DNA of 64,000 nucleotides from an uncultured SAR86 cluster bacterium (GCA_902532015.1 CACAGI010000005.1:1-64000); one strand, 5' to 3'; counted from the stretch's first letter, positions 1 to 64,000 are shown. The notes: a model not told the origin generated them from the letters alone. Translations and numbers: made by a program.

Positions 1-627
1 TTGAGTGCAAAACTTGAAGTTGTAATTATTTCAGTTGATTATCGTCTTGCGCCAGAGTTTCCAATTCCAGCTCCACTAGACGATTGTTATTCTGCGCTGG
101 CTTGGTTCCATGAGAATTCTGAAAAACTTGGTGTTGATAGGGCCCGAATAGGTATAGGTGGAGAGAGCGCGGGAGGAGGTTTAGCAGCAGCACTTGCTAT
201 TAAGGCAAGAGATGAAGGTGATTATGAAATCTGTTGGCAGTCACTCACTTATCCCATGCTAGATGATAGAACTGGAACTGATGAAAACCCTGGTGACCCC
301 TTAGTTGGAGAATTTGTTTGGACTCGAGAATTTAATCAGTACGCCTGGAATTGTTACTTAGCTGATTCTGAAAGGGCAGCACCTCAGGTACCAGGTAGGC
401 TAGAAAAATATGAAGGGCTGCCCCCAACTTGGATGTTCACAGCAACTCTTGATCTTTTCAGAGACGAAAATATAGATTATGCCAAGCAGTTAATGAGTGC
501 AGGAGTAGCTTGTGATTTAGTTGTATATCCAGGAGCATGCCATGGCTTTCAACGGATAGAAACATCAGAGTTAGCCAAGCGATATCAAGAAGATTTTACT
601 TCAGCACTAAAAAGGGGATTGAAATAA
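1..627 (+). CDS. Alpha/beta hydrolase, hormone-sensitive-lipase type (5' truncated by window)
   Basis: Carboxylesterase or lipase of the HSL (family IV) group. The nucleophile elbow GESAGG places the catalytic Ser near residue 56 of the visible part; a likely acid is Asp151 (TLDLFRDEN) and the likely base is His181 (ACHGFQ). The piece is 208 residues against roughly 300 for the family. The N-terminal oxyanion motif HGGG, which should precede the DYRLAPE segment, is absent. The frame is open to base 1, so the TTG used by the ORF track is probably an internal Leu codon and the gene starts upstream of the window. It is convergent with the next gene, 11 bases apart. Family is clear; substrate is not. 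Confidence 0.85.
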   Translation: MSAKLEVVIISVDYRLAPEFPIPAPLDDCYSALAWFHENSEKLGVDRARIGIGGESAGGGLAAALAIKARDEGDYEICWQSLTYPMLDDRTGTDENPGDPLVGEFVWTREFNQYAWNCYLADSERAAPQVPGRLEKYEGLPPTWMFTATLDLFRDENIDYAKQLMSAGVACDLVVYPGACHGFQRIETSELAKRYQEDFTSALKRGLK

Positions 628-638
628 TAAAAATATTA

Positions 639-1739
639 TTAATTTTTGTAAGTCTTCAAGTCTTTTACTTCTTTACCTGAAATAAAATCATTAATGATTT
701 GAGCTAACTCAGGACCCACTTCTTCTTGAACAAAATGTCCAGCTCCTCCAAGCGTTATTATTGTTGGATTTGGTATGCGATTTACAAAATCATCTTTCAT
801 TCTTATTGTTATTCTTTCTTCGCCTCCAAACGCAACAAGAAAAGGCTTATCCCATTTTTCATAAACCTCTTGCCAATATCTTTCATTTTCTTTCAATTGT
901 GTTGGTATCAGATAAGGCCAAATATGCGCTCCTGATTTATATTTTCCTGAAGGGTAAGGAGCTTCATATGCTCTTTTTTCGTCTTCAGTAAGTTCCAAGC
1001 CTCCAAAATTCTCAATGATACCTACAATGTCCATGTCTTCAGAATAGTAAGAATGAGCAATCCACTTTTGAAACATTGAGATCCCTTGACTGGTAGTAGG
1101 GTTTTCTGATTTAAGTGCTTCTTTTGCGGATTTTTTTAGCTCTTCAAAAGTAATTGGTCCATTCCACCAAACCATGAACTTTATTAATTGCTGAGAGAAC
1201 CAAGCCCTTAAACCTTCTCCTGTAACCATACCTGTATTAGAAACTACAACTCTTGCAAATCTATCTGGCATTTCAGCAACCACCCTCAGTCCAACAAGTC
1301 CACCCCAATCTTGACCGAAGTGAGTTACATCTTGTAGATCTAATCTTAAAACAAGTTCTTTCATGACCTCTATATGATGTTTATAGCTATAGTCGTGCTT
1401 GGATACGAATTTATCTGACTTACCAAAACCAACCATATCAGGAACAATGACTCTATGTCCCGCTTCAGCAAACACAGGAATCATTTTTCTAAACAAATAA
1501 CTCCAGGTCGGTTCACCATGAAAAAGAATTATTGGACTTGCATCTTTTGGCCCTTCGTCGAGGTAATGAATCCTTAGTCCATCTATCTCCATATAGTTGG
1601 GTTGAAATGGATAATCTATTAAATTTTCAAATCTTTCATTAGGAGTTCTTAAAACTCCTTCCTTTATCTCATCAGCAAAAGATAAAACATTCGATAATGA
1701 GAGTGAAGTAATAATGAATATTTTGAAGATTGGGCCCAT
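639..1739 (-). CDS. Exported haloalkane dehalogenase-like alpha/beta hydrolase
   Basis: Resembles subfamily I haloalkane dehalogenases, which split carbon-halogen bonds through an Asp nucleophile. HGEPTWSYLFRKM (about 74-86) is the oxyanion region, GQDWGG puts the nucleophile at Asp144 with the halide-binding Trp145 beside it, and GGAGHF puts the base at His335. At the position where DhlA has its acid Asp, the sequence reads GGEERIT, so the acid may be Glu307 or Glu308. A hydrophobic N-terminus (about 5-22) looks like a Sec signal peptide, so the enzyme is probably periplasmic, which is unusual. It lies 3 bases downstream of tolC on the same strand and is probably co-transcribed. Epoxide hydrolase or a general esterase are alternatives; halide activity is inferred from motifs only. 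Confidence 0.75.
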   Translation of the reverse strand: MGPIFKIFIITSLSLSNVLSFADEIKEGVLRTPNERFENLIDYPFQPNYMEIDGLRIHYLDEGPKDASPIILFHGEPTWSYLFRKMIPVFAEAGHRVIVPDMVGFGKSDKFVSKHDYSYKHHIEVMKELVLRLDLQDVTHFGQDWGGLVGLRVVAEMPDRFARVVVSNTGMVTGEGLRAWFSQQLIKFMVWWNGPITFEELKKSAKEALKSENPTTSQGISMFQKWIAHSYYSEDMDIVGIIENFGGLELTEDEKRAYEAPYPSGKYKSGAHIWPYLIPTQLKENERYWQEVYEKWDKPFLVAFGGEERITIRMKDDFVNRIPNPTIITLGGAGHFVQEEVGPELAQIINDFISGKEVKDLKTYKN

Positions 1740-1742
1740 TAA

Positions 1743-3080
1743 CTAATCCATTCTATTGCTAATCGAAATTAAATCTCCTGGATTAAGTGAACCAACTGAA
1801 GCCTTTAATCTCAACATGGCGATGATGTACTCATATCTAGAACTAGCATAGTCTCTTTGTGCTTGAAAGAGCCTTTTTTGTGAATCCAGAAGGTCAACGG
1901 TATTCCTGCTTCCGACCTCATAACCTACTTGAGTTGCCTCTAAGGCTGATTCAGCTGAGGCAAGTGCTTGTTTTCTGGCAGTTACATTTGCAACTTGTGT
2001 TTGAACACCAAAGTGATTGGATCGAATATCTCTAATAGTAGATCTTTCAGTGTAGATAGTTTGTTCCTTTGCTCTATCATAATTTGCAAAGGCCTGTCTT
2101 CTTGCTGAGCTAATAGATCCACCAGCGTATAAAGGAAGATTAAATTGAATAGCGTATTGTCTAGTATCTTGCTCTATTCCAAATAATGGATTTTGTATGA
2201 AACCACCGAATTTTCCTTGTTTAGAAGTGCTTTTTGTAACTCTACCTACAATATCTATTTGGGGAAGATGGTTTGAAGTTGATGCTCTTGCACTATGTTT
2301 TGCTGCATCTCTTTGGAACTTTGCTGACTTTAATTGTAAGTTATTTTTTAGTCCTAACATTACCCAACTATCTCTATCAAGAGGATCTGGCATAGAAATT
2401 TCGAAGTTTTCTTGCAAAGGAGACAATAAAGTAACTTCTTTCCCAACTATAGAAGTTAATGCTTCTCTAGCAGAGTCTAATTGAGCCTCTCTTGATATTC
2501 TCGAAACTACAGTTAAGTCATAGGCTGCCTGAGTCTCTTGAACTTCTGTTATTGCTGCCAATCCAACTTCAAATCTTTTTTTAGCAAGATCTTTTTGTCT
2601 CCCTATAGCTTTTTCTTCTGCACGAGCTGCATTTAAACTATCAATAGAATTAAGAACATTGAAATAAGCTGAAGCTACTCTAATCATAGTTTCTTGCTGT
2701 TGATAAGCAAATTCGGCTTCAGCACTTTCAGTCAATGATTTCCCTCTTTTAAATTGAAACCATTTATCCATTCTAAAGATAGGTTGAGATAGCCTGCCTG
2801 AGTAATTGTTAGAATTGTATTGATCTATAATTTGATCTAAAACTCTATATTCATTCCAATTGGTGCTACCTGAAACGCTCAGAGTAGGCAGCAGGCCAGC
2901 TCTTCCCTGAACTTTATTTTCTTTTCCAGCCCTATAAGAAGCTTCTGCAGCTTTTAAGAGAGGATCATTTTTAAGTGCTAGTTCGTAAACTTCTTCAAGA
3001 TTTTCACCTTTCACAAAATTAGAAATGAAAGAGATAGATAAAGAAAAAATTAAGAATTTCGTAAGATTTCTATAGTTCAT
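1743..3080 (-). CDS. tolC: TolC-family outer membrane efflux channel
   Basis: Trimeric outer-membrane channel used by tripartite efflux pumps and type I secretion. At 445 residues it has the family's normal length. An N-terminal signal peptide (to about residue 25) is followed by the repeated OEP pattern: LEEVYELALKNDPLLKAAEA near the start, long Ala/Gln/Glu-rich helices, and the second-repeat helix ending in GSRNTVDLLDSQKRLFQAQ. No membrane-fusion protein or pump gene lies nearby; the downstream neighbour is the dehalogenase-like hydrolase. The upstream region is shared with a divergent peroxiredoxin gene and holds an inverted repeat over the likely -10 site, so repression of this gene is plausible. 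TypA family membership is clear; identity as the main TolC is likely but not proven. Confidence 0.88.
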   Translation of the reverse strand: MNYRNLTKFLIFSLSISFISNFVKGENLEEVYELALKNDPLLKAAEASYRAGKENKVQGRAGLLPTLSVSGSTNWNEYRVLDQIIDQYNSNNYSGRLSQPIFRMDKWFQFKRGKSLTESAEAEFAYQQQETMIRVASAYFNVLNSIDSLNAARAEEKAIGRQKDLAKKRFEVGLAAITEVQETQAAYDLTVVSRISREAQLDSAREALTSIVGKEVTLLSPLQENFEISMPDPLDRDSWVMLGLKNNLQLKSAKFQRDAAKHSARASTSNHLPQIDIVGRVTKSTSKQGKFGGFIQNPLFGIEQDTRQYAIQFNLPLYAGGSISSARRQAFANYDRAKEQTIYTERSTIRDIRSNHFGVQTQVANVTARKQALASAESALEATQVGYEVGSRNTVDLLDSQKRLFQAQRDYASSRYEYIIAMLRLKASVGSLNPGDLISISNRMD

Positions 3081-3094
3081 AACAAAATACCTTT

Positions 3095-3120
3095 AGGTGT
3101 ATTACTATACTATAACACCT
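3095..3120. promoter_or_regulatory. Inverted repeat over the tolC -10 region, candidate operator
   Basis: AGGTGT and ACACCT form a 6-base inverted repeat separated by 14 bases. On the minus strand the enclosed segment contains TATAGT, the likely -10 of tolC (3109-3114), with TTGGAG (3131-3136) 16 bases upstream as a poor -35. A dimeric repressor bound here would cover the promoter. No regulator gene is adjacent. The repeat is short, so chance is possible. Confidence 0.35.
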
Positions 3121-3144
3121 ATTTTAAACTCTCCAAAATATTAT

Positions 3145-3173
3145 TTGTTAACGTGCTAAAGTATTTCTATACT
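3145..3173 (+). promoter_or_regulatory. Sigma70-type promoter of the peroxiredoxin/P450 group
   Basis: TTGTTA (3145-3150) and TATACT (3168-3173) are separated by exactly 17 bases. Transcription would start near 3180, leaving a leader of about 20 bases that contains TGAGG at 3186-3190, 8 bases before the ATG at 3199. This is one of the better-formed promoters in the window and could drive the plus-strand genes through 7475. Confidence 0.55.
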
Positions 3174-3198
3174 TACTTTAAAATTTGAGGATAAAAAT

Positions 3199-3681
3199 AT
3201 GACTATACAAGTTGGAGATACGTTACCTGCAATTAATTTAACAACTATGACAGCAGAAGGTCCTAAACCTATGGGAATTAATGAATTATGTTCTGGAAAA
3301 AAGGTTGTTCTTTTTGCTGTACCTGGAGCATTTACGCCAACCTGCAGCGTTCAGCACTTACCAGGGTTCATAGAGAATAGCCAAGCGATTAAAGACAAAG
3401 GTGTCGATGTTGTCGCTTGTATTTCCGTAAATGATCCATTCGTAATGAGTGCTTGGAGTAAAGATAGAGGAGTTGGAGAAAATGTAATGATGCTTTCTGA
3501 TGGTAATTGTGAGTTTACTTCAGCAATAGGCTTAGAAATGGATGGGAGTGGCTTTGGTTTAGGAACTAGGTCCCAAAGATATGCAATGGTTGTTGAGGAC
3601 GGAGTAGTTTCTGAACTTCAAGTTGAGGCAGGCCCAGGTTTAGATGTTAGTTCTGCAGAATCTATTTTAGAAACTCTTTAA
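3199..3681 (+). CDS. Peroxiredoxin, Prx5/hybrid type
   Basis: Thiol peroxidase that reduces hydrogen peroxide and alkyl hydroperoxides. The signature PGAFTPTCS places the peroxidatic Cys at residue 49; a further Cys at residue 72 (VVACISV) may act as resolving residue or may be structural. The later LGTRSQRYAMVV segment is also typical of this branch. At 160 residues it is the usual length, with no fused glutaredoxin domain. It begins with a TGAGG ribosome-binding site and a good promoter and is followed after one base by the P450 gene, so it may protect against peroxide leaked by uncoupled P450 turnover. That role is inference; the family is secure. Confidence 0.92.
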   Translation: MTIQVGDTLPAINLTTMTAEGPKPMGINELCSGKKVVLFAVPGAFTPTCSVQHLPGFIENSQAIKDKGVDVVACISVNDPFVMSAWSKDRGVGENVMMLSDGNCEFTSAIGLEMDGSGFGLGTRSQRYAMVVEDGVVSELQVEAGPGLDVSSAESILETL

Positions 3682-3682
3682 T

Positions 3683-4921
3683 ATGGCAAAACCTATATTT
3701 GACATAGGTCAAATTTGTGAATTAGATAAGTGGGAAACCTTTATCGATGGGCAGCCTTTCGACACCTTTAAGAAACTCAGAAAGGAAGCACCTATTTATT
3801 GGCACGAAGAAAGCCTTGAATTCGAACCAGGGTTTTGGGCTTTAACTAAACATGAAGACATAATTAAAGTATCTAAAGACCCATTAACCTTTTCTTCAGC
3901 AGTAGGAGGCCATCTCATGACCATGGGTGACCCAGAAATAGTAGATCCTGCTGCTGTAGCTGCAATCATTGGAAATATGATTGGTATGGACCCACCTGAT
4001 CATCAAATATACAGAAAAATGGTAGCACCAAGTTTTACTCCTAAGGCCATTAGGAGTTTAGAAAGTGATATGAGGTTAAAAGTTAGGGAGCTGCTAGATA
4101 ACGTTTCTGATAAAGGAGAATTTAATTTCGTAACAGAAATATCTGAACAACTTCCTTTATGGGTTTTATGTGAAATGATGGGAATTGCAGAATCTGAAAG
4201 ACCAAAAATTAGGGACTTAGTTAATAATTTGACTGATGCTTCTATAAATGCTGATCCAGATAAATCGATGCAAGTTTGGTTTAATTATATGGAACTCTTC
4301 AAGATGGGTAGGGACATGATTGAAGAAAGAAGAAAGAATCCAACAGATGACTTAATGAGCGTAGTAGCGAATACAAAAGTAGAAGGCGGAGAATTGCCAC
4401 CTGAGCTTTTAGATGGGTTTTTCTTATTGATGGTTATCGCAGGCAATGAAACAACCAGAAATACTATAACTGGGGGATTGATGGCCTTGACAGAAAACCC
4501 CGAAGAAAGAGAAAAACTGATTAAAGATCCTTCTTTGATAGCTAATGCTACTGATGAGATGTTGAGATGGGTTACATCTGTAATTTATTTCAGAAGGACA
4601 GCAACTAAAGATACACAAATACGAGGTCAAGACATCCAAAAGGGAGACAAGGTTGTTATGTGGTATGGTTCTGCTAATCGAGATGAAGAAGTTTTCGAAG
4701 ATGGACATCTTTTTCAAGTTGATCGACCTAATGCAAAAAAGCACCTTGCATTTGGTGCGGGTGAACATCTTTGTTTAGGAAATAGACTAGGGCATATGCA
4801 AATAAGAATCTTATTTGAAGAATTATTGCAACGTTATCCTAATATGCACTCTACTTCTGCCCCGGTAAGGGTGCCTTCTAACTTCCTAGCGGGCATTTCT
4901 GATTTGAAAGTGAGCATTTAA
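3683..4921 (+). CDS. Cytochrome P450 monooxygenase
   Basis: Soluble bacterial-class P450 (412 residues) that hydroxylates a substrate using O2 and electrons from a ferredoxin system. The I-helix oxygen-activation motif reads AGNETTRN, the K-helix ExxR is EMLRWV, and the heme-binding loop is FGAGEHLCLGNR with the ligand Cys near residue 364. There is no membrane anchor. No ferredoxin or ferredoxin reductase is encoded nearby, so redox partners must come from elsewhere. It is followed directly by the unassigned 364-residue protein and then a kinase, which suggests that the hydroxylated product is processed further by this operon. Similar bacterial P450s act on terpenoids, steroids or fatty acids; I cannot choose between them. 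Confidence 0.93.
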   Translation: MAKPIFDIGQICELDKWETFIDGQPFDTFKKLRKEAPIYWHEESLEFEPGFWALTKHEDIIKVSKDPLTFSSAVGGHLMTMGDPEIVDPAAVAAIIGNMIGMDPPDHQIYRKMVAPSFTPKAIRSLESDMRLKVRELLDNVSDKGEFNFVTEISEQLPLWVLCEMMGIAESERPKIRDLVNNLTDASINADPDKSMQVWFNYMELFKMGRDMIEERRKNPTDDLMSVVANTKVEGGELPPELLDGFFLLMVIAGNETTRNTITGGLMALTENPEEREKLIKDPSLIANATDEMLRWVTSVIYFRRTATKDTQIRGQDIQKGDKVVMWYGSANRDEEVFEDGHLFQVDRPNAKKHLAFGAGEHLCLGNRLGHMQIRILFEELLQRYPNMHSTSAPVRVPSNFLAGISDLKVSI

Positions 4922-6016
4922 ATGATCACAAAAGGGGATGATTATCCCATACATCAATTGCCAATACCTATTTCTGAAGTAGGAACTGAAAGAAATTTTT
5001 ATGACCGGTACTTTTTTAATGGTTATAACGAAAATGGAAGTATATTTTTTGCTACTGCTCTATGCGTTTACCCAAACCTTAATTTAATAGACGGAAGCTT
5101 CGTGCTTGTTATTGATGGAACGCAACATAATTTTAGATATTCAGATATCTTAAACCAAGAGAGATTAGATACCTCAGTTGGATCACTTAAAGTTGTGGTA
5201 ATTGAGCCTCTTAAGGAATTAAGAATAGAAGTTGATGACAAAGAAAAGGGTATTCGAGTTGAATTAAATTTCTCTGGTAGATTTGAACCTATGCAAGAAC
5301 CCAGGATGACAATGAAAAGTGGCCCACGAACCACCATGGACTCCACCAGAATGACCCAACATGGACTCTGGAAAGGACAAATATCATTTAAAGATAGAGA
5401 AATTGATGTATCAGAACAAGAATATAAAGGCTCTAGAGATAGGTCCTGGGGCGTAAGACCTGTTGGTCTTCCCGATAGCCAAATGTTACCTCCATTGCAA
5501 ATTCCACAATTCTACTGGTTATGGGCACCTGCAAACTTCGATAATTGCACTTCGCATTTGTATTTTGTTGACGATTTATTAGGGAATCCAACCCATTCTC
5601 ATTGCGTCATTCAGAAAAATGCAAAAGCAAATATTTTGAATAATTTAAAGAAAGAAATTAGTTATAAAGAAGGAACACGAAGAATTGAAGAAGCTAGATT
5701 CACTGCCGAAACTCAAGATGGATCAGAAATCTCATGGATTTTAGAACCAAAATATCATATTTATATGTGTGGTTTGGGCTATATGCATCCAGAATGGGGC
5801 CATGGACACTTTAAGGGCGAAAACCAATCAACTTATGATTCATATGATTTAAATGAGGACATGCATGATCCTCCTTTCCTTCATATTCAAGCAATTTGTG
5901 ACTTCACCTTAAAAGATAAGAATGAAACTAAGAAGGGCTTGGGTGTGCTAGAAGAATTATTGATAGGACCTCACGCACCTAGTGGTTTTAAGGAGTTACT
6001 GGATGGCTATAAATAA
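4922..6016 (+). CDS. Uncharacterised protein in the P450-kinase operon
   Basis: 364 residues, soluble, no signal peptide. I do not recognise the family with certainty. It is rich in Trp, Tyr and beta-type stretches, with blocks such as RDRSWGVRP and QFYWLWAPANF in the middle. This recalls the two-lipocalin-domain layout of CrtC/AttH-like proteins (carotenoid hydratases and relatives) and uncharacterised DUF families found beside APH-type kinases. The start ATG follows the P450 stop with no gap and the end lies 2 bases before the kinase gene, so the three are almost surely co-translated. A role in converting or carrying the P450 product is inferred from position only. Confidence 0.6.
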   Translation: MITKGDDYPIHQLPIPISEVGTERNFYDRYFFNGYNENGSIFFATALCVYPNLNLIDGSFVLVIDGTQHNFRYSDILNQERLDTSVGSLKVVVIEPLKELRIEVDDKEKGIRVELNFSGRFEPMQEPRMTMKSGPRTTMDSTRMTQHGLWKGQISFKDREIDVSEQEYKGSRDRSWGVRPVGLPDSQMLPPLQIPQFYWLWAPANFDNCTSHLYFVDDLLGNPTHSHCVIQKNAKANILNNLKKEISYKEGTRRIEEARFTAETQDGSEISWILEPKYHIYMCGLGYMHPEWGHGHFKGENQSTYDSYDLNEDMHDPPFLHIQAICDFTLKDKNETKKGLGVLEELLIGPHAPSGFKELLDGYK

Positions 6017-6018
6017 GT

Positions 6019-7029
6019 ATGGAATCTAATAAAGATCTATCTAATAAATTTATTGCTTATTATTCGTCTTTAGTTGGTAAGGAAATCTCATTGTTATCTT
6101 TTGAGAGAATCTTTGGAGGCGCTAGCAGAGAAACTTACAAAATCCATATTAAAGATCAGTCGAATTTGCAAGAGAAACTGATTTTACGAAGAACTCAGAA
6201 AAGCTCTTTAATTGAAACTTCTCAATCCACAGAGTACCTAGCTTATTCTGCTTATCAAGAAACATCCGTCCCAGTTCCTTTAATGATAGATATCAATGAA
6301 GACCAAGAAATTCTAGGAGCACCATTTATGTTAATGCAGCAGTTAGACGGAGTTGCTGCAAGTCCCTTTACTCCTGATGTGTATTCACCGAATGAACAAA
6401 AATTAGGTGAACAGTTTTGGTCAATCTTAGGAGAGATTGCAAAAAAAGATATAGAAGATGATTTTATCAATCAATTTGACAATACCGGTAACCCCTGTTG
6501 GAAACAGGAATTGGACAAATGGATTGCTGTCATAAGGGAGGATTCAATATCTGTTGAACCAATATTAGAAGCAGGGATAAGAAAACTATATGAAAACGAA
6601 CCTAAAGAATCAAAAAAGAAGAGTTTAGTTCATGGTGATTACAGAAATGGCAATTTTCTTTTTATGGAAGACAGGATAACCGGAATACTTGATTGGGAGA
6701 TGGCACATATAGGAGACCCTCTTGAAGACTTAGCTTGGGCCTTATCTCCTATTTGGAGCTGGCAAGATCAAGGAAAACCAGCTTATATGATAGCCAGACA
6801 GGAAGCTTTATCTATATGGGAAAAAGTAAGTGGTTTAACTATCGATGAAAATGACCTGAAATGGTGGGAACTATTTGCATGTGTAAAAGGAATGGCAATA
6901 TGGATTTCGGCAGGTAATGAGTTTAAGACTGGAAAAAACATTGATCCAATTAATCTCTTTTCTCCATGGATTCCAGGAGATATACATTTAGAGATTATTC
7001 TTAATATCTTAGATGAGGATTTAAATTGA
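6019..7029 (+). CDS. APH/ACAD10-11-type small-molecule kinase
   Basis: Aminoglycoside-phosphotransferase-fold kinase of 336 residues. The N-lobe has the Gly-containing loop FGGASRETYKI, the catalytic loop is LVHGDYRNGNFLF, and the metal-binding segment is GILDWEMAHIGDPLEDLAWA. This layout matches the kinase half of eukaryotic ACAD10/11 and bacterial LvaA, which phosphorylate hydroxyl groups on hydroxyacyl-CoA compounds so that they can be eliminated, more than true antibiotic-resistance enzymes. The gene overlaps the next by 4 bases. With a P450 upstream, an attractive reading is hydroxylation followed by phosphorylation, but the substrate is unknown. Confidence 0.82.
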   Translation: MESNKDLSNKFIAYYSSLVGKEISLLSFERIFGGASRETYKIHIKDQSNLQEKLILRRTQKSSLIETSQSTEYLAYSAYQETSVPVPLMIDINEDQEILGAPFMLMQQLDGVAASPFTPDVYSPNEQKLGEQFWSILGEIAKKDIEDDFINQFDNTGNPCWKQELDKWIAVIREDSISVEPILEAGIRKLYENEPKESKKKSLVHGDYRNGNFLFMEDRITGILDWEMAHIGDPLEDLAWALSPIWSWQDQGKPAYMIARQEALSIWEKVSGLTIDENDLKWWELFACVKGMAIWISAGNEFKTGKNIDPINLFSPWIPGDIHLEIILNILDEDLN

Positions 7030-7475
7030 AACCTGAAATCAATATAGCTCTTATGAATGCAGCCCAGGAAATCCTATCAAGGTTTTCACCTATGATCGAG
7101 GATGAATACGAACAATCAAGATTAAATTCTTGGGGAGCTCTAATTTTAATTTCTGCAATGAAATTTAACCAATCCTACTCTTCGTTAGTTGAAGAAAACA
7201 AGAGTATGATCAGCTGGTTAACAAAAACAAAAAAGAACTACAGCAAGGAATTATCTGCTGAAATTGATAATGTTGTTGTAAAAGAGAATGTTGAACAAAA
7301 TATTTTAGATGAATATAACCAGTCCCTAAGAAGAATACTAATTAAAGCTCATATAGAAATAGATTTATTAGATGATGTTAAAAATAAAAGAGCTTGTCTT
7401 CAATTATTACGAAAAATGCATAGCCATAGGAAGGTTAGTGATCTTATAGGTATGCTTCAACAAGCAGATTCCTAA
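7026..7475 (+). CDS. Small helical protein, possible LvaB-like kinase partner
   Basis: 149 residues, soluble and mostly alpha-helical, starting with TTG in a TTGA overlap with the kinase stop codon. This overlap supports translational coupling, although an ATG lies 27 bases further on. I do not recognise a named domain with certainty. The N-terminal pattern (ALMNAAQEILSRFSP, then a second helix) and the position right after an APH-type kinase resemble the small partner LvaB/DUF6285 that accompanies LvaA-type kinases. The C-terminal half is charged and helical. It is the last gene of the plus-strand group. The partner assignment is inference. Confidence 0.6.
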   Translation: MKPEINIALMNAAQEILSRFSPMIEDEYEQSRLNSWGALILISAMKFNQSYSSLVEENKSMISWLTKTKKNYSKELSAEIDNVVVKENVEQNILDEYNQSLRRILIKAHIEIDLLDDVKNKRACLQLLRKMHSHRKVSDLIGMLQQADS

Positions 7476-7579
7476 CTACTCCACTGAATGAAACTCACAA
7501 ATGTGTAAGCTCCAAAGAAGAATGGTGCTAGGTAAATAGTTGGTAATGCTTTTTGGTAAAGTTTATTAATTTTTTTCAT
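7472..7579 (-). CDS. Possible 35-residue membrane microprotein
   Basis: An ATG-initiated frame too short for the ORF track encodes 35 residues starting MKKINKLYQKALP, followed by a hydrophobic stretch IYLAPFFFGAYTFVSFI and ending QWSS. A basic N-terminus plus one transmembrane segment is typical of single-pass bacterial microproteins. Its stop overlaps the end of the 149-residue gene by 3 bases tail to tail, in keeping with the other convergent junctions here. It fills part of the only large non-coding gap in the window. No strong ribosome-binding site is visible. No family recognised; could be chance. Confidence 0.4.
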   Translation of the reverse strand: MKKINKLYQKALPTIYLAPFFFGAYTFVSFIQWSS

Positions 7580-7685
7580 TTGAATAATTGTTTATTAAAA
7601 TACGATGTCCACTATATCATCTAAATCTATATATGTATATAAATATTGTGAATATATTGTAAAGACCAAGTAAAACTTGGATTTT
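7580..7685. other. AT-rich spacer between small ORF and lipoprotein gene
   Basis: About 105 bases of very AT-rich sequence with runs of TATATA. It could hold the promoter of the minus-strand microprotein (TGGACA and AATTAT 16 bases apart on that strand) and contains the hairpin listed separately. I see no RNA gene in it. Confidence 0.4.
7666..7680 (-). terminator. Hairpin just after the GH43-like lipoprotein gene
   Basis: CCAAGT-AAA-ACTTGG is a perfect 6-base stem with a 3-base loop, 5 bases beyond the lipoprotein stop codon on the minus strand. The bases after it on that strand read TCTTTAC, only a weak U-tract, so termination may be partial. In the plus direction it is followed by ATTTTCT and could also serve readthrough from the upstream operon. 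Confidence 0.45.
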
Positions 7686-8735
7686 CTAGAGTTCTTTTAT
7701 GTTTATTTTGGCAATTGCTATTCCGTTCTCACCTCTTACAGCGTAAAGCAAATAGATTTTTTCTCCTTCAACAAAAATAGCCGGGTCTCTTAATTGATTA
7801 ACGGGCGTGTTGATTGCACTAGCAGTTGATTCATATAACGGTAAATTTGAACCTTCCCAATCTTCTTCAGGACGTAGGACTTCTATTTTTTCAGAGGCTT
7901 TCCATAGAATTGCTGGTTTTTTTAGGTTAACTTTTGACATGAAAATTCGTTCAGGCTTATCTCCCTTTCGTGTATAAAATATAAGTAATTGATCTTTGTG
8001 CACCAATACTGCTGAATGCCTGACACTATCTTCTAGTATTTGATTGACTGGAGTATAGTCCCCTATATCCCCATTATTTTTATAAATGACGCCAGGCATT
8101 GAAATTGCGTAGTCATTTTTTTTATACGTAAATTTTCTAAAGTAAGGCCATCCAACTATTTTCTCCTTAACAGTAAAATCTAATCCGTTATTAGATGTAG
8201 CAACTCTAGTTTTCTGTAAACCAAACTCATCAAGTCCGTGAAAATACATTACCAGTCTTTGATTGACATCATCAACGTGAACATCAGGCGAAGCTATATG
8301 CGGAATCGTAAGATCATCAATCTTTTTTGGTATATAAGGCAAAAGATCTGGATGTGCTTTCCTTTGTCCAAGTGTTTCAAGATCAAAATCTTTTGGGATT
8401 GCAGGCTTTTCCTGGAGAAAAAAGGAATTTTCTAGTAATAACGTTCCTCCTGGTTTGATTTGCCAAGGACCTTTTAAAGTATTTGAATAGGCTAGTTTAA
8501 TCCGATCACCTTTATGATCTGCAAAATATAAATAATATTTACCTAACGGATCTTTTATCCATGCAGGTACTTTTATTAAAGATGGACCTTGGACATTCGT
8601 TCCTATTTCCTTACTAAGAAGTGGAGGAATAATTAAACCGTTTTCAAATCTCTGAACTTCTATTTTCACTTCTGTTATGGTTCTATCGCAACTTAATAAT
8701 AGAACTATAAGTAGGACAATTATCAATTTCTTCAT
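7686..8735 (-). CDS. Lipoprotein with GH43-like beta-propeller
   Basis: 349-residue predicted lipoprotein. A short signal peptide ends in the lipobox LLLSC at about residues 12-16, and Asp follows the Cys, which in E. coli keeps lipoproteins in the inner membrane. The mature part resembles five-bladed-propeller glycoside hydrolases (GH43/GH32-like): repeated blade-type segments such as YYLYFADHKGDRIKLAYS and SPDVHVDD, with acidic residues at strand starts, and a final RDPAIFVEGEKIYLLYA blade. I cannot point to a full catalytic triad, so a binding-only role is possible. It is transcribed alone, divergent from parE. Confidence 0.65.
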   Translation of the reverse strand: MKKLIIVLLIVLLLSCDRTITEVKIEVQRFENGLIIPPLLSKEIGTNVQGPSLIKVPAWIKDPLGKYYLYFADHKGDRIKLAYSNTLKGPWQIKPGGTLLLENSFFLQEKPAIPKDFDLETLGQRKAHPDLLPYIPKKIDDLTIPHIASPDVHVDDVNQRLVMYFHGLDEFGLQKTRVATSNNGLDFTVKEKIVGWPYFRKFTYKKNDYAISMPGVIYKNNGDIGDYTPVNQILEDSVRHSAVLVHKDQLLIFYTRKGDKPERIFMSKVNLKKPAILWKASEKIEVLRPEEDWEGSNLPLYESTASAINTPVNQLRDPAIFVEGEKIYLLYAVRGENGIAIAKINIKEL

Positions 8736-8786
8736 TTTGGAACATAATTTTTTATTTCTATTTGTCTAACTTTTTTTCCAACAAGG

Positions 8787-8792
8787 TATAAT
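8787..8792 (+). promoter_or_regulatory. -10 element of parE-parC
   Basis: A perfect TATAAT lies 13 bases before the parE ATG. The best -35 match (TTGTCT, 8762-8767) is 19 bases upstream. The expected transcript would have a leader of only about 7 bases and there is no Shine-Dalgarno sequence. Confidence 0.5.
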
Positions 8793-8805
8793 AAGCTAAA
8801 ACTCA

Positions 8806-10692
8806 ATGGCTAGAGAATATAATGCTGAATCTATAGAAGTCCTCTCTGGACTTGATCCGGTTAAAAAACGACCGGGTATGTATACCGAAACCTCTAGGCC
8901 AAATCACTTAGCCTTAGAAGTTATTGATAATAGCATCGATGAAGCGCTTGCAGGATATGCCACAACTATTGATGTTCAATTAAATAAAGATGGTTCCCTT
9001 AGCGTTGAAGATGATGGAAGAGGTATGCCTGTTGGGGTGCATCCTGATGAAGGTATTCCAGCAGTAGAGCTAATATTTACTAGGCTCCACGCTGGAGCAA
9101 AATTTTCTGATGAAGATTATAAATTTTCTGGAGGTCTTCATGGTGTTGGCGTATCTGTAGTCAATGCTTTATCACTTAATTTATCTGCTGAAATCAAAAG
9201 AGGCGGTCACAAATACCTTCTAGAGTTTAAGAATAGTGAAAAAAAGAAAGAATTAGCTAAGCTAGATAAAGTAGGCAAAAAGAATACCGGTACCAAAGTA
9301 ACCTTTCTTCCTGATCCTCAATATTTTGATAATGCTAAGTTTTCAGTATCCCAACTTATGGCTGCACTGAAAGCAAAAGCAGTGTTGTCTCCAGGCCTAA
9401 AGATTTCCTTTAAAGATAAGGAGTCAGGAAAATCAGAGAGTTGGTGTTTTGTAGATGGTTTAGCAGCTTACTTAGTTGCCAGCAACAAAGGAGGAGACTT
9501 AATTCCTGCTGAACCTTTTGAAGGGGAACATTTTAATGAAGATGGAGGTCTCACATGGGCCTTACAATGGGTACAAGGAATATCTGATCCTATTTCTGAG
9601 AGTTACGTAAATTTAATTCCAACCACTCAAGGTGGTACTCATGTTAACGGATTAAGATCAGGCCTAAATGAAGCCTTAAAAGAATTTTGTGAGTTTAGAA
9701 ATCTAATTCCAAGAGGGGTGAAGATAACCGCGGATGATGTTTGGTTGAACTGCAGTTCAATACTTTCCGCTAAATTAAAAGATCCCCAATTCACTGGCCA
9801 AACAAAAGAAAGACTTTCTTCGAAAGAATTTTCTACAGTTGCTTCAGCAATCGTTAAAGATGCTTTTAGTCTTTGGTTAAACCAACACACTGAAGAAGGT
9901 GAAGCCATTGCACAAATATGTATAGATAATGCTCAAGCAAGACAGAAAAGTAATAAGAAAGTAGATAGAAAGAAGGTAAGTTCTGGACTTGCTCTGCCTG
10001 GGAAACTAACTGATTGTACTTCGGAGGATCCAGAAACTAGCGAATTATTTTTAGTAGAAGGCCAGTCAGCTGGAGGTTCAGCTATTAAGGCAAGAGATAG
10101 AAATTTTCAGGCGATCTTGCCTTTAAAAGGAAAGATCATGAATACTTGGGAAGTTGAGGTTAGTGATGTTTTGGCATCTCAAGAAGTAAATAATATTGCT
10201 GTTGCATTAGGAGTTGAGCCTGGGAGTAATAATTTAGAGGGGCTAAGATACGGAAAAGTTTGTATATTGGCTGATGCAGATTCCGATGGCCTTCATATAG
10301 CTACTTTATTATGTGCTTTATTTTTAAGACATTTTAGGCCTTTAGTAGAGGCTGGAAGGGTATATGTCTCTATGCCGCCTTTATACAGAGTTGATCAAGG
10401 TAAAGACGTTCATTACGCAATAGATGATAACGAGAAAGATAAGCTCGTGAACACACTACAGAAGAAAAATAAGAAAACAAAGATCGAGGTGCAAAGATTT
10501 AAAGGATTAGGAGAAATGAATGCTTCCCAATTAAGAGAAACAACTATGCTTCCTGGATTAAGAAGACTCGTTCAATTAACTGTAAAGACCGGTGATAAAT
10601 CAATGCAAGTTGTAGATATGTTGTTATCTAAGAAAAGGTCTCAAGACCGAAAAGAGTGGCTGGAAGATAAAGGAAATTTAGCAAATGTCTGA
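8806..10692 (+). CDS. parE: DNA topoisomerase IV subunit B
   Basis: ATPase subunit of topoisomerase IV, which unlinks replicated chromosomes. It is 628 residues, the ParE length, and lacks the GyrB insert. The GHKL ATP site shows [20 protein letters not shown] and [14 protein letters not shown]. The TOPRIM part shows [11 protein letters not shown] and later [12 protein letters not shown], followed by the conserved [10 protein letters not shown]. The start [16 protein letters not shown] aligns with E. coli ParE without extension. It overlaps parC by 8 bases, so the two subunits are co-translated. Only this type II pair is in the window; gyrase must be elsewhere. Confidence 0.97.
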
Positions 10693-12943
10693 AAAGCTTG
10701 AAAAACAATCAATAAGTCAATTCAGTGAAAAGGCATACCTAGATTATTCTATGTATGTCATCTTGGATAGAGCTTTGCCTCATATAGGAGATGGATTGAA
10801 GCCGGTGCAAAGAAGAATTATTTACGCTATGTCAGAGCTAGGTTTAAGTGCAGCGGCAAAATATAAAAAGAGTGCAAGGACCGTTGGAGATGTTATAGGT
10901 AAATTTCATCCTCATGGAGATAGTGCTGCTTATGAAGCTATGGTACTTTTATCTCAATCTTTTACTACTAGATATCCTTTAATAGACGGTCAAGGAAATT
11001 GGGGTTCTTTAGATGATCCTAAATCTTTTGCAGCAATGCGTTACACAGAATGCAGATTGTCTCCTTATGCTAAAAGTCTTTTAGAAGAATTAGGGCAAGG
11101 AACAGTAGATTGGACAAGTAATTTTGATGGAACTCTTTTAGAACCCTCTGTTTTACCAGCTCGCCTTCCGAATCTCTTATTAAACGGGGCTACAGGCATT
11201 GCAGTTGGTATGGCAACTGATATTCCTCCGCATAATCTCAATGAAGTAGTGAAAGCTTGTATTAAGATTCTAGAAGAACCAAAAGTAAGTTTAGAAGATC
11301 TTTATAAAATCATTCCTGGTCCTGATTATCCAACTGAAGCAGAAATTATTTCCCCTGAAGAAGAACTTAGAGAAATTTATAGCATCGGGAGAGGTAGCAT
11401 AAAGATGAGAGCAACTTATGAAGTAGAGGATGGAGAAATAGTTATTCTTGCACTCCCTCATCAAACTTCTAGTTCTAAGATTCTGGAACAAATCGCATCT
11501 CAGATGGAAGCAAAGAAACTTCCTATGATTATAGATTTAAGAGATGAGAGTGATGAAGAAAGCCCAACAAGATTAGTATTAGTGCCTAAATCCAATCGAG
11601 TAGATAAAGAAGCTGTTATGAATCATCTGTTTGCCACAACAGACTTACAGAAGAATTACAGGGTAAATATGAATTTAATTGGTTTAAATGGAAAACCTCA
11701 AACAAGAGACATAAAGCTTGTATTAAAAGAGTGGTTGTCATTTAGAACACAGACGGTTACGCGAAGGCTCCAATATAGACTTGACTGGGTTTTAGACAGA
11801 TTACATATTCTAGAAGGTTTATTGGTTGTCTTTATAAATATAGATGAAGTAATAAGCATAATTAGGAATGAAGACGAACCCAAAAAAGTCTTACAGAAGA
11901 AATTTAAATTGAGCGTTATACAAGTAGATGCAATTCTTGAGATACGGTTGCGCCAATTAGCAAAATTAGAAGAAATAAAAATTAAAGAAGAACAAGGAAG
12001 TCTAGATTCTGAAAGAAAAGATTTAGAAAAATTATTGGGCTCTAAGGCAAGACTAAAGACTTTAATAAAAAAAGAACTTAAAGATGATGCAGAAGTTTAT
12101 GGAGATGAAAGAAATAGCCCAATAGTTTATAGAGAAGAGGCAACGGCATTTGACGAGACTGAATTGATCTCTTCTGATCCTGTTACTGTAATATTGTCTG
12201 AAAGAGGTTGGGTGAGGGCTGCTAAAGGCCACGATATTGAACCTGAATCATTAAATTATAGAGAAGGAGACACTTTCTTCGCTTCTGCAAAGGGAAGAAA
12301 TAATCAAAATGCAGTATTCTTAGATTCCAAGGGAAAAGCTTACACACTTCCTTGTCATTCCTTGCCTTCAGCACGAAGTCAAGGCGAGCCTCTTAGTGGG
12401 AGACTAAATGCAGAGTCAGGAGAAACTTTTGCTGGTGTTATTTCGGGTCCGATAGAATCACAAGTAGTACTTGCCACTAGTTCGGGTTATGGCTTTGTGG
12501 CAAATCTAGGCGATTTGCAGACAAAGAACAAATCAGGAAAAGCTGCCTTAAAAGTTCAAGAGGGAGCACAAGTACTTATTCCTAGAGCTGTAGAGAACGA
12601 AAAGGATGTGCTAGCAGCCATCACTAATCAAGGAAGAATGTTAGTATTTCCACTAACTGAATTACCGCAATTGGCTAGAGGAAAAGGAAATAAAATTATA
12701 GGAATTCCTAAGGCTAGCTTTGAATCTGGAGAGGACTCCTTGCAGGAAGTTGCTGTCCTTGGAGAAGGAAGAGAATTAAGGTTATTGAGTGGAAAAAGAC
12801 ATTTTACGATCAAGTCTAAAGATTTGGAGAATTTTGTTGGCAATAGAGGTAGAAGGGGTAACTTCTTACCTAAAGGTTTTAGAAAGGTTGATGGCATAGA
12901 AGTCATTGGCAGTGATAAAAGCAATAATAAAGAAGAAAATTAA
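10685..12943 (+). CDS. parC: DNA topoisomerase IV subunit A
   Basis: DNA cleavage and rejoining subunit of topoisomerase IV, 752 residues as in E. coli. The breakage-reunion domain begins with [28 protein letters not shown], and the active-site Tyr is in AAMRYTE (about residue 120). The quinolone-contact helix reads [12 protein letters not shown], with Ser and Glu at the usual positions. The C-terminal third is the beta-pinwheel that binds DNA. The last residues run into a Lys/Asn/Glu-rich tail. The next gene, a thioesterase, follows after 24 bases with its own AAGGA ribosome-binding site. Confidence 0.97.
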
Positions 12944-12967
12944 ATTTCTATATAGATAAGGACAGAT

Positions 12968-13435
12968 ATGAAAGATAAATTTCCAATTATAGGACCTTCA
13001 GCTGTGGTAACTAAAGATATGTGTGATCTAAATAATCATATGAATGTTGTTTACTATCAGCATATTTTTGAAGACGGATGTTTAGGATTTTTCACAGAAA
13101 TGGGTTTTACTGCTGAATATTTTGAAGAAGGGTTTTCTAGTTTCACCCTGGAAACAGATATTCGTTATTTAAAAGAGCTATTAGAAGGTGAAAAAGCTTA
13201 TCCTTACTTTAGACTTGTGAACTTAAGTCCAAAACTGATTCATTATGCAGGAATAATCTTGGACGAGTCTGGAGAAGTCTCAGCATTCACTGAAAATGTT
13301 TTAGCTCATGTTGATATGAGTGTTAGAAAAACTTCAATTATGCCTGAAAAGATTTACTCACCCTTACAACGCATGATGGAAGAGCATAATCAAACAGGTG
13401 ATATAGGCTTTGATTTGAGGTTAAAAGTTAAATAG
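12968..13435 (+). CDS. 4-hydroxybenzoyl-CoA thioesterase-like hotdog protein
   Basis: 155-residue single hotdog-fold protein, probably an acyl-CoA thioesterase. The early motif DLNNHMNVVYYQHIFEDG matches the D-x-x-x-H-x-N-x-x-x-Y pattern of the 4HBT/FcbC group, where the Asp is catalytic. AAGGA at 12958-12962 supports the chosen ATG. The 3' end overlaps the convergent aldo/keto reductase gene by 8 bases. Substrate is unknown; the link to parC is probably only positional. Confidence 0.75.
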   Translation: MKDKFPIIGPSAVVTKDMCDLNNHMNVVYYQHIFEDGCLGFFTEMGFTAEYFEEGFSSFTLETDIRYLKELLEGEKAYPYFRLVNLSPKLIHYAGIILDESGEVSAFTENVLAHVDMSVRKTSIMPEKIYSPLQRMMEEHNQTGDIGFDLRLKVK

Positions 13436-14396
13436 AACTCAGTCTTTTCTGAACTTCTTCAGTTAACAAAGGTAAGACTTCTGGAGCTTTAAGGTTTTCT
13501 TCAAGCTGTTCAATCTTCGAAGCACCCAATATTATTGTAGAAACATTCTCGTTTAGCAGGCACCAAGCTATAGCAATTTTAGATAGGCTTTCTCCTAATT
13601 CGTTTGCAATATTCATTAATTGAGCAACTTTCTTCATCCTTACTTGACCTCTCTCTGAATCTATCATGTGTTTTTTTAACCATTCATAACCTTCCAAAGA
13701 AGCTCTAGACCCCTTTGGTATACCATCAAGATATTTTCCTGTTAGTGCACCTGAAGCTAAAGGAGACCAAATAGTAGTCCCCATACCAAATTGATCAAAG
13801 ATTGTTTTGTATTCAATTTCAAATCTTTTTCTATCTAAGAGATTGTATTGGGGCTGCTCCATTGTTGGAGGAGTTAAGTGATGTTTTTCAGCAAAATCAT
13901 AAGCTTCAGTAATTTCTTCAGCCGTCCACTCAGAGGTTCCCCAATAAAGTACTTTCCCTTGGGATATTAGATTGTGCATTGCCCAAACAGTTTCTCCAAT
14001 CGGAGTATCTGGGTCGGCTCTATGACAGAAATAAAGATCTAAGTAGTCAACTTGGAGTCTTTCTAGTGCTTTATCACATGCTTCACTTACATGCTTTCTA
14101 CTTAACCCAATTTGGGTCGGCAGAGGTTTTTCTTTGGTTCCGAAGAAAACTTTAGAAGATACGCAATATGAATCTCTTGGCTTATCTAATGCTTTCAATG
14201 CCTTACCCATTACTACTTCAGATTGACCTCTTTCATAGCCTTCAGCGTTATCGAAGAAGTTAATTCCTGCATCTAAACAAGTACCAAACATTTTTTCAGC
14301 TAACTTAGTATCAACTTGTTTGTTGAAAGTTACCCAAGACCCAAAAGAAAGTTCAGAGACTTTTAGTCCTGATTTTCCTAAATTCCTATACTTCAT
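13428..14396 (-). CDS. Aldo/keto reductase (Kv-beta/YghZ-like branch)
   Basis: 322-residue NADPH-dependent oxidoreductase with the AKR TIM barrel. MKYRNLGKSGLKVSELSFGSW is the classical AKR start; the catalytic tetrad is represented by FDNAEGYERGQSE (Asp and Tyr), SSKVFF (Lys) and YFCHR (His). The cofactor-binding C-terminus has WCLLNENVSTIILGAS. The gene follows argD after 9 bases on the minus strand, with AAGGA before the ATG, so it probably shares argD's transcript. The physiological substrate is not predictable; small aldehydes are likely. Confidence 0.87.
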   Translation of the reverse strand: MKYRNLGKSGLKVSELSFGSWVTFNKQVDTKLAEKMFGTCLDAGINFFDNAEGYERGQSEVVMGKALKALDKPRDSYCVSSKVFFGTKEKPLPTQIGLSRKHVSEACDKALERLQVDYLDLYFCHRADPDTPIGETVWAMHNLISQGKVLYWGTSEWTAEEITEAYDFAEKHHLTPPTMEQPQYNLLDRKRFEIEYKTIFDQFGMGTTIWSPLASGALTGKYLDGIPKGSRASLEGYEWLKKHMIDSERGQVRMKKVAQLMNIANELGESLSKIAIAWCLLNENVSTIILGASKIEQLEENLKAPEVLPLLTEEVQKRLSSI

Positions 14397-14405
14397 AATG
14401 TTTCC

Positions 14406-15611
14406 TTATATTTGATTTAAAGCTTTGGTTAAGTTTTCTAAACCTTCACTAATATCATCTTCGGATATATTCAGTGCAGGTGCAAATCTTAAAGCTTTAT
14501 TTCCTGCAGTAACTAGAATTAATCCATTTTCGTAACATCTATCTAGTAATTCAAAAGCATCTAATTCTTTAATATCACAACATATCCATAAACCAGAAGA
14601 TCTTATACCTGAAAAGACTTTTGTATTAGTAGCCATATCTGATAATGCACTCATCATAAGTTTTTCCTTCTGCTTCACTTCATTCAAGAAGGTCGGATCG
14701 GAAACTATTTGTATGACTTTATCAGAAACCGCACAAGCGATTGGATTTCCTCCAAAAGTAGATCCATGTGTTCCTGTTGATAAAGATGGAGCTATATTAT
14801 TTTTTGTTAATGTGGCACCGATGGGCATCCCGCCGCCTAAACCTTTTGCTGAAGTTAAAATATCTGGCTCAATGTCATATTTCATATAACCAAACAAATA
14901 TCCCATTCTGCCTACACCACTTTGGACTTCATCCATGATTAGAAGAGTTCCATTTTCATCGCACAACTCTCTGAGAGATTTTAAGAAAGCTTGATCAACT
15001 TCATAAACTCCTGCCTCGCCTTGTACAGGTTCAATGATTATTGCAGCTGTTTTATTTGAAATTAAACTTTCGACAGAACTAATATCATTATATTTAGCAT
15101 GTTTGACACCCCTGACTAGAGGTCCAAAACCTATTTTATGGTTCTCTGAACCTCCTAGAGAAATATTCAAAAGAGATCTGCCATGGAAGGAGTTTTCAAA
15201 AGAAATTAATTCATCTCTATTCTCTCCTCTATCATGATGAAATTTTCTTGCTATCTTTATCGCCGCTTCATTTGCTTCAGAGCCTGAGTTGCTAAAATAG
15301 ACTTTTTCAGCAAAAGTTAGATCCGTAAGTTTTTTTGCAAGATTGATAGCAGGTTCATTTGCTAAGTAATTACTCGTATGCCAAAGTTTATTGGCTTGTT
15401 CATTAAGTTCTTTAATTAAGATCGGATGAGAGTGTCCTAGGCTATTAACTGCAATACCTCCTCCAAGATCAATATATTCTTTATTATTCTTATCCCAAAC
15501 TCGTGATCCTAGAGCTCTGTCTGGTATAAAGTCTGCAGGTGCATAGTTTGGCATCATTACCTCTTCATAAGTCCCTTTTAGCTTAATATTGTTGTTATTA
15601 TTCTTTTTCAT
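14406..15611 (-). CDS. argD: Acetylornithine/succinyl-DAP aminotransferase
   Basis: Class III PLP aminotransferase of 401 residues, the size of ArgD, catalysing the N-acetylornithine step of arginine synthesis and often the succinyl-diaminopimelate step of lysine synthesis. Visible motifs are YIDLGGGIAVNSLGH, SNSGSEANEAAIKIAR, LIMDEVQSGVGRMG (Asp contacting the PLP pyridine nitrogen) and TSAKGLGGGMPIG (Schiff-base Lys). The ATG is preceded by a divergent, very short spacer to the DUF2244 gene. The name rests on overall pattern; ornithine or GABA aminotransferase of the same class is less likely. Confidence 0.88.
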   Translation of the reverse strand: MKKNNNNNIKLKGTYEEVMMPNYAPADFIPDRALGSRVWDKNNKEYIDLGGGIAVNSLGHSHPILIKELNEQANKLWHTSNYLANEPAINLAKKLTDLTFAEKVYFSNSGSEANEAAIKIARKFHHDRGENRDELISFENSFHGRSLLNISLGGSENHKIGFGPLVRGVKHAKYNDISSVESLISNKTAAIIIEPVQGEAGVYEVDQAFLKSLRELCDENGTLLIMDEVQSGVGRMGYLFGYMKYDIEPDILTSAKGLGGGMPIGATLTKNNIAPSLSTGTHGSTFGGNPIACAVSDKVIQIVSDPTFLNEVKQKEKLMMSALSDMATNTKVFSGIRSSGLWICCDIKELDAFELLDRCYENGLILVTAGNKALRFAPALNISEDDISEGLENLTKALNQI

Positions 15612-15657
15612 ATAGCTTTGAATGTCCTAGGCGATGTATTATAGATGCCCTAAACAT

Positions 15658-16140
15658 ATGATCAAAATTCAAAGTAACAAAGAAAAGAACTTTCATCGCA
15701 TCCTGTTAAGACCTAACCAATCAATAAGTTGGAAATCCGGTCTTGTCTTTATAGTGGTTATCGCCTTTACCTGCTTGAGCATAGGATTAGGTTTTGCTTA
15801 TGTAGGTGCTACATTAATACTTCCATTTGCGGGTTTAGAGGTAATATTCGTAGGAATTTGTACCTATTTAGTGCTTAACAAAACTTCGCAACAAGAAGTC
15901 ATAACTTTATCTAAAGATAAACTGATAATAGAGAAGGGAGCATATAGATTAAAAAAAGTGTGGGAATACTTCCGGCTATGGTCTTACATTACAGTAGAAA
16001 GACCACAACATCCTTGGTATCCAGCTCATATAGTGGTAACTTCAAAAGGTGAGAGGGTACCTTTAGGTGATTTTTTAAATGAACAAGAAAAGGAAAAATT
16101 AGTTTCCAGTTTAGAAAGCATTATTTTAGATTTGCGTTGA
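15658..16140 (+). CDS. DUF2244 integral membrane protein
   Basis: About 160 residues with two adjacent transmembrane helices near the N-terminus (IVVIAFTCLSIGLGFAYVG and the following segment) and a cytoplasmic tail with the pattern VWEYFRLWSYITVERP typical of DUF2244. Function of the family is unknown. The ORF track starts at 15634, but the ATG at 15658 (MIKIQSN) is the more likely start: the upstream codons overlap a TATTAT that could be the -10 element, and the family normally begins shortly before the FHRILLRPN segment. It ends directly against the acyl-CoA dehydrogenase gene. Confidence 0.75.
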   Translation: MIKIQSNKEKNFHRILLRPNQSISWKSGLVFIVVIAFTCLSIGLGFAYVGATLILPFAGLEVIFVGICTYLVLNKTSQQEVITLSKDKLIIEKGAYRLKKVWEYFRLWSYITVERPQHPWYPAHIVVTSKGERVPLGDFLNEQEKEKLVSSLESIILDLR

Positions 16141-17304
16141 TTATTTCCTCTGGTCAAATCTTTTTCCAACCATGGCTGAAGCAATATTAATTTTTTGAAT
16201 ATCTATTGTTCCTCCTGCAATCCCCCATCCCCAAACGTCTCTATAATGTCTTTCCATAGGATACTCTTTATTGAAACCATAACCGCCCATGAGTTGCATT
16301 GCAGAAGCAACAACTTCTCTAGCAGTTTCGTTTGAGAAACATTTACCTACACTTGATTCAAAGATACTCGGAAATCCTTCTTGCGCGTTGTGCGCGGCTC
16401 TATGTATAAGAAGTCTTGAGCCTTCAACTTTCATGGCCATTTCTGCCAATTTCATCTGCACTGCTTGAAATTCAACTATAGGTTTACCAAATTGCTCCCT
16501 TTCTTGTACATACTTTAAGGCCTTCTCTAAGGCTCCAGAAGCTTGGCCTAGACACATAGTTGCGTTACCGCATCTCTCAAGATCAAAGGCTTCCATTAAT
16601 TTTTTGAAACCTCCATCTGCTTCTACTATTACATTACCGATTGGAACTTCCACGTTATCAAAGAAAATATCAGCCGAAGGTATCCCACTCCAACCCATTA
16701 ATTTCTCTTGTTGCCCAAAACTCATACCTGGAGTGCCTTTTTCAACGTAGACAGCGCCGATACCTTTTGCTCCGGGATCGTCAGACATTTTGCAATAAAC
16801 TACATATCCCTCTGAGTGCCCTCCACCGGAACACCATCTTTTGGTTCCATTCAATATAATTTTGTCATTTTTAATCTCAGCTTTTGTTGTAAGGTCTGTT
16901 AGGGCTGATCCGGCATTAGGCTCAGACATGGAAACAGCCACCACAATATTTCCCTTACAAACTTCAGGTATGATTTTTTCTTTAAGTGCTTCTGAAGCAA
17001 AATGTTCAATTGCTTTTACAGGACCAACACAACTTTCAAATATAGGAAACGCTACAGCAGAAGAAATTTTTGCAAATTCTTCCATAACTAAAAGAGCATC
17101 TAGATTTGATAGACCTAATCCTCCGTATTTATCTGATACATTTATTCCTAAAAACCCCATTTCAGAATATTTTTTTAACCATTCTTTTGATAAAGGCTCT
17201 CCAGTTTCCTCAATTGATAAAGCTACTTCTATCATCTCATTTTGAGCAAAATTTCTAGCTATTTCCTGTAATTCCCTTTGTTGCTCTGAAAGTTTAAAGT
17301 CCAT
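16141..17304 (-). CDS. Acyl-CoA dehydrogenase
   Basis: FAD-dependent alpha,beta-dehydrogenase of acyl-CoA thioesters, 387 residues. Flavin and substrate motifs are VAVSMSEPNAGSALTD and KRWCSGGG, and the tail has QLMGGYGFNKEYPMERHYRD. At the usual catalytic Glu position of short- and medium-chain enzymes (YEGT) it reads AGGT, so the base is probably the Glu in FDLERCG, as in isovaleryl-CoA and long-chain dehydrogenases. TAGGAGA precedes the ATG. It follows the class III CoA-transferase gene by 8 bases, suggesting a pathway in which an acid is activated to its CoA ester and then oxidised. Substrate is unknown. Confidence 0.92.
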   Translation of the reverse strand: MDFKLSEQQRELQEIARNFAQNEMIEVALSIEETGEPLSKEWLKKYSEMGFLGINVSDKYGGLGLSNLDALLVMEEFAKISSAVAFPIFESCVGPVKAIEHFASEALKEKIIPEVCKGNIVVAVSMSEPNAGSALTDLTTKAEIKNDKIILNGTKRWCSGGGHSEGYVVYCKMSDDPGAKGIGAVYVEKGTPGMSFGQQEKLMGWSGIPSADIFFDNVEVPIGNVIVEADGGFKKLMEAFDLERCGNATMCLGQASGALEKALKYVQEREQFGKPIVEFQAVQMKLAEMAMKVEGSRLLIHRAAHNAQEGFPSIFESSVGKCFSNETAREVVASAMQLMGGYGFNKEYPMERHYRDVWGWGIAGGTIDIQKINIASAMVGKRFDQRK

Positions 17305-17312
17305 GTTGTCTC

Positions 17313-18497
17313 CTAAATTATTCTATTTACTTTTAAATCTTCTATTTCTTCTTCACTATACCCAAGACCAGAAAGTATTTGTTTATTATGTTCTCCGAGC
17401 TGAGGTGATCTAGTTCGAATATCACCTGGTTTGTCAGACAATTCTACAGCTGGCGCTGCCACTGGGTACTCCTTATCTAAAGTAGGGTAACTCATTTTTA
17501 CAAATGCTTCTTTTTCAATGACATGTGGTTCTTTTAAAGTTTCTTCAGCTTTCAGAACTTCGCCTACTGGGATTCTTGATTTTTCTAATTCTTTAATGGC
17601 TTCTTGATTCGTCCTCTCGCTACACCAAAGAGCCATTCTTTCGCTTATTAAAATTCCATTCTCACCCCTTATTAAGTCGTCTTTAAATCTAGGATCGTCA
17701 ATCCAAGTCTCTTCTCCAACAAGATGTGCCCATCTTTCAAAGAGAGGCTGACCGACCGTTTGGACTAAAATCCATCCATCCTTGGTTTTAAAGGAATCTG
17801 AAGGTCCAGAAGTTTGAGATCTGTTTAATGTAGCCACTCGGTTTACACTAAGCAGATCCTGTTCTATTAATAAACTATTGGTTGTTGTTAATGCTGTTTG
17901 CAAGAGTGAAGTTTGTACTCTTTGTCCTTTTCCCGTTTTATCTCTATCAATATAGGCAAGAAGCGTTCCAAAGGCTGCTAAAGATGCGCTACAAAAATCT
18001 ACGTAAGGAGCATAAGCTTTAGTTGGTTCATCAGGGTTACCTGTCATATCCATCGCTCCAGACATAGCTTGGGCAACACCATCGAAACCAACTCTTTCAG
18101 CGTAGGGACCTGTTGTGCCAAAAGCTGTATTAGAAGTAAGAATTATTTTAGGGTTTATTTTATACAAACTTTCGTAATCCAATCCCATGGATTTGAGTGT
18201 AGATTCAGGAAGATTAGCTATTACTATGTCAGAATTCTCTACAAGCCTTTTAATGACCTCCTGACCTTTTTCTTTTGTGGGATTAAGGGTCATACCTAAT
18301 TTATTTCTATTAAGCTGAAGAAACATTGCTCCTTGTCCGTCTTCAGTTACTGGAGTCACGTATCTATCTTCACTTCCGTCAACTCTTTCTATTCTGATGA
18401 CCTCGGCCCCATAATCAGCTAGCAAAGCACCGCAGAAAGGACCAGCTATATACCTTCCAAAATCCAAAACTTTTACTCCTTCTAAAATACTACTCAT
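17313..18497 (-). CDS. Class III CoA-transferase (CaiB/BaiF)
   Basis: 394-residue CoA-transferase of the formyl-CoA transferase fold, moving CoA between carboxylic acids. It opens with GVKVLDFGRYIAGPFCGALLADYGAEVIRIE, the standard family start. The likely catalytic Asp is in the segment PYVDFCSAS, followed by IDRDKTGKGQRV. AAAGGAAA lies about 11 bases before the ATG. It lies 4 bases from the exported esterase gene and 8 bases before the acyl-CoA dehydrogenase, all on the minus strand, so a three-gene operon from esterase to CoA ester to enoyl-CoA is plausible. Exact acids cannot be told from sequence. Confidence 0.9.
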   Translation of the reverse strand: MSSILEGVKVLDFGRYIAGPFCGALLADYGAEVIRIERVDGSEDRYVTPVTEDGQGAMFLQLNRNKLGMTLNPTKEKGQEVIKRLVENSDIVIANLPESTLKSMGLDYESLYKINPKIILTSNTAFGTTGPYAERVGFDGVAQAMSGAMDMTGNPDEPTKAYAPYVDFCSASLAAFGTLLAYIDRDKTGKGQRVQTSLLQTALTTTNSLLIEQDLLSVNRVATLNRSQTSGPSDSFKTKDGWILVQTVGQPLFERWAHLVGEETWIDDPRFKDDLIRGENGILISERMALWCSERTNQEAIKELEKSRIPVGEVLKAEETLKEPHVIEKEAFVKMSYPTLDKEYPVAAPAVELSDKPGDIRTRSPQLGEHNKQILSGLGYSEEEIEDLKVNRII

Positions 18498-18501
18498 TGT
18501 T

Positions 18502-19578
18502 TTATTTCCTTTGATGTTGTTTTAAAAAATCCCAGATTAGTTCATTGCCCCAGTTAAGATCCTTATATTCTCTTTTGCACTCATAATAAGATTGAACATT
18601 GTTATTTTGTAATGAGTCTCTACAAAATCCAACACTTTCATTCTGCCCTGGCCAAAAATGACCTCCTCCAGGTATTTCACAGATCTGGACTTCATGGTTA
18701 GAAGAATCACATTTACTTCTTTTTGAACAGATTAATCCTTTCTCCTGAGAAAACTTTAGCTCAGAGTTAATTAAGTTATCATTACAATTCATTGCATTAG
18801 CCCAATTATTAAATAATTCGGACGTTGGTTCGTAAAAGAAACCATCCGAAGAAGAAGAGCCGTCATAAGGCGTTGTTTTATCTAAAGAGCCATAAATAAT
18901 TAATAAAGGAAGGTCACTTTTGTTTTCACAAGAATTAGAAATTGCTACGGAGCTTGCAACCGCAACTGACGCACTCAGTAGTTCCGGGTGTAGGCAAGAA
19001 AATCTATAAGTCATGGCACCACCGTTACTCATTCCAATCATGTACCGTCTTTTTTTATCAATTCGATAATTAGAAGAAACCTCTTCTATCACAGATTTTA
19101 AGAAACCCAAATCGTCATAACATGAAGTCCAGGCACAGAAGCTAAAATCTGAACACTCTGGTGGCTTGGGATAGGTAGGTCTATTTAACTTACATTTTTT
19201 TGGTTTATTTGGTTCTTGTTCCTTATTACTCACCAAGTCATTCCAAGAACTTACAAATGTCGATCTGTTCTGAAAAACTGAATTGAAATGAGAGCCTTGA
19301 GGATAAACTATTACTATATCTTCCTTTTCAGCAAGTAAATTCATTCCCTTGGTAGTTTCTTTTTGGAATCCGCTCGCAGTTCCTGTATAGCCATGCAGAC
19401 CAAATATTACTGGGAATAATTTTTTCTTATTTTCTTCGTAATTATCAGGAAGATAAATTAAGTATTCTCTCTCTATACCTTCCCAATCCTTTTTTATAGA
19501 TAGATATTCTTCCGTCCATAAATTTGAACTCAATAAATATAAATAGACAGTTAGACTAAGAAGAATTTTAATATTCAT
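18502..19578 (-). CDS. Exported PHB-depolymerase/feruloyl-esterase-like protein
   Basis: 358-residue secreted esterase of the LpqC/Esterase_phd group. A signal peptide covers about the first 22 residues. FGLHGYTGTASGF supplies the oxyanion loop, GMSNGGAMTYR the nucleophile Ser, IYGSLDKTTPYDG the acid and PGGGHFWPG the His. The mature protein is rich in Cys, for example CSDFSFCAWTSC, suggesting several disulfides. Polyhydroxybutyrate, feruloyl-sugar or other small ester substrates are possible. TTTAAT sits exactly 12 bases before the ATG, pointing to a leaderless mRNA. First gene of the esterase, CoA-transferase, acyl-CoA dehydrogenase group. Confidence 0.82.
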   Translation of the reverse strand: MNIKILLSLTVYLYLLSSNLWTEEYLSIKKDWEGIEREYLIYLPDNYEENKKKLFPVIFGLHGYTGTASGFQKETTKGMNLLAEKEDIVIVYPQGSHFNSVFQNRSTFVSSWNDLVSNKEQEPNKPKKCKLNRPTYPKPPECSDFSFCAWTSCYDDLGFLKSVIEEVSSNYRIDKKRRYMIGMSNGGAMTYRFSCLHPELLSASVAVASSVAISNSCENKSDLPLLIIYGSLDKTTPYDGSSSSDGFFYEPTSELFNNWANAMNCNDNLINSELKFSQEKGLICSKRSKCDSSNHEVQICEIPGGGHFWPGQNESVGFCRDSLQNNNVQSYYECKREYKDLNWGNELIWDFLKQHQRK

Positions 19579-19584
19579 AATTTA

Positions 19585-19590
19585 ATTAAA
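19585..19590 (-). promoter_or_regulatory. -10 element of the esterase gene, leaderless layout
   Basis: On the minus strand this reads TTTAAT, followed by six bases and then the ATG at 19578. A hexamer at -12 to -7 puts the transcription start on the A of the start codon. It is divergent from the neighbouring TATAAT of the PaaI gene. Confidence 0.45.
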
Positions 19591-19602
19591 CGATTCTAGG
19601 AT

Positions 19603-19608
19603 TATAAT
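19603..19608 (+). promoter_or_regulatory. -10 element of the PaaI-like gene, leaderless layout
   Basis: A perfect TATAAT is followed by six bases (TTAAAG) and the ATG at 19615. This predicts a transcript starting at or next to the start codon. The -35 region is poorly conserved. Confidence 0.55.
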
Positions 19609-19614
19609 TTAAAG

Positions 19615-20022
19615 ATGATAGATCAAAAAATACCAGAAGGCTTTAAAGAGCTAAAAATTCCTCAAAAGCACATTGAAAATATGGGTCCAGGATTTTATAA
19701 AAAAGAGGACGATCAATTATTTATGATCTTCTTTGCTAAAGAAGAACATAGTAATTTTTATGAATCAGCCCATGGAGGTGCACTTATGGCCTTAGCTGAT
19801 TTTTGTACAACTTCTGCGATGATGAAGGATAGAAATAGTTTAGTGACAACAGTGAGCTTTCACACTGAGTTTATAGCACCTGCGCCCATTGATAGCATGC
19901 TACTTATACGCGCTAAACCTACTAAAGTAGGAAAATCTATAGGTTTTGTGGAAGGTGACATAACTGTTGATGATAAGACTATAATTACTTTTGGAGGAGT
20001 TGGAAAAATACTAAAAACATAA
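19615..20022 (+). CDS. PaaI-type hotdog thioesterase
   Basis: 135-residue acyl-CoA thioesterase of the PaaI/YbgC-like hotdog group. The signature HGGALMALADFCTTSAMM carries the Gly-Gly and Asp typical of PaaI enzymes, and VSFHTEFIAPAPIDSML is the second core strand pair. It would release CoA from stalled aryl- or acyl-CoA intermediates. It overlaps the following reductase by one base (TAATG), so the two are coupled. A TATAAT six bases before the ATG suggests a leaderless message. Substrate unassigned. Confidence 0.87.
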   Translation: MIDQKIPEGFKELKIPQKHIENMGPGFYKKEDDQLFMIFFAKEEHSNFYESAHGGALMALADFCTTSAMMKDRNSLVTTVSFHTEFIAPAPIDSMLLIRAKPTKVGKSIGFVEGDITVDDKTIITFGGVGKILKT

Positions 20023-21200
20023 TGGACAAAAAATACGAAATAATTGTTTATGGCGCTACCGGCTTTACTGGTCAGATTTGCTGTAAATATCTAAGGGATA
20101 ATTATCCTGACTTGATTTGGGCAATGGCTGGAAGAAATGAAGAAAAATTAGAACAAATTAAATCTAATTTTAATTTTCACTGTGACGTAGTAGTTGCTGA
20201 TGGTGCAGATATCGAAGCTTTAAGATCATTGGCAAGCCAAACTAAAGTCGTTTTATCGACAGCAGGGCCATTCGCAAGATACGGCTCTTTATTGGTTCAG
20301 GCGTGTGTGGAAAAAGAAGCTCATTACACCGACATAACAGGCGAAAACCATTGGGTTAGAGGTCTGATTGACAAGCATCATGAAGAAGCTGCTTCAAAAG
20401 GAATAAGAATTATTCCGTCGTGCGGGTATGATTCTATTCCTTCTGACATTGGGGCCTTTTTCACAATAAACCAATTTGGTAAGTCTGTATCTAGAGTCGA
20501 TGTTTATCATGAAGCATTAGGTGGTGCTTCAGGCGGTACGACAGAAACTATGTTTACTATGGACGGTCTTAGTAAAGAAATGAGAGATCCTTTTGTTTTA
20601 AATCCCAAAGAAACTGTATCAGAAGAGCAGAGAGAAAAATCTAAAGATGGCTTTACTATTGAACAAATTGATGGAGTAGAAGGGTGGACCGGAATGGGTA
20701 TGATGGCTGTTGCTAATACCAGAGTTGTAAGAAGATCAGCTGCATTAATGGAGCAGAATCAGAAACCTTATGGAAATAATTTTACTTTTGGCGAGCATGG
20801 TTTGTTTTCAACTAAACGTATGGCTAGATTAGCTTCTTATGGACTGATAATGGCTTTCATAGTTTTGAGTACACCTATAAAACGATTAGTGAGACCTTTT
20901 CTTCCAAAACCTGGAGAAGGCCCGAGTCAAGAAATGCAAGATAAAGGCTGGTTTAGAGCAACTTTCGTTGCACATTCTGAAGATGGCGATAGAAAGATCT
21001 GTTCAATGTATGGATCCGGAGACCCTGGATATAAATCTACAGCTAAATTAGTTTGTGAATCTGCTATGGCTCTAGCTAAGTCTAATGAACTTCCTGGAGG
21101 CAATGAATATGGTGGAGTTTTAACTTCTGCCGTAGGACTAGGAGAAGTTTTAGTGGACAGACTTAGGAATGCTGAAATTGAATTTAAAGTTCTAAATTAG
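20022..21200 (+). CDS. Saccharopine dehydrogenase-like / trans-acting enoyl reductase family protein
   Basis: 392-residue NAD(P)-binding oxidoreductase. The Rossmann motif VYGATGFTGQICCKYL is at the N-terminus and STAGPFARYGSLLVQAC and IPSCGYDSIPSD follow, the pattern of the saccharopine dehydrogenase NADP-binding family that includes mycobacterial trans-acting enoyl reductases and human SCCPDH. A hydrophobic stretch around residue 285 (YGLIMAFIVLSTPI) suggests membrane contact. Probably acts on a lipid-type substrate rather than in lysine metabolism. Co-translated with the PaaI-like thioesterase; its 3' end overlaps the phosphofructokinase gene tail to tail by 4 bases. Confidence 0.8.
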   Translation: MDKKYEIIVYGATGFTGQICCKYLRDNYPDLIWAMAGRNEEKLEQIKSNFNFHCDVVVADGADIEALRSLASQTKVVLSTAGPFARYGSLLVQACVEKEAHYTDITGENHWVRGLIDKHHEEAASKGIRIIPSCGYDSIPSDIGAFFTINQFGKSVSRVDVYHEALGGASGGTTETMFTMDGLSKEMRDPFVLNPKETVSEEQREKSKDGFTIEQIDGVEGWTGMGMMAVANTRVVRRSAALMEQNQKPYGNNFTFGEHGLFSTKRMARLASYGLIMAFIVLSTPIKRLVRPFLPKPGEGPSQEMQDKGWFRATFVAHSEDGDRKICSMYGSGDPGYKSTAKLVCESAMALAKSNELPGGNEYGGVLTSAVGLGEVLVDRLRNAEIEFKVLN

Positions 21201-22453
21201 ACTTTAAACCTTTTAAGTTTTTTCTTCACCAACCTATTCTTTAAAGAAGCTGTTTGTATGACTCCTTCTTCGAAAGGAACCTTGGCTTCACCTTGAATCA
21301 ACGGTCTAAGATAATTTTTGCAAGATTGAGTTATTCCAAATCCATCCTTTGATATGAAATTTTTAGGCATTTTCTTTTCTACGTTGGCTACCTTAGATAG
21401 TTCCACTTTTCCAATTTCCCAAGAATAAGGTTTAGATTTCTTCCTTACAATAACTGGCATGATGCTATTTTCACCAGAAGTAGCAAATTGAACAGCAGCT
21501 TTACCAACTGCATATGCTTGATCCAAGTCTACTTTAGAAGATATATGCCTTGCTGATCGTTGTAGGTAGTCTGAAACAGCCCAATGGTATTTGAGTTCTA
21601 ATTTTTTATTAACTATTTCCGCAATTCTAGGCCCCACACCTCCAAGTTGTTTATGACCAAAAGAATCGACTCTTCCTGCATCTGCAAGAAATTTTCCATT
21701 TTTGTATTTCACACCTTCTGATACAACTATTACGCAATAACCGTCTTTTTTTACCGAATCTTTTACCTTCTGCAAGAATTTACTTTCATTGAAAGGAACT
21801 TCTGGAAGCAAAATAATGTGCGGTGCTGGATTATCTTTAGATTGTGCTAAGCCTGAAGAAGCAGCTAACCAGCCTGCGTGTCTTCCCATTACCTCAAATA
21901 TGAAAACTTTTGTGGAGCTACTAGACATACTTTTTACGTCTAAAGCTGACTCTTTTGTAGAGGTAGCAATATACTTTGCAACAGAACCAAATCCAGGACA
22001 GTTATCCGTATAAGGTAAGTCGTTGTCTATAGTTTTAGGAATACCTATACAAGTAACTGGAAATCCAGCTTCTTTTGTGTATTGAGATATTTTATTTGAG
22101 GTGTCTTGAGAATCCCCGCCGCCGTTATAAAAGAAGTACCCTATCTCATGAGCTTTAAAAACTTCAATTAACCTTTTATATTCTCTTCCATTCTGCGCGG
22201 CATCTTTAAGTTTATGCCTGCAAGAACCAAAAGCTCCACCAGGTGTATGCATTAGTTTTCTAATTTCTGAAGGGTTTTCGACACTGGTGTCTATAAGCTC
22301 TTCATTCAGGATTCCTAAAATTCCATCTTTTCCAGCGTACACTTTTTTAATTCTTTTAGACTTTCTAGCCGACTCTATAACCGCACAAGCAGTAGCATTT
22401 ATGACTGAAGTTACTCCTCCAGATTGAGCGTATAGAGCATTTTTTGCTTTCAT
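21197..22453 (-). CDS. pfp: Phosphofructokinase, pyrophosphate-dependent type
   Basis: 418-residue group of phosphofructokinases similar to PPi-dependent enzymes of methanotrophs and other proteobacteria. AQSGGVTSVINATACAVIE binds phosphate. YNGGGDSQDTSNK occupies the donor site, where ATP enzymes have GGDGS; Asp in place of Gly there is the usual marker of PPi use. GIPKTIDNDLPYTD carries the catalytic Asp, and EVMGRHAGWLAAS contacts fructose 6-phosphate. PPi use would make the step reversible. The start is ATG, and the gene is transcribed alone, divergent from mpl. Confidence 0.85.
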   Translation of the reverse strand: MKAKNALYAQSGGVTSVINATACAVIESARKSKRIKKVYAGKDGILGILNEELIDTSVENPSEIRKLMHTPGGAFGSCRHKLKDAAQNGREYKRLIEVFKAHEIGYFFYNGGGDSQDTSNKISQYTKEAGFPVTCIGIPKTIDNDLPYTDNCPGFGSVAKYIATSTKESALDVKSMSSSSTKVFIFEVMGRHAGWLAASSGLAQSKDNPAPHIILLPEVPFNESKFLQKVKDSVKKDGYCVIVVSEGVKYKNGKFLADAGRVDSFGHKQLGGVGPRIAEIVNKKLELKYHWAVSDYLQRSARHISSKVDLDQAYAVGKAAVQFATSGENSIMPVIVRKKSKPYSWEIGKVELSKVANVEKKMPKNFISKDGFGITQSCKNYLRPLIQGEAKVPFEEGVIQTASLKNRLVKKKLKRFKV

Positions 22454-22503
22454 ATGTGTGATGTTACTGAAAACAAGTCTATCTTGGAATCATTCTTGAT
22501 AGG

Positions 22504-22509
22504 TATAAT
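22504..22509 (+). promoter_or_regulatory. -10 element of mpl, leaderless layout
   Basis: A perfect TATAAT is followed by six bases (CCTTTT) and the mpl ATG at 22516. No Shine-Dalgarno can fit. The -35 is weak. Confidence 0.55.
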
Positions 22510-22515
22510 CCTTTT

Positions 22516-23865
22516 ATGGCTAAAGAAAAAATTCATATATTAGGAATATGTGGAACTTTTATGGGAGGATTGGCCATCTTAGGAAAAGAAGCCGGTCTTG
22601 AAATAAGCGGATGTGATTCTAATATTTATCCCCCTATGTCAGAACATTTATTTGAAATGGGCATTGAAATTAATTCCGGTTATAACCCTTCTGATTTACC
22701 AAAAGCTGATTTCTATGTTATCGGAAATGCTATTTCAAGAGGCAATCCTGCTTTAGAGGAATTGCTTAATAGAAAGGCTAATTTAATTTCGGGACCACAA
22801 TGGTTATATAACTTCGTGCTTAAGAATAAAAAAGTCATAGCAGCATCAGGAACTCATGGCAAAACAACAACAACTGCCATGATTGCATGGATTTTTGAAT
22901 ACTTGAAGATCGATGTAGGATATCTTATCGCAGGAAAGCCAAAAGATTTTAAGAAATCTGCCAGAAAAGGGTCTGAAGATATTTTTATTATCGAAGCAGA
23001 TGAGTACGACACAGCTTTTTTTGATAAAAGATCAAAATTTATACATTACAAGCCCGATACACTGATTGTAAATAATATTGAATTTGATCATGCAGATATT
23101 TTTAAAGATATAACTGACATACATAAAGAGTTCCATAATTTAATAAGGTCAATGCCAGAAGAGGCACAAATTATCTTTCCTACAGAAGATTTAAACATAG
23201 CTAAAGTTCTAAATATGGGTTGTTGGAGCAAGCAAGAGAGCTATTCAATTAATGGTAAGGCTCAGAATAATTACACTGCAATATCATCAGATTATTCAAA
23301 AATAAGATTCAAAACAGACACTGATGAGGGTGAATTAAATTGGAAGATGTTTGGTGAATATAACGCTAGAAACGCAATGAGTGCGATCTTAGCAGCCAGA
23401 AGATATGGCGTAACTCTTACTCAATCGTTAGAAGCATTATCACATTTTAAAGGAGTTGCTAAAAGACAAGACATACTTATTGAAGAAGAAAACATTATTG
23501 TCATGGAGGATTTTGCTCATCATCCCACAGCCATTCAGATGACTTTATCGGGTCTTCGAAATAGGTATAAGGATCACAAAATTATTGCAGCCATAGAATT
23601 ACGGTCTAATACTATGAAGTCAGGACATCATGATGATGTGTTAATTAAAGCTACAAAAGAAGCAGATAAAGTTTATTGGAAAATTGAAGATAAGAAGCAA
23701 TTAGATAAATTTTTAGACTCAGATATTTCTAGGTCTAAACCAATTCAATCAGTTGAAGAAACTTCTAATGAGATAGTTCAAGGTATCGAAAAAAAGACTT
23801 TAATTGTAGTTATCTCAAATGCAGATTTTGATGGTTTGTCACAAAAAATAATAAATAAATTATAA
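22516..23865 (+). CDS. mpl: UDP-MurNAc:L-Ala-gamma-D-Glu-meso-DAP ligase
   Basis: Murein-recycling ligase that joins the salvaged tripeptide to UDP-N-acetylmuramic acid. Mur-ligase layout: N-terminal GICGTFMGGLAILGKEAG, ATP loop ASGTHGKTTTTAMIAW (about residues 114-129), EADEYDTAF, the central FDHADIF, and the C-terminal EDFAHHPTAIQMTL. The GICGTFMGG start distinguishes Mpl from MurC. At 449 residues it is the normal length. It stands 9 bases upstream of the Lon-N gene in a probable two-gene operon. Indicates that the organism recycles DAP-type peptidoglycan. Confidence 0.95.
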   Translation: MAKEKIHILGICGTFMGGLAILGKEAGLEISGCDSNIYPPMSEHLFEMGIEINSGYNPSDLPKADFYVIGNAISRGNPALEELLNRKANLISGPQWLYNFVLKNKKVIAASGTHGKTTTTAMIAWIFEYLKIDVGYLIAGKPKDFKKSARKGSEDIFIIEADEYDTAFFDKRSKFIHYKPDTLIVNNIEFDHADIFKDITDIHKEFHNLIRSMPEEAQIIFPTEDLNIAKVLNMGCWSKQESYSINGKAQNNYTAISSDYSKIRFKTDTDEGELNWKMFGEYNARNAMSAILAARRYGVTLTQSLEALSHFKGVAKRQDILIEEENIIVMEDFAHHPTAIQMTLSGLRNRYKDHKIIAAIELRSNTMKSGHHDDVLIKATKEADKVYWKIEDKKQLDKFLDSDISRSKPIQSVEETSNEIVQGIEKKTLIVVISNADFDGLSQKIINKL

Positions 23866-23874
23866 AAGAGATAA

Positions 23875-24471
23875 ATGAAGGAAATTAATACTTACCCCGT
23901 ATTTCCCCTTTCAATTAATGTTCTTCCAGGTGCCTACCTGCCATTGCAGATATTTGAACCAAGATACTTAGACATGGTAAAAAGTAGTTTAGCTAAAGAA
24001 GAAGGGTTCTGTATTGCCTTAACTAAGCAAGATGAAGAGGCATATACAGATGAACTACCAAACCTTTTTGAGGTAGCGACTTATGTAGAAATTGTGGATT
24101 TTAATCAGCTTCAGAATGGACTACTTGGAATCACTGTCAAAGGGTTAGACAAAGTTAAGATTTTAGATAGATGGAAGCAAGATGACGAATTACTATTAGC
24201 TAAAATATCTAAATTTAAAGAATTAGGAGAAGATTTTTCTGAAGATCCTGCTTATAAAGAAATATGGAGTATGTTGACAGAAATAAGCAATCATCCAGAA
24301 GTAAAAAAATTAAATTTAGAAATAGATCTAAAAAATGCCATTAATGTCAGCTACATACTTGGGAGCCTGCTTCCTCTTACTCCTATAGAAAAACAGACGA
24401 TGCTGGAATTAGAGAATAGTCTAGAGAAACTTGACTTTCTAAAGTCTATTATTAAAAAGTTGGGCGGTTAA
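23875..24471 (+). CDS. Lon substrate-binding-domain protein (no protease domain)
   Basis: 198 residues made of the Lon N-terminal (LAN/PUA-like) domain alone: YPVFPLSINVLPGAYLPLQIFEPRY at the start, then EIVDFNQLQNGLLGITVKGL, with a helical C-terminal part. ATPase and Ser-Lys protease domains are absent, which is normal for the family often called peptidase S16 N-terminal protein. Possible role in recognising unfolded proteins; function is not established. Convergent with the carotenoid oxygenase, 2 bases apart. Confidence 0.85.
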   Translation: MKEINTYPVFPLSINVLPGAYLPLQIFEPRYLDMVKSSLAKEEGFCIALTKQDEEAYTDELPNLFEVATYVEIVDFNQLQNGLLGITVKGLDKVKILDRWKQDDELLLAKISKFKELGEDFSEDPAYKEIWSMLTEISNHPEVKKLNLEIDLKNAINVSYILGSLLPLTPIEKQTMLELENSLEKLDFLKSIIKKLGG

Positions 24472-24473
24472 AT

Positions 24474-25877
24474 TTATGTTCCTGATCGCCAATTTCCATG
24501 AAAACCATATGGAATTCTGTGAGGAAGCATTGCTCTTGCAATAGGCCCTGATGAAATATTTTCAGCATCGAATATCATTAGATCTGAACGATTCTCTTCT
24601 CCTAGATAGCCTAAAGCAATAACATAGCCAACGCCTTCATCTGCATCGGGTGATTTTGGAACGAATATTGGCTCTCCCACTGCATCAAGTTCTGATAAAG
24701 AAAAAACTTCTTTATTGCCTGTTTTATAGTCGTATCTCGTAATTGAGTTAAAACTAATTCCCTTTGGAGAGTTTCCATGATTAGAAGCATAAATACCATA
24801 ACGGTAATTAGACATACTGTATCTTTCATCTAATCTCGGAAATTCACCAATATGTTCATCAAGGTAGTCTTTTTTTATTGAACCTGAGTTGGAAGTAAGG
24901 TCAATTTCCCAACGATTTAGCCTTGCTTCAGCTTTTTTATTGTCAGGTGTAGATCCGTCAAGATGAGGAAATAAAGGTGCTTCTTCAAATTGCATCATAT
25001 CAGCAACTATCTTATCCCCATCGGTATATGCATTCATGGGATGAAAAACATAACAAGGATCATCCTCAATCCATTTGATATCTTTGACGGTCCCGTTTCT
25101 TGGCATAACTCCTATCTGACTTAATCTATTTGAGTCCCAAGCTATTGGCGACATGCCTTTAGCTACAAGATTGAAATCTATGATTAATGGAAAGATAGGA
25201 AATATTACATGTTCGGTTGTTACTATAAAGTCGTGAACCATACTCGAATAAGGAGTTTCAAATTCAGAATAACCTGTAAGTTCTCCAGAGGCATCGATAA
25301 CAAAGTAAGTCATCTTATTTTCACCAAATCCATAACTAAAACCAAACATTTCACCAGTTTTGGGATCAATCTTGGGATGAGCTGTCATAGCAGAATGTAA
25401 TTTTTTCTTATAGTCCCAAGATCCTTTTGATTCAAGGCTTATTGGGTCTAGTTCAAAGGGTGGATGTCCTTCTTCAAGGGCAAGCAGTTTATTAGCATGA
25501 TAAATGATATTGGTATTTGCTGTTCCATCTGAGCTATCAAAATCATAAATTGGATCAGATTCCATAGGATTAAGGGCATTGATTAAAGATCTCCCAGCCT
25601 TTCTTTCTTGTTTCCATTTAGAAGTTTGTACCCATCTATTCTTGTAAGAGATTTTGCCGTCCTCAAAATTAAACGCATGGATCATTCCATCTCCAGCAAA
25701 CCAGTGGTATTGTCCTCCCATTGGAGGAAATTGTGGATCAGGACCATTTCTGTAGTAGCTTCCAAACAAGTCTTTAGGCACCTCACCTTCGATAATTAAA
25801 TCTTTTATATCGCACTCCATCCTTAGCGGTGCGTAGTTCCCTTTAAGATTAGGATGATCAGGATAAACTTCTGTCAT
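24474..25877 (-). CDS. Carotenoid cleavage oxygenase (RPE65/CCD family)
   Basis: 467-residue seven-bladed propeller dioxygenase with non-haem Fe(II). The four iron-binding His residues sit in TAHPKID, MVHDFIV, VFHPMNAY and the last GFHGNW close to the C-terminus. YRNGPDPQF near residue 45 is also a family mark. It could cleave carotenoids or apocarotenoids (a retinal supply for a rhodopsin is one option) or stilbene-type lignin compounds; the sequence alone does not decide. No lycopene cyclase, phytoene synthase or rhodopsin gene is in the window. GAGGAA precedes the ATG, 2 bases after the dedA-like gene, so both are probably co-transcribed. Confidence 0.9.
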   Translation of the reverse strand: MTEVYPDHPNLKGNYAPLRMECDIKDLIIEGEVPKDLFGSYYRNGPDPQFPPMGGQYHWFAGDGMIHAFNFEDGKISYKNRWVQTSKWKQERKAGRSLINALNPMESDPIYDFDSSDGTANTNIIYHANKLLALEEGHPPFELDPISLESKGSWDYKKKLHSAMTAHPKIDPKTGEMFGFSYGFGENKMTYFVIDASGELTGYSEFETPYSSMVHDFIVTTEHVIFPIFPLIIDFNLVAKGMSPIAWDSNRLSQIGVMPRNGTVKDIKWIEDDPCYVFHPMNAYTDGDKIVADMMQFEEAPLFPHLDGSTPDNKKAEARLNRWEIDLTSNSGSIKKDYLDEHIGEFPRLDERYSMSNYRYGIYASNHGNSPKGISFNSITRYDYKTGNKEVFSLSELDAVGEPIFVPKSPDADEGVGYVIALGYLGEENRSDLMIFDAENISSGPIARAMLPHRIPYGFHGNWRSGT

Positions 25878-25879
25878 GG

Positions 25880-26485
25880 TTATTCCTCTATATATTTACT
25901 GTTAAAGTACCTTACTATTGTTATCAATACAATAATTCCAATTAATATTGCTATTATCCAGTTAAGATCAAATTGGCTGTCAAAAATTGATTTTCCAGCG
26001 TAATAACCAGGAACAGTGTAAAGAATAGCCCACAAAAAAGAAGAGAATATCTCGACAGTGAAGAAATATTTAAAGTTCATACCCAATGAACCCGCCGTAA
26101 TTGGAAGCAAGGGTCTAATTGGTCCTATAAACTTTCCGATAAATACCCCTAAGATACCAAAACGCTTCACAAAGCTTCTCCCTTGGACTAATAAATTAGG
26201 ATATTTATTAAAGGGCCATAATTTATCAATAGATTTACTAATTTTAGTTCCAAGCAAGAAACTCAGAATATCAGCTAAATAACTTGCGACATAAGCAATC
26301 AATACAAGTTCAACAACATTCAATGTAGAGGAGGCCATTCCCGAAATCACAGCAAGGAGCACAACACCTGGAATTATCACTCCAATTAAAGCAAAAGATT
26401 CTATAAAAGCAGCAAAAAATACACCAAGCGCAATCCATTCAGGATGATCCTTTAACCACAAAATTACTTCATTGAACTCAAACAC
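25880..26485 (-). CDS. DedA/SNARE-associated family membrane protein
   Basis: 201-residue inner-membrane protein with several transmembrane helices. The DedA hallmarks are visible: the re-entrant segment IESFALIGVIIPGVVLLAVISG and FIGPIRPLLPITAGSLGM with the conserved Arg. Family members act in undecaprenyl phosphate or phospholipid translocation and in membrane homeostasis. The start is GTG; no ATG is available near the N-terminus. The downstream neighbour is the carotenoid oxygenase. Divergent from proA. Confidence 0.9.
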   Translation of the reverse strand: MFEFNEVILWLKDHPEWIALGVFFAAFIESFALIGVIIPGVVLLAVISGMASSTLNVVELVLIAYVASYLADILSFLLGTKISKSIDKLWPFNKYPNLLVQGRSFVKRFGILGVFIGKFIGPIRPLLPITAGSLGMNFKYFFTVEIFSSFLWAILYTVPGYYAGKSIFDSQFDLNWIIAILIGIIVLITIVRYFNSKYIEE

Positions 26486-26530
26486 TTTATAATCTTTATT
26501 TTAACTATTGTTTCATTAGAATATTGCATT

Positions 26531-27799
26531 ATGCCAGACAGTAAAGATATAAATATTTATATGGATTCTCTAGGATCTTCAGCTAAGAGAGCTTCTAGGA
26601 TTCTATCTCAAGCTTCCGTAGAGCAAAAGAATAGTGCCTTATTAAGTATTGCTGAGAAGATAGATTTAAAGCGTCAAGATATACTAAAAGAAAATCAACA
26701 TGACCTGGCGGAAGCAAAGAAAAAAGAAATAGGAGACGCTCTTATTGATAGATTAGAATTAACACAAGACCGAATAGATTCTATGATTTCCGGATTAAAA
26801 GTAGTTTCAGAATTACCTGATCCAGTAGGTGAGATTACAAATTTAAAGCCTACTCCATCGGGAATAGATGTCAGTAAAATGAGAGTTCCTTTAGGGGTTG
26901 TTGGAATTATTTATGAATCAAGGCCAAACGTAACTGCAGATGCAGCTGCTTTATGTTTGAAATCTGGAAACTCTTGTATTCTTAGAGGTGGGTCTGAAGC
27001 CATTCTTTCTAACAAAATTATTTGGCAGTGTTTGCAAGAAGGTCTCGATGAATCTGGACTTCCTAAAGAATGTATTCAGTTAGTAGAAATTATAGATCGA
27101 GCGGCTGTTAAAAGTCTTCTACAAATGGATAAGTGGATTGATGTCATTATACCTAGAGGTGGAAAAGGATTAGTAAAGCTCATTTCTGAAGAATCTAGAG
27201 TACCTGTAATCAAACATTTGGATGGTATATGTCACGTCTATATCGATCTAGATTCTGATCCTGAGAAATCTATAGATATAGCTTTTAATGCAAAGACATA
27301 CAGGTATGGTATCTGCGGTGCTATGGAAACGTTACTTATCCATGAAGAAGTTGCTTCAAGAATACTCCCTAAATTACTAGATAAATATAATGCAGAAGGT
27401 GTTGAAATAAGAGGATGTGAAGTTACCCAAAAGATCATTAAAGTTAAAGCCGCAAATGACGAAGACTGGACTACAGAATACTTGGCTCCAGTTTTATCAA
27501 TAAAAGTTGTTAAAGGTTTAGAGGAAGCTATAGAACATATTAATTTATACGGCTCTAGCCATACTGATTCTATAGTTACTGAAAATGAAGAAAATGTTGC
27601 AATTTTCTTTGATAAAGTTGATTCCAGTTCTGTTATGCATAATTTGCCTACCTGCTGGGCTGATGGATTTGAATACGGTTTAGGAGCTGAAGTAGGAATA
27701 TCAACTGATAAAATCCATGCAAGAGGTCCAGTTGGACTAGAAGGTCTCACTTCCCAGAAGTTTATAGTAAAAGGTAATTCTCAGCTTAGAGGGTCTTGA
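26531..27799 (+). CDS. proA: Gamma-glutamyl phosphate reductase
   Basis: Second enzyme of proline synthesis, reducing glutamyl phosphate to the semialdehyde with NADPH. 422 residues, with the aldehyde dehydrogenase-like signatures VGIIYESRPNVTADAAALCLKSGN and IPRGGKGLVKLI, and the catalytic Cys in YRYGICGAMETLL. The tail ARGPVGLEGLTSQKFIVKG is diagnostic. proB is not adjacent. It overlaps nadD by 4 bases and heads the long plus-strand cell-wall cluster. TAGAAT lies 8 bases before the ATG, so the leader is very short. Confidence 0.96.
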   Translation: MPDSKDINIYMDSLGSSAKRASRILSQASVEQKNSALLSIAEKIDLKRQDILKENQHDLAEAKKKEIGDALIDRLELTQDRIDSMISGLKVVSELPDPVGEITNLKPTPSGIDVSKMRVPLGVVGIIYESRPNVTADAAALCLKSGNSCILRGGSEAILSNKIIWQCLQEGLDESGLPKECIQLVEIIDRAAVKSLLQMDKWIDVIIPRGGKGLVKLISEESRVPVIKHLDGICHVYIDLDSDPEKSIDIAFNAKTYRYGICGAMETLLIHEEVASRILPKLLDKYNAEGVEIRGCEVTQKIIKVKAANDEDWTTEYLAPVLSIKVVKGLEEAIEHINLYGSSHTDSIVTENEENVAIFFDKVDSSSVMHNLPTCWADGFEYGLGAEVGISTDKIHARGPVGLEGLTSQKFIVKGNSQLRGS

Positions 27800-28443
27800 G
27801 TAAGCCTAATTCTAAATCTGAATTTATTGGTATCTTCGGGGGTACCTTTGACCCAGTGCACAAGGGCCACACAGAAATCATTAAAAATTTATTTGAATTA
27901 ATTCCACTAGACAAGGTCATAGTTATTCCAAATGGAATGCCTCCACATAAAGAAGCATCAGTAAGTTCAGAGGAAAGACTTAAAATGGTTTCCTCAGCTT
28001 TTAAGAATATAGACAAAGTAGTAATTGATGACAGAGAGATTAAAAAAAAGGATCCTTCTTATGCAATTTCTACCCTTAAAGAGTTAATTAAAGAAAATCA
28101 AGAACATTCTTTTATTTGGATTATGGGATCAGACTCATTTGCTGGAATTAATAGTTGGTATAAATGGAAAGATTTTCTAAAACTGGTCAATATTATTGTG
28201 ATGATTAGACCTAATCATGAAATACCTGAAGACAGTGAAGCTTATAAGCTTTTGCACAAAAGCCATACAATAAATAAAGCCTCCTTAAGCTCAGGAACAG
28301 AAAAGATTTTTCTTTTAAAAATTCGACCTATTGATATAACCTCAACTGACATAAGGAACAAGATAAATGAGGGGGAAGATGTTTCGAATCTTCTTCTAGA
28401 AGAAGTAAATGAACTTATAAATAAAAGGAACTTATATCAATAA
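27796..28443 (+). CDS. nadD: Nicotinate-nucleotide adenylyltransferase
   Basis: Adenylates nicotinate mononucleotide in NAD synthesis. 215 residues with the nucleotidyltransferase start GIFGGTFDPVHKGHTEI (HxGH motif) and the later DITSTDIRNKI (ISSTxIR type) motif. The start is TTG in a TTGA overlap with the proA stop, which indicates translational coupling; no ATG lies before the GIFGGTF motif. nadD next to rsfS and rlmH is a conserved bacterial arrangement. Confidence 0.96.
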   Translation: MSKPNSKSEFIGIFGGTFDPVHKGHTEIIKNLFELIPLDKVIVIPNGMPPHKEASVSSEERLKMVSSAFKNIDKVVIDDREIKKKDPSYAISTLKELIKENQEHSFIWIMGSDSFAGINSWYKWKDFLKLVNIIVMIRPNHEIPEDSEAYKLLHKSHTINKASLSSGTEKIFLLKIRPIDITSTDIRNKINEGEDVSNLLLEEVNELINKRNLYQ

Positions 28444-28446
28444 AAT

Positions 28447-28770
28447 ATGACTATATCTTTAAAGAATAAAATTATAGAAAACTTGGAAGACATTAAGGCA
28501 GTAGACCCAATAGCAATAAATGTTAAGAAAATTAGTACTTTCACTGATTTTATGATTATTGCTTCTGGAACTTCTAATAGACACATAACAGCTATTAGTG
28601 AAAAGGTAATTGAAGGGTTAAAGGAAAATAATATCAAGGATGTCAAAGTAGAAGGACAAGGTAATGATTATTGGGTTCTTGTTGATGCTGGGGATGTGAT
28701 TATCCATTTAATGTCAGCTGAAGCCAGAGAGTTTTATGATTTAGAAAGTTTATGGGATCCTGATTTGTAA
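28447..28770 (+). CDS. rsfS: Ribosome silencing factor
   Basis: 107-residue RsfS/Iojap protein that binds ribosomal protein L14 (uL14) and blocks subunit joining during starvation. Conserved features are DFMIIASGTSNRHITAI, the VEGQGNDYWVLVDAGDVIIHLM block and the C-terminal REFYDLESLW. It follows nadD by 3 bases and overlaps rlmH by one base. Length and context are standard. Confidence 0.96.
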   Translation: MTISLKNKIIENLEDIKAVDPIAINVKKISTFTDFMIIASGTSNRHITAISEKVIEGLKENNIKDVKVEGQGNDYWVLVDAGDVIIHLMSAEAREFYDLESLWDPDL

Positions 28771-29237
28771 TGTTAATTAATATTGTTTGCATAGAATCCA
28801 GCAGACCTGACTGGAGTAAACAAGCCTTTGAGTCTTATCAATCCAAATTTAATAAATCCATTAACATTCAATGGAAAGGATGTAAGCCCGTCCAAAGAAA
28901 CAAGAGTTATGATATAGATAAGGCTATTAAAAAGGAAAGTGACTTGCTTTTAGCTAAGACTAAAAAAGAAGACTTAATCATATGTTTAGACAAAGCAGGC
29001 AAGAGCTTCGATACTCTTAAACTCAAGCAGAATTTTGATAGCTGGATATCCTCTTCTAAAGATATTTCATTTCTCGTGGGCGGTCCAGACGGACTAAGCT
29101 CTGAATGCATAAGGCGAAGTCACTTAGTCTGGTCATTATCTGGCCTTACTTTTCCTCATTCATTAATACCAGTTTTATTAATTGAACAAATTTATAGAGT
29201 TTGGTCTATAACTCAGAATCACCCTTACCATAGATAG
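28770..29237 (+). CDS. rlmH: 23S rRNA pseudouridine-1915 N3-methyltransferase
   Basis: SPOUT-class methyltransferase of 155 residues that methylates pseudouridine 1915 in helix 69 of 23S rRNA. The C-terminal knot region is clear: FLVGGPDGLSSECI, WSLSGLTFPHSLIPVLLIEQIYR and the final NHPYHR. Overlaps rsfS by one base and lies 2 bases before the mrdA start. Confidence 0.96.
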   Translation: MLINIVCIESSRPDWSKQAFESYQSKFNKSINIQWKGCKPVQRNKSYDIDKAIKKESDLLLAKTKKEDLIICLDKAGKSFDTLKLKQNFDSWISSSKDISFLVGGPDGLSSECIRRSHLVWSLSGLTFPHSLIPVLLIEQIYRVWSITQNHPYHR

Positions 29238-29239
29238 AC

Positions 29240-31079
29240 ATGAGAATAGATCACCACCTTAAGAGTAAAGAAAATGATTTGAGAATATTAAAACAAAGAT
29301 CAAGCATCCTGTTTTTTTTAGCATTTTTATTAGTTTTAATTGGTTTGTATAAGATTATCGAGCTTACAGTCCTTGATGGGCAACAATACTTTACAGAGTC
29401 AGAAAAAAAATAGAATTATTAATGTTCCAATATATCCTTCGCGAGGATTGATCAAATTAACCGATGGGGAAATTGTTGCCGAAAATATAGTAAAGCACGA
29501 ATTATTAATAAGAAAAGACTTAGTTAATAAAGCTTCAAATGAAATTAAAGATCTACAGAATATTCTCTCATTGCCGGATATTGTATTAGATTTTTCTAAA
29601 ACCATTAATGGATCTGATGAACTTATTTTAATTTCAGGACTTACTTATGAACAACTAGCCAAATACCAAACCAATAAGCAAAAATGGCCTTCTATAGAAC
29701 TTAAAACTCAACTGAGAAGATTTCTTCCTCATAAAAATGTCTTTTCTCATGTTATTGGTCATTTAGGAGAAGTCACAAAAGAAGATGAAAGACAATATCA
29801 AGATATACGATACAAAGCAGGATCTTATATAGGGAAAGTAGGTCTTGAAAAAAGATATGAGTCTGAGATGCGAGGAAAAAGCGGTATGAGCATCATAGAA
29901 GTGGACGTATTCGGTAACCAAATTAGGGAGATAGAAAGAACGCAACCTATAAGGCCTTCAAATTTATATTTATCTTTAAATCTAAAATTACAACAGTTAG
30001 CCAGAGAAGAATTATCCGGTCGAAAAGGTGCAATAATTGCAATTGATCCTAATACAGGATTTATTAAGGCTCTTGTCAGTTCTCCTGACTATAATCCAAA
30101 TGTATTAAATAAAGCTGAAAATGGTTTCTCTTATCCTAGAGATAATCAAAAGGATGCTCCTTTATTTAATAGAGCAATATCAGGTTCTTATCCTCCAGCA
30201 TCTACTATTAAGCCTTTTTTAGGGCTATTAGGTTTAGAAGAAGAAACTATTGATACCTCTACAATTATTATTGATGAAGGAGTTTTTCAGATTAATGGCG
30301 AAGGCAGGAAATATAGAGGTTGGAAAGAAGATGGCCATGGGAATGTAAATCTCCATAAGGCAATAGTTGAATCTTCTGATGTTTATTTCTATGAACTAGC
30401 TTCCAAATTGACAATTGATAAGATTTCTAATTTTTTGAGTTTATTTTACTTTGGAAAAAATACGGGGATCGATCTTATTAATGAGTCTCCAAGCGTATTA
30501 CCTGACCGTAGTTGGAAACTTGGTCATATTGGAGAAAGTTGGTTTATAGGAGATACAGTTAATATGGGTATTGGCCAAGGATATATTACTGTTACTCCGC
30601 TTCAGCTTGCTGCGTCTGTTTCTGCTATTGCAACTAAAGGTAAAATTTTTAAGCCTAAATTAGTGAAACGTATAGGAGGTCAAGTTATTGAACCTGAACT
30701 TTTGTTTTCAATAGAATTAAAAAATAAGGAAAATTGGGAAGCTATAGAGGAATCGATGATAGCAGTGATTGATTCATGGAATGGTACGGCCCACAACCTT
30801 TATAAAGAAGGAGGTACAAAGATTGCAGGCAAGACGGGAACAGCTCAAATTAAAAGTTTAGTTGATCAAGAAATGACTGTAAAAGAAGAATACGAAGGTA
30901 TAAGGGAAATAGAAAAGAATAGAGATCATGCTCTCTTTATCAGTTATGGTCCATTGCCCAGCCCTAACTTGACTGTAGTTGTTATTGTTGAGAATGGAGA
31001 ATCGGGTAGTTCAGTCGCTGCACCAATTGCTATGAAATTGCTTGAACAATATCAAAAGGAGATACTCGCAGATGTCTAG
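29240..31079 (+). CDS. mrdA: Penicillin-binding protein 2, with an A8 frameshift near the N-terminus
   Basis: Peptidoglycan transpeptidase of cell elongation, partner of RodA. From the ATG at 29240 the first frame gives a cytoplasmic start and membrane anchor (SILFFLAFLLVLIGLYKII) and continues through QQYFTESEKK to a stop at 29411-29413. The rest, ending at 31079, is in another frame. Removing one A from the run of eight at 29403-29410 fuses them as TESEKNRIINVPIYPSRG, which aligns with the E. coli stretch NENRIKLVPIAPSRG. The corrected protein is about 612 residues (633 in E. coli). The active site has PPASTIKPF, SSDVYFYEL and AGKTGTAQ. The ORF track start (TTG 29340) is an artefact of the shift. 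Sequencing error, polymerase slippage or a real mutation are possible. Confidence 0.9.
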
Positions 31080-32199
31080 AAGAGCCCCCTTAGATTATGA
31101 GATTAATAATCCTTTAACAAATAGTTCAAATTCGCTTTATAAGATATTTAAAGACATACCCTTATTTTTTGCCCTTTCACTCATTCTTAGCTTTGGCTTA
31201 TTTATGCTTTATAGCGCTAGCGGTCAGTCCATAGCAATGGTTTCTAGACAATTAATTTATATTATTGCTGGCTTATTCTTGATGCTTTTAGTTGCGCAGT
31301 TGAAACCCGAATCATATAAGAATGTCTTAATGAACTCATATTGGTTTGGATTATTCTTGTTAGTCTATGTATTAATTAATCCAGCCGAAGGATACGCTAC
31401 AAACAGATGGATTGATGTTTGGTTTTTTAACTTTCAACCATCAGAAATAATTCGTCTTCTTTTACCTCTATCCTTAGTGGCTTACTTATGCAGAAAGGAT
31501 TCTAGACCCAAAATACATGATTGGTTTATTACATCAATAGCAGCCTTTATATGCTTTTATTTGGTTGCTAGGCAGCCAGACTTAGGTACTGGGCTAATTG
31601 TATTCACTTCAGGCTTGATACCAATATTTTTAGCTGGATTGCCTTACAAGATTATTTTTGGTTATTTAGCTGGGTTAGCTATTGCTGCTCCTTATTTATG
31701 GTCTAATTTACTATTAGAATATCAAAGACAAAGGGTCTTAACGCTTATTAACCCTGAGGCTGATCCGTTAGGAACAGGATGGAATATAAATCAATCCCAA
31801 ACTGCTATTGGATCAGGAGGATTAACTGGAAAAGGCTATCTATCTGGGACGCAGAGTCAGCTAGATTTTATCCCTGAAAGTCACTCTGATTTTATTTTTT
31901 CAGTTATAGCCGAAGAGCTAGGTTTAATAGGTATTTTGACGATGTTCTTTTTATATGGTTTTATTATTTGGAGAGTATTTAAGATCAGTTATAAGTCAGA
32001 GACAAATTTTGAGAGAATCACATGCAGTTCTTTAGGTTTTATCTTTCTTTTATTTATTTTAATCAATGTATTAATGGTTATAGGTATAATCCCTGTAGTG
32101 GGAGTGCCTTTACCTTTAATAAGTCAGGGAGGTACTTCGATAGTGGTCCATTTACTTGCTTTTGGAGTGATTTTATCAATGAAGAATACTGTTAGATGA
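31072..32199 (+). CDS. rodA: Rod shape-determining protein RodA, SEDS glycosyltransferase
   Basis: Polytopic SEDS peptidoglycan polymerase (about 375 residues, roughly ten transmembrane helices) working with PBP2. Family marks are FQPSEIIRLLLPLSL, ARQPDLGTGLIVFTSGL (with the essential Asp), FIPESHSDFIFSVIAEELG and the final GVPLPLISQGGTS. The ORF track starts at TTG 31042, but ATG 31072 has AGGAG 10 bases upstream and gives the expected N-terminus. It overlaps the end of mrdA by 8 bases and mltB by 4. Confidence 0.96.
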   Translation: MSRRAPLDYEINNPLTNSSNSLYKIFKDIPLFFALSLILSFGLFMLYSASGQSIAMVSRQLIYIIAGLFLMLLVAQLKPESYKNVLMNSYWFGLFLLVYVLINPAEGYATNRWIDVWFFNFQPSEIIRLLLPLSLVAYLCRKDSRPKIHDWFITSIAAFICFYLVARQPDLGTGLIVFTSGLIPIFLAGLPYKIIFGYLAGLAIAAPYLWSNLLLEYQRQRVLTLINPEADPLGTGWNINQSQTAIGSGGLTGKGYLSGTQSQLDFIPESHSDFIFSVIAEELGLIGILTMFFLYGFIIWRVFKISYKSETNFERITCSSLGFIFLLFILINVLMVIGIIPVVGVPLPLISQGGTSIVVHLLAFGVILSMKNTVR

Positions 32200-33179
32200 A
32201 AATCAAAGGAATAATTCTAGTTGTTTCTATGACTTTGCTTTGTACAAAGATCTCTTCTGATGAAAATTTTAATTATTCATCACGAGGTGATGTTAAAGAA
32301 TATATTGCAGAACTATCTGCTAAACATGATTTTGACTTTGAACAACTTTTGAAACTTTTGGGGAGTGCAGTTTATCAAGAAAAAGTTGTAAGGATAATGA
32401 ATAGACAACCAGAAGGAACAATGACTTGGTCTGGATATAAGAAAATGATGGTTTCTGATTCTAGGATTTCAGCCGGTAAAGAATTTATCAATTTATATAG
32501 GGAAGATTTATATAGAGCTGAAGATCTTTACGGAGTTCCTGCTGAAATAATAGCCTCTATCATTGGTATAGAAACCCGTTATGGAAGAATAACAGGGAAT
32601 ATAAGAGTATTAGATTCCTTGATGACACTCTCTTTTAATTACCCAAGAAGATCAGAGTTTTTTAAGATTCAACTAGAAGAATTTCTTCTATTAAGTAGAG
32701 AGGAAGGTTTTGATCCTAGTTCCTTAGAAGGTTCAATTGCTGGAGCAATGGGTTATGGCCAATTTATGCCTGATAGTTATAGAAAGTACGCAGTTGATTT
32801 TGACTCAGATGGAATAAGAGATATTTTAACGAATCCAGTTGACGCTATTGGAAGTGTTGCTAACTTTTTAAGCAAGAAAGGAAAGTGGAAGCCTAATACT
32901 CCAATAGCAATGAAAGCTAAAAGTATTCTTGATGAGACTACTTTCCAATCAAAATTTAAGCCTTACATGACATTCAATGAATTAAACGAAATAGGTCTTC
33001 AACCTCAGGAGAAGATACCGGGGAATCTAAAATTTGTTCCAATATCACTTGAATTAGATGAAGGTTTTGAGCATTGGTTAGGTTTTGATAATTATTATTC
33101 TTTATCAAGATACAATAGAAGTAAGTTATACGTTATGGCAGTAATTGAATTTAGTAGGTCCTTATCAATATATTTATAG
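32196..33179 (+). CDS. mltB: Membrane-bound lytic murein transglycosylase B
   Basis: Cleaves glycan strands to give 1,6-anhydro-muropeptides. 327 residues with a signal peptide (MKIKGIILVVSMTLLCTKISS). The catalytic Glu is in IIGIETRYGRITG, matching the E. coli active-site segment, and AGAMGYGQFMPDSYRKYAVDFDSDG is the second hallmark. The Cys at the end of the signal (LLCT) is a poor lipobox, so the protein may be soluble periplasmic rather than lipid-anchored. In this organism it replaces rlpA between rodA and dacA. Confidence 0.93.
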   Translation: MKIKGIILVVSMTLLCTKISSDENFNYSSRGDVKEYIAELSAKHDFDFEQLLKLLGSAVYQEKVVRIMNRQPEGTMTWSGYKKMMVSDSRISAGKEFINLYREDLYRAEDLYGVPAEIIASIIGIETRYGRITGNIRVLDSLMTLSFNYPRRSEFFKIQLEEFLLLSREEGFDPSSLEGSIAGAMGYGQFMPDSYRKYAVDFDSDGIRDILTNPVDAIGSVANFLSKKGKWKPNTPIAMKAKSILDETTFQSKFKPYMTFNELNEIGLQPQEKIPGNLKFVPISLELDEGFEHWLGFDNYYSLSRYNRSKLYVMAVIEFSRSLSIYL

Positions 33180-33193
33180 CAGGAAAATTTAGT

Positions 33194-34354
33194 ATGTATA
33201 ACCCTTTTAAGCTTATCAAAATAGTAACTCTATTTTTTTTAACAATTTCTTTACTAGCAGAGGAAAGCTTCATTCCAGATCCTCCTTCTTTGAATGCAAC
33301 TAATTACATCTTAATGGACTCTGTATCGGGAAGGATTCTGGCAGAGAAGGGAGCAGATGAAAAAATTGAGCCAGCTAGCATAACTAAAATTATGACAGGA
33401 TATGTTGCGGCAGATCAGGCTGAAAAAGGTTTTGTAAGCTTGTCTGATGAAGTGTTTATAAGTGAGAATTGTTGGAGAAAGCAAGGATCCAAAATGTTTA
33501 TAAGGGAAGGTACAAGAGTCTTACTATCCGACCTCATTAAAGGCATGGTTATACAATCTGGCAATGATGCTAGTTGCGCTATTGCTGAACATGTGGCTGT
33601 ATCAGAGGAAGGTTTTGTCCAGTTGATGAACTTATATGCTCGCGAAATGGATTTAAAAAATACCAAATTTATAAATGAGAGTGGATGGCCAGATCCAGAA
33701 CATTATTCTTCTGCAAGAGATTTAGCTATTCTTTCAAAAAATTTAATTAAGAAATTTCCCAATCATTATTCTCTTTATAAAGAAAAATACTTTACTTTTA
33801 ATGAAATAAAGCAAAGGAATAGGAATAGTCTATTGTGGCAAGATGACTCAATAGATGGCATAAAGACTGGTCATACAGAGAGTGCAGGATATTGCTTAGT
33901 TTCGTCTGGAGTAAGAAATGATACTAGGTTAATTGCAGTTACTCTTAGAAGCTCTTCTGAAAAGGCAAGATTAACTGATAATAGAAGACTCTTAGACTAT
34001 GGATTCAGATATTTTAGGACTAAAAAGATTCTTACAAGGGATTTGTCATTATTAAAAGAACAAGTCTGGGGCGGGGAAGATGAACAAGTAGATCTTTCCT
34101 CTGGTGAGGACCTTTATCTCACTCTCTCTCCAAGGGATTTCCAGAGAGTAGAGCCTAAAATTTCCTTAAATGATTATCTTCAAGCGCCTATTAGTAAAGG
34201 GCAAGTAGTTGGAAAAATTGATCTTCTGTTAGATGGAGAATCATTGGCTATTGTAGATGCCATTGCAATGGAAGAAGTAACCGCATTAGGTTTTTTTGGA
34301 AGAGCATGGTCTAACATTAAACTTCTTACCTATCGATTCTTAATTGAAGAATAG
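33194..34354 (+). CDS. dacA: D-alanyl-D-alanine carboxypeptidase (PBP5/6 type)
   Basis: Trims the terminal D-Ala from peptidoglycan stem peptides. 386 residues with a signal peptide (first 22 or so). Penicillin-binding motifs: ASITKIM (SxxK), SGNDAS (SxN) and DGIKTGHTESAG (KTG). The C-terminal beta domain is followed by an amphipathic end (FGRAWSNIKLLTYRFL) that would anchor it to the inner membrane, as in E. coli PBP5. AGGAAA precedes the ATG. It neighbours mrdA-rodA as in enterobacteria. Confidence 0.95.
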   Translation: MYNPFKLIKIVTLFFLTISLLAEESFIPDPPSLNATNYILMDSVSGRILAEKGADEKIEPASITKIMTGYVAADQAEKGFVSLSDEVFISENCWRKQGSKMFIREGTRVLLSDLIKGMVIQSGNDASCAIAEHVAVSEEGFVQLMNLYAREMDLKNTKFINESGWPDPEHYSSARDLAILSKNLIKKFPNHYSLYKEKYFTFNEIKQRNRNSLLWQDDSIDGIKTGHTESAGYCLVSSGVRNDTRLIAVTLRSSSEKARLTDNRRLLDYGFRYFRTKKILTRDLSLLKEQVWGGEDEQVDLSSGEDLYLTLSPRDFQRVEPKISLNDYLQAPISKGQVVGKIDLLLDGESLAIVDAIAMEEVTALGFFGRAWSNIKLLTYRFLIEE

Positions 34355-34365
34355 ATAACTTACTA

Positions 34366-35220
34366 ATGTGGACCTATTTAAACGGAGAATTTATTCTAAA
34401 GGAGCATGTTAAGGTCTCTCCTTTTGATAGGGGTTTTTTATTTGGTGATAGCGTTTATGAAGTTATTCCTGCATACAACAATAAACTTTTTTTATTTGAT
34501 GAGCATTTAGCAAGGTTAGAAAGTTCATTATCAATCATAAATATTCCTATTCCTGATTTTTTAAAGAATTTACGTCCATTGATTATGGAATTAGTAAAAA
34601 AGAATCAATTTTTAAACCAAGCTATCTATATACAAATAACAAGAGGAGTTGATCCTTTTCGATCACATGTTGCTTCCAGTAGCTCTTCACCTACTTTATT
34701 TATTAGCTCCACTGAATTAGAAATTAATCCTTATAGAGAAAATCCGATGAAAAAGGGTTTAAAAGTCAGGCTTGAAGAAGATATTCGATGGAAAAGATGT
34801 GATGTAAAAGCTACAACTTTACTTCCAAATATTATTCCTTTTCATCGTGAAGACGGACTTAATGTTGATGAAATATTATTTTATGATGAAGAGAAAGTTT
34901 GCGAAGGATCAAAGTCTAATTTTTTCTTTGTTTTTGACGACTTAATTATGACACCGCCAAAAGATCAAAATATTTTAGTGGGCATAACAAGAAATTATTT
35001 TTTAAAAAGACTACAAGAAGAAGGCTTTAGAGTATTAGAAAAAGAAATAAAAAAAGACGACTTAAAAGAAGCAGATGAAATATGGATTACTAGTTCAACA
35101 AAAGAGATACAGCCAGTTCACCAAATTGATGATAATTTTTTACCTGAAAAAGAGTACGAGGATTGCTATTGGTATAAAGCTTTAATGATATTAGAAGAAG
35201 AATTAAAAGGTGATAGCTAG
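34366..35220 (+). CDS. D-amino-acid aminotransferase-like, class IV
   Basis: 284-residue fold-type IV PLP aminotransferase. FDRGFLFGDSVYEVIPAYNNKLFLFDEHLARLESSL is the standard start, and the Schiff-base Lys is in CDVKATTLLPNI. EGSKSNFFFV and SSTKEIQPV are the other cofactor and substrate segments. D-Ala/D-Glu transaminase is the best guess given the wall genes upstream; ilvE or 4-amino-4-deoxychorismate lyase are alternatives in the same fold. It sits at the position of the E. coli ybeD-lipB genes. The 3' end overlaps holA by 18 bases on the other strand. Confidence 0.82.
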   Translation: MWTYLNGEFILKEHVKVSPFDRGFLFGDSVYEVIPAYNNKLFLFDEHLARLESSLSIINIPIPDFLKNLRPLIMELVKKNQFLNQAIYIQITRGVDPFRSHVASSSSSPTLFISSTELEINPYRENPMKKGLKVRLEEDIRWKRCDVKATTLLPNIIPFHREDGLNVDEILFYDEEKVCEGSKSNFFFVFDDLIMTPPKDQNILVGITRNYFLKRLQEEGFRVLEKEIKKDDLKEADEIWITSSTKEIQPVHQIDDNFLPEKEYEDCYWYKALMILEEELKGDS

Positions 35221-36180
35221 ATCTCGAATTGCTTGCCAAGGATTTTTTGAAGAAAGCCCTTTAATTGATGCATCTATCTCTGATATTTCTTTCAAAGACT
35301 GTTTTATTTTACCTTTAGTAACTTGCTTAACTCTTTTGTTTAGGGCTTCTAAATAATACCTTGGGCCCCAGATATTCTTAGTTGATCTATCTTCCATTAC
35401 TTTGTAAAGGTTATTAATTTCTTTAGTAAGAGCCCAGAGAATCAGCGTTGGCTGAACACCTTCAGACTTAAGAGATTCTATAATTTTAAAAGTCTTATGC
35501 TTGTTCCCTGCAACAAATGCATTTGATAAATCAAAAATACCATATTTGGAAGCATTAGATATAGAATCTTCCATTTCCTTTAAACCAATTTCAATATCAG
35601 GGTAAAGTAAAGAAAGTTTAATTATTTCTTGAGTGGCTGCAAGAAGATTCCCTTCGGTTTTTTCTGCAAGAAGATTAGATGCCTCTTGTTTTATTTCTAC
35701 TTTGTAGGATTTAGCTTGATTTTGGATCCAAGAAGGCAGAGAGTTAATAGGAATTGGACTTTCCACAACCATCATTCCTGATTGCTCAAGGGCTTTAGCC
35801 CAAGCAGAGGACTGATTTTTTTTATTTAATCCTTGAGCGTAAACAATTAGCAATTTATTTGGATCAGGATTCAAGGCATACTCTTGAAGCGCTTTAGAAC
35901 CTTTATTGCCTGGACCGGTACCAAGTAATTTAAGCTCTATTATTTTTTTTGAACCGAATAAATCTAAGTTTTCATTATTTGAGTCAAGAAAAGACCAATC
36001 CATATCTTTAGAGACTACATAGGTAATTTTTTCATCAAAATTAGAATTCTTTGCTGCAAATAGAACTTCATCCGTTAGGGCAGATAGTTGTATAGATTCT
36101 TCTCCGAAGAATATATAAATAGATTTTAGTTCTTGATTAACTAATTTCTTTAGATCCTTAGAATTAATTTTCATTAGCAA
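35203..36180 (-). CDS. holA: DNA polymerase III delta subunit
   Basis: Clamp-loader delta subunit that opens the beta sliding clamp. 325 residues with low sequence conservation but the right layout: KSIYIFFGEESIQLSALTDEVL at the start (the Walker-like fold without a functional P-loop), a middle TEGNLLAATQEIIKLSLL motif typical of HolA, and a helical collar domain at the end. The gene overlaps lptE by 17 bases. leuS-lptE-holA order is the enterobacterial one. Confidence 0.92.
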   Translation of the reverse strand: MLMKINSKDLKKLVNQELKSIYIFFGEESIQLSALTDEVLFAAKNSNFDEKITYVVSKDMDWSFLDSNNENLDLFGSKKIIELKLLGTGPGNKGSKALQEYALNPDPNKLLIVYAQGLNKKNQSSAWAKALEQSGMMVVESPIPINSLPSWIQNQAKSYKVEIKQEASNLLAEKTEGNLLAATQEIIKLSLLYPDIEIGLKEMEDSISNASKYGIFDLSNAFVAGNKHKTFKIIESLKSEGVQPTLILWALTKEINNLYKVMEDRSTKNIWGPRYYLEALNKRVKQVTKGKIKQSLKEISEIDASIKGLSSKNPWQAIRDLAITF

Positions 36181-36667
36181 TCAATGCTAAACGGAATTCC
36201 ATGTTTTTAATAGCATCATTTACGAAGTTTCGCATTAAGATTTGCTCTTCTCTTTGCATCGCCAATAAATCTGATTGATTAAAGCTTAAGTAATTAATAG
36301 ATTTAAAAGTATTTTTTATTGAAATAAGGTTTGTATCAATAATCTCGTAAGTAATTCTGTATTCTAACCTTACTTGTGTTGTTCTAGCTCCTGCTCCTAT
36401 AGCGGCAGAATATCTATTAAACGCATGATCCTTGACTTTAATTATAAGACTTTTTTTTCTTCCTATATCTTCAGTTCTATAAATCTTATTATTTTTAGTT
36501 TTTAATTGCTCAATGAGTTCCAAATTTAGGTCAGAATTGTCCGATAAAACTATTAAGTCTTTATTAAATAATTCTATGGAGTTATCTCTAAGACTATAAC
36601 TACAAGATGATAAAAGAATTACAGTTATAAAAAGACAAGAAAAATTAATTGTCTTCAATGCTCTCAT
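36164..36667 (-). CDS. lptE: LPS-assembly lipoprotein LptE
   Basis: Outer-membrane lipoprotein that plugs LptD during lipopolysaccharide export. 167 residues; signal peptide with lipobox LLSSC and Ser at +2, consistent with outer-membrane sorting. The mature sequence is poorly conserved; YSLRDNSI after the Cys and RVEYRITYEII-like strands (VRLEYRITYEI here) fit the family. The position between leuS and holA, overlapping both, is the strongest support. Shows that the organism makes LPS. Confidence 0.85.
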   Translation of the reverse strand: MRALKTINFSCLFITVILLSSCSYSLRDNSIELFNKDLIVLSDNSDLNLELIEQLKTKNNKIYRTEDIGRKKSLIIKVKDHAFNRYSAAIGAGARTTQVRLEYRITYEIIDTNLISIKNTFKSINYLSFNQSDLLAMQREEQILMRNFVNDAIKNMEFRLALIANEN

Positions 36668-39111
36668 AAAACAAAATTTATAAGCTTACCTGGAACATAA
36701 ACTATTTTCTTTATTTCTAAATCGACCATATATTTCTTTATCTTCTCATCTTCCAATGCCAAATTTTTGATTTCCTCTTCTTCAGAATCTGTGTTTACAT
36801 TTATTTCTGATCTTAATTTACCATTCACTTGGATAACTATTTTGATGATATCTTCTTCAAGAAGTTCTTCTTTTGCTTCTGGCCACTTCGCATCAACGAC
36901 TAAACCTTTTTGATCTAATTCCCACCATAAGTGTTGAGATAGATGAGGAGTTATAGGAGCAAGCATTAGGATAATTGCTTTTATAGCTTCATCGGCTGCA
37001 CTTCTTTTTTTATCGTCGGCATCTTTGGTTAAGAAATCTTTTGGAATACTGTTGGATAGTTCCATGATTGCTGCAATTGCTGTATTGAAGCTAAGTCTTC
37101 TTAAGTAATCATCTTTTACTTTTTTTAAAACTTGATGAGTTTTGAATCTAAGGCTTTTGATCTCTTGATCTTGAGATTGAATTTCAGTGTATTTAGGGAG
37201 GGAGGCATCAATGTGCAAGTGAACAATTTTCCAAATTCTATTGATGAATCTGTAAGCACCCTGTACTCCTTGGTCAGACCATTCCAAAGATTGTTCTGGA
37301 GGCGCAGCAAACATAACAAATAATCTAACAGTATCTGCCCCATATTTTTGTATCAAGCTTTCAGGGTCAACTGTATTGCCTTTGGACTTAGACATTTTTG
37401 AACCATCTTTAAGAACCATACCCTGGCAAAGTAAATTTTCAAATGGCTCATCTCCTTCAACAATACCAAGATCCCTTAAACATCTAAAAAAGAATCTTGA
37501 GTAAAGCAGATGAAGCACTGCGTGCTCTATCCCTCCTACATATTGATCTACAGGGAGCCAATATTTGGCTCTATCATCTAACATGGCGTTTTCACTATCA
37601 TAGCTAGCAAATCTTGCGTAATACCATGAAGATTCAAAGAAGGTATCAAAAGTATCAGTTTCTCTTTTAAAAGATTTACCATCTTGTTCAATATTGATAA
37701 ATTCTTTCATATCTTTTAATGGAGAATTTACACCCTTAAATTCAACTTGCAACGGGAGTTTTACAGGAAGTTCTTTAGCAGGAATATAGCCCTCATCATC
37801 TTCTAACATTGGTATTGGTGATCCCCAGTATCTCTGTCTTGATACACCCCAATCTCTCAATCTGAAATTTGTAGATCTCTTTCCACAATTTAGAGCATTA
37901 GCTTTCTTTTCTATTGCCTTAAAGGCTTCTTCGTAAGTAAGACCATTGAATTCATCAGAGTTTATTAATAGGTTCTTTTCAAGTATTGCTTCTTTATTAA
38001 TATCATCCGTTTCACCCCCCTCGATTACTTGTTTTATGGTTAGATTATATTTTTGTGCAAATTCAAAGTCTCTTTGGTCATGACCTGGAACCGCCATAAG
38101 AGCTCCTGATCCATAATCACTTAATACAAAATTAGCAATCCATATGGGCAGCTTTTCTTTAGTGAATGGATGAATAGCGAATAGTTGAGTATCCATTCCT
38201 TTTTTCTCTTGTTTGGCAAGATCTGCTTCAGCTGTTTTGATTTTATTAAGGTCATTTATAAAATCTTTTACTTCATCATTCTTTTTTGCAATTTCTAGGC
38301 TTAAATAATGAGAAGAAGAAATTGCTATAAAAGATGCACCCATTATTGTGTCAGGTCTAGTGGTAAAAATATCTATATATTTATTTAACCCTTCAATTTC
38401 AAAACTAAATTCCATACCATCAGATTTTCCTATCCAATTTTTTTGTTGAACTCTTACTTGGTTAGGCCAACCTTCAAGTTTGTCTGTGTCTTGAAGCAAC
38501 TCATCAGCATAATCTGTAATTTTTAGAAACCATTGCTTAAGAGTTTTCTTTTGAACTTCTGCTCCTGATCTCCATCCTTTACCATCAATAACTTGCTCAT
38601 TCGCTAAAACAGTTTGATCTACCGGATCCCAATTAACTTCAGCCTCTTCTTGATAGGCCAATCCTTTTTTTACTAATTCTAAGAAAAACCATTGTTCCCA
38701 TTTATAGTAATTTTCATCTGAAGTAGCGAATTCTCTTTTCCAGTCATAAGCAAATCCCATCCTAGAAAGTTGATTTTTCATATTTTTTATATTCTCCTGA
38801 GTCCATTCAGAAGGTTGAATATCATTTTTTATAGCCGCATTTTCTGCTGGAAGACCAAAAGCATCCCAGCCCATTGGTTGCAGTACATTTTTACCTAACA
38901 TTCGATGGAATCTACTTATAACGTCACCAATCGTATAATTTCTTACATGACCCATATGTATAGAGCCGCTTGGGTAAGGAAACATGCTTAAGCAAAAATA
39001 TTTTTCTTTATTGGGATCTTCAACCACTGAAAAGGTCTCATTTTCTTTCCAGTATGATTGTATTTTTTGTTCTATCTTGGCTGGATCATAAGGAATTTCT
39101 ATATCCGCCAT
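36664..39111 (-). CDS. leuS: Leucyl-tRNA synthetase
   Basis: Class I aminoacyl-tRNA synthetase, 815 residues against 860 in E. coli, the difference mainly in loops. PYPSGSIHMGHVRNYT holds the HIGH-type motif, DGSKMSKSKGNTVDP the KMSKS loop, and ITDYADELLQD plus the TTRPDTIMGASF stretch belong to the CP1 editing domain. The C-terminal tRNA-binding domain is present (IIKIVIQVNGKLRSEI). It follows accC by one base and overlaps lptE by 4. Confidence 0.98.
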   Translation of the reverse strand: MADIEIPYDPAKIEQKIQSYWKENETFSVVEDPNKEKYFCLSMFPYPSGSIHMGHVRNYTIGDVISRFHRMLGKNVLQPMGWDAFGLPAENAAIKNDIQPSEWTQENIKNMKNQLSRMGFAYDWKREFATSDENYYKWEQWFFLELVKKGLAYQEEAEVNWDPVDQTVLANEQVIDGKGWRSGAEVQKKTLKQWFLKITDYADELLQDTDKLEGWPNQVRVQQKNWIGKSDGMEFSFEIEGLNKYIDIFTTRPDTIMGASFIAISSSHYLSLEIAKKNDEVKDFINDLNKIKTAEADLAKQEKKGMDTQLFAIHPFTKEKLPIWIANFVLSDYGSGALMAVPGHDQRDFEFAQKYNLTIKQVIEGGETDDINKEAILEKNLLINSDEFNGLTYEEAFKAIEKKANALNCGKRSTNFRLRDWGVSRQRYWGSPIPMLEDDEGYIPAKELPVKLPLQVEFKGVNSPLKDMKEFINIEQDGKSFKRETDTFDTFFESSWYYARFASYDSENAMLDDRAKYWLPVDQYVGGIEHAVLHLLYSRFFFRCLRDLGIVEGDEPFENLLCQGMVLKDGSKMSKSKGNTVDPESLIQKYGADTVRLFVMFAAPPEQSLEWSDQGVQGAYRFINRIWKIVHLHIDASLPKYTEIQSQDQEIKSLRFKTHQVLKKVKDDYLRRLSFNTAIAAIMELSNSIPKDFLTKDADDKKRSAADEAIKAIILMLAPITPHLSQHLWWELDQKGLVVDAKWPEAKEELLEEDIIKIVIQVNGKLRSEINVNTDSEEEEIKNLALEDEKIKKYMVDLEIKKIVYVPGKLINFVL

Positions 39112-39112
39112 T

Positions 39113-40450
39113 TTATTGCTTGTCCTTACTGATATTTTCTAGATAATTAATACTAATTCCGCCTTTTATAAAATTTGGATCATTCACTAATTGCCTGTGC
39201 ATATCAAGATTTGTATCTATGCCCAACACATACATTTCATCTAAAGCCCTTTCAAGTCTTGCTCTAGCATCTTCTCTATCATTGGCTCTACAAATAACTT
39301 TTGCAATTAATGAGTCATAATAAGGTGGAACAACATAATCTTTATATAAATGCGAGTCCATTCTTACACCAATTCCTCCCGGAGCATGATATTCAATTAT
39401 TTTCCCAGGAGAAGGGATGAAAGTTTCTGAGTTCTCTGCATTTATTCTGCATTCAATAGCATGTCCTTTCATGACTATATCTTCTTGCTTGACTTTTAAT
39501 TCCTCATCTCTAGCTATTCTGAGTTGGAGCTTAACCAGGTCTAAACCAGTAACACTCTCTGTAACGGGATGTTCTACCTGAATTCTTGTATTCATTTCTA
39601 TAAAGTAAAAATTATTATTTTCATAAAGGAATTCAAAGGTTCCTGCACTTACGTAATTTAATTGCTTACATGCATCTATACATTGTCCATATATTTCTTG
39701 CCTTTTGTCTTCATCTATACCTAAAGCTGGAGCTTCTTCAATTACTTTTTGGTGCCTTCTTTGTAAGGAACAGTCTCGGTCCCCAAGATGTAATACATTG
39801 CCTTGCCTGTCAGCCAACACTTGTACCTCTATATGTCTTGGATTTTCAAGAAATTTCTCCATGTACACAGTTGAATCTCCAAAGGCAATTGCTGATTCTT
39901 GTTGAGTTAGCTCAATAGAGCTTTCTAGTTCCTCTTTAGAGTGCACTATCCTCATTCCTCTACCGCCACCACCTGAAGCAGCTTTAATAATTATTGGGTA
40001 TCCAATTTCTTCAGCTTTTTTATGCGTATCTTCTTCAATAGGCCCCGACGAACCAGGAACTATTGGTAATCCTGCTTTAAGAGCAAAATCTTTAGCAGAA
40101 ATCTTATTTCCCATCATTCTAATCACAGAAGCGGGTGGACCAACAAAATCAAATCCACTTTTTTCAACCTTTTCAGCAAAATCAGCATTTTCTGATAAAA
40201 AGCCATATCCTGGGTGAACTCCGTCTGCACCAGAGAGTTCCATGGCACTAATAATAGCTGGAATATTTAGATAACTTAGAGATGAATCAGGGGGACCAAT
40301 GCATATAGACTCGTCTGCCATCTTCACATGCATGAGGTCTTTATCGGCTTCAGAATAAGCTGCAACTGTAGGAATTTTTAATTCCCTAGCAGCTCTTAAA
40401 ATGCGCAGAGCTATTTCACCTCTATTAGCGATTAAAAGTTTATTGATCAT
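39113..40450 (-). CDS. accC: Biotin carboxylase subunit of acetyl-CoA carboxylase
   Basis: Carboxylates biotin on BCCP using ATP and bicarbonate, the first half of malonyl-CoA synthesis. 445 residues. [18 protein letters not shown] start, the ATP-grasp glycine-rich loop [14 protein letters not shown], the HxxDRDCS segment [13 protein letters not shown] and the [13 protein letters not shown] motif are all intact. It follows accB with no gap, the usual accBC operon. Confidence 0.98.
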
Positions 40451-40906
40451 TTATTTTGCTATTTCAAATAGAGCTTGTCCGTACTCAACCGGTTCTGAGT
40501 TATCTACTTTTATAGCTACTACTTTGCCAGAAAATTCTGATTTAATTTCATTCATCATTTTCATAGCCTCAACAATACAAACAACATCACCTTCTGCAAC
40601 TATATCACCTACATTTATAAAAGGTTTAGCACCTGGAGAAGCTGATGCATAAAAGGTTCCTACCATTGGTGATTTAATAAAATCACCATCAGTTTGGTCT
40701 TCCGATTCAATAGATTGGATTTCTTCCGTTTCTATTTTTGCAGAAGAGGCCTCAGGAATTCCTATAACATGAGATTGAGAATTATTAGGCACATTACCGT
40801 TACTTTTAACTAGCCTAACAGACTCTTCGCCTTCTTGTATCTCAATTTCTTCCAGATTTGAGTTTTCCAACATTTCGATTAACTTTTTTACTTTTCTAAT
40901 ATCCAT
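40451..40906 (-). CDS. accB: Biotin carboxyl carrier protein
   Basis: 151-residue carrier that holds the biotin of acetyl-CoA carboxylase. The biotin Lys is in EAMKMMNEIKSE close to the C-terminus. The first 30 residues (MDIRKVKKLIEMLENSNLEEIEI) match the AccB N-terminal helix pair, followed by a Ser/Glu-rich linker and the biotinyl domain. It stands between aroQ (14 bases) and accC, the same order as in many gammaproteobacteria. Confidence 0.97.
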   Translation of the reverse strand: MDIRKVKKLIEMLENSNLEEIEIQEGEESVRLVKSNGNVPNNSQSHVIGIPEASSAKIETEEIQSIESEDQTDGDFIKSPMVGTFYASASPGAKPFINVGDIVAEGDVVCIVEAMKMMNEIKSEFSGKVVAIKVDNSEPVEYGQALFEIAK

Positions 40907-40920
40907 TTCTTACCCCATAT

Positions 40921-41358
40921 TTAAGAAAATTTCTTTATTCCTGACTCTAGTGCTAATGCGTAACCTTCTACCCCAAGTCCTGATACAACACCCTCTGCAA
41001 TATCTGATAAGAAAGACTTCTGTCTAAAATCTTCTCTACTGTAAATATTAGAAATATGCACTTCAATGAAAGGTATTCCAACTCCAGAAAGAGCATCTCT
41101 TATTGCTATACTGCTATGAGTAAATGCTCCAGGATTAAATATAATGCATTTTATATTTTCTTCTTTTGCAAGATGTATTTGCTCTACTAAGTCATGTTCA
41201 GCATTACTTTGATAACAAAGTAATTGGTGTCCGCTTATAGAAGCTTTTGAACAAAGTTCTTTTTCAACTTCATCTAAGGTGGTTGAACCATATATTTCGG
41301 GCTCCCTAGAACCTAAAAGGTTAAGGTTTGGACCATTAAGCAGCATGAATTTAGACAT
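40921..41358 (-). CDS. aroQ: 3-dehydroquinate dehydratase, type II
   Basis: Shikimate-pathway enzyme, 145 residues, dodecameric type II class. LLNGPNLNLLGSREPEIYG supplies the active-site Arg and Tyr region, FNPGAFTHSSIAIRDAL the Asn/substrate loop, and FIEVHISNIYSRE the catalytic His. Complete. It starts the aroQ-accB-accC group; the preceding 61 bases contain no clear promoter hexamers. Confidence 0.97.
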   Translation of the reverse strand: MSKFMLLNGPNLNLLGSREPEIYGSTTLDEVEKELCSKASISGHQLLCYQSNAEHDLVEQIHLAKEENIKCIIFNPGAFTHSSIAIRDALSGVGIPFIEVHISNIYSREDFRQKSFLSDIAEGVVSGLGVEGYALALESGIKKFS

Positions 41359-41419
41359 TTTTCACGTTTTTTTTAGGAATTTAGAGAATTTTAAATAATT
41401 TTAGACCTTATTGAAACCT

Positions 41420-41902
41420 TTAAGTTCCCTTAATAATTAAATTTTTTCCTTTTTTAATTATTAATTCTTTGTTTATTACAGGATAGCAAAATCCTTTAGC
41501 ATTACAGCCCTGGTATTTGACTATGATTTTTTCCATATTTTCATCATGAACAAAAGATTTAGTTACATTATTATAAAAAACTTCTACTTCACCAAAATAT
41601 TCATCATTTATGGGCAAGGAAGTTTCAGTAGTTACAATATCTATATATGTTTTAGGAAATGCAGTAATTTCAAATTTATCTTTATATAAAAAGCAGTTTT
41701 CTTTCAACTCCCATGACAGTATGATTCGCTCTTCTATTTTGAAGGCAGAGAACTTAAAAGATTCATCGGCAGGTAAAATATCTTGAAAACCTTTTAATAG
41801 GTCTTTAGTAGAAGAAGTAGTTAAAAATTCTGAATAAACAGAGCTAGGATAGAACATGGCTAAAAAGAGCATTAGAAAGAAAATTTTTGTAATTTTTTTC
41901 AT
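41420..41902 (-). CDS. Orphan DsbD N-terminal domain (nDsbD-like), exported
   Basis: 160 residues: signal peptide (MKKITKIFFLMLFLAMFYPSSVYS) followed by the immunoglobulin-like periplasmic domain that in DsbD passes electrons to DsbC, DsbG and CcmG. The Cys pair is retained in VKYQGCNAKGFCYPVINK, almost matching the E. coli TYQGCADAGFCYPPETK. The transmembrane and thioredoxin domains of DsbD are missing, and the following 61 bases plus aroQ show no remnant of them. The electron donor would have to be a separate CcdA- or ScsB-like protein. The first 47 bases overlap, antisense, the start of the copper chaperone gene. Confidence 0.8.
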   Translation of the reverse strand: MKKITKIFFLMLFLAMFYPSSVYSEFLTTSSTKDLLKGFQDILPADESFKFSAFKIEERIILSWELKENCFLYKDKFEITAFPKTYIDIVTTETSLPINDEYFGEVEVFYNNVTKSFVHDENMEKIIVKYQGCNAKGFCYPVINKELIIKKGKNLIIKGT

Positions 41903-42308
41903 TTTTATTTGTTTATTAGTATTCCCTGATTACAACTATTTTACTTCACAAAAGGTTATTATAAATGATGCTCATACCTATCTCCCTTTAAAAGGCAAAG
42001 ATATGGCTGCAGGATATCTCAGAATTTCAAATAACCATAGTAAACATATTGGTATTAACTCTATTGAATGTGAAGAAGTGAATGCTAGCCTTCATGAAAC
42101 AGTTATAGATTCTGATGGAGTCATAAGAATGGAGAAGATAGCTATATTTTATATTGATCCTGAATCGCATGTAGATTTCATGCCTGGCGCTAAACACATA
42201 ATGTTTTCTGGATTTGATCAATTTGAAGATAAAAAATTAAAGTGTAGCTTTGGTTCTGATATTGGACTAAAAATTCCTTTTACCTTGGAGGTTCTTAGCA
42301 ATGGCTAG
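41856..42308 (+). CDS. PCu(A)C-type periplasmic copper chaperone
   Basis: 150 residues with an uncleaved or cleaved N-terminal hydrophobic segment (IFVIFFIFICLLVF). The Cu(I) site of the family, H-x(n)-M with a later HxM, is visible as HETVIDSDGVIRM and KHIMFSGF. Such chaperones deliver copper to the CuA or CuB centre of cytochrome c oxidase. TAGGAT ends six bases before the ATG, so the message may be nearly leaderless. The 5' end overlaps the nDsbD gene head to head by 47 bases, and the 3' end overlaps the ABC ATPase gene by 8 bases. No Sco or cytochrome oxidase gene is nearby. Confidence 0.85.
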   Translation: MAKKSIRKKIFVIFFIFICLLVFPDYNYFTSQKVIINDAHTYLPLKGKDMAAGYLRISNNHSKHIGINSIECEEVNASLHETVIDSDGVIRMEKIAIFYIDPESHVDFMPGAKHIMFSGFDQFEDKKLKCSFGSDIGLKIPFTLEVLSNG

Positions 42309-43896
42309 TAACTTACTTGATATAAAAAATTTATCAGTAGAATTTTTTTCTAAAGATGAAAGCTTTCTTGCTGTAAATAATATTTCTTTTTCGATAGAAA
42401 GAGGCAAAACACTATCTCTTGTTGGAGAGTCTGGATCTGGAAAATCTGTTACCGCATTGTCTGTTTTGCAATTATTACCTCATGGTTCTTCAAAGCATAA
42501 AAAAAATTCTTCCATTCAATTTGAAGGAAACGAAATTATTGGAAGTTCGAAGAGTTTTATTACCTCATTAAGAGGAAATAGGATCTCAATGATTTTTCAA
42601 GAACCCATGACTTCACTAAATCCTTACCAGAGAGTAGGAGATCAAATTGATGAAACATTAAAAATACATAGAGGCTTGAATTCCAAGCTAGCTAGACAGC
42701 GTACTCTAGAGCTGCTTGAAAAAGTAAAAATTCCAGAACCTAATAAAAAGGCCACTTCATACCCTCATCAGTTATCAGGTGGTCAAAGGCAGAGAGTTAT
42801 GATTGCTATGGCTTTAGCAAATGAACCTGAGTTATTGATAGCCGACGAACCAACAACTGCTTTGGATGTAACGGTTGAGAGAACTCTTTTGGAGCTATTA
42901 ACCGATCTTCAAAAAGAATTTAATATGTCGATTCTCTTTATAACCCACGACCTCAATATAGTACAAAAATTCTCGGATGATGTTTGTGTAATGAAAGAAG
43001 GAGAAATAATTGAGGCTGGATCAGTTAATGATATTTTCACTAATCCAAGCCATGCTTACACTAAGAAATTATTAGATTCAATTCCAGGAAAAAAAGAAAT
43101 ACTTAATCAAGAAGATAAAATTTTGTTAGATGCTGAAAAGATAGATATAAATTATGTTGTAGCAAGAAATCTTTTTGGAAAACCAAAAGAATTTCTAAAT
43201 GCTGTGAAGAAAGTTGATATAAGAATACATAAAGGTTCAACGACAGGCTTGGTTGGGGAGTCTGGTTCCGGGAAATCGTCTCTAGCCAGAGCTTTATTAG
43301 GAATAGAAGCTGCAGAAGGGTCTATTATATTTGATGGAATAGATATTAAGTATTTAAATATAAAAAGTATCAGAAGCTTTAAAAAAGATTTCCAAATTGT
43401 ATTTCAAGACCCTTTCGGTTCTCTATCTCCAAGAATGACTATTGGAGAGATAATAGGAGAAGGATTAAAAGTCCATGAGCCTGGACTGCCTAAAGAAGAT
43501 CGTCTTACTAAAATACTAAGCGCATTGAATGATGTTGAGCTAGATGAGAGTTCTTATTCTAGATTTCCGCATGAACTTTCTGGAGGTCAACGTCAAAGAG
43601 TTGCAATAGCTAGAGCAATAATACTCAGACCTAAGTTAATCCTCTTGGACGAGCCTACTTCTGCTTTGGATGTCTCAATCCAAATGCAGATATTAAATCT
43701 ACTAAAAGATTTACAAAGTAAACTAGGTTTAGCTTACTTATGTATTAGTCATGATTTAAGAGTGATTAGATTTCTTGCCGATCAAGTGTATGTCATGAAA
43801 GATGGAGTAATTGTTGAGCATGGTTCTTCTGAGGAAGTTTTTGAAGATCCTAAACATGAATACACCAAAGAGCTTTTAGCTGCCTCACTTGCATAA
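42301..43896 (+). CDS. Fused double ABC ATPase of peptide-transporter type (YejF-like)
   Basis: 531 residues made of two complete ABC domains in tandem. First: GESGSGKSVTALS Walker A, LSGGQRQRVMIAMAL signature, LLIADEPTTALD Walker B. Second: GESGSGKSSLARALL, LSGGQRQRVAIARAI and ILLDEPTSALDVS. This is the layout of YejF and other oligopeptide importer ATPases. No binding protein or permease genes are nearby, so the rest of the transporter must be encoded elsewhere. GGAGG lies before the ATG inside the end of the copper chaperone gene. An importer of oligopeptides or microcin-like compounds is likely. Confidence 0.88.
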   Translation: MASNLLDIKNLSVEFFSKDESFLAVNNISFSIERGKTLSLVGESGSGKSVTALSVLQLLPHGSSKHKKNSSIQFEGNEIIGSSKSFITSLRGNRISMIFQEPMTSLNPYQRVGDQIDETLKIHRGLNSKLARQRTLELLEKVKIPEPNKKATSYPHQLSGGQRQRVMIAMALANEPELLIADEPTTALDVTVERTLLELLTDLQKEFNMSILFITHDLNIVQKFSDDVCVMKEGEIIEAGSVNDIFTNPSHAYTKKLLDSIPGKKEILNQEDKILLDAEKIDINYVVARNLFGKPKEFLNAVKKVDIRIHKGSTTGLVGESGSGKSSLARALLGIEAAEGSIIFDGIDIKYLNIKSIRSFKKDFQIVFQDPFGSLSPRMTIGEIIGEGLKVHEPGLPKEDRLTKILSALNDVELDESSYSRFPHELSGGQRQRVAIARAIILRPKLILLDEPTSALDVSIQMQILNLLKDLQSKLGLAYLCISHDLRVIRFLADQVYVMKDGVIVEHGSSEEVFEDPKHEYTKELLAASLA

Positions 43897-43921
43897 AATA
43901 TTCTATTCGGAGTTTCTGACA

Positions 43922-43927
43922 TATAAT
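43922..43927 (+). promoter_or_regulatory. -10 element of ilvD, leaderless layout
   Basis: A perfect TATAAT is followed by six bases (TAAGCA) and the ilvD ATG at 43934. The transcript is expected to start at the start codon. No convincing -35 is seen. Confidence 0.55.
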
Positions 43928-43933
43928 TAAGCA

Positions 43934-45607
43934 ATGTCTAAGGACAAGAGAAAATATTCTTCAAAGATAGTAGATGGACTTGAACAGGCTCCATCAAGAG
44001 CTATGTTAAGAGCTGTTGGTTTCGAGGATGAAGATTTTAAAAAACCACAAGTAGGAATTGCTTCCACTTGGAGTATGGTCACTCCTTGTAATATGCACAT
44101 TGATAAATTAGCTAATTCTGCGGTGAAAGGCGTAAACGAATCTGGTTCTAAAGCAGTTATTTTTAATACAATTACTGTTTCAGACGGAATTTCGATGGGG
44201 ACTCAAGGCATGAGATTTTCGTTAGTTTCTCGTGAAGTAATTGCTGATTCGATTGAAACTGTAGTGAGCGGTCAAGGCTTTGATGGCTTAGTAACTCTAG
44301 GAGGCTGCGATAAGAACATGCCCGCATGTTTAATGGCCATGGCAAGATTAAATAGACCTTCAGTTTTTGTTTATGGAGGTAGCATTAAACCGGGAAAAGG
44401 AAGAACTGACGTTATATCTGTTTTTGAAGCCGTTGGAAAACATTCAGAAGGACAAATTTCTGATATTGAATTATTAGATATTGAATCAAGTGCAATTCCT
44501 GGTCCAGGTTCATGTGGTGGAATGTACACAGCAAATACTATGGCTTCGGCAATAGAAGCCATGGGTATGAGTCTACCAAACAGTTCTGCACAAGAAGCAA
44601 CTTCAAAAACAAAGTTATTAGATTCCTTGGAGGCAGGAAAAGCAGTAAGTAACTTAATTAATCTTGATTTAAAACCTAGAGACATTATGACGAAAGAAGC
44701 TTTTGAAAACGCTATATCTATGGTGATTGCACTTGGCGGATCTACAAATGCAGTGCTACATTTAATTGCTATAGCCCATGAGGCTAAAGTAGATCTTTCT
44801 CTTGATGACTTCGAGAGGTTAGGCAAAAGAACACCAGTGCTTGCTGACCTAAAACCTAGTGGGAATTATTTAATGTCTGAATTGATTGAAATTGGAGGTA
44901 TTGTTCCTTTAATGCGAAAGATGCTTGAAAAAGGTCTGTTGCATGGAAATCAGATGACAGTTACAGGTAAAACCTTAGAAGAAAACCTCAGTGATGCGAA
45001 ACATTATCCTGAAGGTCAAGAAATAATTAAAGAATTTGATAATCCAATTAAAGAAGATAGTCATTTACGCATACTTTATGGAAACTTGGCTCCAGAGGGA
45101 GCTGTAGCAAAGATATCTGGAAAAGAAGGACTCACATTTGAAGGCAAAGCCAGAGTATTTGATTCTGAAGAGACTGCTATGGAAGGAATAATGAAGGGTA
45201 AAATAAATGAAGGTGATGTGTTGATAATTAGATATGAAGGCCCTAAAGGTGGGCCTGGTATGAGAGAAATGCTAGGACCTACTTCTGCGATAATGGGAAA
45301 AGGATTGGGAGATAAAGTTGCATTTTTAACCGATGGAAGATTCTCAGGGGGTACTCATGGGTTTGTCGTTGGTCATATTTCTCCAGAAGCATACGAAGGA
45401 GGTCCTCTAGCAATAGTTCAGGATGGAGATTCTATAAACATTGATGCAAGTTCTAATCAGATCAATATATCCATTTCAGATAAGGAAATAAAAGAAAGAA
45501 AAGATTCTTGGGTGCGCCCTAAGAAGGATCAAGAAACAGGAGTTTTAGGAAAATATCGATCTTTAGTCACTTCTGCATCACAAGGGGCAGTCACTACCGA
45601 AAATTAA
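43934..45607 (+). CDS. ilvD: Dihydroxy-acid dehydratase
   Basis: Fe-S enzyme of valine, isoleucine and leucine synthesis, 557 residues. Cluster-binding Cys residues appear in [12 protein letters not shown] and [15 protein letters not shown]; the C-terminal [18 protein letters not shown] block is also conserved. It takes the product of IlvC, whose gene lies 17 kb away with ilvB and ilvN. The TATAAT six bases before the ATG suggests a leaderless message with no ribosome-binding site. Confidence 0.97.
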
Positions 45608-45620
45608 TTTTTAAAGTTAG

Positions 45621-45649
45621 TTGAAAAAAAATAAAATAGACCCAATAAT
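45621..45649 (+). promoter_or_regulatory. Promoter of trxA
   Basis: TTGAAA (45621-45626) and AATAAT (45644-45649) are separated by 17 bases, each one mismatch from consensus. Transcription would start near 45656, just before the small upstream reading frame at 45662. Confidence 0.6.
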
Positions 45650-45661
45650 AATATCTACAAA

Positions 45662-45712
45662 ATGAACCTTTCAAAATTTTTTCAAATCAACAATTCCAAG
45701 GAGGAACTATGA
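45662..45712 (+). CDS. Possible 16-codon upstream ORF coupled to trxA
   Basis: ATG-initiated frame encoding MNLSKFFQINNSKEEL. Its TGA stop overlaps the trxA ATG (ATGA), and the strong trxA ribosome-binding site AAGGAGG lies inside its last codons. The predicted transcription start is only about 6 bases before it. A ribosome finishing this ORF would stop on the trxA start codon, so it could couple or modulate trxA translation. Short enough to occur by chance. Confidence 0.35.
   Translation: MNLSKFFQINNSKEEL
45698..45704 (+). promoter_or_regulatory. Strong Shine-Dalgarno of trxA
   Basis: AAGGAGG, the strongest ribosome-binding site I see in the window, ends 4 bases before the trxA ATG. It contrasts with the neighbouring ilvD and rho genes, which show none. 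Confidence 0.7.
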
Positions 45713-46029
45713 ACGTTGTCACACTGACTGATGACAATTTTGAAAATGAGGTTAATTCCTCAGAAAAACCGGTTTTGGTAGATTATTGGGCAACTTGGTG
45801 CGGTCCATGTAAGATGGTCGGACCCATAGTCGAAGAGATAGCCATAGAATTTTCTGATCAACTTAAGGTCGGAAAATTAGATGTAGACAGTAACCAAGCA
45901 TCAGCTGCAAAACAAAATGTAATGAGTATTCCTACTTTAGCAATTTTTAAGGGAGGAGAATTAATAGCTCAACAAGTAGGCGCTTTAAGCAAGACCCAAC
46001 TAACAGAATTTATAGAATCTAATTTATAG
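45709..46029 (+). CDS. trxA: Thioredoxin
   Basis: 106-residue cytosolic thioredoxin with the active site ATWCGPCKMVGP and the cis-Pro loop SIPTLAIFKGG. Reduces disulfides in ribonucleotide reductase, peroxiredoxins and other proteins. Has its own promoter and strong ribosome-binding site, and a short upstream ORF overlapping the start codon. trxA directly before rho is a conserved proteobacterial arrangement. Confidence 0.98.
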   Translation: MNVVTLTDDNFENEVNSSEKPVLVDYWATWCGPCKMVGPIVEEIAIEFSDQLKVGKLDVDSNQASAAKQNVMSIPTLAIFKGGELIAQQVGALSKTQLTEFIESNL

Positions 46030-46050
46030 AAAAAGCTAGACTCTCTAATG

Positions 46051-46080
46051 TAAGGGTGATAGATTGATTTTTGTCCCTTA
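46051..46080 (+). terminator. Weak stem-loop between trxA and rho
   Basis: TAAGGG and CCCTTA form a 6-base stem around an 18-base loop 21 bases after the trxA stop. No T-run follows directly, so a regulatory leader for rho or a Rho-dependent site is as likely as intrinsic termination. Confidence 0.25.
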
Positions 46081-46128
46081 AGCCTATTTCAAAAGTAAAC
46101 CCCTTTTTCTGTACCCCAATATTTATTT

Positions 46129-47388
46129 ATGCAATTAATAGAACTAAAAAAAATGCCAGTTGAACAACTTATTGAGTTGGGAGAAGAATGTGGCATAGAG
46201 AATGCTTCAAGAGCTAAGAGGCAGGATATAGTATTTGGAATATTAAAGAGTAAAGCTAAAAATGGTGAAGACATTGAAGGAGAGGGAGTGCTTGAAATTC
46301 TTCAAGACGGATTTGGTTTTTTAAGATCACCTGATTCTTCCTATCTTGCAGGTCCTGATGATATCTATGTTTCTCCAAGTCAAATTAGAAGATTTGGATT
46401 AAGGACAGGTGATACTATCCAGGGAAAGATTAGATCACCTAAGGATGGAGAAAGGTACTTTGCTATTTTAAAGATTGAACAAATCAATTTTGAAGAACCT
46501 GATAAAACTAAAAATAAGCCTTCTTTTGAAAACTTAACACCATTATTTCCCGACGAAAGAATGTCCTTTGAATTAGGAACAGGGAGTACTGAAGATTTAT
46601 CTTCTAGGGTAATAGATCTAACTGCTCCAACAGGTAAAGGACAAAGGTCATTGATAGTTTCTCCTCCAAAGGCAGGAAAAACCCTATTACTTCAAAGTAT
46701 TGCGCATTCAATAGAAAGAAATAACCCCGAATGTAAAATCATGGTTCTTTTAGTTGATGAAAGGCCTGAAGAGGTAACAGAAATGAAAAGGTCTGTGAAA
46801 GGTGAAGTTATTGCAAGTACATTTGATGAAGCACCAAATAGGCATGTACAAGTTGCTGAAATGGCTATCAATAAAGCCAGGAGATTAGTAGAGCACAAAC
46901 ATGACGTTGTAATTCTCTTAGATTCAATTACGCGATTAGCAAGAGCTTATAATTCTACCCAAGCAGCTTCAGGAAAAATATTAACTGGTGGAGTTGATGC
47001 TAATGCCTTGCAAAAACCTAAAAGGTTTTTTGGGGCAGCGAGAAATATAGAAGGTGGGGGGAGCTTAACCATAATCGCAACTGCCTTAATTGATACTGGA
47101 TCCAGAATGGATGAAGTAATTTTTGAAGAGTTTAAGGGTACTGGAAACTCAGAGGTTAATCTGGATCGAAAGATTGCTGAAAAAAGAGTTTTCCCAGCTA
47201 TAAATATTAGAAAAACAGGAACTCGAAGAGAAGATCTTCTGACAAGTGATCTTGAATTGCGTAATATAACTGTTCTTAGAAAGTTATTGAATGAAATGGA
47301 TGATACTGCTGCTATGGAGTGGGTTCTTGATAAATTAAAAGATTATAAGACTAATGCAGAGTTTTTTGAGTCCATGAAGAGAAAATAA
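46129..47388 (+). CDS. rho: Transcription termination factor Rho
   Basis: Hexameric RNA helicase, 419 residues, exactly the E. coli length. N-terminal [22 protein letters not shown], cold-shock-like RNA-binding domain with [29 protein letters not shown], Walker [21 protein letters not shown] and Walker [16 protein letters not shown]. No Shine-Dalgarno sequence precedes the ATG. In a genome where convergent genes touch tail to tail and clear hairpin-T terminators are rare, Rho is probably the main terminator. Confidence 0.98.
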
Positions 47389-47392
47389 CCAC

Positions 47393-47638
47393 TTAATCTT
47401 CTTTATTTGTTTTCTTTCCTTCTTTTTTTGTAAAGAAAACTTTATCCAACAATCCCATTAAAAGAACCAAAAAAAGGGTAAATAAGATAACAAGAGATAT
47501 AACTATCTCAGTACTTACCATTATCTCTTTATTTAAAAAATTAATGCTTACTATTTGAAATATATTGAACTTTCCATGAGCAAATAATGACGCAATAATC
47601 GCAAAAGCTATTGAAATTAAATAAAGTCTAGGTTTCAT
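47393..47638 (-). CDS. Small two-helix membrane protein
   Basis: 81 residues with two predicted transmembrane segments (YLISIAFAIIASLFA and IVISLVILFTLFLVLLMGLL) and a Lys-rich tail. The shape resembles LapA-type proteins, but no motif is decisive. It overlaps the end of rsmD by 11 bases on the same strand, so the two are probably co-translated, and it lies 4 bases from the end of rho. Real gene by position and composition; function unknown. Confidence 0.6.
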   Translation of the reverse strand: MKPRLYLISIAFAIIASLFAHGKFNIFQIVSINFLNKEIMVSTEIVISLVILFTLFLVLLMGLLDKVFFTKKEGKKTNKED

Positions 47639-48191
47639 ATAAACAATACTGAGTCTGACCTCCCTTTGACTGCTTTAGCAGATTAAATCCTTTCGTAATT
47701 TTTTTTAAATCGAGTTCTTTTTCGCATTCTAAGTAAATTAGAGCATTTGGGGACAATATATTCTTTGATTTAATAAAATTTAGGGATTTTTGAATTAACT
47801 TTTCTCTAAAGGGAGGATCAATAAATAATAAATCGAATTCATATGGCAAATTATTAAAATCTATAGAGAAGACATTACCATTAACTACTTGACTATAGTG
47901 ATCTATATTTAGTCTTTTTAGGTTTGCTCTTAGCAACTCGGCTTGTTTTTTCTGAATTTCAACGAATACTACTTTCTTAGCTCCTCTGGAAATCGCTTCG
48001 ATGCCCAAGGATCCTGTACCAGCAAATAAATCAAGACAAGTTTTTCCTTCAAGATCGTCTAAAAGCCAATTGAATAATGTTTCTTTAGTTCTACTTTCTG
48101 TTGGTCTTATAGATTTATTTTGTTTATAAGGCAGTTTAGACCCTTTAAGACTGCCTCCAATAATTCTAGTTGTTGCTTGTTTTTTAGACAT
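47628..48191 (-). CDS. rsmD: 16S rRNA guanine-966 N2-methyltransferase
   Basis: Methylates G966 of 16S rRNA in the assembling 30S subunit. TRIIGGSLKGSKLPY at the start, RPTESRTKETLFNWL, the SAM loop CLDLFAGTGSLGIEA and the catalytic IDPPF are all present. The track starts at 48230, but MSKKQATTRIIGG at 48191 is the usual RsmD start, with AAGGAA upstream, so I use that (187 residues). Confidence 0.93.
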   Translation of the reverse strand: MSKKQATTRIIGGSLKGSKLPYKQNKSIRPTESRTKETLFNWLLDDLEGKTCLDLFAGTGSLGIEAISRGAKKVVFVEIQKKQAELLRANLKRLNIDHYSQVVNGNVFSIDFNNLPYEFDLLFIDPPFREKLIQKSLNFIKSKNILSPNALIYLECEKELDLKKITKGFNLLKQSKGGQTQYCLYET

Positions 48192-48256
48192 ATGAGCAAT
48201 ATTATTCCTTATTATGGTCACTAGTAACAATATTTGAATTAGTGATTATTTTATAA

Positions 48257-48736
48257 ATGGGTAATTCGAAAGTTCAGGAAGATTTCTTAACCACCATGAG
48301 AAGTATAACTTCTACTGTCAATGTTATCACTGCAACAAATGATTATGAAAAGCACGCTATGACAGCTACTTCAGTAGCTTCTCTGTCTTTAGAGCCACCT
48401 GCGATGATTATTTGTGTTAATAAAGAGGCCTCTATTCATAATATATTAAAGAAAGATAAAAAATTCGTTATAAATGTATTATCTAATAAACAACAAAATC
48501 TTTCTGTGCTATGTAGTAATCCAGAAAAAGAACAGTCTAGATTTAAAGATGAAAGTTGGGTGCATGAAGAAGACATAATTTTGAATACAGATTCTGTTTC
48601 AAATATTATCTGTAAGTGTACCAGCATTATGGACCATACAACTCATTCAATTTTTTGTGGAGATGTTATAGAAGTAAAAATTAATAACCAAGAAGGAGTT
48701 TTGCTTTATGGATCAGGAGGATACTTAAATGATTAA
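48257..48736 (+). CDS. Flavin reductase-domain protein (FMN-binding)
   Basis: 159 residues of the flavin reductase-like split-barrel family. FLTTMRSITSTVNVITA at the start and MTATSVASLSLEPPAMIICVNKEASIHN (FMN-binding loop) are typical; the end has CGDVIEVK followed by LLYGSGGYL. It could feed reduced flavin to a monooxygenase. The DUF4399 gene overlaps its end by 8 bases. Divergent from rsmD; ATTATT and related hexamers just before the ATG suggest a short leader. Confidence 0.85.
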   Translation: MGNSKVQEDFLTTMRSITSTVNVITATNDYEKHAMTATSVASLSLEPPAMIICVNKEASIHNILKKDKKFVINVLSNKQQNLSVLCSNPEKEQSRFKDESWVHEEDIILNTDSVSNIICKCTSIMDHTTHSIFCGDVIEVKINNQEGVLLYGSGGYLND

Positions 48737-49127
48737 AAGATTTATTTTTCTTTCAATATTATTAGCCAATTCTTTTGTAACTGCAGCATCAGAACCTAAG
48801 GTTTATTTTATAAACTTAAGCGATGGCGATGTAGTAAATAACCCAATTTTTATCCAGTTTGGACTATCTGGAAAAGGAGTTGCCCCAGCAGGAGTTAATA
48901 ATGCAAATACTGGACACCATCATCTTTTAATTAATGTTGAAGCTTTGGACTTTTATATGCCGATACCATCTAGCAAAAATCATCTACACTTTGGAGGAGG
49001 TCAAACTGAAACAGTCATTGAATTACCTCCAGGAGAACATCAATTACAACTGGTGCTAGGTGACTTATATCATGTTCCTCATTCACCGCCGATAACATCA
49101 AAAAAAATAAAGATCCTAGTAAAGTAA
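48729..49127 (+). CDS. DUF4399 exported protein
   Basis: 132 residues with a signal peptide (IKRFIFLSILLANSFVTAAS). The central GVAPAGVNNANTGHHHLLINVE, a His cluster, and the HLHFGGGQTETVIELPPGEHQLQLVLGD block are characteristic of DUF4399. The His residues suggest metal binding. Function of the family is unknown. Co-translated with the flavin reductase and directly followed, without a gap, by the first DUF5916-like gene, so it may be secreted with or assist it. Confidence 0.85.
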   Translation: MIKRFIFLSILLANSFVTAASEPKVYFINLSDGDVVNNPIFIQFGLSGKGVAPAGVNNANTGHHHLLINVEALDFYMPIPSSKNHLHFGGGQTETVIELPPGEHQLQLVLGDLYHVPHSPPITSKKIKILVK

Positions 49128-51416
49128 ATGAAGAAATTTTTATATTTCTTTTTGATGGGTATCTTGTATTTTGCAAGCCACTTAAATGCTGAAATTATTA
49201 TCGATGGAAAGTTAGATGATGATGAGTGGGCTGATGCGAAGCAGATCACAAGATTCTATGAAGTATTTCCCTATACATTGAATCCTGTTGACGATATAAA
49301 AACAGTCATTCTGATCCAAGAATCTAAGGAAGGAATATACATAGGCTTCAAGAACTATCAATCTAACTCAAGTATGCGATCTCAAAGTCACCAAAGAGAC
49401 AATGAAAGATCAATCGCAGATAAAAATGGTGTAACTATAGACTTTGATGCAGATAAACTATCTGGTTATCAATTTTTTGTTTCTTCAAGTGGTTCTATAG
49501 GCGATGCAACATATAGAAATGAGAATGAAAGAAGCTATGACTGGGACGCAGATTGGCTATCTGCTGCAACCACTGAAGAGGGAGTCTGGTATTCAGAGAT
49601 TTTTATACCTTGGACAGTAGCTCCAATGAAAGCTCAATCTGGAGCCCAACGTAAAGTTAGAATGGCTTTTTATAGAATGTTAGCTGGACCTCAAAGAGTA
49701 ATAGCGACTATTAAAGGGAGCTCTTATGAGAACCTTTATTTATCTGTATTTAATGATTATTCTTTTAAAAATTATCAATCTTCTAGTATTGATTTCTTTC
49801 CTTACCTTACGACTAGTGAAGATAGAATAAATAGTGAAGTAGAAAATAAGATTGGAGCTGAAGTATTTTGGAAAATTGATTCTAGCAAACAATTAAACGC
49901 TGCTTTTAATCCTGATTTTGGTCAAGTAGAAAGTGATGATGTGGTAGTTAATTTTTCTGCCACAGAGACTTTTTACTCAGACAAGAGACCTTTCTTCTCA
50001 GAAAATCATGGGTTATTTAATGTTACAGCTTGGCGATTCTTATATGTAATTAATACTAGACGCATAGGAGGAGAGCCAGATTATGATTGTTCTAAATTTG
50101 GTGATATGCAAGAAGATAACTGCAACAACAGCAAGATAGGGGCCAATGATATTGATTATGCTTTACGTTATTCTCAGCAAGGAGAAACTTTAGATATTGG
50201 TTTTTTAGGTGCTTCCGAAGCTGACGAAAATTTTAGTCGTGGAAAAGATTTTTATTCAGTTAGGCTTAGAACACGAAAAGATGATCTAACCATTGGCTAT
50301 TTAGGAACATACGTAGATAGACCTGTAATTGACAGGACAGCTCAAGTAAACACTATGGATTTTGATTATAGACCATCCTCTGTATTGAGACTAAATGGTT
50401 TATTAGTCCACTCTAAAGTAAATGATAAGAATGGTTACGGATTTGACTTTGGACTAGGATATGACCCTGATAAAACACGTCGTTTTGGATTTGGTTTATA
50501 TTATTTTGACGAGAATCTTGATGTAAATGACATGGGCTATTTAGCTAGAAATGATTGGCTTATGTTTGGAGGAAGATATCAAATAAGAAAAACTGATTTC
50601 ACTAGTGAGTCTTTGTTCAGATCAAGACAATATGAATTCGGCTGGTCTCTTAAATCTGACTCTTCATTTAAAAAGGAACCTTCAGCAGTTAGATTTTCGA
50701 TTAATAATTCTTTTAAGGATAGTTCCGAACTTAAATTTGGTACTTTTTATAGAGTTACTGGACGAGACAATAGAATTACTAGGAATTCTGAGTTAGCACC
50801 TTTCGTCAATTTACCTGAAGGCTATGGTATTGAAATGGATTTTAATGGTCCTAGAGAAAATTTTCTTAGATATTCTCTAGATGCTAAGAGGCAAAAGGGA
50901 GATAGTTATTCAGGAGAATTGGGATGGACATCTTCGTATAGAGGTTCTATAAGCATTTCTCCTTTAGAAACATTGACGGCAAAATTGAGCTATAGACACA
51001 CTGAAGAGGCAAATTGGTTGAATTGGATCAATGACAACCTTCTTGCTACTTATGACAGAAAACAAAGAAGAACTACAGCTAGCATTCAATGGGTTGAAGG
51101 TACAAAGCATGAATTGAGAATTAAGGCTCAAATGTTGGCATTTACAGCTAGAAACCCTAAACCTTACTTAGGAGATTTATATGGAAACCTAAATCCATAC
51201 CAAATTTCTTTACCACCCATCACAGTGAGTCAATTAGCTTTTCAGATCAGGTACAGATATGAAATAAAACCGTTAGCTTATTTATATGTCGTTTACACTA
51301 AAGGAGGTAGGGTAGCGATGAATGACGAAGAAGATAGCTTAAATGAACTCTACAAAAGACCTTGGAATGATCCTCAAAGCGATAATTTTACAATCAAAGT
51401 TAGATATAGATTTTAA
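49128..51416 (+). CDS. DUF5916-like protein with CBM9-like N-domain, predicted outer-membrane barrel (copy 1)
   Basis: 762 residues. Signal peptide to about residue 21, then IIIDGKLDDDEWADAKQI, the start of a CBM9-like beta-sandwich, with GVTIDFDADKLSGYQFFVSSSG. The junction block FNPDFGQVESDDVVVNFSATETFYSDKRPFF is the DUF5916 hallmark. The C-terminal half alternates polar and aromatic residues and ends IKVRYRF, a terminal Phe like the Bam recognition signal of outer-membrane proteins. Likely a surface or periplasm-facing barrel that binds or takes up a carbohydrate-like ligand. No enzymatic motif recognised. Close paralogue of the next gene. Confidence 0.8.
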   Translation: MKKFLYFFLMGILYFASHLNAEIIIDGKLDDDEWADAKQITRFYEVFPYTLNPVDDIKTVILIQESKEGIYIGFKNYQSNSSMRSQSHQRDNERSIADKNGVTIDFDADKLSGYQFFVSSSGSIGDATYRNENERSYDWDADWLSAATTEEGVWYSEIFIPWTVAPMKAQSGAQRKVRMAFYRMLAGPQRVIATIKGSSYENLYLSVFNDYSFKNYQSSSIDFFPYLTTSEDRINSEVENKIGAEVFWKIDSSKQLNAAFNPDFGQVESDDVVVNFSATETFYSDKRPFFSENHGLFNVTAWRFLYVINTRRIGGEPDYDCSKFGDMQEDNCNNSKIGANDIDYALRYSQQGETLDIGFLGASEADENFSRGKDFYSVRLRTRKDDLTIGYLGTYVDRPVIDRTAQVNTMDFDYRPSSVLRLNGLLVHSKVNDKNGYGFDFGLGYDPDKTRRFGFGLYYFDENLDVNDMGYLARNDWLMFGGRYQIRKTDFTSESLFRSRQYEFGWSLKSDSSFKKEPSAVRFSINNSFKDSSELKFGTFYRVTGRDNRITRNSELAPFVNLPEGYGIEMDFNGPRENFLRYSLDAKRQKGDSYSGELGWTSSYRGSISISPLETLTAKLSYRHTEEANWLNWINDNLLATYDRKQRRTTASIQWVEGTKHELRIKAQMLAFTARNPKPYLGDLYGNLNPYQISLPPITVSQLAFQIRYRYEIKPLAYLYVVYTKGGRVAMNDEEDSLNELYKRPWNDPQSDNFTIKVRYRF

Positions 51417-51447
51417 GGCATCCAACACTTAGAATACCTCTCCTTAC

Positions 51448-53781
51448 ATGGGAACTCTATTGCATAGGAAGCTAAAATCTCTCTTACCTTATTTTTTTGG
51501 GCTTATCTGCTTGAATCCTTATCTTGGTGCTTTTGATATTTCTGTAGATGGCGTATTAGATGAAAAAGAATGGTCACAAGCGAGAGAGTGGACTAAGTAT
51601 TATGAGTCGATGCCTTTTTCACTTGCGGAACCAAAGCATTATCAAAAGGTTCTTATATTGGAAGACGAAAAAGGGATGTATTTTGCTTTTATTAATCTTC
51701 AGTCTAAAGATTCCATAAGAGCAAACAAACATGAACGTGATGACGAAATGGCCAATGCGGATAAATGCGGTCTAGCTATAGATTTTGATGGAGATGGATT
51801 AACAGCTTATGGTTTTACTGTTTCAGCTGGAGGATCTATTAGTGACGGCATTTATAGGAATGAGAATGATGTTAACTATGACTGGGATGCAGATTGGGAT
51901 TCAGCTACTTCAATCAATAGCGACGGCTGGACTGCCGAAATGTTCATACCTTGGAGCATAGCTCCCATGAAGACTCAGGTAGGCGATAAGAGAAAAGTTA
52001 AACTTTCTTTTTGGAGAATGGTTGCAGAAGAATGGAGAGTTAACACTTCTATTAAAGGCAATCCTAGACAAGAGAAATTTATGTCTCTTTTCCATGAAAT
52101 GGATTTTAATAATTATAACGTTTCGAAGATTGATTTCTTTCCTTACATCAATGTTACCAATGATAGAGTTTTAGAAGAGACAAAAACAAAAGCCGGCGCA
52201 GAAATATTTTGGAAGATCGATTCAGGTAAGCAATTAAATATAGCTTTAAATCCTGACTTTGGGCAGGTCGAGAGTGACGAACTTGTGGTCAACTTCACTT
52301 CATCGGAAACTTTTTATTCTGATAAGAGACCTTTCTTTTCTGAAAATCATTCTCTTTTTGCTGTTAGAGGCTATGAATTTTTTTATGTAATAAATACCAG
52401 GAGAATTGGAGCTGCCCCCGATTATAATTGCACTAAATATAGCGGGTCGTTAAAGAATCTTTGCGATGCAAGCCAGGTTGGTATTTCAGATATAGATTAT
52501 GCTGTCAGATATACACAGCAAGGTGAGTCTGTTGACTTTGGATTCTTAGGTGCCTCTGAGGCAGATGAACCATTTACTCAGGGTAGAGATTTTTATTCGG
52601 TAAGATCAATAAAGAATGGCGAAAATTTTTCCATTGGTTATTTAGGAACTTATACAGATAGACCTGTTTTAGATAGAAGCGCCGATGTACATTCTATAGA
52701 TGCTATTTATAGACCAAATGATAAGATCAGGTTAGAAACTATCTTCCTCACTTCTAGTGTTGAGCAAGGAATAGATAACACTGAAACATCTGGAGAAATT
52801 TTTAGATTCAGATTAACTGCTTCTCCAAGAAAAGGAAGATGGCATGATTTTGGTATTTTCTTCTTTGATGAAGAGACAGACATCAGCGATATGGGATACC
52901 AAATGAATAATAATATGCTTTGGGCGGGAGGTCAGAATGGATTGAAGTTTACTGACTTTGATAATTCATCTGTTCTACTATCCACTGAGTATGAGTATGG
53001 ATTTGGTTACGAAGCCAATGCTGATTTAGATAAATCTGCTATATTTGCTTCTCTTACTTACAAAAGTACTTTTAAGAATACTTCATTTCTAGAATTTAGT
53101 AATTTTCATAGATCTGCGAGTAAAGATTATTGGATTACTAGAGGAAATGCTGATGCTCCATTCATCAAGAAGCCTGAAAATTATGGAACTTCGTTACAAT
53201 ACAAGGGTCCCTCAAAAGACTTTTTTAATTATTTTATAGAAGTTAAAAGAGAAAGAGGTACCACGTGGGGATTTTCTGCTCTCGGTTTTAATACCGCTTA
53301 CACTGCTCAAATCGATCTATCTCCTAAAGATAATCTTAAATTTTCTCTCATGCACCAACACGCTACTGAAGATATTTGGTTAAATTGGGTCGAGGGCAGC
53401 TTGTTGGCTATCTATGATGAGAAAAAGCAGAGAACAACAGTGGCATCTTTAAATTGGTTTGGTGGAGATAAACATGAGTTAAGAATGAAAGCTCAAATGG
53501 TTGCATTCACTGCAAGAAAGCCTATGGCTTATATAGGTGACAAGTATGGAGCTTTGAATCCTATAGAAATGGCTCTACCGCCATTTACTTTAAGTGATCT
53601 AGCATTTCAAATAAGATATCGCTATGAAATATTACCTTTAGCATATCTATATGTAGTTTATTCTAAAGGTGGAAGAATTGTTGAATACGATTCTGAAGAT
53701 AGCTTAGGAGAATTGTATAAACGACCTTGGAATGACCCTCAAGCCGATACTTTTACTGTAAAAGTTAGATACAGGTTCTAA
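51448..53781 (+). CDS. DUF5916-like protein with CBM9-like N-domain, predicted outer-membrane barrel (copy 2)
   Basis: 777 residues, a tandem paralogue of the preceding gene with conserved blocks along its whole length: ISVDGVLDEKEWSQA, NENDVNYDWDADWDSA, PDFGQVESDELVVNFTSSETFYSDKRPFFSENH, FLGASEADEPF, LGTYTDRPVLDRSADV and the same ending VKVRYRF. The signal peptide is longer (about 28 residues). Thirty-one bases separate the two, without a clear promoter. Differences cluster in probable surface loops, for example an additional EQGIDNTETSGE stretch. Function unknown; two diverged copies hint at different ligands. Confidence 0.8.
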   Translation: MGTLLHRKLKSLLPYFFGLICLNPYLGAFDISVDGVLDEKEWSQAREWTKYYESMPFSLAEPKHYQKVLILEDEKGMYFAFINLQSKDSIRANKHERDDEMANADKCGLAIDFDGDGLTAYGFTVSAGGSISDGIYRNENDVNYDWDADWDSATSINSDGWTAEMFIPWSIAPMKTQVGDKRKVKLSFWRMVAEEWRVNTSIKGNPRQEKFMSLFHEMDFNNYNVSKIDFFPYINVTNDRVLEETKTKAGAEIFWKIDSGKQLNIALNPDFGQVESDELVVNFTSSETFYSDKRPFFSENHSLFAVRGYEFFYVINTRRIGAAPDYNCTKYSGSLKNLCDASQVGISDIDYAVRYTQQGESVDFGFLGASEADEPFTQGRDFYSVRSIKNGENFSIGYLGTYTDRPVLDRSADVHSIDAIYRPNDKIRLETIFLTSSVEQGIDNTETSGEIFRFRLTASPRKGRWHDFGIFFFDEETDISDMGYQMNNNMLWAGGQNGLKFTDFDNSSVLLSTEYEYGFGYEANADLDKSAIFASLTYKSTFKNTSFLEFSNFHRSASKDYWITRGNADAPFIKKPENYGTSLQYKGPSKDFFNYFIEVKRERGTTWGFSALGFNTAYTAQIDLSPKDNLKFSLMHQHATEDIWLNWVEGSLLAIYDEKKQRTTVASLNWFGGDKHELRMKAQMVAFTARKPMAYIGDKYGALNPIEMALPPFTLSDLAFQIRYRYEILPLAYLYVVYSKGGRIVEYDSEDSLGELYKRPWNDPQADTFTVKVRYRF

Positions 53782-53966
53782 GTCTGGCATTTATTAGAAC
53801 AAAGCCAATTATCACCATTTTGAATTGCCTCCGATAGAGGTAAATTTATATCACAATTTTGGCATTTAACCATTTCAGTACTTTTTTCCACAAAATTAGA
53901 TTTCGGCTCTCTTGCTATTAGATAGATGAGAGTTATTAATCCCAAGATTAAAAGTATTTGAAACAT
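53778..53966 (-). CDS. PP0621-like small protein with membrane anchor and zinc-ribbon-type tail
   Basis: 62 residues: one N-terminal transmembrane segment (ILLILGLITLIYLIA) followed by a short soluble part with two Cys pairs, CQNC and CSNKC, suggesting zinc binding. The pattern KCQNCDINLPLSEAI is that of the PP0621 family. It lies 1 base downstream of bamD on the same strand, and its end overlaps the DUF5916 gene by 4 bases. Function unknown. Confidence 0.75.
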   Translation of the reverse strand: MFQILLILGLITLIYLIAREPKSNFVEKSTEMVKCQNCDINLPLSEAIQNGDNWLCSNKCQT

Positions 53967-53967
53967 T

Positions 53968-54843
53968 TTAAGGAATAAGAGGAGAGGGTTGTTCTATTGT
54001 TTCATTGCCCATAAGCCCTAAAGTCAATATTCTTTTCCAAGATCTCTTTTTGACAGTAAGATTTTGATTGATATCAAACTCTGGAAAGTTTGAATTAAGA
54101 ATTTTTAAATTTACATCTTTTAATTCGGGGTAATCTAATATTTCATATGCCTCTACCAGGATCGATAGCGCAAAAGGAGTTTGTGGAGTGTTTGGCAAGT
54201 GCTCAATAACATACTTTGCTCTTCCAACTGCCGCAAGATAAGCCGCTCTTTTCATATAGTAATCTGCAACATAAATTTCGTGTTCAGCAAGTAAGTTTCT
54301 AAGATAAATCATCCTTTGTTTTGCATGGGCAACATACTTACTATCTGGGTATCTAGATATGAAGTCTGATAACTCGTCAAAAGATCTCTGAGCCATTACT
54401 ATTTCCCTTTTAAATAAATCAGATTGAAAGTATCTAGAAAATAACCCTGCATCATCAGTAAAAGCAGCCAAGCCCTTCATATAATAAGCATACCCAGTAT
54501 GGGAATGCCGTGGATGCAAATTTATAAACCTTTGGGCTGCTGATTCACTAGCTTCAAACTGCGAATTCATATAATAAGCATATATTAATTCTGCTTGTGC
54601 TTGTTCTGCATATCTTCCAAAGGGAAATCTTGATTCAAGAGACTCTAGGCTTATGATGGCTGTTGAATAGCTAGCGCTTTTCAATCTTGATTGTGCTTGA
54701 TCATAAAGCTCCTTTTCAACCAACCTTTCATCCGGAAGTTCTTCGTTTGAGGAGCAAGACACAATCAAGAGCATAATCAAAAAGTATCTCAAAAAGATGA
54801 GACTTTTCTTGATTGAATTAATAAAATTGTGAACGATTGTCAT
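53968..54843 (-). CDS. bamD: Outer membrane assembly lipoprotein BamD
   Basis: Essential TPR lipoprotein of the BAM complex that inserts outer-membrane barrels. The lipobox LLIVSC with Ser at +2 is near residue 29, followed by TPR helices: AQSRLKSASYSTAIISLESLESRFPFG, AQAELIYAYYMNSQ, HPRHSHTGYAYYMKGLAAF. The track start (54972) would add 43 residues overlapping rluD; the ATG at 54843 (MTIVHNF) gives a normal signal peptide and 291 residues. Divergent from rluD, as in E. coli. Confidence 0.93.
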   Translation of the reverse strand: MTIVHNFINSIKKSLIFLRYFLIMLLIVSCSSNEELPDERLVEKELYDQAQSRLKSASYSTAIISLESLESRFPFGRYAEQAQAELIYAYYMNSQFEASESAAQRFINLHPRHSHTGYAYYMKGLAAFTDDAGLFSRYFQSDLFKREIVMAQRSFDELSDFISRYPDSKYVAHAKQRMIYLRNLLAEHEIYVADYYMKRAAYLAAVGRAKYVIEHLPNTPQTPFALSILVEAYEILDYPELKDVNLKILNSNFPEFDINQNLTVKKRSWKRILTLGLMGNETIEQPSPLIP

Positions 54844-54919
54844 TTGAATAGCAGATTCTACAGATATGAATAGTTCTTGGACAGAAAAAGCTATACAAGG
54901 TTCAAAACAAATAACAGTA

Positions 54920-55864
54920 ATGAAGAAGAATATTAGTCTTAAATACCAAACAAATTCTAATGATGCGGGCAAGCGTTTAGATGCTGTTATGGCCAGGGAG
55001 TTTAATCAATTTTCTAGAGCACACATTCAAAAATGGATAAAGGAAGGTAAGCTATTACTAGATGAGGAAATTGTTAAGCCAAGACAAGTTCTTAAATCTA
55101 ATCAACAAATCTCTATTGAAACCACAGAAGATCCTGTTTTAGAGGATGGACCAGAAAATATTCCTATCGATATTATTTTTGAAGATGAAGACATCATTGT
55201 ATTAAATAAACAGCCAGGACTTGTGGTGCATCCAGGAGCGGGTAATCAGCATGGCACTCTTGTTAATGCTTTATTACACCATGATAAAGAATTAAGTTTT
55301 TTACCAAGAGCTGGAATCGTTCATCGCCTTGATAAAGATACTTCGGGGGTAATGGTAGTTGCAAAAAATGAATTATCTTACTTGAATATCGTTACCCAAT
55401 TAAAAGAAAGAAAAGTTAAAAGACATTACTTAGCTTTAGTGACGGGGGAGCCATTATCCGGATCAACCATTAATGAGCCTATAGGTAGACATCCTAAAAT
55501 TAGAACAAAGCAATCAGTAACAGATAAAGGTAAAGAAGCGATAACTAAATTCACGATTAATAAAAAAATGGATGGTTACAGTTTACTGAATGTATCCTTA
55601 GAAACAGGAAGAACTCATCAAATTAGAGTGCATCTTGCCTTTATAGGTTTTCCCATAGTAGGCGACTCTGTTTATGGAGGAACTAGAAAATTTTCTGCCG
55701 GCACAACCGCAGCTCTCCAAAAAGAAATATCCTCTTTTTCTAGACAAGCTTTACATGCTGAGAAATTGGAATTTATTCACCCTACAATAGGCAAGAAAGT
55801 AAGTTACTTTGCAGAAAGCCCTCAGGATTTAGTTGATCTTATAGAACAATTCAATCGATCTTGA
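54920..55864 (+). CDS. rluD: 23S rRNA pseudouridine synthase RluD
   Basis: Makes pseudouridines 1911, 1915 and 1917 in helix 69 of 23S rRNA; the RlmH encoded elsewhere in the window then methylates position 1915. S4-like domain AGKRLDAVMAREFNQFSRAHIQKWI, catalytic Asp in GIVHRLDKDTSGVMVVAK, and the C-terminal LETGRTHQIRVHLAFIGFPIVGDSVYGG. I prefer ATG 54920 (MKKNISLKYQ), which aligns with the E. coli start, to 54866. Overlaps pgeF. Confidence 0.95.
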   Translation: MKKNISLKYQTNSNDAGKRLDAVMAREFNQFSRAHIQKWIKEGKLLLDEEIVKPRQVLKSNQQISIETTEDPVLEDGPENIPIDIIFEDEDIIVLNKQPGLVVHPGAGNQHGTLVNALLHHDKELSFLPRAGIVHRLDKDTSGVMVVAKNELSYLNIVTQLKERKVKRHYLALVTGEPLSGSTINEPIGRHPKIRTKQSVTDKGKEAITKFTINKKMDGYSLLNVSLETGRTHQIRVHLAFIGFPIVGDSVYGGTRKFSAGTTAALQKEISSFSRQALHAEKLEFIHPTIGKKVSYFAESPQDLVDLIEQFNRS

Positions 55865-56568
55865 TGAACGATTGTAAAAAAATTTCTGCTAATGGCGCTC
55901 TAGGCATCAATGTTGAGTGCATTACTTTAACTAAAGAATTTTTTATCAGTAACAACATTACTAACAATACTAGACATGGATTGCCTCTATCTTTTAAAGA
56001 ATATCTTGGCATGCCTATTCAGTATATGGAGCAAGTGCATGGAAATTCAATACAATCGATAAGAGCTCTATCTAAAGAAAAAATTAAAAAGACAGATGCA
56101 CTGTTCTCTAGATCAAATAAATTCTCCCTAGCTATTATGTCCGCTGATTGTCTGCCGATAGCCTTAGCCAACTCTGAAGGAAGTAAGATTGCTCTTCTGC
56201 ATGCTGGGTGGAGAGGCTTATCAGAGGGAATAATTAGCAAATCATTAAAGATGTTTGACTCAGAGAGAGATGAACTGAAAGCTTGGTTAGCTCCTTGTAT
56301 CTCAGAAGAAAAATATGCAGTCGGTAGGGATGTTTTTAAAGCTTTTGTTGAATCCGATAGGGACGCTGAAAAAAGTTTTAAACAGCTCAATTCAAAAAAA
56401 TGGAAATTTGATATCAGAGCAGAAGCTTCAAGGGTTTTAAGAAAATCTAATGTTTCAGTTTCTCAAAGTAATTACTGTACTTACAAAGATGAAGATTTAT
56501 TTTATTCTTATAGAAGAGATAAAACAGACGAAAGAGTTGTAACACTATTGTGGAGAAAAAATGTCTAG
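55864..56568 (+). CDS. pgeF: PgeF/YfiH peptidoglycan-editing, laccase-domain protein
   Basis: About 234 residues of the multicopper-oxidase-unrelated laccase domain family (DUF152), known in E. coli to remove misincorporated Ser from peptidoglycan precursors and elsewhere as a purine nucleoside phosphorylase. MEQVHGNSIQ, SADCLPIALANSEGSKIALLHAGWRGL and LAPCISEEKYAVG supply the Zn/His-Cys site. I use the ATG at 55864, overlapping the rluD stop by one base, instead of the TTG at 55861. The rluD-pgeF pair is conserved in gammaproteobacteria. Confidence 0.93.
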   Translation: MNDCKKISANGALGINVECITLTKEFFISNNITNNTRHGLPLSFKEYLGMPIQYMEQVHGNSIQSIRALSKEKIKKTDALFSRSNKFSLAIMSADCLPIALANSEGSKIALLHAGWRGLSEGIISKSLKMFDSERDELKAWLAPCISEEKYAVGRDVFKAFVESDRDAEKSFKQLNSKKWKFDIRAEASRVLRKSNVSVSQSNYCTYKDEDLFYSYRRDKTDERVVTLLWRKNV

Positions 56569-57430
56569 AAAAGGTTTTATAGGTTTGGGCGTTATGGGCT
56601 CGGCAATGGCTGGTCATATAGCTAACAAGTTTTCTAATGTGGTTGTTTATAATAGAACTTCTGACAAAGCTAATTCTTGGGCAAAAGAAAATGGTGGAAA
56701 GGTTGCTATTAATGCTGCTCAAGTTGGAGAGTTATGTGAACAAGTTTTTTTATGCGTTGGTAATGACGAAGACGTAAAGAACCTGATATCAGGCGAAGAG
56801 GGTATCCTTAAAACCATGAAGAGAGGTGGTGTCATTGTTGATCACACTACTATATCTGCTGATGTTTCTATTGAATTAAGCAAACTTTGTTCAAAACAAG
56901 AGATTGGTTTTATAGATGCACCAGTTTCTGGAGGGCAAGCAGGTGCAGAATCTGGAATGCTTACAATTATGGCTGGAGGTGAGAAAGAGTATTTTGATGC
57001 TGTGAAAGACACCTTAGAATGTTATTCAAAATTTATAAAGTTGATGGGTCCAAGTGGATCGGGACAGCTAACAAAAATGGTTAATCAGATTTGTATTGCG
57101 GGCTTGATTCAGTCTCTTGCAGAAGCATTAAATTTTTCAGAGAAAGTGGGTTTAAGTACAAAAGAAGTTATTGAAGTTATATCTAAAGGTGCTGCACAGA
57201 GTTGGCAAATGGAAAATAGATGGAAAACTATGCTAGATGATCATTATGACCATGGTTTTGCAGTTGATCACATGAGAAAAGATCTGGAGTTAGTAATAAA
57301 AGAAGCGAATGAAAAGGATATAAATATAGATTTAACCAAAATAGTTAATGAATATTATAAAGATATCCAAGATATGGGCGGTAATAGGTGGGACACGTCT
57401 AGTCTTTTGAAAAGACTTAAAGAATTATGA
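56561..57430 (+). CDS. Beta-hydroxyacid dehydrogenase (3-HIBDH / tartronate semialdehyde reductase family)
   Basis: 289-residue NAD(P)-dependent dehydrogenase. Rossmann loop GFIGLGVMGSAMAGHIA, substrate motif FIDAPVSGGQAGAESGMLTIMAGG and catalytic Lys in GQLTKMVNQ are all intact. The adjoining D-glycerate 3-kinase-like gene, overlapping by 4 bases, suggests tartronate semialdehyde to D-glycerate reduction, but 3-hydroxyisobutyrate dehydrogenase is also possible. Overlaps pgeF by 8 bases. Confidence 0.88.
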   Translation: MSRKGFIGLGVMGSAMAGHIANKFSNVVVYNRTSDKANSWAKENGGKVAINAAQVGELCEQVFLCVGNDEDVKNLISGEEGILKTMKRGGVIVDHTTISADVSIELSKLCSKQEIGFIDAPVSGGQAGAESGMLTIMAGGEKEYFDAVKDTLECYSKFIKLMGPSGSGQLTKMVNQICIAGLIQSLAEALNFSEKVGLSTKEVIEVISKGAAQSWQMENRWKTMLDDHYDHGFAVDHMRKDLELVIKEANEKDINIDLTKIVNEYYKDIQDMGGNRWDTSSLLKRLKEL

Positions 57431-58365
57431 TATTTTCTACCTTCGATGATCAGCTTTCTAAAGATCTATTAGATTCATCTATTACAGATCTGGAGAGAAT
57501 TGCTGATCAATACAAGATTGAAAATCTTCAACCTAATTTTTTTAAGGACATCATTATTCCCATTAGCCTGCATCTTAATAGTTTTGCTAAAAGAGACGAA
57601 CCTTATTTAATTTGTCTCACAGGTGGTCAAGGTTCTGGAAAAACTACTATGTCTTATTTTATTCAAGAGGTACTGGCCAATCATTGTAATAGACCAAGTA
57701 TGGGTTTCTCTATAGATGACATTTACAAGTCGCAGGAAGAGAGAAAGGCAATATCAGAAGAAGTACATCCTCTTTGCCATGTAAGAGGAGTTCCAGGAAC
57801 TCATGATGTAGCTATGGGTCTAGATTTAATAAATAGCTTAAGTTTAGCTAACCCAGACTCTATTACGAAAATACCTGCTTTTTGTAAACCAGAAGACAAA
57901 CACTATCCTGAAAGTGACTGGCCAAAGTATAAAGGTAAACCAGATTTTATTTTCTTTGATGCTTGGTGTGGTGGAGCAAGGCCTATTAGTGAAGAAAATT
58001 GGCAGGGTCCTTTGAATGATCTTGAAAGAGAAGAAGATCCTCACGGAATATGGTCCAAATGGAGTAATAGAGAGCTATCAAAAGATTATCAGGAATTATT
58101 TAATAGATTTGATTTGTTACTCATTATTAAAGTACCTAATATGGAATTTGTATATAAAAGCAGATGGTTGCAGGAACAAACTTTAGCAAAAACAATTAAA
58201 GACCCAGCCTTAAAGGATAAGATAATGACCAAAGAGGAAGTGTATCGGTTTGTAATGCATTACGAACGACTTACTCATTATATTCTTGAGGAAATTCCTA
58301 AATTTTCAGACATTGTTTTAGAAAGAGATGACCAATTTATTTTTTCTATTACTAAGACCCCGTAA
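57427..58365 (+). CDS. P-loop kinase, D-glycerate 3-kinase-like
   Basis: 312 residues related to plant and cyanobacterial GLYK and to yeast YFH7-type P-loop kinases. Walker A is LTGGQGSGKTTMSYF (about residues 64-78), followed by FSIDDIYKSQEER, VRGVPGTHDV and FFDAWCGGARP with the Walker B-like Asp. It would phosphorylate D-glycerate to 3-phosphoglycerate. Coupled to the preceding dehydrogenase, giving a short route from tartronate semialdehyde into glycolysis. The kinase fold is sure; the substrate is likely. Confidence 0.82.
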   Translation: MIFSTFDDQLSKDLLDSSITDLERIADQYKIENLQPNFFKDIIIPISLHLNSFAKRDEPYLICLTGGQGSGKTTMSYFIQEVLANHCNRPSMGFSIDDIYKSQEERKAISEEVHPLCHVRGVPGTHDVAMGLDLINSLSLANPDSITKIPAFCKPEDKHYPESDWPKYKGKPDFIFFDAWCGGARPISEENWQGPLNDLEREEDPHGIWSKWSNRELSKDYQELFNRFDLLLIIKVPNMEFVYKSRWLQEQTLAKTIKDPALKDKIMTKEEVYRFVMHYERLTHYILEEIPKFSDIVLERDDQFIFSITKTP

Positions 58366-58387
58366 AGACCTATAGGGTAGGGTTTTC

Positions 58388-58415
58388 TTGACTTAGGTAG
58401 TTCTGATGTCAAAAT
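58388..58415 (+). promoter_or_regulatory. Candidate promoter of the ilvB operon
   Basis: TTGACT (58388-58393) and CAAAAT (58410-58415) are 16 bases apart. Transcription would start near 58422, after the ATG at 58414 used by the ORF track, which supports the later ilvB start. The -10 is weak. CCTATAGG, a perfect palindrome, lies 15 bases upstream and may belong to a weak terminator of the preceding gene. Confidence 0.35.
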
Positions 58416-58455
58416 GCTCACCCTCCTAGCTTTTGACCTTAAATTGCTAGGCATT

Positions 58456-60204
58456 ATGAGAGATATGAGTAAAACACAGACATCAGGCGGAGATGCTTTA
58501 ATACGATCGCTTCACGAGGAAGGAGTTGAGCTCGTGTTTGGCTACCCTGGCGGTGCTGCTCTACACATATATGATGCTTTATTCAATCAATCTGAAGTAG
58601 AGCATATCTTAGTCAGACATGAACAGGGAGCTGTTCATGCTGCAGATGGATATGCAAGGTCTACAGGAAAACCAGGTGTTGCATTAGTTACTTCAGGGCC
58701 CGGAGCCACTAATGCTATAACTGGCCTAGCGACGGCCTTTATGGATTCAATACCAGTTGTCGTAATTTCTGGACAAGTTAAATCTGAATTAATAGGAACA
58801 GATTCTTTCCAAGAAACTGATATGATTGGAGTGTCTAGGCCGATTGTTAAGCATAGCTTTTTGGTCCAAAAAGCAGAAGATATACCAGAAATTGTTAAAA
58901 AGGCTTTTCATATAGCTACTACAGGTCGACCAGGGCCGGTTGTCATCGATGTGCCGAAAGATTTTACAGACCCAAACCATACCTTTGATTTTGTTTATCC
59001 CAGTGAAATTAACATGCGATCCTATAAGCCTGCTAAAGCTGGAGATTCAAAGCAAATAAAGAAAGCTGTTGATCTGATATTAGAAGCCAAACAACCTGTT
59101 ATCTACTCGGGTGGAGGAGTAATCAATGATAACGCTTCAGCTGAATTAACAGAGTTAGCAAAGTTACTACAATTTCCAATTACAAATACTCTAATGGGCC
59201 TTGGTGCTTTTCCAGGAACCGATCCTCAATTTTTGGGCATGCTTGGAATGCACGGTACCTATGAAGCTAATATGGTTATGCATAATGCTGATTTAATCAT
59301 TGCTGTTGGTGCAAGGTTTGATGATCGAATTACAAATGATCCTAAAAAATTCGCTTTAAAAGCTAAGAAAATTCACATTGATGTGGATCCAGCTTCTTTA
59401 TCTAAAATAATTCATGCTGATGTGCCTATAACTGGTTCGGCGAAAGAATGCTTAACGAGTTTGATATCTGAACTTAAACAACACAACATAGAAAAAAATA
59501 AGCTAGAACCTTGGCATAAACAAATTACAGAATGGCGTAATAAGCATGGATTAAACCATTCGATGTTAGATGTAGTTCCAGAAAATGGGAAAATCCTTCC
59601 TCAACAAGTTATTCAATCTTTATATAAGGAAACCGAGGGAAAAGCCTTTGTCACATCTGATGTAGGCCAACATCAAATGTTTGCTGCTCAATATTACTTC
59701 TTTGATAAGCCCAGGCAATGGATTAATTCTGGAGGTCTAGGAACAATGGGATTTGGTTTGCCTTCTGCGATGGGGGTTCAATTTGCCTATCCAGAGGATA
59801 CTGTTGCATGTGTTACAGGAGAAGGAAGTATTCAAATGTGTATACAAGAATTATCCACATGCTTTCAATACGGACTACCTATAAAAATAATAAACTTAAA
59901 TAATGCAGCTTTAGGAATGGTTAAGCAGTGGCAGGATATGCAATATGGAGGAAGACACTCTTCAAGCACTTATGAGAATTCATTGCCCGATTTTTGTGCT
60001 TTGTCTGAGTCTTATGGACATGTTGGTATAAAAGTAACTCAATTATCTGAATTAGAGTCCGCCATGAAAGAATGCATTTCCTTGAAAGATAAATTGGTAT
60101 TCCTTGATGTGGATGTTGATCCTGATGAACATGTATATCCAATGTTGGAAGCAGGCAATGCAATGGATTACATGCATTTGAGTAAAGATAAAAAGACTTG
60201 GTAA
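58456..60204 (+). CDS. ilvB: Acetolactate synthase large subunit
   Basis: ThDP- and FAD-dependent enzyme that condenses two pyruvates, or pyruvate and 2-oxobutyrate, at the head of branched-chain amino acid synthesis. GYPGGAALHIYDAL, the catalytic Glu in RHEQGAVHAADGYAR, SGPGATNAITG and the ThDP motif VTGEGSIQMCIQELSTC to NNAALGMVKQWQ are intact. Track start 58414 would add MLTLLAFDLKLLGI. I prefer 58456 (MRDMSKTQ); 58465 (MSKTQ) is also possible. About 582 residues. Followed by ilvN with one base of overlap. Similar to the IlvI/IlvB type; the exact isozyme is not decided. Confidence 0.95.
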   Translation: MRDMSKTQTSGGDALIRSLHEEGVELVFGYPGGAALHIYDALFNQSEVEHILVRHEQGAVHAADGYARSTGKPGVALVTSGPGATNAITGLATAFMDSIPVVVISGQVKSELIGTDSFQETDMIGVSRPIVKHSFLVQKAEDIPEIVKKAFHIATTGRPGPVVIDVPKDFTDPNHTFDFVYPSEINMRSYKPAKAGDSKQIKKAVDLILEAKQPVIYSGGGVINDNASAELTELAKLLQFPITNTLMGLGAFPGTDPQFLGMLGMHGTYEANMVMHNADLIIAVGARFDDRITNDPKKFALKAKKIHIDVDPASLSKIIHADVPITGSAKECLTSLISELKQHNIEKNKLEPWHKQITEWRNKHGLNHSMLDVVPENGKILPQQVIQSLYKETEGKAFVTSDVGQHQMFAAQYYFFDKPRQWINSGGLGTMGFGLPSAMGVQFAYPEDTVACVTGEGSIQMCIQELSTCFQYGLPIKIINLNNAALGMVKQWQDMQYGGRHSSSTYENSLPDFCALSESYGHVGIKVTQLSELESAMKECISLKDKLVFLDVDVDPDEHVYPMLEAGNAMDYMHLSKDKKTW

Positions 60205-60683
60205 TGAAAAGAGTTATAGCATTATTAATGGAAAACCAACCTGGTGCCCTTTCAAGAGTGGTAGGTTTATTTTCTCAACGCGGATACAACATTGAGACTT
60301 TGATAGTGGCACCAACAAATGATCCGACTTTATCACGACTGACTATGACTACCATTGGAGATGAGAAGGTTGTGCAGCAAATAACTAAACAATTGGATAA
60401 ATTAATAGACGTTGTAACTGTTTGTGATCTTGGCGAATCTGAGTTTGTTGAAAGAGAATTAATGCTTGTTAAATTAAATAAAAGCTCTATAGCTATTGAT
60501 GAAATAGAGAAGTTACAGGGGAAAGTGGTTTTTGAAGATAACAACATCATTAACTTACAATTTGTAGGAGAGCCTGATAAGTTAGACAAGCTAGTGGATA
60601 ATTTAAAAACAAAAGAGCCTCTAGAGATTGTAAGAAGTGGATCTTTAGGTATTTCTTCAAACTCGAAGACATTGACTATATAA
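60204..60683 (+). CDS. ilvN: Acetolactate synthase small (regulatory) subunit
   Basis: Regulatory subunit that gives feedback inhibition, typically by valine. 159 residues from ATG 60204, which overlaps the ilvB stop (TAATG); the track's TTG at 60198 would add two residues. ACT domain KRVIALLMENQPGALSRVVGLFSQRGYNIETLIV at the N-terminus followed by the ALS C-terminal domain ERELMLVKLN. Named ilvN here; ilvH is the equivalent name. Confidence 0.95.
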   Translation: MKRVIALLMENQPGALSRVVGLFSQRGYNIETLIVAPTNDPTLSRLTMTTIGDEKVVQQITKQLDKLIDVVTVCDLGESEFVERELMLVKLNKSSIAIDEIEKLQGKVVFEDNNIINLQFVGEPDKLDKLVDNLKTKEPLEIVRSGSLGISSNSKTLTI

Positions 60684-60685
60684 AT

Positions 60686-61731
<1,046 letters not shown>

Positions 61732-61732
61732 A

Positions 61733-62518
61733 ATGTCTGACGATCCTCAAGAAAGTTTAGATCTCTTCGATGAGCACGAAGAGATAGTTTCCGAGGATGG
61801 AAAAAAGGTAAAAAGAAAGGGTATATATCTCTTACCTAATCTACTAACCACTGCTTCTCTTTTTGCTGGCTTCTTTTCTATAGTTTCAGCAATAAATGGT
61901 AATTTTGTATACGCTGGTATGGCTATTTTTGCCTCACAAATGTTAGATGGTCTTGATGGTAGAGTGGCAAGATTAACCAATTCACAAAGTCTTTTCGGCG
62001 CTCAATACGATAGCCTTTGTGACGTTATATCTTTTGGGTTAGCGCCAGCTCTTATTGTCTTTCTTTGGGGGCTAGACTCTATTGGACAGGCGGGTTGGGT
62101 ATTTTCTTTCTTTTACGTAGCCGCAGCTGCTTTAAGACTAGCTAGATTCAATACTTACATTGGTTCTGAAGATACTTTCTTTAAAGGTCTGCCTAGTCCA
62201 ATCGCAGGAGCTATGGTTGTTTATTTTATTTGGGCAATGAGTTCATACGGTATGCAAGGTGAAGAAGTAGGTAGGGCCTTGGCGATATTCACAGCTTTCT
62301 TAACAGGACTTGTGTCGATTCTAATGGTAGTTAATATTCCTTATTACAGCTTTAAAGAGATAGAGATGAAAAAAAGAGTACCTTTTTTTAGTATGCTATT
62401 TGTGATCTTTATATTTGCTTTCATTTCAATAGATCCCCCTATAGTTTTGGCATCTTGCGCTTTTGTTTACATATTATCTGGCCCGGTAATGTGGGCTTAT
62501 AAAGCTTTAAAAAAATAA
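61733..62518 (+). CDS. pssA: CDP-diacylglycerol--serine O-phosphatidyltransferase
   Basis: Makes phosphatidylserine, the precursor of phosphatidylethanolamine. 261 residues with several transmembrane helices. The CDP-alcohol phosphotransferase motif is DGLDGRVARLTNSQSLFGAQYDSLCD. This is the integral-membrane (type II) PssA, unlike the E. coli PLD-type enzyme. ilvC-pssA linkage is also seen in Pseudomonas and other gammaproteobacteria. Acidic N-terminal extension of about 30 residues before the first helix. Confidence 0.95.
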   Translation: MSDDPQESLDLFDEHEEIVSEDGKKVKRKGIYLLPNLLTTASLFAGFFSIVSAINGNFVYAGMAIFASQMLDGLDGRVARLTNSQSLFGAQYDSLCDVISFGLAPALIVFLWGLDSIGQAGWVFSFFYVAAAALRLARFNTYIGSEDTFFKGLPSPIAGAMVVYFIWAMSSYGMQGEEVGRALAIFTAFLTGLVSILMVVNIPYYSFKEIEMKKRVPFFSMLFVIFIFAFISIDPPIVLASCAFVYILSGPVMWAYKALKK

Positions 62519-62523
62519 CCTAC

Positions 62524-63597
62524 TTATTTTGTTTTGCGCCAATAACCTGTAAAGCTCATCTGATCTGATTTAAGACCATACTTATTTTTAAATATTTTCC
62601 TTATAGCTGATATTTGTTTTGCTTCTCCAGCTCCAAATACATAAAGTGCACTGGTATCAATTTCTAAATTTTCTATTTTTTTTATTAGTTCAGTTCCTTC
62701 TCCAGCTGCCTGTTTTTTTCTATAAATCCAGTCTATTTTATTTCGATCATCATCGTAATTAAAACGTGTTGTTTCGTCTTGGGTTTCAAAGAAGCACTTG
62801 TAATTCTCTTTATTTGCAAGGTTTTCAATTGAAGCAAGAACGGCGGGCTGGGCTGTTTCATCACCAATAAATAAATACTCTTTAGTTTTTTTAGGTGGGG
62901 TAAAAGTTGTTCTTGGACCCCAAAAAGCAACTTCACAACCTTCGACGACTTTCTCCGACCACACAGCAAGAGGTCCAGGGTGGTCATGAAGCACAAACCA
63001 GACATCAATTGCATTTTCTCTAAAATTCCTGATCGTATAGTAAGCAGCAGAGTAGGGGTTTTTTTCAGTATTTCCGAGATCTCTAAAATTTTGCATCTTA
63101 AAGCCCTCAGGGTAATTATGTTCTATTTCTTGATGAACGATAAAGTACACAAACGCATCATTTCCTAGATCAGGTAGGTCTTCTAATCCTCCTTCAAAGG
63201 TAATTTCCAATATATTAGAAGATATAGTTCTTTTCCCTGTTACTTTTGTGATATACGTTTTAAGGTTTAGGGTTTTTTCTATTAAGTTTTCTATCCGAGT
63301 CTTTGGATAATTTTTTGGCGCTTTATTTCTTGCTTGATTTAAGAAAGTGTAAAAAAAAGTACTCACTTCATTTGAGTCTTTTGCTTCTTGAGGAAATTTA
63401 ATAACCCTATCAATTTTTTTATCGGATACATTAATTACTAGTGAGATTTCCTTTTCTGAAATATCAGTGATTTTTGTTCCAATTGGGTTGGTTATATCAA
63501 GGTAATATTCAGAGATAAGTTTTAGCGCATCATCGTTTACATCATTGTGCAAATCTACCATCAGTTCAATTGCTTCTTGGTTATCCTTATCAAACAT
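62524..63597 (-). CDS. Siderophore-interacting-protein-like FAD reductase with N-terminal DUF2470-like region
   Basis: 357 residues. The N-terminal 90 or so (DNQEAIELMVDLHNDVNDDALKLI) resemble a DUF2470 heme-associated domain; from about 115 on it is the SIP/ViuB flavoprotein fold: AAYYTIRNFRENAIDVWFVLHDHPGPLAVW (FAD site), LFIGDETAQPAVLASIENL, and the terminal TGYWRK. SIP proteins reduce ferric siderophores or supply electrons to heme-degrading enzymes. It lies 3 bases downstream of the HugZ-like gene, so a heme-iron role is more likely here than siderophore use. Pssa follows convergently. Confidence 0.82.
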   Translation of the reverse strand: MFDKDNQEAIELMVDLHNDVNDDALKLISEYYLDITNPIGTKITDISEKEISLVINVSDKKIDRVIKFPQEAKDSNEVSTFFYTFLNQARNKAPKNYPKTRIENLIEKTLNLKTYITKVTGKRTISSNILEITFEGGLEDLPDLGNDAFVYFIVHQEIEHNYPEGFKMQNFRDLGNTEKNPYSAAYYTIRNFRENAIDVWFVLHDHPGPLAVWSEKVVEGCEVAFWGPRTTFTPPKKTKEYLFIGDETAQPAVLASIENLANKENYKCFFETQDETTRFNYDDDRNKIDWIYRKKQAAGEGTELIKKIENLEIDTSALYVFGAGEAKQISAIRKIFKNKYGLKSDQMSFTGYWRKTK

Positions 63598-63600
63598 AAT

Positions 63601-64000
63601 CTAGATTTCAAACGATCTATACTCTTTAGCTTGATTAACTAACGTGTCCTTATATTCTTTTGCATTAATACATATCTCGTCGAAAGCAATAAAGTATATT
63701 TTGTCTTCAGATCTTAGATAGTATCCATCTATTGTTAGGGCAAACATTTTTGCATTCTTATCTTTTATGCCATGTTGAGCATTTAAAGAAGCCGATATAT
63801 TTTTTGAATGATCATTATTCATATGATCAATTATTGATTCTTCGTTGTTAGACCATTTAGTTCCAATTGGTCTCCAATTATTATTTTTTAACCAAGCAAT
63901 TTTACCAAAACCTCCAATCCATCTAGCTTGAGATATTTCTAATCTATAGAAGTTAAAATCATGCATTGAAGAATATTTTTTACTTTCTGGAAGGAATTTA
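63601..64000 (-). CDS. HugZ-like heme utilisation protein, C-terminal part (5' cut by window end)
   Basis: The track lists 121 residues from an internal ATG, but the frame stays open through the window edge, adding KFLPESKKYSSMHDF. The continuous piece LPESKKYSSMHDFNFYRLEISQARWIGGFGKIAWL resembles the last strand pair of the pyridoxamine-phosphate-oxidase-like split barrel in HugZ/HutZ-type heme-degrading enzymes, followed by the DUF2470-like segment IIDHMNNDHSKNISASL. The N-terminal half is outside the window. Adjacent to the SIP-like reductase; probably one heme-iron operon. Confidence 0.8.
   Translation of the reverse strand, partial: KFLPESKKYSSMHDFNFYRLEISQARWIGGFGKIAWLKNNNWRPIGTKWSNNEESIIDHMNNDHSKNISASLNAQHGIKDKNAKMFALTIDGYYLRSEDKIYFIAFDEICINAKEYKDTLVNQAKEYRSFEI

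Follow-up and report, generated by a model that had tools for sequence, protein, structure and literature searches.

A SAR86 operon with a CYP125-like P450, an LvaA-type kinase and a phosphosteroid-lyase relative: a proposed route of oxidative desaturation

The single cytochrome P450 detected (PF00067) in a 1.16 Mb, 66% complete genome of an uncultured SAR86 cluster bacterium belongs to an operon from whose other members its chemistry can be predicted. We propose that this operon probably performs an oxidative desaturation, in which hydroxylation by the P450, phosphorylation by an LvaA-type kinase and elimination by a lyase follow one another, likely on an isoprenoid side chain. During the first step, the CYP125-like P450 would attack a hydrophobic substrate, most likely a sterol-like or terpenoid isoprenoid side chain, and hydroxylate one of its unactivated carbons. 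The kinase and a small helical partner would then phosphorylate the hydroxyl with ATP, as LvaA does with LvaB, and a protein of the 25-phosphosteroid lyase (25-PSL) type would eliminate the phosphate, leaving an alkene usable by downstream oxidation. The net desaturation would cost O2, reductant and ATP; a peroxiredoxin encoded in the same operon probably clears peroxide arising from P450 uncoupling. The kinase-lyase half of the route, for which close sequence homology and gene linkage speak together, is likely, and it is probable that the P450 supplies the hydroxyl for the kinase, the basis here being repeated linkage. We infer the activities, the order of the steps and the catabolic nature of the route, and the exact substrate is a guess. 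Few heterotrophs of the surface ocean are as abundant as SAR86 bacteria, about whose carbon sources little is known.

The operon occupies positions 3199-7475 of the stretch of DNA analyzed (64,000 nucleotides, termed the window) and consists of five plus-strand ORFs. These encode a peroxiredoxin of the Redoxin family (3199-3681; PF08534, E 4.4e-38), the CYP125-like cytochrome P450 (3683-4921; PF00067, 4.6e-29), a CrtC-like protein of 364 aa, predicted to be a CrtC/AttH-fold lyase of the Rv3169 / 25-PSL family (4922-6016; NF053593, 5.5e-104), an APH-fold small-molecule kinase similar to LvaA and the ACAD10-11 kinases (6019-7029; PF01636, 4.4e-30) and a small all-helical protein of 149 aa with a TTG start, which profile ranking and gene position suggest to be a distant DUF6285/LvaB relative (7026-7475). 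The spacing between them amounts to 1, 0, 2 and -4 bases, the last value being an overlap of the kinase gene and the small gene. ORF coordinates thus confirm the compact operon, with gaps of 0-2 bases or a 4-base overlap, that an earlier note on this DNA had described; the title of that note named four of the products and left out the peroxiredoxin, which comes first. The "good promoter" that it also mentioned is found where expected, as a TTGTTA-17-TATACT site 5' of the peroxiredoxin gene (3145-3173, plus strand; 9/12 in a consensus scan). Its evidential value did not hold up, as the scan returned 20 such sites against a mean of 38 in shuffles, i.e., they are rarer than the shuffled expectation. 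The site is therefore no evidence on its own, and promoter strength was rejected as an argument.

The order peroxiredoxin-P450-lyase-kinase-small gene is repeated in 25 other SAR86 loci, where the genes are again separated by short gaps or overlap slightly; all of these loci keep the peroxiredoxin. This recurrence places the arrangement far from chance and answers the earlier suggestion to look for a conserved neighborhood. Only one of the 25 (L016) lacks the small gene, and there the contig stops inside the kinase. The operon is flanked in most SAR86 loci by an outer-membrane efflux gene on one side and by two topoisomerase subunit genes on the other, and these shared neighbors indicate that the set has probably been inherited vertically. 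Conservation is highest for the P450 (85-96% identity in the nearer SAR86 loci, 71-72% in L016, L021, L025 and L028), followed by the lyase (59-82%) and the small protein (34-77%); the lyase homologs at 81-82% identity are annotated as SAR86. Between operon and topoisomerase genes, a minus-strand gene for a putative lipoprotein, weakly GH43-like (7686-8735; E 0.04), is present in 17 loci. L016 and L021 carry a 631-aa gene of unknown kind directly 5' of the peroxiredoxin, separated by an 18-base gap.

The 364-aa protein gave no match in the Pfam search. Judged by its sequence and its structural model, it is a full-length member of the Rv3169 / 25-PSL family. It scores 347.9 bits against NF053593 (Rv3169 family, NCBIfam; cut-off 150) over residues 3-347 of 364, and it matches the 25-PSL entry 9fzn at 2.2e-41 by sequence and at 4.5e-77 with a 39-member profile (residues 2-322). 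Entries of 25-PSL are also its sole sequence relatives of solved structure. The predicted structure (pLDDT 90) aligns with 9fzn at a TM score of 0.80 both ways, over 355-362 columns and with 30% identity. Weaker Foldseek matches were obtained for AttH, kievitone hydratase and Diels-Alderases (E about 1e-9, TM 0.45-0.55, about 10% identity). Hence the CrtC- or lipocalin-like fold assigned earlier is borne out, and the label "uncharacterised" given to the protein has to be dropped, since it has known relatives. The aspartate of the SRDRSWG motif, Asp173 in this protein (GSRDRSWG), is invariant among the 39 aligned members, and in 9g4c, which contains bound product and phosphate, the same residue is changed from D to N in comparison to 9fzn. 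Asp173 is the presumed catalytic residue, and phosphate elimination is the activity predicted from sequence and model. Membership in this family supplies the elimination step that was missing from the earlier reading. With a 25-PSL-type lyase present, elimination of the ACAD/LvaC type is not expected, nor does the operon imply that the substrate is a CoA thioester. A second protein of the same genome (about 340 aa; G000:C1:110846-111565) is distantly Rv3169-like and scores below the family cut-off; it is found in most SAR86-family genomes too.

In the kinase, both the HxDxxxxN motif (HGDYRNGN at residue 205) and the acidic metal motif (LDWE at residue 224) of the APH fold are intact. The solved chains closest to it are 3dxp, 9o56, ACAD11 and 3ats (3e-9), the latter of which we take to be Rv3168, and it shows weak similarity (4e-5) to 9fsg, likely the entry of the 25-hydroxysteroid kinase (25-HSK) by title and neighbors. 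To place the kinase in a tree, 24 APH kinases were included as controls; 100 proteobacterial genomes supplied 23 of these. Kinases linked to both lyase and small partner form one clade (support 100/99). This clade is sister to the DUF6285-linked kinases, and the two together are set apart from the 24 controls with a support of 97/95. The DUF6285-linked kinases alone are joined at 98/98, and the operon kinase lies outside their clade, in the sister position. Four lyase-linked kinases that have no small partner fall elsewhere in the tree, outside the 97/95 group. By sequence, the operon kinase is of the LvaA / ACAD10-11 kind, which upholds the resemblance noticed earlier. A second SAR86 group (L031-L038 and L041) possesses a lyase of the same family (about 50-53% identity) along with a different kinase (about 25%) and no P450; the lyase gene lies at 8001-9095 in most of these loci, and in the majority a CoA-transferase is encoded upstream and a small protein resembling SRPBCC downstream.

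The small partner is modeled with five helices (pLDDT 87). Its N-terminal MKP is conserved across relatives, which supports the TTG start. No Pfam family, DUF6285 included, matched the protein above cut-off; its best relative reaches 10.3 bits against Pfam DUF6285 (gathering score 28.1), and the hhalign comparison with DUF6285 was not significant (E 0.13). Likewise, neither its profile against the PDB nor a Foldseek search with its model yielded a convincing match. Direct assignment to Pfam DUF6285 was ruled out, as it is below threshold. When the small-protein profile was run over 4728 ORFs, the first matches outside the family were DUF6285 proteins (E 0.0025, 0.013, 0.045 and on). The small gene directly follows an LvaA-type kinase in SAR86 and alphaproteobacterial loci, and it was found 3' of every kinase examined in the clade, including L062 and L065, where BLAST had missed it. 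An unbiased profile search of 399 proteobacterial genomes added five further partners, 5/5 of them in lyase-kinase-small loci and all outside SAR86. Taken together, the top rank of DUF6285, the sister relationship between the kinase clades and the identical location of the genes make common descent of the small protein and DUF6285 (LvaB) likely. The location corresponding to LvaB, to which the earlier note had drawn attention, therefore stands, backed by the profile ranking and short of the Pfam threshold. Kinase and small partner are presumably physically associated. In a different locus (L086:337-1797, plus strand), a single 486-aa protein combines an APH kinase with a DUF6285 domain. This fusion supports the idea that the two act together, and long open frames around DUF6285 matches in several other genomes suggest more such fusions.

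Among solved P450s, the operon P450 is most similar to CYP125MRCA (7.5e-99), followed by CYP126, CYP153, CYP124 and CYP125. The score against CYP125MRCA, an ancestral CYP125 by its title, is 334 bits, compared to about 225-236 bits against extant CYP125, which is outscored by extant CYP126, CYP153 and CYP124. The motifs AGNETTR (residue 253), EMLR (292) and FGAGEHLCLG (357) are intact, and no redox partners are encoded in the operon. Across the lyase family, lyase and APH-fold kinase genes adjoin one another, often with an overlap of -4, -8 or -1 base, and the kinase cluster is present in 70 of the 82 loci scanned. Many Sphingomonadales and other SAR86 loci contain lyase and kinase and lack a P450 in the vicinity, so that the P450 is not an obligatory partner. 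The same P450-lyase-kinase order is present in a Halieaceae locus (L050), where the P450 is 40% identical and positioned 61 bases upstream of the lyase. In L152 and L154, two of the five non-SAR86 loci from the 399-genome search, a CYP108-like P450 (33-34%) precedes kinase and small gene, and the lyase is divergent. The earlier note had named a small protein unlike LvaB/DUF6285, combined with a lack of P450s near kinase homologs elsewhere, as grounds for abandoning its proposal; P450s, albeit of another kind, do adjoin them in two other proteobacterial genomes, and the proposal withstands this check. The L152 and L154 genomes encode about 4 and 11 P450s, from which we estimate that immediate adjacency would arise by chance with a probability of the order of 0.1-0.2% each; both loci belong to one genus and may represent one event. 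It is possible, at somewhat below even chances, that SAR86 has as a core trait an aerobic desaturation cassette, dependent on ATP and initiated by a P450, in which the P450 is combined with a two-subunit LvaAB-type kinase and a CrtC-fold phosphoester lyase, and that this cassette, recurring elsewhere with other P450s, is a general route from an unactivated alkyl carbon to an alkene. Locus L153 has a 1530-aa open frame (836-5428) 100 bases upstream of the lyase, which matches the heme-ligand end of P450s and, farther along, DyP-type peroxidase domains.

In the ATP-dependent dehydration of alcohols by Sterolibacterium, 25-HSK phosphorylates the tertiary C25 alcohol and a separate, then unknown lyase eliminates the phosphate; close to the kinase gene, no lyase candidate was reported (PMC8449060). 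The SAR86 operon and the pair of Sterolibacterium denitrificans (PDB 9fzn, 9g2i, 9g4c) share the lyase family with its key Asp, an APH-fold kinase and the two-step logic of phosphorylation followed by elimination. However, the SAR86 kinase has a small partner, belongs to the LvaA branch and is only weakly similar to 9fsg, and kinase and lyase genes share one operon. In aerobic SAR86, a P450 would provide the hydroxyl, whereas it comes from a Mo enzyme in S. denitrificans, an anaerobic cholesterol degrader. LvaAB-LvaC of Pseudomonas putida and ACAD10/11 employ a related kinase branch, in which the hydroxyl is phosphorylated into a leaving group, and a small helical partner likewise follows the LvaA kinase; the SAR86 partner, however, is below the DUF6285 threshold, and a CrtC/AttH-fold lyase takes the place of an ACAD/LvaC-type enzyme. 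Rv3168 and Rv3169 of Mycobacterium tuberculosis are adjacent in one operon (PMC5340868) and also pair an APH-fold kinase with an Rv3169-family lyase, but no P450 or small partner is described there and the kinases are distantly similar. The kinase-lyase chemistry has been described (PMC8449060; PDB 9fzn). The combination of LvaAB-type kinase, 25-PSL-type lyase and P450 was not found in the searchable literature and appears new.

We favor an isoprenoid side chain, sterol-like or other, as the substrate. Pointers to a sterol side chain come from the 25-PSL relationship, from the P450, whose best solved matches lie in the CYP125/126/124 group, and from side-chain genes reported in SAR86 (PMC11582366, PMC4810484). 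According to a published survey (PMC11582366), homologs of cyp125, fadE26/27 and fadE34 are widespread in SAR86, and one SAR86 family has CYP125 homologs in the majority of its genomes. KshA, a marker of ring degradation, was detected in 2/35 SAR86-family genomes and in none of the window's genus. Ring degradation is therefore not implied, and trimming of a side chain or use of another isoprenoid is as likely. Full steroid mineralization was rejected on account of the 33/35 genomes lacking KshA, and our proposal is restricted to side-chain or other isoprenoid chemistry. Elsewhere in the same genome (L194:6253-7811, G000 C17), a gene for a ChsH2-like zinc-ribbon/OB protein is directly followed by one for an SCP2-type thiolase, a pair resembling the steroid side-chain aldol cleavage set, and the same kind of pair adjoins the cassette at L152:9740-11324. 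Such pairs occur in other pathways; they were rejected as proof of pathway and serve as a hint only.

The usual site of oxidation by CYP125 enzymes is the terminal C26, at which no dehydration is required; the P450 might therefore work alongside kinase and lyase instead of upstream of them. Kinase and lyase would then constitute an ATP-dependent dehydratase for ready-hydroxylated alcohols, e.g., tertiary terpenoid alcohols of algal origin or 25-hydroxysterols, next to a CYP125-type C26 oxidase working on the same compound class. This would agree with the nearness of the P450 to the C26 steroid monooxygenases of the CYP125 group, with the cyp125, fadE26/27 and fadE34 homologs in SAR86 and with the many lyase-kinase pairs that have no P450. 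The different P450 types that adjoin the kinase-small-lyase set according to lineage fit a hydroxyl supplier better than a fixed C26 oxidase, and we regard the dehydratase explanation as unlikely.

A route like that of LvaABC, with the kinase complex acting on 4-hydroxyacyl-CoA esters and the CrtC-like protein merely binding or isomerizing the product, is improbable in our assessment. ACAD10/11 and LvaA/LvaC do use 4-hydroxyacyl-CoAs (PMC12440821), and the kinase and its small partner have LvaAB-type pairs as their sister group. Yet no acyl-CoA dehydrogenase gene lies in or beside the operon, the window's nearest one (16141-17304) being located at a distance of about 9 kb, and the lyase position is held by a 25-PSL relative with the key Asp. 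Given that the AttH/CrtC fold includes kievitone hydratase, AttH and Diels-Alderases, the CrtC-like protein could also be a hydratase or pericyclase, with the kinase directed at another target and a linkage that is regulatory only. Those structural matches are far weaker than the one to 25-PSL, and translational coupling of lyase and kinase is widely recurrent; we therefore consider this explanation very improbable. If the favored sequence of P450 hydroxylation, phosphorylation and elimination is true, the operon P450 gains a testable product, the mycobacterial Rv3168-Rv3169 pair and many other Rv3169-family genes gain a likely activity, and LvaAB-type kinases are extended past the hydroxyacyl-CoA route.

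Further features of the window were assessed by eye. On the plus strand, 49128-53781 encodes two tandem, similar proteins of about 770 aa with apparent signal peptides and an aromatic C-terminal end, which are probably outer-membrane proteins. A putative carotenoid-cleavage oxygenase of the RPE65 type is encoded on the minus strand at 24474-25877.
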